Of a stretch of DNA of 36,836 nucleotides, positions 1-36,836 are shown in pieces. How positions within the stretch are numbered: the first letter of the stretch is position 1; each line of letters starts with the position of its first letter. The notes under the pieces were generated by a model. The model was not told the origin of the DNA. It saw only the letters and a program-made list of their open reading frames with translations, and ran no database searches. The DNA is taken from assembly GCA_009694435.1 (NCBI GenBank), contig SHUY01000011.1:1-36836 (forward strand), written 5' to 3'. Both the position numbers and the translations under genes were made by a program. Source of the stretch: Acidimicrobiia bacterium. GTDB taxonomy: Bacteria > Actinomycetota > Acidimicrobiia > IMCC26256 > PALSA-555.

Positions 1-1
1 A

Positions 2-187
2 GAAAAGAAGATAGCCAAACTGTCTAAATTACTGGCCGAAGAAAAACCCGTGTCCACCGCCGAAGAAATACCAGAACTCGAAAGAAGTAACGAGGAAATG
101 GTAGAAGCGATTGAAGAGTTCGACGCGGCAATATACGCGTTGATGTGGTGGACCCCAGCACCGGATGCTATCAGCGAAAAGATGTAA
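2..187 (+). CDS. C-terminal fragment of a hypothetical protein (5' end outside window)
   Basis: Open frame from base 2 to TAA at 185-187: EKKIAKLSKLLAEEKPVSTAEEIPELERSNEEMVEAIEEFDAAIYALMWWTPAPDAISEKM*; absent from ORF track because it has no start in the window. Confidence 0.55.
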   Translation, partial: EKKIAKLSKLLAEEKPVSTAEEIPELERSNEEMVEAIEEFDAAIYALMWWTPAPDAISEKM

Positions 188-218
188 TCGCGATTAATCT
201 TTAAAGAAAGAGACCTTG

Positions 219-314
219 ATGAGTTCCAACCTATGGCGCCGTGTAATTCTGATTGGAGCCATGCTCGCCGTGGCCTTCGCTGCCGCGTCGCCGGCACAGG
301 CGGCCCCGGCCTAG
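219..314 (+). pseudogene. Orphan signal peptide / truncated paralogue of the 2645-3154 secreted protein
   Basis: ATG..TAG ORF MSSNLWRRVILIGAMLAVAFAAASPAQAAPA*; 28/31 aa and 85/93 nt (hand count) identical to the signal peptide at 2645; homology includes the RBS region (agaccttgATGagttc) and ends at the stop. Confidence 0.75.
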
Positions 315-388
315 AATTCAGAGGGTTCCCTTATATTTTGTTTACCAAGCAAGTCCGATGACGGGTGCAGGAACTAGTCTCTAGCACG

Positions 389-2119
389 ATGGAATCTAAG
401 TATTCACTTAGGTCATTGCCTGTCACCGCGATCGTGTTGACACTGGCGGCGCTCGTTTTTGCCAGCTGTGCGAGCGATTCAAACAAGACCGAATCCGATG
501 ACAATAATTCGGCTAGAACGATTCGCCCGTTGTTGGGAGTAAATGGCGGGCCGACTCCGTTTCAACCAAGTTTGTATCCGTCATTCGTCGACACCACGAA
601 ACAGTTTAAGTCGCTCGGGGTTGATGCGGTACGCCTCGAGGATTACTTCGGACCCAACGACATCATGTGTATGTTTCCGGATCCATCTGATGACCCATCC
701 GACGACTCAAACTACGAGTTCGAAGAAACCGACGCCGTTTTTCAATCGGTAGTCGACGGCAACTTCCGGCCGATGTTGCGCCTTGGCCAAAGCTGGAAAG
801 TTGGTGAAGCCATCACCGGCTACGACGTCAAGGCGCCGACGGGCACGCTTCAACCGGACAAACCGAAGTCGTATCCCGGGTGCGACTTCTGGAGTGAAGG
901 TTTGGCAGCAGGTGTCGACAGGGCTGGGCCTGAATTATGGAAGCACATAGTCGGCCGATACAGCGACCGGGAACGTTGGGGGAAAAACGCCCTAGAAAAC
1001 GGGTGGGTTGAAATATGGAACGAGCCGAATATGCCCGGCTCAACGATGTATTGGGATGCCGAACCCGAAAAGTTCTATGAATTCTTTGCCACTACGGCTA
1101 AAGCTCTGGCCGCGGATTTCCCGGAATTGAAGTTCGGCGGTCCGGGATCGCATGGGGCCGGTTGCACAACGCCTGAGGGTCGAAAGTGGGTCGATGACTT
1201 CTTTGAGTATCTGAAAAGAAATGACGTGCCGCTCGATTTCTTTAGCTGGCATGCGTACTCCGCCAATATCGACGAACTTCGCGGCTGCTACCTCTTCTAT
1301 TCGAAGCTCCTCGATCAGCATGGATACGGCGATGTACCCCAGATCGTGACCGAGTACAACACTGACGCGGTTGCGTGCGCTGGTGCCGGCCAGATCTGCC
1401 ATCCGCACGGCTACCTTGCTGGTGGCGCATTGTTGACCACGGCTTGGATCGAAATGCAATCGTGGCCCGATCTTGAAGGCCTCTTTGTCTACCGAGGCGC
1501 CGACGGTCCATTCATTCCGAATAGCGAATTCACGCTGCCGGTCGTTGACGGCGCCCCATGCCCAGGACTTGGGTGTGATTCTTTAGGCGACAGCGGGTTC
1601 GGTCTGCTCTACGGTGACGGAACCCGAAAACCGCAAGGCGCGGCGGTTTCGCTCTGGAGCATGTTGGCGGGAATGGAGTTGGTAGATCTCGCCGAACCTG
1701 CGCTGTTTGTCGCCGAGGTCGACGGCACCACTCTTAATAATGCTGGGGCGAAACTCGCCGGTGGGCTTCCGATACTCGGCGTACTCGCTGGTCGAGACCA
1801 GTTAGGCAACGTAAGGCTGCTCGTTGCTAATCCTCAGGACGTGACCGTGACCGTCGACATCGCTGGGTTGCTCCGGACCGGACAAATTGAAGCAAGCGAC
1901 GAGACAATGATCGCCGTCACCTCACTCACCGAAGGTGCCCCTGATCTAGTCAGTACGAGTGAGATCAAATTCGGTACACTTGCGTCGTCTCTACGTCCGT
2001 CAGCCCTACGTCCGAATACCAACGGAGTAGTACTTGAGCCATTCAGCGTCCAAGTCTACGAAGTTCGAGGGCGACCAGACGCTTTGTCCAAGCGGCACTC
2101 ACGTCCGCCGCGTCGGTAA
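389..2119 (+). CDS. Putative secreted lipoprotein glycoside hydrolase, GH39-like (clan GH-A TIM barrel)
   Basis: Lipobox-like VFASCAS; WVEIWNEPNMPGS (acid/base 'NEP' motif) and later IVTEYNTD; ORF track starts at 365 but ATG 389 (MESKYSLRS) is a more plausible start. Confidence 0.7.
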   Translation: MESKYSLRSLPVTAIVLTLAALVFASCASDSNKTESDDNNSARTIRPLLGVNGGPTPFQPSLYPSFVDTTKQFKSLGVDAVRLEDYFGPNDIMCMFPDPSDDPSDDSNYEFEETDAVFQSVVDGNFRPMLRLGQSWKVGEAITGYDVKAPTGTLQPDKPKSYPGCDFWSEGLAAGVDRAGPELWKHIVGRYSDRERWGKNALENGWVEIWNEPNMPGSTMYWDAEPEKFYEFFATTAKALAADFPELKFGGPGSHGAGCTTPEGRKWVDDFFEYLKRNDVPLDFFSWHAYSANIDELRGCYLFYSKLLDQHGYGDVPQIVTEYNTDAVACAGAGQICHPHGYLAGGALLTTAWIEMQSWPDLEGLFVYRGADGPFIPNSEFTLPVVDGAPCPGLGCDSLGDSGFGLLYGDGTRKPQGAAVSLWSMLAGMELVDLAEPALFVAEVDGTTLNNAGAKLAGGLPILGVLAGRDQLGNVRLLVANPQDVTVTVDIAGLLRTGQIEASDETMIAVTSLTEGAPDLVSTSEIKFGTLASSLRPSALRPNTNGVVLEPFSVQVYEVRGRPDALSKRHSRPPRR

Positions 2120-2145
2120 ACAAGTTCCAGCAAAAATCATCACCT

Positions 2146-2505
2146 CTACAACAAACGGCTCAACGGCACTTCGTACTCCCGCGCGATCATTGAGGTAACC
2201 TCAGCCGCCCAGTCGAGCTTTTCTTTGGGGGCGACAATTTGCTTGTAAGCGAGAAGCATTTCTTCCGTAGCGGTGCGGCACTTGGCGCTCATTCTGCCCA
2301 AGACTTTGACCATGGTTTTATTAAGAAATTCTTTATCGGTTTTGCCCGTGCGTATGAATCCATCGGCCCCGATGCTGGCTTTTAGGACTTGGCGGCTACA
2401 CCGAACCGCTTCCTTAGTGTGCTTCTTCATCGGTTCGGCCTGTGCCGGTGAAGCAACAAGCACCACCGCAACAACTGCCAGTATTGCGACCCTGGCCTTG
2501 TTCAT
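2146..2505 (-). CDS. Small secreted hypothetical protein
   Basis: 119 aa with signal peptide MNKARVAILAVVAVVLVASPAQAEP. Confidence 0.6.
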   Translation of the reverse strand: MNKARVAILAVVAVVLVASPAQAEPMKKHTKEAVRCSRQVLKASIGADGFIRTGKTDKEFLNKTMVKVLGRMSAKCRTATEEMLLAYKQIVAPKEKLDWAAEVTSMIAREYEVPLSRLL

Positions 2506-2644
2506 CTCTCCGCACTCCTTTAGGTTTCGACTAACTCGCTCGCTTTATTTTAATGTTCGATGCCACTTGGGCTTGCTCATGCTGGGGGTTCACTCTACTA
2601 TTGCGGGCTGTACTCGAAATAAATCGTCGAAAAAGGAGACCTTG

Positions 2645-3154
2645 ATGAGTTCGAACCTATGGCGCCGTGTAGTTCTGATTGGAGCTATGCTCGTCGTGGC
2701 CTTTGCCGCCGCGTTGCCGGCACAGGCAGCCCCGGCCAAGGCCGATAGTGGCCACTACGGGAAGTGGGTCCAGACGGGCTGGAATATTGACGATCGAGTC
2801 CTTCCCTGTCCCGTCGACCTCGCGCTGCCCGCTCCGGCGCCGTCGATCGTGTGTACCGACGACACCTTCCTTGTACTCAAGAAGAACGGCCGCTACGAGA
2901 CGAACATGTCGGTCTTCAAGACCATCGCGGCCAACAAGGGCGTCTACGAGGTGGCTAAATTAGCCGGCGACAAGCAGGACGCGATCGTGTTTGACGATGA
3001 CGGTACTGGAGATTCGCTGCGGGCGTATCGTGTGCAGATCCGGCGCGCCGCCGCCGGATCGCCAGCGACGATGACGATCTCCACGGTGTTCAGTAATCCC
3101 CGAACCGAAGCCGACATGAATATCAAGATGGTCTTCGCTCGCAGCACCAGCTGA
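2645..3154 (+). CDS. Secreted hypothetical protein
   Basis: ORF track start 2273 is antisense to the 2146-2505 gene; ATG 2645 is preceded by AAAAAGGAGACCTTG (RBS) and begins a clear signal peptide MSSNLWRRVVLIGAMLVVAFAAALPAQAAPA. Confidence 0.7.
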   Translation: MSSNLWRRVVLIGAMLVVAFAAALPAQAAPAKADSGHYGKWVQTGWNIDDRVLPCPVDLALPAPAPSIVCTDDTFLVLKKNGRYETNMSVFKTIAANKGVYEVAKLAGDKQDAIVFDDDGTGDSLRAYRVQIRRAAAGSPATMTISTVFSNPRTEADMNIKMVFARSTS

Positions 3155-3253
3155 CCCTAAGCCTCGCTGGAGTCGGCACCACGGTGCTGGTATTACTGTT
3201 CGTGCGGGCGCTTCCTAGCGGGCTACTGCTATCTAGCGATCACAAATAGATTT

Positions 3254-3913
3254 TTAGAAAACCTTGCCGGGGTTCCCGAGGGAAACGGCGCGAATGAGCG
3301 CGAGTACGATGATGATCGCGCCGAACGACAATAAGATGATCGTTATCCGACGATGGCTCGACAGACCAGCGATACCTAAGAAGAACAGGGCAATCGCCAT
3401 AATAACCGCCATTTGATCAAAGTCGTCGGCGATGCGGTCGTTTTTCTCGGCCTTACTAAATGACATTCGCGCCGACGCGTCGACCTCATCCGCTGAATCG
3501 ATCAGTTTGGTCGACAACTTCGGATTTTGGTTGACGAAAGGCGAGTTGTACCCAGCCTCATCGGGCTGCTTCTCCCACCAGCTTATTGCCGCGACCAGGT
3601 CTGGCGACATTAAAGATGCGCGGATGTACTCCGCCAGATCCGTTTCGCCCGTAACTTTGGCCTTGGCGAACTCGAGGAATAAGGTTTTGTCGGAAGTAGC
3701 CGTCGAATCCGCTATGGTGTAAAGCGTTGTTGCTTCATCGGCGGTGCGAATTCCCGTGGAGTACTCCTTCTGCACGTCATCGCTTACATTGCCGGCTTCT
3801 AACGAGAACCACGCGGTCAAGATGGCCGCGACCCCCAACAGAATTGCTATCAAGATCTGAATTCGATCATCGGACCACTTCGGGTCGGCAATTTGTGGCT
3901 GCTCGGTGTTCAT
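3254..3913 (-). CDS. Membrane protein, possibly DUF4337-like
   Basis: 219 aa; N-terminal TM (ILIAILLGVAAILTAWFSL), charged middle, two C-terminal TM segments. Confidence 0.6.
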   Translation of the reverse strand: MNTEQPQIADPKWSDDRIQILIAILLGVAAILTAWFSLEAGNVSDDVQKEYSTGIRTADEATTLYTIADSTATSDKTLFLEFAKAKVTGETDLAEYIRASLMSPDLVAAISWWEKQPDEAGYNSPFVNQNPKLSTKLIDSADEVDASARMSFSKAEKNDRIADDFDQMAVIMAIALFFLGIAGLSSHRRITIILLSFGAIIIVLALIRAVSLGNPGKVF

Positions 3914-3986
3914 AAAACAATCATATTAGGCCCCGTGCAGGCTTTTAAGGAAAAGCCGGCTACGAAAAACCTAGTGATTAAATTTG

Positions 3987-4502
3987 TTAGTTGACCACCG
4001 TCCCGGGGACCTCGCGGGACCCAACGGCAATCGTGGTTTCGACTGGCTCAACTGACCGACCGCGCACAATGACCCGGTATGTTCCTGGGCTCCCTTGTTC
4101 GGCGATCCGTGACAGGTATAGATAGTTTTTTCGTGAATAAGGCTCGTAAAACTCGCTCCGCTCGTTTACCTTGAGCGTGCTCCGCCGCCCCTTGGGGTCA
4201 ATGAGGGTGACCCGGGGCAACTCTTTAGGGGTAAGGGCGTTGTCCGGAGCTTCATCAGAGATCAGGTACTGCACCTCTAGTTGATCTCCCTTGACCAATC
4301 GGAACCTGAAGCCGCGCGCTTGTTTATTTGCCACCGTGGCGTACACCGCGTAAGAGACGGTTCCGTCTGGAAGCAGCGGACCACTACTCGGTGAGCCGTC
4401 TCCCTCGTCGAGGATTACCGGCTGGTGCGCGTGAGCGGGGGTAACAAAGACCGCCATCAAAATCGCCGCACTCAGGGCAATCGCTACTGCGGATATCTTC
4501 AC
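3987..4502 (-). CDS. Secreted hypothetical protein
   Basis: 171 aa with signal peptide MKISAVAIALSAAILMAVFVTPAHAH; beta-rich remainder. Confidence 0.6.
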   Translation of the reverse strand: MKISAVAIALSAAILMAVFVTPAHAHQPVILDEGDGSPSSGPLLPDGTVSYAVYATVANKQARGFRFRLVKGDQLEVQYLISDEAPDNALTPKELPRVTLIDPKGRRSTLKVNERSEFYEPYSRKNYLYLSRIAEQGSPGTYRVIVRGRSVEPVETTIAVGSREVPGTVVN

Positions 4503-4600
4503 GCAGCCAAACTACTCGCGCGCCGCCGAAATGACGATTTCAGCGTAAAGCGTCGGCTACAACTCAACTCCCCCGGCGCACTTGCCCTTAACCTGTGGCT

Positions 4601-5035
4601 ATGAGCACTGAGTCCGACCGCGTCCAAACCGTCGCTCGTTGGGTGCTGGGAGCTTTTTTGGTTTTCGCCGGCCTTGCGCATTTAACCGTGCAGCGCACTG
4701 AGTTCTCCGCGCAGGTGCCGTCGTGGTTTCCGATCGAGGTCGACGCGGTGGTGGTGGTTTCGGGTTTGGTGGAGTTGTTGCTCGGTGTCGCGCTCATCTT
4801 CGTTCGCCGGCGCGTCGCGCTAGTTGGGGTGGTTGTGGCTGGGTTCTTTATTGTGATCTTCCCCGGTAACATCGCCCAATTCGTCGAAGGCAAAAACGCG
4901 TTCGGGCTTAACTCCGACTCGGCGCGGTTTATTCGCCTGTGGTTTCAGCCGGTACTAGTGCTCTGGGCGCTTTGGTCGACGGGCGGATGGGGTTGGTTGC
5001 GCCAACAGTTCGGGTCTACGCCCCCGCCGGGATAA
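4601..5035 (+). CDS. DoxX-like / MauE-type small membrane protein
   Basis: Four predicted TM helices; RWVLGAFLVFAGLAHLT, FPGNIAQFVEGKNAFGLNS, FIRLWFQPVLVLWAL resemble DoxX family; ATG at 4601 preferred over GTG 4595. Confidence 0.7.
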   Translation: MSTESDRVQTVARWVLGAFLVFAGLAHLTVQRTEFSAQVPSWFPIEVDAVVVVSGLVELLLGVALIFVRRRVALVGVVVAGFFIVIFPGNIAQFVEGKNAFGLNSDSARFIRLWFQPVLVLWALWSTGGWGWLRQQFGSTPPPG

Positions 5036-5089
5036 TTTCCCCGGAGGCTGGTCGAGCGCACCCGCGATCTATCCGGTATGTCGTTGCGC

Positions 5090-5395
5090 TCAGTCGTTCG
5101 CGTTGATTACGAGAATCTCTGCGGCCGAAGTGTTGGAGGTGCGCTTTACGGTGTCGGCCATATTCACTGCGACCCACTCGGACGAGGCGGCGATCGCTTC
5201 TTCAGCTTCTTCGTGAGTCTCCCAAACGCTGATCGACATCACCTGCGTCGGCGACACCTCAAGCAGCGACCACGACTTGAACCCGGGCAGAGCGGGGAAA
5301 ATGTCGACGAAGCTGCCAGGTTGTTTAATCACTTCAACCAGATCGTCAAGCGTTCCGCTGATTACGTCGAAGGTGGCAACTCGAAGGTGGCTCAT
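5090..5395 (-). CDS. Antibiotic biosynthesis monooxygenase (ABM)-like / dimeric alpha-beta barrel protein
   Basis: 101 aa, PGFKSWSLLEVSPTQVMSISVWETHEEAEEAIAAS is typical ABM-type pattern. Confidence 0.6.
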   Translation of the reverse strand: MSHLRVATFDVISGTLDDLVEVIKQPGSFVDIFPALPGFKSWSLLEVSPTQVMSISVWETHEEAEEAIAASSEWVAVNMADTVKRTSNTSAAEILVINAND

Positions 5396-5493
5396 CGTCT
5401 ATCTCCTTGTTGGTTGGATTTGCTTAGGCCATAATCGACCGAGGCGGCGGCGGAACTAATCGTTGAGGGGCAGTCGAGCACACCCCAAAATAA

Positions 5494-5913
5494 TTAATGC
5501 GGCCGACCACTCGGTCCGTAGAGGAGTTTTGCTGCTTCGGGGGGATCAGGGAGGACAACGGTAAATTCATTTCCTTCGGGATCGGCCATTCGGTAATGCG
5601 ACTCTCCGGGGCGGGCGTGTATGGCTTCAACGAAACGGCCGCCTAACTCTTCAATACGCTGGCGGGCTATCTCCATATCTTCAACTTCGATGTCGGCCCG
5701 AGTGCGAAACCCAGTCGGAACGGAGCCGGCGGGGGCGGGTTCGAAGGCCATGCAGGCACCACCGCTATCGGGACCAAGGCGTATCCAGTCGTCCTCGTTC
5801 TCAATAATTTCTACTCCGAGCACTGCTTTCCAGAAGTTGGCCAATACCGCGGGGCTGTTGGCATCAATAACAACGGTGCGGAGCCAACCGACGGGGACAA
5901 GTTTTTCGTTCAT
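5494..5913 (-). CDS. Glyoxalase/bleomycin-resistance (VOC) family protein
   Basis: 139 aa; ANFWKAVLGVEI, DIEVEDMEIARQRIEELGGRFVEA, YRMADPEGNEFTVV are VOC signatures. Confidence 0.8.
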   Translation of the reverse strand: MNEKLVPVGWLRTVVIDANSPAVLANFWKAVLGVEIIENEDDWIRLGPDSGGACMAFEPAPAGSVPTGFRTRADIEVEDMEIARQRIEELGGRFVEAIHARPGESHYRMADPEGNEFTVVLPDPPEAAKLLYGPSGRPH

Positions 5914-5950
5914 GGTTCTCCTTCACGACAACGCCGGCCTTTTGCCGATA

Positions 5951-5992
5951 GTGGCTTTGGCCACACGATAGCCTGACCAAATCACTATTTGG
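5951..5992. promoter_or_regulatory. Two adjacent inverted repeats in a divergent intergenic region (candidate operator)
   Basis: GTGGC-tttg-GCCAC (5951-5964) and CCAAAT-cact-ATTTGG (5977-5992), both perfect with 4-nt spacers. Confidence 0.35.
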
Positions 5993-6085
5993 AAATTACC
6001 ACCCGAACTTCGCCCGGCGGTCACGCAAGTTCTTAGTGCTCGCTCGCACCCGCCGCGCGATCAGTCGCTTTTCTCGTCCAATACT

Positions 6086-7045
6086 TTGTTTGGTGAGCCG
6101 GGCATCTATCCCGATGGCTCGCCGATGCATCCGGCGACCGGCGACCCAGTTGATGAAGTCGGCGCCCGTTCGGCCTTGGAGCGATTGGACGACGACGGAG
6201 TGCTGATCCGATTTAACGATGCCCAACTGATCGCTCGATGTTTAGAGCCGGGGCCGAGGGCGGCGTTGGCGGCACTCTCGGCGACGATAGCGGCGCCGCT
6301 GCTTGATGCGTTGGTTGTCGACGAAACTCCCGTCGCTACGCTCAGCGTTGGTGTGCCAATCTCGCCCGGACGGATCGTCGGTCCAGTGCTCGACGGTGAG
6401 TCAAAGAATCGGGTGGTAAACGAGCGTTACCGATCTGAAGACCCCTTGCTCGTAGCGCCGTCGCTGGCCCATGATTTACTGTGGAACACGGTCGGGGCGG
6501 GGCAATTTGAAGAAGCGACTCTGCATTTGATCTGCGCTCTGGTGTACTTGCAGTTAGTGATGCGCGAGCCCGCTCTCGCGCATCACGATACTGAGCTCGC
6601 GCGCCGACAAAATTCATTAGCGATTAGCGTTTTAAATTCACGAGCGGTTGGCGAAAGTGAACTGCGAGTGATCGCCCCCGACGGATCCGGCACGATTCCG
6701 GGGGGCGCCCCCGCCATGGCAACGCCCGATTATTGGTCAATTCCCTTCGTGGGTGGTCCGCCGGCAACCAGCCCTGCTCCACCATTGTTAAGTGTGGTTC
6801 TAAATAGGGCGGTAGGAGGGAATGAACCCTTGGGTGTTATTGACCAATACGACAACGCCCTGGGCGAGGCAATTTCTTCTCACGGCTTGCGCGGCGCGCT
6901 GAGCGAATACCACCAACTGCGAGTTGCGCTGACGCTCGGGCTCATTGACGAACATGATCTCGCTCTACATTCTGGTACACCGCTAAAAGATGTCGGCGCC
7001 GCGTTTGGTGTCAGCGATATTTTGGAGTTATTCGTCAGCCCATGA
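6086..7045 (+). CDS. Hypothetical protein
   Basis: 319 aa ORF (TTG start uncertain) whose stop overlaps the ATG of the downstream MFS gene (ATGA). Confidence 0.6.
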   Translation: MFGEPGIYPDGSPMHPATGDPVDEVGARSALERLDDDGVLIRFNDAQLIARCLEPGPRAALAALSATIAAPLLDALVVDETPVATLSVGVPISPGRIVGPVLDGESKNRVVNERYRSEDPLLVAPSLAHDLLWNTVGAGQFEEATLHLICALVYLQLVMREPALAHHDTELARRQNSLAISVLNSRAVGESELRVIAPDGSGTIPGGAPAMATPDYWSIPFVGGPPATSPAPPLLSVVLNRAVGGNEPLGVIDQYDNALGEAISSHGLRGALSEYHQLRVALTLGLIDEHDLALHSGTPLKDVGAAFGVSDILELFVSP

Positions 7046-8403
7046 GTCCGTTTCGGCTGTGGCTCACTCTGGGTGCCCTTAGTATCCCAATCATTTTGGT
7101 GTCAATCGACCTAAACGGAATTGTTGTTCTACTGCCACAAATCGGTTCTGATCTCGGTGCTTCGGCCGACGAAGTTGGATCGATCGTAACGGTAGCGAGC
7201 ATCACGTCTTGTGCGCCTTTGCTGTTGGTGGGTCGGGTGGCAACTCGTATCGGCTCTCGTCGGCTACTGCTGTTCGGAATTGCTTTACTCTGGATAGCCG
7301 CGGTCATCTGCACATTTACTGAATCGTTTAGTTTGATGATGTTCGGGCGCGCGTTGGAGGGACTGGGGGCGGCTTGTTGCTTTACAACATCGCTTGCGGT
7401 TATCGATTACTTATTCGATAGCAAGCGTCGTCCGGTGGCGATTGGTATCTGGGGTGGCCTTGGTGGTTTGGGGGGAGCAGTGGCGCCGTTGGTGGCGAGT
7501 CTGCTCAACCAGGCGTTCTCTTGGCGAGCATTTTTTGGTATCAATCTTATTTTGTTGGCGGTCGCCTTGGTGATGTTGTTGATTCTCGTGCCCAAGATCC
7601 CGGCCGACGCGGCGCGATCGATTCCTGTGGTGATTATGGGCTTGTTGACGCTGGGTATTGCTGGCACCATTGGAGGAGTGCAGCACTCGGCGTTTGGCGG
7701 TTGGCTCAGTGCCGGGACGATTATTCCAATTATCGGCGGAGCGATATGTCTCGCGCTGGTATGGCGCTTGCGCACCCCCGAAACACCGCTTGTTCCCACA
7801 ACTATTACGAGAAAATTGTCATTTCGTTTTGGTACCGCGGAAGCAACTCTTTCGAACTGGGGCTCGGGAGTGGTGATGGTATTGGTGCCGATTGCTCTAG
7901 AGACAATTCGAGGCGTAAGCGTGCTGGAGGCGGGGATTATTTTCATGGCCTTTTCGATTCCTTTCGCACTGGGTAGCGTGATATCGGGCTCGGCTATCGA
8001 TACCTACGGGGGTCAAAAAACTCTCGGGGCAAGTTCAGCGGTGTTCGCGATTGGGATATTGGTGCTAGTGGTAGTGGGCATCACCGGCCCTATGGCGGGC
8101 ATTATTGTTGGTCTTGCCATTTGCGGGTTAGGTAATGGCGTCATTTACAGTGGAGCAACTTCGGTGGCCTTTTCAGATATCGTTTCGAGCGATGCGGCGG
8201 AAGCCTCGGCTACCTTGAGCATGTTGCGAGTCAGTGGTTTTGCTATGGCCGTGGCCTTGTCGACTTCGATCGAGGGAAGTTTAGATAGCGGATCTTCTAG
8301 TAGTGAGCGGGGGATTAGAACGGTGCTGATAATCGCCGCAGTAATTACCGCCGCGGGAATACCGGCGGCTTTTCGTCGGGGCAAACTGACCCGAGTTGAT
8401 TGA
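7042..8403 (+). CDS. MFS transporter
   Basis: 453 aa, ~12-14 TM; DLNGIVVLLPQIGSDLG, GRVATRIGSRRLLLFG, FGRALEGLGAACCFTTSLAVI typical of MFS. Confidence 0.85.
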   Translation: MSPFRLWLTLGALSIPIILVSIDLNGIVVLLPQIGSDLGASADEVGSIVTVASITSCAPLLLVGRVATRIGSRRLLLFGIALLWIAAVICTFTESFSLMMFGRALEGLGAACCFTTSLAVIDYLFDSKRRPVAIGIWGGLGGLGGAVAPLVASLLNQAFSWRAFFGINLILLAVALVMLLILVPKIPADAARSIPVVIMGLLTLGIAGTIGGVQHSAFGGWLSAGTIIPIIGGAICLALVWRLRTPETPLVPTTITRKLSFRFGTAEATLSNWGSGVVMVLVPIALETIRGVSVLEAGIIFMAFSIPFALGSVISGSAIDTYGGQKTLGASSAVFAIGILVLVVVGITGPMAGIIVGLAICGLGNGVIYSGATSVAFSDIVSSDAAEASATLSMLRVSGFAMAVALSTSIEGSLDSGSSSSERGIRTVLIIAAVITAAGIPAAFRRGKLTRVD

Positions 8404-8416
8404 GTAAGTTAGCGCT

Positions 8417-9367
8417 GTGCTTTTACCCGACACCGAAAACGCCCCCGCGGCTCTGGCCGTCGTAAAAGCAGCATTTGCTCCGACCGGCGGCTTGGACGAT
8501 ATGCAGCAACGGCTCATCGACGATATGGCGCAAATTATGTATGGGCTCGATTACGGGGCCACCGCTGACCTCACCGACGAAGTGCTTGAAACTCTTCCCT
8601 ACGAGACTCGGCTCGAGGCTCTCCATTTGATGGTGGTGATTGAATTGATGGAGCATCCACTTCGGCCTGAAGTCGCGCAGTCGGTACTGGAATTTGCTGA
8701 AAAACTCAACCTCCCCATTCAATTGTTAGAGGATGCTCGCCACTTGGCGGATGATCAAATTGCGTTCGCCTACCTAGATTTTCAACGCCACGGTTGGTAC
8801 GCGCACGAAACCTTGCGCGAGTCGACTCACGGCAAGTGGCTTGAGTTATTGCGTTCGAAGATTGCCTACATAGGGATTATTCCGGATGAGGAAATTGCCC
8901 AGCGCTGGGAAGCTCTGCTCGTTTGTCCCGACGGGAGTTGGGGGCGGGCCGTTGCCCAGTTTTATCTTGACCACAAGTTCCCATTTCCCGGTGAAAAACA
9001 CGGAATCTTTGAGGTTGGGGCTCGGCACGACTGGATGCATGTCTTGTGTGGGTACGGAACCGAACCCGCCGGGGAACTCAATGTATTCGCGTTCATTGCT
9101 GCGTCGATGAACGACTCGCGCGGGCTGGTGCTTTTGGCGGTCACGCTGGGGTTATTTCAGAACGGAACTATCAAACATGTAGGCATGAAGCGCATAGAGA
9201 ATGCCAGCACCGACACATTAAGTATTCCCGGCGTGCTCGAGCAGTGGGCCGATTCCTTTCGTCGCGGAGAACAGTGTCGGGTTGATGTAATGGGGACGGT
9301 CGATCTTTTTGCCTATAAAGACATGGCCCTCGATGAAGCCCGAGATTTTTTTGGGGTTGTGCCTTAA
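8417..9367 (+). CDS. COQ4-like protein with N-terminal TerB-like helical domain (copy 1)
   Basis: C-terminal half has HDWMHVLCGYGTEPAGEL = HDxxHx11E, plus GSWG and PGEKHG; start GTG 8417. Confidence 0.7.
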   Translation: MLLPDTENAPAALAVVKAAFAPTGGLDDMQQRLIDDMAQIMYGLDYGATADLTDEVLETLPYETRLEALHLMVVIELMEHPLRPEVAQSVLEFAEKLNLPIQLLEDARHLADDQIAFAYLDFQRHGWYAHETLRESTHGKWLELLRSKIAYIGIIPDEEIAQRWEALLVCPDGSWGRAVAQFYLDHKFPFPGEKHGIFEVGARHDWMHVLCGYGTEPAGELNVFAFIAASMNDSRGLVLLAVTLGLFQNGTIKHVGMKRIENASTDTLSIPGVLEQWADSFRRGEQCRVDVMGTVDLFAYKDMALDEARDFFGVVP

Positions 9368-9445
9368 CTCGCTTGACCCGCGGAGAGCCAAATAAGCGAG
9401 TGCCGGCGTAAACCAGCAGTTGAGTTAGAGGCCTAGAGTGCATAA

Positions 9446-11158
9446 GTGGCACAAAACCTAGACCGGTCATTTACTCATAACGATTCCGAAACGGTCACGC
9501 TTCCCCGTGGGCAGATAGTTCACCAGCGCCACGCTCAACAGTCCGAAGTTTTGGCTCGCCGCTTCTACCAAGTCCGCCCAGGGGTTTGGACGCTGGTGGG
9601 CAACGGTCTTTCTAACCAGACTTTCGTAGAAGGCCCCGAGGGGATCATCGCCATTGACACGGGTGAGTCGACCGAAGAAATGCGCGAGGCTATTAGTGAA
9701 CTTCGCCAACACACCGATCGACCCATAGTGGCGGTTTTGTATACCCACTTTCACTACGTCGGGGGCACCGAAGCGGTTTATGAAGACGCCAACTCACGCT
9801 CAATGCCGATTTACGGCCACGAGAAAGTCGCTTACAACCGAAACCGAGCCACGTCAGAAATTTCCACTACTTACGTTCGGGGCCTGATTGAACAATTTGC
9901 GATCTTTCTGCCCGACTCCGGCCCCGACGGCAACGTCAATGTGGGGCTAGGTCATTTTTATCGCAACCCCGACCACGCGCCGTTCACCTCGGTGTTCATT
10001 CCCCCTAACGAAACCTTCGGCTCGCGCGCTGCACTTGTAGTGGCGGGTTTACCAATCGAGGTTACCGAAGCCCCTTCCGACGCTGACGATTCAGTTACTT
10101 ATTGGTTCCCGACTTTGGGAGTGGCCGTACACAACTTGGTGTGGCCAGTTCTGTTCAACATATTTGCCATTCGAGGCGAGGAGTATCGCGATCCCCGGGT
10201 TTTATTGACTGGCCTTGACCACTTGTTGGCCCTCAAGCCCGAGCACTTGGTGGCTACCCACGGCCCGCCTATGTCGGGGGCAGACGAAATACAACAACGA
10301 GTGGTTAAGTATCGCGACTCAATCCAATTCTTGTGGGACCAGTCAGTAAGGCATATAAATAAAGGTGTTCTGGGCGCCGATCTGGGGGATGTCATTTCGC
10401 TGCCGGCCCAAACCCAAGACGATTTCATTACTTCCGAGGGTTACGGAGTAGCCGAGCACCACGTCCGCCAAATTCGCAGCGGTTTATTCGGTTGGTTTGA
10501 CGGCAACGAGGCCGAGTTGTTCCCGCTGCCAAGTAACGAGCGCGCCCGCCGAATGATCACTGGCTTTGGTGGCCAAGACGAGGTGCGCGCCCAGACCAAA
10601 CAAGCACTGGCCGATGACGATCTTCGTTGGGCTACCGAACTTGCAACCTGGCTCGTGCGTTCTGAAGAAGGCGATAGTGACGACCGCAAACTATTGGCTA
10701 GTTGTTTGCGGACCATCGCTCAACGCACCTCGGCGGCCAACATTCGTAGTTGGTGTCTAACTCGGGCGCTCAGTTTGGAAGAAAAAATAAATACTACGAG
10801 CCTTTATCAAAACAATTTCAATCGCATTCAAGTGATTTTATCTCCGCCTGAGAGTTCGGTGAATATGTTGCGGGTTTTGCTCGTCCCCGATCTTGCTAAC
10901 GGAATTGATTTTCATATTGCCTTTAAGTTCACTGACCAACCCATTACCGGTTTACACGTGCGCAACTCAGTTGCTTGTCCCACTGGTGGTGCCAACGCCG
11001 ACGCAACGGTCGAATGTTCAATTGAAACTTGGGCCGATGTTTTGGCCGGCGACACTAAGTTGGCGGCGGCCGTTGCTGACGGGTCAGTAGTAATAACGGG
11101 TGACGCCCAACAAGTGCTCGCGACGCTGGCGGTATTTGAGGTTGAAGGGTTTCAGTAG
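9446..11158 (+). CDS. MBL-fold alkylsulfatase-like protein (SdsA/BDS1 family architecture) with dimerisation and SCP2-like domains
   Basis: GVWTLVGNGLSNQTFVEGPEGIIAIDTGES, YTHFHYVGGTEAVYED, dimerisation-type region (FGWFDGNEAELFPLPSNERARRMITGFGG) and C-terminal SCP2-like segment; GTG start. Confidence 0.75.
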   Translation: MAQNLDRSFTHNDSETVTLPRGQIVHQRHAQQSEVLARRFYQVRPGVWTLVGNGLSNQTFVEGPEGIIAIDTGESTEEMREAISELRQHTDRPIVAVLYTHFHYVGGTEAVYEDANSRSMPIYGHEKVAYNRNRATSEISTTYVRGLIEQFAIFLPDSGPDGNVNVGLGHFYRNPDHAPFTSVFIPPNETFGSRAALVVAGLPIEVTEAPSDADDSVTYWFPTLGVAVHNLVWPVLFNIFAIRGEEYRDPRVLLTGLDHLLALKPEHLVATHGPPMSGADEIQQRVVKYRDSIQFLWDQSVRHINKGVLGADLGDVISLPAQTQDDFITSEGYGVAEHHVRQIRSGLFGWFDGNEAELFPLPSNERARRMITGFGGQDEVRAQTKQALADDDLRWATELATWLVRSEEGDSDDRKLLASCLRTIAQRTSAANIRSWCLTRALSLEEKINTTSLYQNNFNRIQVILSPPESSVNMLRVLLVPDLANGIDFHIAFKFTDQPITGLHVRNSVACPTGGANADATVECSIETWADVLAGDTKLAAAVADGSVVITGDAQQVLATLAVFEVEGFQ

Positions 11159-13497
11159 TGGCAGACTCGGCGAGCCTTCCCCGGCCAACCCCAGCGTTTA
11201 CGGGGGTTATTGGGCGTTTGTTCGACGAGTCAACCCCGTCCCGACTTGAAGTAGATAGGGCGCCCGAAAACGCGCCCAATGTGGTCTTGATACTGCTTGA
11301 TGATGTCGGTTTTGGTTCTTTTGGAACTTTTGGTGGCCCCGTCCCGACCCCCGGCCTCGATTCGGTGGCGAAGCGGGGTCTTCGCTACAACCAGTTTCAC
11401 ACCACGGCACTGTGCTCACCCACCCGCGCCGCATTGCTAACCGGCCGCAATCATCATTCGGTGCACATGGGCGGGATTACTGAGATCGCCAACTCGTTCC
11501 CGGGTTACGACAGCGCTATTCCGCCCGAAGCGGCCACGGTGGCGCAAGTTCTGCGCTTGTCGGGCTACAGCACCGCGTGTTTTGGTAAGTGGCACTTGGC
11601 GCCGTCGTGGGAACAAAGTCCGTCGGGACCGTTTGATCGTTGGCCTACCGGTTTGGGGTTTGATCGTTTTTATGGAGTGTTAGGCGCCGAAGCGTCGCAG
11701 TGGGAACCCGCGGTCTACGACCAAACGACACCCATTTCCCCTCACCTCGGCCGGCCGGGTTATCACCTCACCGAAGATTTAGCCGACCAAGCCATTGACT
11801 GGGTGCAACGACAAAAAGCCTCAACCCCTAACCGCCCGTTCTTTTGCTATTTCTCCACTCCCGCAGTGCACGCTCCTCATCATGTTGCTAAAGAGTGGAT
11901 CGACAAATTTTCCGGTGCGTTTGACGACGGCTGGGACTCACTGCGAGAGCACATTTATCAGCGCCAATTAGAAATGGGAGTTATTCCCCCCGAAACTGCC
12001 CTCACTGGTCGGCCAGAGCAAATCCCTGCGTGGGATGAATATCCCGATGAGTACAAACCCGTGGCCCGACGGTTGATGGAAACTTTTGCCGGCTTCTTGG
12101 CTCACACCGACGCGCAGATCCACCGCGTTTTACAGTCCATCGAAGATCTTGGTGAGATGGACAACACTTTAGTTATTTACATCACCGGCGATAACGGCGC
12201 ATCGGCGGAAGGAACAATTCATGGCGCGTGGAGTGCCCCGTCATTTCAAAACGGGCAACCCGAAGACCCCGAGTGGTTGCTCGACCATATGGACGACTTT
12301 GGCACTAGCCGATGTGAAAACCACTTCAATGTCGGCTGGGCCTGGGCGTTGGATTCTCCGTTTAAGTGGATGAAACAAGTGGCCTCGCATTTTGGCGGTA
12401 CCCGCAACGCGGTAGCGATTTCGTGGCCCGACAAGATAACCGCCGCCGGTGAACTTCGAACTCAGTTTCATCATGTGATCGACATCGCGCCCACCATTTA
12501 TGAAGTGGTGGGCATCACTCCGCCCACGAGCGTAAATGGCATTACCCAAATGGATATGCACGGTGTGTCGATGGCGTACACGTTCGCCGACGCGGCGGAA
12601 AAAAGCCGCCGGAGCTCGCAGTATTTCGAAATACTTGGTAACCGGGCGATTTATCACGAGGGCTGGATGGCCTCGTGTTTTCACGGTCGCCTCCCGTGGA
12701 TCCGCTTGGCCGGTTTTGCCTTCGATGGCCCTCAAGAAGTATGGGAGTTGTACGACATAGAAAACGACTTTTCCCAAGCGGTCGATTTGGCGGCCGATCA
12801 CCCCGAAAAGTTGCTCGCACTCCAAGCGATATTTAACCAGTCCGCGTTGGATTACGGCGTTTATCCGTTGCGAGATCCGGGTTCTCCTCGAGACGGCGAT
12901 TTTTCGGTGCCGCACTCTTTAGCCGGGGTGAGCAAAATGACTTACACGCGTTCGCACTCCCGTATGCCCGAGGCGTCAGTTTTAAATCTTAAAAACTGTT
13001 CTTACCGAATTACCGCTGACATTACTGTGCCTGATGTTGGGGCCACCGGAGTGATCGCGTGCCAGGGCGGAAACATGGCGGGGTGGTCTTTGTATCTCGA
13101 CGACGAAACAAGACCCATATTCCATTACAACTGGTACGGACACATACACACCGCAATAGTCGCGAGCCAGCCTTTACCTGCGGGAAAACATTTACTTGAA
13201 GCGATATTTGATTATGACGGTGGTTTTGGTGCCGGAGGTTTGTTTTCGTTATTAGTCGACACCCAGCTGGCGGCTATGGGGCGTATTGAACAAACGGTGC
13301 CGTTAGTTTTTTCTATGAGCGGCGAAACTTTTGATGTCGGGGTCGACACTGGTTCTCCGGTGGGCCCGTATCCGCATCAGTTTCCGTGTACAGCAACAAT
13401 TAAGGGAGTAACTCTGGAGCGACTAGACGAGCTTGGGGCCGAAACAGAAAAGTTGGTTCGGCAAGGGATGTTCAAAGCCAGTTTGAGTTCGCAATAG
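11158..13497 (+). CDS. Type I (formylglycine-dependent) sulfatase / arylsulfatase
   Basis: NVVLILLDDVGFGSFGTFGG and CSPTRAALLTGRN (C-x-P-x-R-x4-TGR); GKWHLAP; 1-nt overlap (TAGTG) with upstream gene. Confidence 0.95.
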   Translation: MADSASLPRPTPAFTGVIGRLFDESTPSRLEVDRAPENAPNVVLILLDDVGFGSFGTFGGPVPTPGLDSVAKRGLRYNQFHTTALCSPTRAALLTGRNHHSVHMGGITEIANSFPGYDSAIPPEAATVAQVLRLSGYSTACFGKWHLAPSWEQSPSGPFDRWPTGLGFDRFYGVLGAEASQWEPAVYDQTTPISPHLGRPGYHLTEDLADQAIDWVQRQKASTPNRPFFCYFSTPAVHAPHHVAKEWIDKFSGAFDDGWDSLREHIYQRQLEMGVIPPETALTGRPEQIPAWDEYPDEYKPVARRLMETFAGFLAHTDAQIHRVLQSIEDLGEMDNTLVIYITGDNGASAEGTIHGAWSAPSFQNGQPEDPEWLLDHMDDFGTSRCENHFNVGWAWALDSPFKWMKQVASHFGGTRNAVAISWPDKITAAGELRTQFHHVIDIAPTIYEVVGITPPTSVNGITQMDMHGVSMAYTFADAAEKSRRSSQYFEILGNRAIYHEGWMASCFHGRLPWIRLAGFAFDGPQEVWELYDIENDFSQAVDLAADHPEKLLALQAIFNQSALDYGVYPLRDPGSPRDGDFSVPHSLAGVSKMTYTRSHSRMPEASVLNLKNCSYRITADITVPDVGATGVIACQGGNMAGWSLYLDDETRPIFHYNWYGHIHTAIVASQPLPAGKHLLEAIFDYDGGFGAGGLFSLLVDTQLAAMGRIEQTVPLVFSMSGETFDVGVDTGSPVGPYPHQFPCTATIKGVTLERLDELGAETEKLVRQGMFKASLSSQ

Positions 13498-13597
13498 TTT
13501 TATTGTCGCCTAGTTGTCGGGCCGACGACCAGTCGCCGATTAGTACTCAAATCTGGGGCACGGTGGTGGCTTCGTAGGAACCAACTTTAGGAGCCTT

Positions 13598-13828
13598 GTG
13601 CACAAGATCCGCAAATCAGTTTTAGTCGCCGGTGCCGCTTTGGTGTTTGCTTTTAGTGCCACTGCTTGTAGCAGCGGCAGTGGAAGTGACTCACCCGACA
13701 CCACTACTGCAACCACGCAAGAGAAAAACAACAACCAAGACAACAATCAGAACCAGTCGCCGGCGGAGCAGCAGGCGGAGTGTCTTAAGTACAACCCAGT
13801 TCCGTCAACTTGTAGCTTTATTCCGTAA
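13598..13828 (+). CDS. Small Asn/Gln-rich lipoprotein
   Basis: 76 aa; lipobox FSATACSS; NNNQDNNQNQ linker; C-terminal CLKYNPVPSTCSFIP; AGGAG before GTG start. Confidence 0.6.
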   Translation: MHKIRKSVLVAGAALVFAFSATACSSGSGSDSPDTTTATTQEKNNNQDNNQNQSPAEQQAECLKYNPVPSTCSFIP

Positions 13829-13885
13829 ACCGAGTAAAAGTTTTCTAAACTTTTAGTTAAGCGCGTTGTTGGCGCGCGCCGTCTT

Positions 13886-15217
13886 CTAAAAGTATTTGGC
13901 GAGATGTTCGGTGGCCGCGGTGAATACGGAGTTAGCGGCAACTCGAGTCGATTGGTGATCTTTTATTACTAAGTCTCCGGCCACCAATACATGGCGCACA
14001 TCGCCCCGCCCAGCAGAAAAAACAACTGTGGTGTGAGGATCGCGCATCGGGACCATATGAGGGACATCGAGGTCAAGGGTGATGAGGTCGGCCTCTTTGC
14101 CTGTTTCGATAGTCCCAACTCGATCGTCAATTCCTAAAGCGCGTGCTCCGTCTACGGTGGCTGCTTTAATTATTTCTGCGGCCGAAATTGACGCGGGGTC
14201 GTTGCGGACAAGGCGAGCGAGGTTGGCACTTAACCGCATTACGGAAAACATGTCGAGGTCGTTGCTAGACGAACAGCCGTCAGTACCGAGGCCAACATTG
14301 ATCCCTTGGGCACGATAACCAACAATGTCCGCCGCTCCACTCGCAAGTTTCATGTTCGAGCCTGGGCAATGGGCAATGCTTGCGCCGCGGCGGGCAATGG
14401 TGGTGCGGTCAGTGCTCGATAAGTGCACGCCGTGACCGAGAACGGTTCGATGTTTGAGAATTCCTGCTTGCTCAAGTAGTTCGGTTGGCGTGGCGTTATA
14501 TTTTTTTTGGGTGTCTTCATTTTCGGTGATGTTTTCTGACGCGTGAGTGGTTACGAGACTCCCGCTCTCTTGGGCGATAGCCGCGATTTGAGCTAAATGT
14601 TCGGGGTTAACCGTCAAGGGGGCGTGGGGCATAAGGGCCAGCGGTACGTACGGTCCAGTAATCTCTCGCACCTGTTCGGGCCAGGTCTGCGCTTGCTCTA
14701 GGCGTTGGCTCCAAGTGAGTTTTTCGGGGCCGGGAAAGTCAAAAAATACTGGTCCAATTACGTGACGTAAGCCAACTTCAGCCGCACCTCGGTGGGTTTC
14801 AAGCGGGTGGAGATACATATCGAGAGTGGTAGTTGTTCCCCCTAACAAACATTCCAACGCGCCCAGGCGAGCGCCGACATAGACACCGTCAGGGTTCATC
14901 ACGCGGTCTTCTTTGTCCCAAACGATTTCAAGAAACCCCTGCAAGTCGACATTTTCGGCGACTCCGCGCAAAAGCGTCATTGGCGTATGGGTGTGCAGGT
15001 TCACTAAGCCGGGCATTATCAACTGATCGCTAACGTCAATTGTCTGATCGGCGCGGTAAAGGTTTTCTATTTCGCCGGCTGGCCCTACGGCGGCAATCTG
15101 ACCCGCGGTGACTACTACCGAAGCATTGGTAAATATCGTGGCGTTCGCGTCGCAAGTGATCACAAATCGGGCACGACTGAGGATCAGATCGGCACTTATT
15201 TTCTGTTTGCCCGCCAC
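13886..15217 (-). CDS. Amidohydrolase, MtaD/SsnA-like (5-methylthioadenosine/S-adenosylhomocysteine deaminase family)
   Basis: 443 aa; LVNLHTHTPMTLLRG, HASEN, GHGVHLS, HCPGSNMKLASG, GLGTDGCSSSNDLDMFSVMR, KEADLITLDLD. Confidence 0.85.
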   Translation of the reverse strand: MAGKQKISADLILSRARFVITCDANATIFTNASVVVTAGQIAAVGPAGEIENLYRADQTIDVSDQLIMPGLVNLHTHTPMTLLRGVAENVDLQGFLEIVWDKEDRVMNPDGVYVGARLGALECLLGGTTTTLDMYLHPLETHRGAAEVGLRHVIGPVFFDFPGPEKLTWSQRLEQAQTWPEQVREITGPYVPLALMPHAPLTVNPEHLAQIAAIAQESGSLVTTHASENITENEDTQKKYNATPTELLEQAGILKHRTVLGHGVHLSSTDRTTIARRGASIAHCPGSNMKLASGAADIVGYRAQGINVGLGTDGCSSSNDLDMFSVMRLSANLARLVRNDPASISAAEIIKAATVDGARALGIDDRVGTIETGKEADLITLDLDVPHMVPMRDPHTTVVFSAGRGDVRHVLVAGDLVIKDHQSTRVAANSVFTAATEHLAKYF

Positions 15218-15218
15218 G

Positions 15219-17183
15219 CTAGATATCTTTGTCCAATATCAGATGAGCATTTCGGATCAATTGGTGAAATGGATGATCGACCTTGCTGGAGTGGCCGCGA
15301 TCCAAGTGGGCTTCGTTGTTATGGATGGAGAGCAGTCGAGCCCGCAGTTCAGCAACTTCACGGCTGATCTGATTGTGAGCCGCTATGTTGATCGCGCTCG
15401 TGTGGGCTATTTCGGCCGCCACGCACCATGCGGTGGCGGAGTTGAGGATATTGAAGAGATAGGTAGCGTCAGCGGGTCGCATCGAGTGGTGACCGACCTC
15501 GTAAGTGGCGGCGGTTATCGCCGCCGCGGCTAAGTCACGCTGGCGTAGAAGGTTTTTACGATCGGATGATAACTCTCCGTTTCTATCGTCGATACTGCGC
15601 AAAATTTTATCGGAATAATTATCTAAATCGTTCACCATTTCGCTCAGTACTAATTCGACTTTTGACCCTGAGCGGTTCGGAATAAGTACCGCAGCGATAA
15701 AAACAATGACCCCTGCGGTTACGGTGGACACTATTCGTATACCAATTGTTTCGTTAACGGGGTCTCCGATCAATTCGAATAATGTCAGGGCAAAAATAGT
15801 AATCCCCGTTACCGCAAGTGCGTAATTAGAAAATAAGAAAACTAGGACAACAAACCCACCGAACCCAATGATTAACGCCAGGCCTAAATCATTGGGTACA
15901 AAGATTGAAAAAGCAAGACCAATTAAAAAAACTCCGAGCAGAGTTCCAAAAATTCGCGAAACGATTCGCATGGTGGTGCCGCTTAGGTCGGGTTTGCTAA
16001 TCCACGCAACGGTCATGGGCATCCAGTAGGAGTGAGGGAGGTTAAGTAGTTGCGCCAAACTAACGGCTATAAGAAAACTGAGCGTTAGTCGAACGGCGTG
16101 GAGAAAGAAAACATCATTGCGCTGCCAATGGGCGCGCAGCATTGGCCCTAGGGGTTTTCGGCGAGAGTCGAAAAAATGAATTCCCGATGCCCGCCCTAGC
16201 GGCCACGGCCCAGCAGTAGTTTCGGCCAAGGCAAGGAGGGGGACGATAACGGCGTCTATCAGACTGGGATCTATTTCTTGCGCGCGAGCCCGGGCTTTTC
16301 CTTCAATGATCAACAGGCGCTCGCGCGCCGCCAGCAGCCTTTGGCGCCGCCAGTGCCAGACAAGAGTTAGGGCTATTGATTGAAAAACATCGCCGACGGA
16401 GTAAATGAGATCGTCCATAATTTTCCGGCTCGTCGGATTAGATATTTCATCTCGAGTAGCGGCTAGCCCGAGCAGTCCAAATCTAACTTCTCGACCATTG
16501 TCGGCTAAGCGCTTGAACCACAGTTCACCTTTACTGTCGTTCTCATAGACCGCTAAATCGTCTATGGCTAGCTGCAGTCTGGTTGCGTGCGACGAGCTAA
16601 TGATTTCTAAGTTACTGGTGCTACAAGCGTGTGCGAGACCCCTAAAAAAAATCGCGAAATCAGAACGTATCCCGTTGGCTCGGCGTAACGGCCACGGAGA
16701 AATAGTGACCAAAGTTTGGAGTATGCCCCCTAAGAGCAATAACTCGGCATTAGTGAAACTGTCGAGAAGTTCTATTGGCGTGCCGGAAAAAATAGAAAAG
16801 CAAACTAGGCACAGCACACCGGTCAGACTTGCCCGGGGACCAGCCGCACTTGCGTAGGCACAAACAAAGGCAATAGGAATCGCGATTACGAAGTGGGTAG
16901 CAAAGTCATTAGAAACCAACCCACCGACCAATGTGGCGAGCGCCATCCAGACCGAAGCCCAAAGCATGACGGTTGCCCGCCGGCTGAAGGGACCGCCCGG
17001 GTCATCCATCTGTACAAACAGCGCCCCGATGGCGAGGGGTAAGGTCGCGAGAGGTTCGCCGACCCCGATGGCGCACCCCACACCAATCAAGATGACGACG
17101 CTTGAACGCAGCGGATTAGTTAGTGCTATTTGCGCTTTCTCAACCGCGAGTGTTCCTCGACCAATTTCGTTTATTAGCGACAC
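15219..17183 (-). CDS. FUSC family (aromatic acid exporter / YccS-like) membrane protein
   Basis: 654 aa; two TM bundles; second contains HSYWMPMTVAWISKPDLSGTTMRIVSRIFGTLLGVFLI characteristic of FUSC. Confidence 0.85.
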   Translation of the reverse strand: MSLINEIGRGTLAVEKAQIALTNPLRSSVVILIGVGCAIGVGEPLATLPLAIGALFVQMDDPGGPFSRRATVMLWASVWMALATLVGGLVSNDFATHFVIAIPIAFVCAYASAAGPRASLTGVLCLVCFSIFSGTPIELLDSFTNAELLLLGGILQTLVTISPWPLRRANGIRSDFAIFFRGLAHACSTSNLEIISSSHATRLQLAIDDLAVYENDSKGELWFKRLADNGREVRFGLLGLAATRDEISNPTSRKIMDDLIYSVGDVFQSIALTLVWHWRRQRLLAARERLLIIEGKARARAQEIDPSLIDAVIVPLLALAETTAGPWPLGRASGIHFFDSRRKPLGPMLRAHWQRNDVFFLHAVRLTLSFLIAVSLAQLLNLPHSYWMPMTVAWISKPDLSGTTMRIVSRIFGTLLGVFLIGLAFSIFVPNDLGLALIIGFGGFVVLVFLFSNYALAVTGITIFALTLFELIGDPVNETIGIRIVSTVTAGVIVFIAAVLIPNRSGSKVELVLSEMVNDLDNYSDKILRSIDDRNGELSSDRKNLLRQRDLAAAAITAATYEVGHHSMRPADATYLFNILNSATAWCVAAEIAHTSAINIAAHNQISREVAELRARLLSIHNNEAHLDRGHSSKVDHPFHQLIRNAHLILDKDI

Positions 17184-17216
17184 GAAGAAACTCTAATCTC
17201 CACCCAGATCTAGTTT

Positions 17217-19037
17217 TTGGCCCCTCTTTTAGATGCCATGACTGCACTACCGCCAGCAAATTTTTGTAGTAATAAGTGTCTAGTGAGACAAAAAAGTTCA
17301 GTGATGGTTGTTGGCGCTCTGGTAATCGTTCTATTCGCCAGCCTCGTGACGACCCGTACTGATGGGCCAACGGCCCACGCCGCGGCTACGACCTCGCAGT
17401 CACCGTGTTCTGGCTCTAAGGGGGTGGGCACGAATGTTCTGGCTGGGCTAGGGCCGGGTGATTTGGTGGCGGCTACCGATTTGAGCGCGCAATACCAGTC
17501 CAGTTCGGGCTTTCCCAAAAAATCTCGAGTGTGGAGAATTCTTTACGTTTCGACTGGAGTCGACGAAACCGATTTGCAACTGGTGTGCGGTTTAGTCGCC
17601 GCGCCTAAAGCTGGGCCGCGGGTAACTAACGCCCGCGCCAAAATGCTTACTTGGGCTCACGGCACGAACGGAGTTCGGCAAAGGTGCTTACCCTCGTGGG
17701 ACCCCGCTCAACGCTTATGGGGGAAAACCCCCGGCGGTTTGGGTTCGATTTCGTGGGGTGTTCTCCTCGGTGCTCGCAACGGCTCGGCGAGCACGGGCCC
17801 TTTACAACACGCAATGAACGAGGGGTGGGTGGTTGCGTTACCCGATTATCAACCTAACGACACTTACGTGGTGGGTAAGATTGCTGCGGCCAACGTGCTC
17901 GATTCGGCTCGAGCGGCCGCCCAATTAATGACGCAGACTTTTTCTGAACAAGCTCCGCTTGATTACGACTATTTAAGTTGGGGCTATTCCCAAGGTGGTC
18001 ACGCGGCGATGTGGGCGGGGCAGTTAGCCGAGAGTTATCTGCGTGATACTCAGCCGAGTCAGCCAACGGCGGCGCTGAAGTTAGTGGGAGTAGCCCTCGA
18101 AGCTCCGGCGAGCAATTTCTTAGTTCAACCCGACCGTCAACCCGGGCTTAGTCTTGGCGACGGTTTAACCGATTGGATTATGCACGAGAGCATCGAATTA
18201 GTAGGGCTACCCGTCGCCGCACTTGAGTTGCAGGTCGGCCCCGCTTTGTTCTCTTACATTTTTGGCTCGTGGAGCAAGTTGGCGGCTAGTAGCCCTCTTG
18301 CCGCCAACGCTTCGTTTCCGGCTTATCCGAAAACTGCCGCTCCGCTCGAACTCGGAAACATCGCTACCGCTAAAGGCCAAAAAACGATAGCCAAAGTCAT
18401 TACGCAATGCCTAGATGGTTCGGGAACTAAGACGATCAAAGCCGCGGTTTCACAATATCGCAACGCTAAAGAAAACCAGATGTTGGTTCCATCACTTTGG
18501 AATCTTCCCGCCGATTACAAAACGGGTGATTTTTTCAAGGGTGGGCTCGACCAGACCTGTGCGACTACAACCGAACCTGGGTTAGTGGCTTGGTGTGATT
18601 GGGTTCGCTGGCAACTACCGGGACCAACTGGGGTGAACCCGTACCCAAAGTATCCCGCTTGGGCGGGTGAGACGGTTCCGTTGTTTATTGCTCAGGGTAG
18701 CGACGACACAGTGATTCATTGCGTAGTGGCCGATGGCTTTTCGTCGAAGAAAATCCCTTCGGCGGCCAACTGCATGTCGAAAGCGTTTTATGATTCATTA
18801 GCCAACGAAATCTATTGTCCGGTTGACTCTTTGGCGCGGGGTTATTTGGAGTTGGCGGTCTTTAGGAAACAGGCTTTGCGTAGTCCGGCTTCGCATATAT
18901 CGATTCCGGGCCAGACCGCGGCTCGAAGCCTGTCTAAATCTGACCTAACATTTGCTGGTTCACCGGCCGAGCGATTTATCAGTAAAGCTTTTGCTGATGG
19001 TCTACCTAACGGCTGTCAGACTAGGGTAATAAATTAA
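17217..19037 (+). CDS. Secretory lipase (LIP family, alpha/beta hydrolase)
   Basis: Signal peptide (start may be internal, GTG/ATG near 17280-17305); TWAHGTNGVRQRC, WGYSQGGHAAMWA nucleophile elbow, PLFIAQGSDDTVIHC. Confidence 0.85.
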   Translation: MAPLLDAMTALPPANFCSNKCLVRQKSSVMVVGALVIVLFASLVTTRTDGPTAHAAATTSQSPCSGSKGVGTNVLAGLGPGDLVAATDLSAQYQSSSGFPKKSRVWRILYVSTGVDETDLQLVCGLVAAPKAGPRVTNARAKMLTWAHGTNGVRQRCLPSWDPAQRLWGKTPGGLGSISWGVLLGARNGSASTGPLQHAMNEGWVVALPDYQPNDTYVVGKIAAANVLDSARAAAQLMTQTFSEQAPLDYDYLSWGYSQGGHAAMWAGQLAESYLRDTQPSQPTAALKLVGVALEAPASNFLVQPDRQPGLSLGDGLTDWIMHESIELVGLPVAALELQVGPALFSYIFGSWSKLAASSPLAANASFPAYPKTAAPLELGNIATAKGQKTIAKVITQCLDGSGTKTIKAAVSQYRNAKENQMLVPSLWNLPADYKTGDFFKGGLDQTCATTTEPGLVAWCDWVRWQLPGPTGVNPYPKYPAWAGETVPLFIAQGSDDTVIHCVVADGFSSKKIPSAANCMSKAFYDSLANEIYCPVDSLARGYLELAVFRKQALRSPASHISIPGQTAARSLSKSDLTFAGSPAERFISKAFADGLPNGCQTRVIN

Positions 19038-19066
19038 AGTTCACAAATGTTAACCAAGGAAGGCTA

Positions 19067-19801
19067 ATGACATTGAAACGACGTTCGTTCGCCGGACTGG
19101 CCATCGTGGCCAGTTTCTCTTTACTACTGGCCGCGTGCAGTTGGGGAAGTAGCGATTCAGCAAGAACTTCCACTACTGCGGATGCGGAAGGATCTACTGT
19201 TACCACTAGAGCCAGTAACCGACCTAACCGAAACCGACCTAACCGAAACCGACCTAACCGAAACCGACCTAACCGAAACCGGCCTGACCGAACCAGACCT
19301 GACCAAACCAGACCTGACCAAACCAGGCCTGACCGACTATTGGGAACCAGCTTTTCCGGAGTCGCTTGTCCCGAAGCGAGTGCGACTCGAACGGGCAGGA
19401 AGGCGTTGGCCAATAAAGGAACTCAGACTAGATACACCACTGGCGACGATTACCTAACCGTTATCAGCGATTGCACCGCCGCTCTCCAAGAAGCCGGTTG
19501 GACAGTCGTCGAGGGCGATGGTGGCGACGGCGGCGATTACGGTGGAGGCGGAATCGGGGGTACTAAAGGTGCCGCCAATGTTCAGGTCGAAGCTGGAGAT
19601 AACGGCTCGACCACTTACGTTTATGTTTGCTATTGGCCTGGACCGCAGTCGGACGACAACTGCGGCGACAAGAAGAATAACGACAACGGCGACAACGGCG
19701 ACAACGGCGACAACGGCGACAACGGCGACAACGGCGACAACGGCGACAACGGCGACAACGGCGACAACGGCGACAACGGCAACGAAGAATCGGTGATGTG
19801 A
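19067..19801 (+). CDS. Repeat-containing lipoprotein (paralogue of 19831-20367)
   Basis: Lipobox LLLAACSW; RPNRN/RPDQT pentapeptide repeats and C-terminal (DNG)11; core domain (GVACPEA...ISDCTAALQEAGWTVV...VCYWPGPQSDDNCGD) matches downstream neighbour. Confidence 0.8.
   Translation: MTLKRRSFAGLAIVASFSLLLAACSWGSSDSARTSTTADAEGSTVTTRASNRPNRNRPNRNRPNRNRPNRNRPDRTRPDQTRPDQTRPDRLLGTSFSGVACPEASATRTGRKALANKGTQTRYTTGDDYLTVISDCTAALQEAGWTVVEGDGGDGGDYGGGGIGGTKGAANVQVEAGDNGSTTYVYVCYWPGPQSDDNCGDKKNNDNGDNGDNGDNGDNGDNGDNGDNGDNGDNGDNGNEESVM
19220..19339 (+). repeat. 8 x 15-bp tandem repeat (cgacctaaccgaaac and variants)
   Basis: Four perfect units encoding RPNRN, then RPDRT, RPDQT, RPDQT, RPDRL. Confidence 0.95.
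19682..19780 (+). repeat. 11 x 9-bp perfect tandem repeat (gacaacggc), encodes (Asp-Asn-Gly)11
   Basis: 99 nt of uninterrupted GACAACGGC counted directly. Confidence 0.97.
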
Positions 19802-19830
19802 GTGTCGACCACGACAACTAAGAAGAGAAA

Positions 19831-20367
19831 ATGACATTGAAACGGCGTTCGTTCGCATGGTTGGCCATCGCGGCCAGTTCAGCGTTGTTGTTGGCTGCGT
19901 GTGGTGGAGGAAGCAGCGATTCATCAAGCACTGCCACTACTGCGGCTGCGGGGGGATCTACTGCTACCACTAAAGCCAGTTCGTCGGGAACCAGCCTTTC
20001 CGGAGTCGCTTGTCCCGAAGCGGGCTCGACTAGCACCGGCACGGTGGCGTTGGCCAATAACGGAACTCAAACTAACTACACCACTGGCGACGGTTACCAA
20101 ACCGTTATCAGCGATTGCACCACTGCTCTCCAAGAAGCCGGTTGGACAGTCGTTGGCCGCGGTGGCGGTGGCTGGGGTAACTACGGCGGAGGCGGGCTAG
20201 CGGGTACTAAAGGTGCTGCCAATATTCAGGTCGAAGCTGGAAATAATGGCTCAATTACTTACGTCGATGTTTGTTACTGGCCGGGAGCACAGTCGAACGA
20301 CAACTGCGGCGATAACAACCAAGACGGAAATAACGACAACAACAATAACGACAACGAAAATAACTAG
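19831..20367 (+). CDS. Lipoprotein, tandem paralogue lacking the expanded repeats
   Basis: MTLKRRSFAWLAIAASSALLLAACGGGSSDSS lipobox; same core domain as 19067-19801. Confidence 0.8.
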   Translation: MTLKRRSFAWLAIAASSALLLAACGGGSSDSSSTATTAAAGGSTATTKASSSGTSLSGVACPEAGSTSTGTVALANNGTQTNYTTGDGYQTVISDCTTALQEAGWTVVGRGGGGWGNYGGGGLAGTKGAANIQVEAGNNGSITYVDVCYWPGAQSNDNCGDNNQDGNNDNNNNDNENN

Positions 20368-20391
20368 ATAACCTCAATCGACAAAACTGAT

Positions 20392-20426
20392 GAACCCCGG
20401 TACGCGAGTGCCGAGGTTCTCTTTTT
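20392..20426 (+). terminator. Intrinsic terminator
   Basis: gaacc-c-cggtac-GCGA-gtgccg-a-ggttc followed by tctcttttt; stem with one C/A mismatch, one T-G wobble and a GNRA-type loop. Confidence 0.85.
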
Positions 20427-20442
20427 GTGTCAGTATCACTAG

Positions 20443-21480
20443 GTGCTCATTCTCCCGCCCCCCGAATTGGGGCCAGTAGTCATCGGTTCGATAAAAGGCT
20501 CAACGGGCGAAGCGGGCTTAAGCGAAATCCAACACGCCATGGTCTCGACGGTGGCTCGCAATTTGTTTAGCCAAGACGATATTGACAATGTTGCGGTTTG
20601 TTCGCCCGATAAAGCGGCGGCGGCGATTTCTGACCCCCAAATTGCTCGCCAAGTGGTGCAGGGCATGATTGCTTTGGCAATGTTGGAACCTCGGCGCGAC
20701 ACCAACGGTGATTTATTTCTCGGCGCCGACCAGCGCATTTCTGACGCGCAGGTGGAGCGCATTGTTAGTTACGCCGATGCTTTTGGTGTCGATGTACCTC
20801 AAATAAAGACTTTTCAGGCGATCGCTGATGAAGATACTAAGCGTATGTATTTCGATTTTTTTTGGCGCTCGAATTTACGCCAACTAGCGATTTCGGACAT
20901 TAAAGATCAAGGACTGCGTAATTTTGTCAAAGGGATGGCGTCTATGCGCGGCCACGGCACTGACGACAAAGTGGCGGACAAATTTAGGCGGCTAGAAGAT
21001 CTCCCCAACGGAACTTGGGGTAAGCAGTTGGTAAATATGTACCACGAATGGGGTTGGGATTATCCCGGCGAGGAACACGGTGCGCCTGAAGTAACTTCGA
21101 CCCACGATTGGGTGCACGTAATTAGTGGCTATCCCCCTACTGCGGTGGGGGAACTTCAAGTCAATACATTTATGCACACCTGTTCTCCCAATCCCAATAG
21201 TTTTGGATTGATGATGTTGGCGTTGGGGCTTTACGGAGTGGGGGGGATTACTTTGCCGACCGGCTCATTTACTTCCCAGGGAGGTGAGCTTGCCCGTGAA
21301 GATATTGGGGAGTTGTTCTTAGAAGCGGCAATGCGCAGCCGCGGGGCGGGCGTAGATCTCCTCGAAGGGGTCGACCATTGGGGTCAAGCTCATATCCCCG
21401 TCGAGGAGTTACGCCACCAGTACAACATTGCTCCTAAAACTCACGATATTGGTGAGCCTGACCCCGGTGTCGTTGCTTAA
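20443..21480 (+). CDS. COQ4-like protein with N-terminal TerB-like helical domain (copy 2)
   Basis: HDWVHVISGYPPTAVGEL = HDxxHx11E; NGTWG, PGEEHG shared with copy 1; N-terminal MIALAMLEPR...ISDAQVERIVSYADAFGVD TerB-like; GTG start. Confidence 0.7.
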   Translation: MLILPPPELGPVVIGSIKGSTGEAGLSEIQHAMVSTVARNLFSQDDIDNVAVCSPDKAAAAISDPQIARQVVQGMIALAMLEPRRDTNGDLFLGADQRISDAQVERIVSYADAFGVDVPQIKTFQAIADEDTKRMYFDFFWRSNLRQLAISDIKDQGLRNFVKGMASMRGHGTDDKVADKFRRLEDLPNGTWGKQLVNMYHEWGWDYPGEEHGAPEVTSTHDWVHVISGYPPTAVGELQVNTFMHTCSPNPNSFGLMMLALGLYGVGGITLPTGSFTSQGGELAREDIGELFLEAAMRSRGAGVDLLEGVDHWGQAHIPVEELRHQYNIAPKTHDIGEPDPGVVA

Positions 21481-21636
21481 GCGAGTTAGTTGTTCAAACT
21501 TGGTAAAGCCCGCTAATTCTGGTTGAAGAAGTGTTGCCGATCAGAGCCTCCACTTAGTTCGATGATCGCTGCCGTGCTCAAGGTGGCGACCGAGATTTCA
21601 ATAGATAAGCGGGGAAGATATTTCTTACAAAAACTT

Positions 21637-21667
21637 AAACCCCCGGGTTTCGGGTAGAAAAAAACCC
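21637..21667. terminator. Possible bidirectional terminator between convergent genes
   Basis: aaaccc/gggttt inverted repeats plus A-run (aaacccccgggtttcgggtagaaaaaaaccc) between 20443-21480(+) and 21675-22145(-). Confidence 0.3.
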
Positions 21668-21674
21668 TGTGGGC

Positions 21675-22145
21675 TCAGCCGGCGGCGCGAAAAGCTCGAG
21701 CCAACAAAGGCGAATAAGGCCCTGCCGGCTCGGCGGTCTGGTCGGCCTCCTCGTTGGGATCTGAATCTAAATCGTCGACCGAGGAGTAGGGGGTGGTCGG
21801 CTCGGTAAGCGCTGCCGGGGGTGCGGCGAGTGCGGCGGGAGTTTTGGCCGCAGGTATTGGTACGGGGGGCTGATAGGCACTGGCGGCGATAGGAGTGGGC
21901 GCCATATACCGGCTAGGCGCACTGGGCGCGGGAGCGAAATGTTCGGGCAGGGCGGGGCGCATGTCGCGCATCTCCCAACTCCTCGGCGGGGTCATAGCGT
22001 CGGCGTGGCGGCGACATAACAATCCGGCACACTGATTCGAAGTTTCGGGGATCGGAATAATCCAAACCACTCGGGCTAATCCGTCGAAGTTGTACCCCGC
22101 GGTTGCGGGAGCTTCGCAGGCCGGTCGAGCACACCGTTTTCCCAT
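21675..22145 (-). CDS. DUF3499-like putative zinc-binding protein with Pro/Ala-rich tail
   Basis: CARPACEAPATAGYNFDGLARVVW...CAGLLCRRHADAMTPPRSWEM resembles the actinobacterial DUF3499 pattern. Confidence 0.65.
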   Translation of the reverse strand: MGKRCARPACEAPATAGYNFDGLARVVWIIPIPETSNQCAGLLCRRHADAMTPPRSWEMRDMRPALPEHFAPAPSAPSRYMAPTPIAASAYQPPVPIPAAKTPAALAAPPAALTEPTTPYSSVDDLDSDPNEEADQTAEPAGPYSPLLARAFRAAG

Positions 22146-22217
22146 AAGTTCACGGTAACGGCTGGCGCGTGCGAATCCGTGGATTTGCTCAATCGGCTCT
22201 AATGGCCGCTAAGAACC

Positions 22218-23717
22218 CTATTGGTTAGTAGGAAAACCAAGGTTGGGGCCTCGTTCGGCTGGATCGGCCCATTGGCTGGTGACTACTTTGCCGCGAGTGT
22301 AAAAGTGGACGCCTTCTGGGCCATGGACATGAGTGTCGCCAAAAAGACTTTGCTTCCAACCACCAAAGGAGTAATACGCCATCGGTACGGGAATGGCGAC
22401 ATTGATTCCTACCATTCCCGCGTCGACCTCGCGTTCAAAACGGCGAGCGGCTCCACCGTCGGCGGTAAAAATGGCCGCGCCGTTGGCGTAGGGGTTTTTC
22501 GAGATGAGGTCGGTGGCTTGTTCGTAGGTTTCAACTCGCACAACGCAAAGCACGGGCCCGAAAATCTCTTCTTGGTAGATACTCATGCTGGGAGTTACTT
22601 CATCAAACAGACACGGCCCTAAGAAGAACCCTCCCTCGGGTTCCACTAGCGCGCGGCCGTCTACTACCAATTTGGCGCCCTCGGCTAATCCCGATTCGAC
22701 TAACGCGCACACTCGGTCACGATGAGCAGAAGTAATGAGCGGTCCCATCTCCGCTTGGGGGTCAGTGCCCGCGCCAATAGTCAGGGCCTCGGTGCGAGTA
22801 CGAATAGCGGCTACTAAGTCATCGGCGATGTTCCCTACCGCGACGACCACTGAGATCGCCATACAACGCTCACCGGCCGATCCGTAACCCGCGCTTACTG
22901 CGGCGTCGGCGGCGGTATCAATGTTGGCGTCGGGCAACACGACCATGTGATTTTTTGCGCCTCCCAGCGCTTGCACGCGCTTTCCGTTACTGGCGGCTTG
23001 GGAATAGATCGAGCGGGCGACCGGAGTGGAACCAACAAAACTAACCGCGCGTACATCGGGATGGTCAATAAGCGCGTTTACGGTTTCTTTATCGCCGTTA
23101 ACAACGTTAAAGACCCCGTCGGGTAACCCGGCGTCGGCGAGCCATTGGGCGACGAGCATTGAAGCCGAAGGATCGCGGTCGGACGGCTTGAGTACAAAAG
23201 TATTGCCACAGGCGATAGCAACTGGCCACATCCACATAGGAACCATGACGGGAAAATTAAACGGGGTGATGCCCACGCACACCCCGAGCGCTTGGCGAAT
23301 CGAGTGCACATCGGTGTTAGTAGAGACTTGTTCGGAGTAACGCCCGGCCAAAAGATGAGGGATACCGCAAGCAAACTCAACTACTTCCATGCCTCGGGCA
23401 ATCTCGCCTCGGGCGTCGCTCACTACTTTTCCGTGCTCGGCACTAATAATCTGGGCGAGATCGTCCGAGTTGCGTTCGGCGATTTCTCGAAACGCGAATA
23501 GAACTCGTGCTCGTCGGCCAAGAGGGGTATTGCTCCAGTCGGGGAACGCGGCCGCCGCGGCCGCGACGACGGTGGAGACGTCGGCCTTGTCGGCTAAGGC
23601 CACGGGGCGAGATATTTTTCCCGTGGCGGGATCGAAGATGTCACCGCGGGAGCGAGATTCTCCGCCCCAGACTTGGTTGTTAACCCAATGCCCGATTATT
23701 TCACCCGATTTTCCCAT
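22218..23717 (-). CDS. mmsA: Methylmalonate-semialdehyde dehydrogenase (CoA-acylating)
   Basis: 499 aa ALDH; GITPFNFPVMVPMWMWPVAIACGNTFVLKPS, ALGGAKNHMVVLPDA, GSAGERCMAISV are MmsA/IolA signatures. Confidence 0.92.
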   Translation of the reverse strand: MGKSGEIIGHWVNNQVWGGESRSRGDIFDPATGKISRPVALADKADVSTVVAAAAAAFPDWSNTPLGRRARVLFAFREIAERNSDDLAQIISAEHGKVVSDARGEIARGMEVVEFACGIPHLLAGRYSEQVSTNTDVHSIRQALGVCVGITPFNFPVMVPMWMWPVAIACGNTFVLKPSDRDPSASMLVAQWLADAGLPDGVFNVVNGDKETVNALIDHPDVRAVSFVGSTPVARSIYSQAASNGKRVQALGGAKNHMVVLPDANIDTAADAAVSAGYGSAGERCMAISVVVAVGNIADDLVAAIRTRTEALTIGAGTDPQAEMGPLITSAHRDRVCALVESGLAEGAKLVVDGRALVEPEGGFFLGPCLFDEVTPSMSIYQEEIFGPVLCVVRVETYEQATDLISKNPYANGAAIFTADGGAARRFEREVDAGMVGINVAIPVPMAYYSFGGWKQSLFGDTHVHGPEGVHFYTRGKVVTSQWADPAERGPNLGFPTNQ

Positions 23718-23873
23718 ACCTAAAGAGGTTAGAGCCTAAGCCGGAGGGCTGGTTGCGGTTGACGGTAATCGGGCTACGCTGACCACTGGTTACAACTCGT
23801 TTTCAATAAACGAGCAAGGCGCTGTGCTTCAGCTAGAGCGCAGTTAATCAGTCCAATACAAGGGGGAAGAAAA

Positions 23874-24656
23874 GTGAAGAAATTTCTCGGAGTTATTGCG
23901 CTGGCCAGTTTGGTCTTAGCGATAGGCACGCCCGTGGGTGCGGCCGACAAAGGAAAACTAAAAGTTGCCACTTCTTTGCCCGCTCCAGGGTTTTGGAACG
24001 GCGATACTCCCGCCACGCTTGATGGTGGTTTTGAGTGGGCTATGGCAGCCGATATTGCCAAGATTTTGGGCTACTCGGGTGTTACCTACAGCAACGTTTC
24101 TTTTGATGGATTGGTTGCCGGAAAGGCTAAAGGTTTCGACCTTGCGCTTTCGCAGGTAACGATCACTAAAGATCGGGCCAAAGTGGTGGCCTTCACTTCC
24201 CCGTACTTCTCTTCCGATCAAGGAGTGATGGTAAATACGGGAACTAAGGTGGATAGTTCTAACTTGAAGTCATTGCAGTGGGGTGTACAAACTGCCACCA
24301 CGGGTCAAGATTTCTTGAAGACACAAATCAAGCCTAAGAAGACTCCTCGGGCTTATCAGGAGACTTCGCAAATGTTTGCTGCGCTTCAGGCTAAGCAAGT
24401 AGATGCAGTGATGATTGACACTTCTATTGTTCTTCAGCAAGCCGCCGATTCTGACGGCAAGTTTGAAGTGGTCGGTCAGTTCAAATCGGGCGAAGAGTAC
24501 GGCGGAATTTTGCCTAAAGGGTCAAAGTTGGTTAAGTCGGTCAATAAGGCCATTGCTCAACTCAAATCCGACGGGACACTTTCTGAACTCGCCGATAAGT
24601 ACTTGACTGCGGAGTACGGAAAAGACCCACAGAAGGTCCCTTACCTAACTAAGTAA
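23874..24656 (+). CDS. Amino-acid ABC transporter substrate-binding protein (SBP family 3)
   Basis: Signal peptide; WAMAADIAKILG, GFDLALSQVTITKDRAKVVAFTSPYFSSDQGVMV, GILPKGSKLVKSVNKAIAQLKSDGTLSELADKYL. Confidence 0.9.
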   Translation: MKKFLGVIALASLVLAIGTPVGAADKGKLKVATSLPAPGFWNGDTPATLDGGFEWAMAADIAKILGYSGVTYSNVSFDGLVAGKAKGFDLALSQVTITKDRAKVVAFTSPYFSSDQGVMVNTGTKVDSSNLKSLQWGVQTATTGQDFLKTQIKPKKTPRAYQETSQMFAALQAKQVDAVMIDTSIVLQQAADSDGKFEVVGQFKSGEEYGGILPKGSKLVKSVNKAIAQLKSDGTLSELADKYLTAEYGKDPQKVPYLTK

Positions 24657-24681
24657 AGGATTTACGGCATTTATCTAAAGA

Positions 24682-25827
24682 TTGCGCCGGCTAGTGACAA
24701 CAGGAGTTGATGGGGGGCCGGGCCGAGAGGCCGGGCCCCTTAATCACGGAATAAAAGAACGCTCGAACCAAGATCGAGCGCGCTCGCTTCGAGCGCACGG
24801 TTTGTCTATTTCCGTAGTCGCGCTAGTGGTACTAGGAACAATCTTTTCGATTTTTGCCGCCCTAGGGTCAGAATTTAATTTCATCGGTTGGTTTTGTTTA
24901 GCGCTTCCTCTCGGGATGCTGGCATTGATATATGCCCGCCGAGCGGAAGAACGAGTTGTCGATGTCGACGGCCCTGCAGCAGACGAACAACGCTCTCGTC
25001 AAGCGCGACGACTGGCGGTTACGGGAATAACGCTGGCCTCTATTTATACATTTGTTTTACTGGTCTGGAGTTCTTGGTCGGGCTTCGTTGATGTCGCGAA
25101 TACTTTTTTTTCGTGGGAAAACATAAGTTCGAGTTTCCCGTTAGTTCTTGAAGGTTTCAAACTCAACATCGCAGTGTTCATCGTGGCTGAATTCTGCGTT
25201 CTTATTTGGGCCTTAGTTATCGTGGTGATGCGCCAACTACCGGGTCGAGCAGCTGCACCATTGCGCTGGCTGGCCATTATTTATGTCGACGTCTTTCGGG
25301 GCTTGCCGGCAATCGTAACTATCTATTTAGTGGTTTTTGGTCTGCCGCTAACCGATCTTCCTATTATTTCTGATATTGAAAATGTGAACTTCGTTGTTTG
25401 GGGAATACAGATAGATCAACTTTTTATTTTGGGAGTCATCGCTCTTACTTTGGTCTACGGCGCCTACGTGGCGGAGGTTTATCGCTCGGGCATTGAAAGT
25501 GTGCACTGGAGTCAGAGCGCCGCGGCCCGAGGATTAGGGCTGTCGGAGGGTCAAACCCTGCGCCACGTAGTGATGCCCCAAGCCGTACGGCGGGTTATCC
25601 CCCCATTAATGAACGATTTCATTGGTCTACAAAAAGATACGGCTTTACTCAATGTGGCCGGTGTGCTCGAAGGATTCAACGTGGCCCGTATTTACGCCGG
25701 TAATAATTTTAACCTTTCTTCGGTAATGGGGCTAGGAATCTGTTTCTTGGTAATAACCATCCCGATGACTCGTTTGACTGATTATTTAGTTAAGCGCGAC
25801 CAGAACCGGATGCAGGCCAACTCCTAA
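24682..25827 (+). CDS. Polar amino-acid ABC transporter permease (HisM/GlnP family) with long N-terminal TM extension
   Basis: YVDVFRGLPAIVTIYLVVFGLPL, YGAYVAEVYRSGIESVHWSQSAAARGLGLSEGQTLRHVVMPQAVRRVIPPLMNDFIGLQKDTAL (EAA loop); true start uncertain (TTG 24682 vs region around 24710). Confidence 0.85.
   Translation: MRRLVTTGVDGGPGREAGPLNHGIKERSNQDRARSLRAHGLSISVVALVVLGTIFSIFAALGSEFNFIGWFCLALPLGMLALIYARRAEERVVDVDGPAADEQRSRQARRLAVTGITLASIYTFVLLVWSSWSGFVDVANTFFSWENISSSFPLVLEGFKLNIAVFIVAEFCVLIWALVIVVMRQLPGRAAAPLRWLAIIYVDVFRGLPAIVTIYLVVFGLPLTDLPIISDIENVNFVVWGIQIDQLFILGVIALTLVYGAYVAEVYRSGIESVHWSQSAAARGLGLSEGQTLRHVVMPQAVRRVIPPLMNDFIGLQKDTALLNVAGVLEGFNVARIYAGNNFNLSSVMGLGICFLVITIPMTRLTDYLVKRDQNRMQANS
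24714..24739 (+). promoter_or_regulatory. Intercistronic stem-loop between SBP and permease genes
   Basis: ggggccgggcc-GAGA-ggccgggcccc, 11-bp stem with a single G/G mismatch; no T-run follows. Confidence 0.6.
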
Positions 25828-26570
25828 TGGCTTTAGTGGAGGTGCGAGGAGTTGTTAAGAAGTTTGGCGATACAACTGTGCTCGACGGTATTGATTTTGA
25901 TGTCGAAGAACACCAGGTAGTTTGTTTGATCGGTGCATCAGGTTCAGGCAAGTCGACGCTATTGCGGTGCATCAACGGGTTAGAGGCAACTCAAGAAGGA
26001 ACGGTGACGGTTGTTGGCCGCAAAGTTATCCAAGACGACATAAAACTCAACCGCTTACGCCGTGACGTTGGGATTGTGTTTCAGGCTTACAACTTATTTC
26101 CACATATGACCGTTCTTGAAAATGTGATGCTGGCACCGGTCAAAGTTTTGCATCTGTCAAAATCTGAAGCAAAAACGCGAGCACGCGAGTTGCTCGCTCG
26201 TATCGGAATGGCCGATAAGGCCGACGAGTACCCCGACCGTTTGTCAGGGGGTCAGCAGCAGAGAGTGGCAATAGTGCGGGCCTTGGCCATGCAGCCTAAG
26301 TTAATGTTGCTGGACGAGATCACCAGCGCGCTTGACCCCGAACTGGTAAATGAAGTTCTGTTGATGATGATTGAACTGGCCGAACAAGGTATGACGATGG
26401 TGGTGGCTACCCACGAGATGGGATTCGCTCGAGACGTTGCCCACAAGGTGTGCTTTTTACACTCGGGTCGAATTATTGAAGAAGGTCACCCCAAGAAAAT
26501 ATTCACTACTCCCACTCACGAGCGCACGAGCGAATTCTTACGGCGCACACTTGAGTCGGGTCAGATGTAG
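25827..26570 (+). CDS. Polar amino-acid ABC transporter ATP-binding protein (GlnQ/HisP type)
   Basis: Walker [25 protein letters not shown], Walker B LMLLDEITSALDPE; TAATG overlap with permease. Confidence 0.95.
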   Translation: MALVEVRGVVKKFGDTTVLDGIDFDVEEHQVVCLIGASGSGKSTLLRCINGLEATQEGTVTVVGRKVIQDDIKLNRLRRDVGIVFQAYNLFPHMTVLENVMLAPVKVLHLSKSEAKTRARELLARIGMADKADEYPDRLSGGQQQRVAIVRALAMQPKLMLLDEITSALDPELVNEVLLMMIELAEQGMTMVVATHEMGFARDVAHKVCFLHSGRIIEEGHPKKIFTTPTHERTSEFLRRTLESGQM

Positions 26571-26580
26571 GTCAGAAGAA

Positions 26581-27765
26581 ATGACGAAACTCGCTCAAGA
26601 CGATAATAAATTTACTCCCGCGCCGTTAGACAAAAAAGATTTAGACCGTTCGCTAGCACCGCTGGGTGAAGCGGTTATGTTGCCCGCCGCGGCTTATACC
26701 GACCCCCAAGTATTGGCGTGGGAGCGCACCAATATTTTTGATTCGGGTTGGGTTATGGCCGCCCATAGTTCGTCTTTAACCAATGTGGGCGATCAAGTTG
26801 GCGTGGCCCTCGGAAACGAGAGCGTGGTGGTATCTCTTAGCCAAGACGATTCGTATTGCGCTTTAGCCAATGTTTGCCGACACCGCGGCCACGAGTTGTT
26901 GGCCGTAGGCGAAAAGGCTTGTCGCCCCGCTTTGCGCTGTCCGTATCACGGCTGGGTCTACGATCTTGACGGTCGCTTGCGCCACGCAACCGGCGGCGAT
27001 GACCTAAACAAGGAAAAGTTTTCACTCATTCCCCGCCGAGTAGATACAAAATGGGGTTGGATTTTCGTTAACGCAAACGGTCAAGCCGCTCCATTATCTG
27101 ATACATTGGCCGGACTTAATGAGGTGTTGGCCCCGTACGGGATAGAAAATCTAGTTTCGATTGCTCATCACGAATACGAAGTTGTCGCTAACTGGAAAGT
27201 GGTGCACGAGAACTATCAGGAGTGCTTACATTGCCCGCGCATTCATCCCGAACTGAGTCGAGTGAGTCCGCCTGACAGTGGCGACAACATCGCTCCCGGA
27301 CCAACTTGGGTGGGGGGCTGGATGGACCTCGCCCCCACCGCCGCCACTATGTCGATGGACGGCCAAGCCATCGCTCCGTATTTTCCCGGATTGTCTGCCG
27401 CGAGCCAGCGCCGAGTGGCTTACTTTGCCTTATTCCCCAACCTTTTAGTGAGCGCCCACCCGGATTACGTGCTTACCCACCGCCTTGAGCCTCTCGCGAC
27501 CAATCGGACTCGAATCGTTTGTGAGTGGCTGGTCGCGCCTGAATCGGCCGCCGACCCCAATTTTGACCCCACGGGGGCAATTGAGATCTGGGACCGAACT
27601 AACCAACAGGACTGGCGCGCGTGTGAATCAGTGCAGCGAGGCTTGGAATCTCCGGCTTATGTTCCGGGACCATTATTAGATCGAGAAGATGCGGTCGCCC
27701 GAGTGGTGGAGTGGTTTGCTCGCACATATTCAGGTCGTGCGCCGGTAGAGTCCAGAGCGAAATGA
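26581..27765 (+). CDS. Rieske [2Fe-2S] aromatic-ring-hydroxylating-type oxygenase alpha subunit
   Basis: CRHRGH...CPYHGW Rieske motif; NWKVVHENYQECLHCPRIH mononuclear Fe site; ATG 26581 preferred over track start 26437 which lies inside the ATPase gene. Confidence 0.9.
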   Translation: MTKLAQDDNKFTPAPLDKKDLDRSLAPLGEAVMLPAAAYTDPQVLAWERTNIFDSGWVMAAHSSSLTNVGDQVGVALGNESVVVSLSQDDSYCALANVCRHRGHELLAVGEKACRPALRCPYHGWVYDLDGRLRHATGGDDLNKEKFSLIPRRVDTKWGWIFVNANGQAAPLSDTLAGLNEVLAPYGIENLVSIAHHEYEVVANWKVVHENYQECLHCPRIHPELSRVSPPDSGDNIAPGPTWVGGWMDLAPTAATMSMDGQAIAPYFPGLSAASQRRVAYFALFPNLLVSAHPDYVLTHRLEPLATNRTRIVCEWLVAPESAADPNFDPTGAIEIWDRTNQQDWRACESVQRGLESPAYVPGPLLDREDAVARVVEWFARTYSGRAPVESRAK

Positions 27766-29333
27766 CTGCTACTTACGATTCTTTAGGCGTGGTGGGACTG
27801 CCGGCGCCCATTTCTGAGTTAGCCGCGCGTTCTTGGGACGCAGTAATCGTCGGCGGAGGCCACAACGGGCTCACGGCTGCGGCGTACTTGGCTATGGCCG
27901 GTAAGTCGGTATTAGTCCTTGAAGCCCGTGAAAGGCTAGGGGGGGCGTGCACATTAGAAACACCGTTTACTGACGAGCGTTTTCTAGTTAGTCCGTGCGC
28001 GTATTTAGTCGGACTTTTACATCCTCGGGTTATTGAAGAACTTGATCTAGAAAGATTTGGTTACCGAACCTTTACCGCCGACCCCAATCAGTGGACTCCG
28101 TTTGAAGACGGAACGTCGTTGTTTCAGTGGCAAGATTCATCGCGCACCGCGGCAGCAGTACAAGAAATTGCCCCTAGCGATGTTGATGGGTTTATGGCCT
28201 ACGAAGCACTGTTCGAACGCATTCGCGACCGGTTGCGTAGTGGACCTAGGGGCGACGTATGGCTCGGCGACTCACCCGATCACGCAGCACTAGAAGAATT
28301 GTTTGTTGATGACGTACAAGCAGCCGAAGTTATTTTTGGCGCGTCCATCGCTGATGTAATCGACAACCACGTGAAAGATGAGCGTTTAAAGGCGGCCCTG
28401 CACGGCCAAGGAGTAATAGGAACTTTTGCCGGCCCCCACGACCCAGGGACCGCCTGGGTTCACGCGCACCACAGCCTGAGCATGATCGGAGGCTGGGGGT
28501 TTGTTGAGGGGGGAATGGGGAGAGTTTCTTTTTGCCTTGCCGATTCTGCTCGCGAATCGGGGGCAGTGATCGCTGCCGGCGCACCGGTAGCAGAAATTAT
28601 CCCCGGACAGGGCGTTCGCTTAGTGGGGGGAGAACTAATTAACGCTAAAGCAGTCATTAGTAACGCTGACCCAGTGCAAACTTCTTCGTTGTTGATGTCG
28701 GCTAGGGGAACTGCTTTTCAGAGCAAAGTTGACTCTTGGGCTATTACTAGCCCAGTGGTAAAATTGAATTGCGCACTTTCACAGCTGCCGACTTTTACCG
28801 CTTCTCCCAACGATCCGACAATTTTTAAGGCCCAAGTCGAAATTGCTCGCAGTATCGATCTGACCCAAAGTGCGTGCGATGCCGCTCGGGCGGGAATTGC
28901 TCAGCCCGAATGGTGTGAGTTGTATTTCCAAACTCCTTACGATTCGTCGGTCGCCCCACCGGGTCTGCACACGATGAGCGTGTTTGCTCAGTATGTGCCT
29001 TATGAGTTGGCCCAAGGAACCTGGGATACCCGCCGAGAAGAAATTGGCGATGGCGTACTTGACGCCATCGCCCGCTTTGCTCCCAACATCTACGAGTGCG
29101 TAATCGAGCGCCAAGTCTTGGGCCCCCCAGACGTTGAAGAAAAGGTGGGGCTAACGGGTGGTCACATTTTCCAGGGAGAAATTCTTCCCGAACAAATGTG
29201 GGACCAGCGCTTCTCTGCTCGCACCGGAATCGATGGGGTTTATCTCTGTGGTGCTGCTACTCATCCGGGGGGTTCAGTCATGGGTGTAAACGGGCGGAAC
29301 GCCGCCATGGCGGTATTGGCCGACTTGAAGTAA
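27762..29333 (+). CDS. FAD-dependent phytoene-dehydrogenase-like oxidoreductase (CrtI-like family)
   Basis: DAVIVGGGHNGLTAAAYLAMAGKSVLVLEARERLGGACTLE and C-terminal GVYLCGAATHPGGSVMGVNGRNAAMAVL; ATGA overlap with Rieske gene. Confidence 0.9.
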   Translation: MTATYDSLGVVGLPAPISELAARSWDAVIVGGGHNGLTAAAYLAMAGKSVLVLEARERLGGACTLETPFTDERFLVSPCAYLVGLLHPRVIEELDLERFGYRTFTADPNQWTPFEDGTSLFQWQDSSRTAAAVQEIAPSDVDGFMAYEALFERIRDRLRSGPRGDVWLGDSPDHAALEELFVDDVQAAEVIFGASIADVIDNHVKDERLKAALHGQGVIGTFAGPHDPGTAWVHAHHSLSMIGGWGFVEGGMGRVSFCLADSARESGAVIAAGAPVAEIIPGQGVRLVGGELINAKAVISNADPVQTSSLLMSARGTAFQSKVDSWAITSPVVKLNCALSQLPTFTASPNDPTIFKAQVEIARSIDLTQSACDAARAGIAQPEWCELYFQTPYDSSVAPPGLHTMSVFAQYVPYELAQGTWDTRREEIGDGVLDAIARFAPNIYECVIERQVLGPPDVEEKVGLTGGHIFQGEILPEQMWDQRFSARTGIDGVYLCGAATHPGGSVMGVNGRNAAMAVLADLK

Positions 29334-29361
29334 TGCCCCGCTAGTTGCGTAGCGTAAAGGG

Positions 29362-32573
<3,212 letters not shown>

Positions 32574-32606
32574 AAGTTTCACCGTCAACGCTCTACGCTA
32601 GAACCA

Positions 32607-33458
32607 GTGCTGGCATTCATCCCTAGTCCAACTAACGGGACTTTAAATCTCGGGCCAATTCCTCTGCACGTCTACGGTCTTTTGTTGGCCGTCGGAGTAG
32701 TGGTCGCCGCCATTATTGCCGAACGCCGGTGGGTGCGGTGGGGACAAGACAAACGAGTTTTTCAGGACGCGCTGATTTGGATTGTTCTCGGGGGGGTGGT
32801 GGGCGCCCGGCTTTACCATGTGATTACCGATTACGAACGCTTCACCGGCGACTGGGCGCGTGTTTTCCAGATATGGAAAGGTGGTCTTTCAATCTGGGGG
32901 GTCGTGGCTGGCGGTTTGATCGCGGTACTAATAGTGGCGCGGGTAAAACATGTGAACACTTTCTTACTTACTGATGCCATTGTTCCGGGTTTGCTTGTCG
33001 CGCAAGCAATTGGTCGGTGGGGTAACTACTTCAATCAAGAACTTTTTGGTGAGCCGACTGCTTTACCGTGGGGATTAAAAATCGATCCAATTAACCGACC
33101 TCTAGGCTTTGAATCGTACTCTCAGTTTCACCCAACGTTTCTTTACGAATCTATTTACTGTTTGATTTTGGTAGCAATCATTTTATGGGTTGAACGAAAC
33201 TGGCGACTGCGTACGGGACAAACCTCGGGTCTTTATCTTGCTTTGTACTGTTTCGGTCGTTTCGGCTTTGAGAATTTGCGTATCGACGATGCTCGGGTGG
33301 TGCTGGGTTTGCGGATCAATGCCTGGGTGACTCTGGTCGTGATGATTATTGGAATCGTTTGGTTTGTGGGTGCAGGTCGGCGGGGTAAAATTGACCCCGG
33401 GCGTTACCCCGAATCGCCCGACCCGCTGGGTTCGGGGGCGACCGCGGCGAACGCCTAG
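32607..33458 (+). CDS. lgt: Prolipoprotein diacylglyceryl transferase
   Basis: HVYGLLLAVGVVVA, GARLYHVITDYE, GGLSIWGVVAGGL, AIGRWGNYFNQELFGEPT (Lgt signature), HPTFLYESIY. Confidence 0.95.
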   Translation: MLAFIPSPTNGTLNLGPIPLHVYGLLLAVGVVVAAIIAERRWVRWGQDKRVFQDALIWIVLGGVVGARLYHVITDYERFTGDWARVFQIWKGGLSIWGVVAGGLIAVLIVARVKHVNTFLLTDAIVPGLLVAQAIGRWGNYFNQELFGEPTALPWGLKIDPINRPLGFESYSQFHPTFLYESIYCLILVAIILWVERNWRLRTGQTSGLYLALYCFGRFGFENLRIDDARVVLGLRINAWVTLVVMIIGIVWFVGAGRRGKIDPGRYPESPDPLGSGATAANA

Positions 33459-33501
33459 CCTTGGAGTTCTTACCGCATCTAACCGCTAATTAGGAGTTTT
33501 T

Positions 33502-34260
33502 GTGTCTTTATCATCACCGGCTGAAGTTTCAACCGCCACCACCGCCGCCCGAGCCGAGAAGGCGAGCAAAATCTACGGATCGGGTGACGCCGAAGTGCGG
33601 GCCCTCGACGAGGTCGACGTTGGGTTTGAGCGCCATCGCTACTCGGCCATTATGGGTCCGTCGGGTTCGGGGAAATCGACTTTGTTGCACTGTTTGGCTG
33701 GGCTCGACCGTTTGACCGCGGGGAAGATTTATTTAGGCGATACCGAGATCAGTTCGTTATCAGAAAAACGTTTAACTCTTATTAGACGAGACCAAATCGG
33801 TTTTGTTTTTCAGGCCTACAACTTGATTCCCACGCTCACGGCTAAAGAAAATATTGTTTTGCCCCTTGCGCTGGCAGGGAATAAGCCCGACCAAGCGACA
33901 TTCGATCGAGTGGTCGACACGGTCGGTTTGCGCGATCGCTTGGGGCATAAGCCCAACGAACTTTCGGGAGGTCAACAACAACGAGTCGCGGTAGCGCGGG
34001 CTTTAGTGAGCCAACCCGAAATTATTTTCGCTGACGAACCCACCGGTAATCTCGATTCACGGGCAGGGTCAGAAATTCTAGGTTTTATGCGCCGAGCGGT
34101 CGATGAGTTAGGGCAAACCATAGTGATGGTCACCCACGACCCGAGTGCGGCTAGTTATGCCGACCGAGTGGTATTCCTCGCCGATGGGAAAATAACTGAA
34201 GAATTACTCAATCCGACTACTGACAGTGTGATTGACACGATGAAAAAACTTGGTGCTTGA
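33502..34260 (+). CDS. ABC transporter ATP-binding protein, MacB/LolD family
   Basis: [62 protein letters not shown]. Confidence 0.95.
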
Positions 34261-34299
34261 GCATCTGTACGCTGATTTAAGAAAATAATTAAGTAATCA

Positions 34300-36836
34300 A
34301 TGATTCATCTAACCATCCGCAACCTTTTCGCGAGAAAGTTTCGCCTTTTCCTCACATCATTAGCAGTTGTTTTAGGCGTGGGGTTTATGGCCGGCACTTT
34401 TGTACTAACTGACACTTTGGGTTCAGTTTTTGAAACTTTGTTTTCTGATACCACCAAAGGAGTAGACGCCATTGTGCGCGCTCCGGAGCCGTTTAAGAGC
34501 AGTTCTCGACGGATCACCAGCACCCGTCCACCGGTTCCCGATTCGCTGGTTTCTCAGGTACGAGCAGTCGACTCAGTACGAGGCGCAGAAGGCAATATGT
34601 TGGGCTACGCCTTAGTGCAAAACAAAGAAGGTAAGGCCATCCAGACTCGGGCGCCAACTTTCGGGACCGCGTGGTATCAGGAACAAAAGTCAATCAATAA
34701 ATCATTAGTGCGGGTCCCGGAGTGGAAAGGGCAAGCGAGTCGTCAGCCCAAAACGGCGACCGAAGTCGCTCTTGACCGCGCCACCGCCACCGAGGGAAAT
34801 TTTCGTATCGGTGAGTCAGTTTCTATCTCGTTCTTATCGGTTCCCCCGCAAACGTTCACTTTGGTTGGAGTCTTTGAGTTTGGCGGTAGTGAGAATGGTT
34901 TGGCGGGTGCCACCTTGGCTGCGTTTACTCCCGAGCGGGCCCAGGTCCTGCTTAATCGGTGTCCGGGCGCGGTGGGCGCGACTGAGTGTCCCGCGAGGGC
35001 GGGGCAGTGGGATCAAATCGAGGTTGTTGGTAAGGCCGAGAGTTCGGAAGTTGCAATTCGAGACTCAGTCCAGCGTGAATTGCGCAGTCAAGGTCTTGAT
35101 TACGAAGTAATCACTGGACAACAGTTGGCCGATGAACAAGTGGCCAGCGTCAAGAAAAACCTGTCGTTCTTCAATACATTTTTATTGATATTCGCCCTCG
35201 TATCGCTCTTTGTTGGCGCATTCATTATTTACAACACTTTTTCAATTACAGTGGCCCAGCGCACTCGAGAATTAGGTTTAATGCGCGCCCTCGGAGCATC
35301 GGGCGGTCAGGTTATTGGTGCGGTGACTTTTGAAGCATTAGTCATTGGAGTATTTTCGTCGGTTTTAGGCTTATTGCTCGGAATTGGTTTAGTCAAACCA
35401 CTGGAAGGTTTGTTAAGTGCTTTCGGCCTCAACCTTCCTTCGGGCCCGATGCAAATCTTGCCCCGCACGATAATCGTGGCGCTGATCGCGGGAGTACTAG
35501 TGACTTTGGTTTCGGCCATTGCCCCCGCTCGTCGAGCTGCTCGCGTAGCCCCAATAGCGGCTCTGCGCGATCAATCGTTACCGCCTTCTTCGGGTCGACG
35601 GCGTTATTTTTGGGGAGCGCTGGCAACTTTGGTTGGCTTGGGGGTTATGGCCTACGGACTATTTGGTTCCCAAGGCACCAACGCCGCTCTTTTGGTCGGG
35701 GCATCTGCGGCCGTCATTTTCTTAGGCGTGGCCATGCTCAGCCCCCTGTTAGCTCGTCCCGCGGCGCGCATTTTGATGGCGCCGAGTCAAAAGATCACCG
35801 GAAAATTGGCGGCCCAAAATGCCGCCCGCAACCCTCGCCGTACCGCATCGACCGCGTCGGCGCTAATGATTGGTCTGGCCTTAGTAACTCTCATTGCTAT
35901 TTTTGGGGAGTCGGCGAAACAGACTTTTGCTACTGCTATTGATGAACAGACTAAAGCTGATTTCGTTATTTCTCCTAAAGGGTTTTTACCATTTTCACCA
36001 GAAATCGCTAGTTCAATTCGTAGCGAATTTCGTACCAAGTTCGGATCGCCCGGAACAGTAGTCCAATATCGCGATGCGGCCATCGCGGTCGATGGTTCTG
36101 CCACTAGCGCGTTTGGTCTTTCAACCGACTTTCAGAAAACCAGCAATGTTGAGGTAAAAAACTTTGACCGAGCGAAGTTTGCCCAAGGGGGAATTTTGAT
36201 TTCTAATGTAGTAGTCGGCACCAATCGTTGCCGAGCAGCCGCGGAATCAAAAATCCCATCTCCTTGTCGGCCGGGAAGTTTTTTGCCGGTTCGTTTTCCC
36301 ACTTCGGAAGTGGAAGCGGTGCCGGTGGCGGGAGTGTTTAACGATGCGAAGGCCATCGGCTATCGGGGCGACTATTTGATTTCGCTGGCCAACTGGAATC
36401 AACGCTTTACTGATGCTTTCGATCAATTTGTCATTGTTTTACATCCTGACGGAGTTTCTACCGCGGCTGCGGCCAAGGCGGTTAACCGAGTCGCCCGAGA
36501 ATTTGGAGGAGTAAAAGCCCAAAATAAAGCCGATTTCAAAGATTCGCAGTTAGCGCAATTCGACCAGATCTTGGGCCTCATGTACGTACTGCTCTTGTTC
36601 TCAGTCGTAATCGCGCTCATAGGAATTATCAACGCTTTGGCACTTTCTATCTATGAACGCACCCGTGAAATTGGATTGTTGCGAGCGGTAGGGATGACCC
36701 GCCGTCAGTTACGGACGGTAGTGCGCAACGAGGCAGTAATAGTTTCAGTGCTTGGCTCGCTTTTAGGTCTAGTGATCGGCATTGGCTTCGGCGCGGCCAT
36801 CGTGGCGGCATTGCGCGATCAGGGAATTTCTTTCTC
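34300..36836 (+). CDS. ABC transporter permease, FtsX/MacB-like with two FtsX domains (3' end outside window)
   Basis: Open frame from ATG 34300 (MIHLTIRNLFARKFRLFLTSLAVVLGVGFMAGTFVLTDTL...) to window end with no stop; VAQRTRELGLMRALGAS and YERTREIGLLRAVGMTRRQL; omitted from ORF track because it has no stop codon. Confidence 0.93.
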   Translation, partial: MIHLTIRNLFARKFRLFLTSLAVVLGVGFMAGTFVLTDTLGSVFETLFSDTTKGVDAIVRAPEPFKSSSRRITSTRPPVPDSLVSQVRAVDSVRGAEGNMLGYALVQNKEGKAIQTRAPTFGTAWYQEQKSINKSLVRVPEWKGQASRQPKTATEVALDRATATEGNFRIGESVSISFLSVPPQTFTLVGVFEFGGSENGLAGATLAAFTPERAQVLLNRCPGAVGATECPARAGQWDQIEVVGKAESSEVAIRDSVQRELRSQGLDYEVITGQQLADEQVASVKKNLSFFNTFLLIFALVSLFVGAFIIYNTFSITVAQRTRELGLMRALGASGGQVIGAVTFEALVIGVFSSVLGLLLGIGLVKPLEGLLSAFGLNLPSGPMQILPRTIIVALIAGVLVTLVSAIAPARRAARVAPIAALRDQSLPPSSGRRRYFWGALATLVGLGVMAYGLFGSQGTNAALLVGASAAVIFLGVAMLSPLLARPAARILMAPSQKITGKLAAQNAARNPRRTASTASALMIGLALVTLIAIFGESAKQTFATAIDEQTKADFVISPKGFLPFSPEIASSIRSEFRTKFGSPGTVVQYRDAAIAVDGSATSAFGLSTDFQKTSNVEVKNFDRAKFAQGGILISNVVVGTNRCRAAAESKIPSPCRPGSFLPVRFPTSEVEAVPVAGVFNDAKAIGYRGDYLISLANWNQRFTDAFDQFVIVLHPDGVSTAAAAKAVNRVAREFGGVKAQNKADFKDSQLAQFDQILGLMYVLLLFSVVIALIGIINALALSIYERTREIGLLRAVGMTRRQLRTVVRNEAVIVSVLGSLLGLVIGIGFGAAIVAALRDQGISF

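Follow-up and report, generated by a model that had tools for sequence, protein, structure and literature searches.

A distant COQ4-like protein with an intact metal-site motif and conserved neighbors in an apparently menaquinone-type actinobacterium

The window analyzed here, a whole stretch of 36,836 nucleotides of DNA, encodes a protein (copy 1, Table 1) whose residues ~165–316 are, judged by profile comparison and predicted structure, homologous to COQ4, which makes it a very distant member of the superfamily. The reading we favor, at a probability of roughly 40%, is that copy 1 is a metal-dependent enzyme, probably a decarboxylase or oxidative decarboxylase whose substrate is a hydrophobic aromatic acid, working in a peripheral pathway that includes export; both the catalysis and the substrate are predicted. 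More broadly, such a relative, encoded beside an exporter in a small conserved block of a menaquinone-type actinobacterium, suggests that the COQ4 fold is reused for other chemistry.

Table 1. Positions of the features discussed, numbered from the first nucleotide of the window.
Feature	Position	Strand	Remarks
Glyoxalase-like VOC protein (Glyoxalase_6), divergent	5494..5913	-	Pfam 2.6e-18
Orphan protein	6086..7045	+	Homology reaches upstream to ~6011; no Pfam or PDB relative
MFS transporter (MFS_1)	7042..8403	+	Closest NCBIfam likeness DHA2/EmrB-type drug efflux, below cut-off
COQ4-like protein copy 1	8417..9367	+	GTG start, 316 aa; helical N-terminal half ~1–150, COQ4-homologous domain ~165–316
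Metal-site motif HDWMHVLCGYGTEPAGE (H204, D205, H208, E220)	9026..9076	+	Within copy 1; in register with Coq4 (hhalign)
COQ4-like protein copy 2, 345 aa, motif HDWVHVISGYPPTAVGE (starts 21103)	20443..21480	+	BLASTP to copy 1

Copy 1 carries the metal motif of the COQ4 superfamily, HDxxH-(x)10–13-E. The preliminary description had called this site intact and exactly spaced (HDxxHx11E), which is borne out by the open reading frame and by the invariance of the four ligands in aligned relatives. All four are unchanged in 28 of 28 relatives retrieved by whole-protein similarity. They are likewise unchanged in 67 of 67 sequences of a second alignment, a set partly retrieved using a pattern containing HD[WF][VI]H, so that only the conservation of the glutamate is independent there. 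A six-frame scan of the window finds HDxxHx11E twice, in copy 1 (9026) and in copy 2 (21103). Each time the 26 larger open reading frames of the window are shuffled, 0.019 strict matches are expected. A chance origin of the motif was discarded given this expectation and the homology of both carriers. The motif residues of copy 1 most likely coordinate a divalent metal ion where a hydrophobic pocket opens.

An activity has been assigned to COQ4 only recently, and in two forms. The human and ancestral proteins are reported to be Zn-dependent C1 decarboxylases in vitro, and mutation of the motif abolishes the activity (PMC7615680). In cells, human COQ4 performs a one-step oxidative decarboxylation, according to a study cited in PMC11495197. 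Cyanobacterial Alr8543 holds Mg ions at the equivalent motif residues and binds oleic acid (PMC9774615). Copy 1 might instead be a non-catalytic lipid- or quinone-binding scaffold for a small membrane-associated enzyme complex, which was the original proposal for yeast Coq4. An organizing role was for a long time ascribed to COQ4 (PMC9774615, PMC11495197), a structural one is also proposed, and the fatty acid in the Alr8543 structure (6e12) fits a binding function, but a pure scaffold has no need of four metal ligands that stay invariant among very divergent members, and the loss of COQ4 activity in vitro upon ligand mutation (PMC7615680) also speaks against it. We regard the scaffold as unlikely.

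The assignment of copy 1 to the COQ4 family, made in the preliminary description, holds at the level of profiles and predicted structure. Single-sequence searches of Pfam, NCBIfam and the PDB with copy 1 give no convincing match; Pfam returns nothing even at E 10, so the PF05019 gathering cut-off is not reached by copy 1 alone, although 21 of the 28 relatives match that model weakly (E ≤ 1, best 1.3e-4). A PF05019 search of this genome gives no match above the cut-off, and plasmid sequences searched with copy 1 give none. An Ndc80/HEC1 match to the single sequence was dismissed as chance-level. The family profile finds the COQ4-like structures 3msq (E 7e-6) and 6e12 (E 0.0045) in the PDB. Compared by hhalign with ten proteins, every one scoring as PF05019, the family alignment is matched over residues 165–316 with a probability of 98.3% and an E-value of 2.5e-14, and copy 1 as a single sequence with an E-value of 8e-12, the metal site being in register. 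The AlphaFold2 model of copy 1 (pLDDT 87.8, pTM 0.87) has as its best Foldseek matches in the PDB two chains of 6e12 (E 2.2e-4 and 1e-3) and 3msq (E 1.8e-3), all at probability 1.00. The aligned structures are 14–18% identical, and their TM-scores to the target of 0.50 need care because the alignment is stretched over both domains, which gives a large rmsd. Overall identity to real COQ4 is ~17%, so the reaction type is not necessarily retained.

The COQ4 part had been described as preceded by a TerB-like helical domain of ~150 aa. The helical half is real, residues 1–150 being helical in the AlphaFold2 model, but its likeness to TerB is not established. A Pfam search of this half returns no domain, TerB included, and hhalign against the single TerB protein found among the relatives gives a probability of 0.1%, so that a TerB identity lacks support from sequence. 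The Foldseek match of the copy 1 model to 2h5n, a TerB-like structure, is sub-significant (E 1.1, probability 0.93). Another structure matched by the family profile, 3nuf, is of the PRD type (E 1.3e-4). The safest name for the N-terminal half is simply an unassigned helical domain.

Copy 2 is homologous to copy 1 over its whole length (BLASTP E 6e-22, 19% identity) and scores 14.2 bits against PF05019 (E 0.027), short of the cut-off of 22.9. In the tree it is a long-branch sister of the copy-1 clade. Adjoining copy 2 on the forward strand (19067–20367) are two neighboring paralogous small genes of lipoprotein-like type; in the first, tracts of NRP and GDN repeats look liable to slippage.

The host assembly is a MAG of 1.77 Mb, 86% complete, and most of the relatives that carry a name are MAGs of Acidimicrobiia. 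MenA is present above the cut-off, COQ7 was not found in the 86% complete assembly, and UbiG and proteobacterial UbiA have matches below their cut-offs only, those of UbiA including two besides MenA. At this completeness gene absences are not firm, and within that limit no standard ubiquinone pathway is visible and the gene content indicates a menaquinone-type host, in agreement with the actinobacterial genome first proposed. A role for copy 1 as the usual COQ4 in making ubiquinone has its COQ4 homology to recommend it, but MenA is present, COQ7 was not found, UbiG and UbiA stay below the cut-off and PF05019 is unmatched in the genome, which together make this extremely improbable. Given the homology and the same quinone genes, copy 1 probably has a different substrate, as had been supposed. 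The earlier statement, which placed COQ4 in ubiquinone biosynthesis, needs widening, since the two solved COQ4-like structures found here and many proteins annotated as "Coq4 family" are cyanobacterial. Cyanobacteria make plastoquinone and are not known to make ubiquinone. In databases, COQ4 relatives outside ubiquinone biosynthesis are in themselves not new; annotated "Coq4 family" proteins occur on cyanobacterial plasmids and on Novosphingobium pNL2.

The COQ4-like family occurs in 37 of 61 related genomes, with 0–8 copies in each. Named homologues come from Acidimicrobiales MAGs, Nocardia, Catenulispora, Streptacidiphilus, Yinghuangia, Salsipaludibacter, Synechococcus and a Myxococcales MAG; some of the MAG names are plainly wrong, such as "Bifidobacterium breve". 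In the tree the copy-1 subfamily is a single group with support of 98/92, and it is found in 9 of 58 genomes of the order, at 477–546 bits and with a sharp gap to the next match at 241. The closest relative of copy 1, at locus L031, is 62% identical, and clade members sharing the conserved neighbors are 38–61% identical to copy 1.

This distribution bears on whether copy 1 modifies the menaquinone or another isoprenoid quinone of its host, as a menaquinone counterpart of COQ4. Prenylated aromatic rings are the substrates of COQ4, and the genome encodes MenA along with the two other UbiA matches, which do not reach the proteobacterial cut-off. However, the patchy occurrence of both subfamily and family, the copy number of 0–8 and the lack of any recognized quinone gene among the conserved neighbors are unlike a core quinone step, and such a role is quite unlikely.

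The neighborhoods were compared with a codon-usage gene caller at 12 loci of the copy-1 type and 69 other loci, some on contigs that end too near to judge. An MFS protein of one cluster lies within two genes of the copy-1-type gene (three if the order is inverted) at 9 of the 12 loci, namely those of the window, L031, L032, L034, L035, L036, L038, L039 and L041; at L033 an MFS-like fragment was seen by eye. The VOC protein (Glyoxalase_6) stands one to three genes away at 9 of 12 loci, and a member of the orphan family lies equally close at 7 of 12. Among the other 69 loci, the VOC and orphan proteins occur at none, and three have an MFS protein from that cluster. L031 has the order VOC, orphan, MFS and COQ4-like gene identical to that of the window, where the orphan gene shares 4 bp with the MFS gene and 13 bp separate the end of the MFS gene from copy 1. 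The MFS transporter reported upstream of copy 1 in the preliminary description is confirmed. VOC proteins and MFS exporters are both generic as neighbors, which counts against the decarboxylase reading.

The orphan family is present in seven of the 61 relatives, six of them among the nine that carry copy-1-type genes (hypergeometric p 1e-5, kinship ignored). Its homology runs ~75 bases upstream of the first ATG, GTG or TTG, at 6086, through a stretch with no such start, so that translation starts at a rarer codon or farther upstream. A model of the orphan protein built from six sequences is of moderate confidence (pLDDT 73.9), and a fold search with it gave no significant match; weak matches to MATCAP (E 0.7) were discarded.

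Downstream the picture differs. Copy 1 does lie between the MFS gene and two sulfatase-type genes, as first described, but the link to the sulfatases is not conserved. These genes share the strand of copy 1, the gap to the first (9446) is 78 bp, and no strong terminator signal stands out above shuffles in 5400–9600, all of which would suit a joint catabolism of sulfated compounds by copy 1 and the alkylsulfatase-like and sulfatase proteins. At L031, which keeps the VOC, orphan and MFS genes, an opposite-strand gene takes the sulfatase position and no sulfatase adjoins; nor do these sulfatases adjoin a copy-1-type gene at any locus besides that of the window. The linkage is therefore local to this genome, the sulfatases were dismissed as functional partners, and the joint catabolism is very unlikely. 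The alkylsulfatase-like gene itself (9446–11158, +) reads THFHYVGG at the metallo-beta-lactamase motif, where THxHxDHxGG is usual, and, by eye, its protein may have lost part of the metal site.

Returning to the decarboxylase, a COQ4-superfamily member fused to or extended by the N-terminal helical domain would have been recruited to peripheral metabolism in menaquinone-type Acidimicrobiia. The kept metal site within a fold for hydrophobic ligands suggests that the compound acted on is an amphipathic carboxylate, aromatic or fatty, and copy 1 would most likely decarboxylate or oxidatively decarboxylate a hydrophobic hydroxy-aromatic or similar carboxylate, with reaction type and substrate both putative. 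The neighboring MFS gene suggests export, presumably of the product or of an intermediate that is toxic; the VOC and orphan proteins may share the compound as their target. A peripheral place in metabolism is suggested by the patchy distribution of the family and by the multiplication of its paralogues.

The literature searched yielded no paper on actinobacterial COQ4-like proteins, and within that scope three things appear new: the two-part actinobacterial family, the way it has expanded and the conserved block. As a wider and still more tentative proposal, lineage-expanded two-domain COQ4-like metalloenzymes of Actinobacteria could act on aromatic compounds or lipids other than quinones, one subfamily serving an export-linked pathway together with the undescribed orphan family (~6011–7045). 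COQ4 was long viewed as an organizer, and a large family that shares its metal site but apparently stands apart from the ubiquinone pathway, with identifiable neighbors, offers an independent route to the function of that site. It also points to uncharacterized genes of abundant uncultured freshwater and soil Actinobacteria.

Several other COQ4-like genes were seen in passing. On Novosphingobium pNL2 (L133:1201–2019) a Coq4 family gene immediately follows an AtuA gene for acyclic terpene utilization. A Myxococcales MAG (L124:457–2139, -) has an open reading frame of 561 aa in which a fatty acid desaturase domain (E 5e-29) is combined with a Coq4 domain of canonical type (E 2e-23), a fusion that hints at lipid chemistry for non-quinone Coq4 proteins; the same MAG encodes two more canonical ones. 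Synechococcus sp. CS-1331 (L076) has three canonical Coq4 genes and one long COQ4-like gene. A different COQ4-like clade (L062, L079, L091, L092, L099 and L109) has its own conserved small neighbor of ~110 aa, and a gene resembling pterin-4a-carbinolamine dehydratase was noted by eye at L083, L091, L092 and L109.

Set beside the COQ4/PF05019 proteins, such as human COQ4 and yeast Coq4, copy 1 has a C-terminal domain that is homologous in its central and C-terminal part, and an identical HDxxHx11E in register. Unlike them, it is longer by the helical N-terminal half, does not match PF05019, resides in an apparently menaquinone-type host and is linked to MFS, VOC and orphan genes. The cyanobacterial Alr8543 (6e12) and 3msq, its best profile and predicted-structure matches, are likewise outside ubiquinone biosynthesis, but they are shorter (~225 aa) and have no N-terminal helical half. 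The long COQ4-like proteins of Nocardia, Catenulispora, Streptacidiphilus, Ilumatobacter-type and Synechococcus genomes fall in separate clades without the VOC and orphan neighbors, yet they share with copy 1 the two-part architecture, the length class and 25–35% identity.
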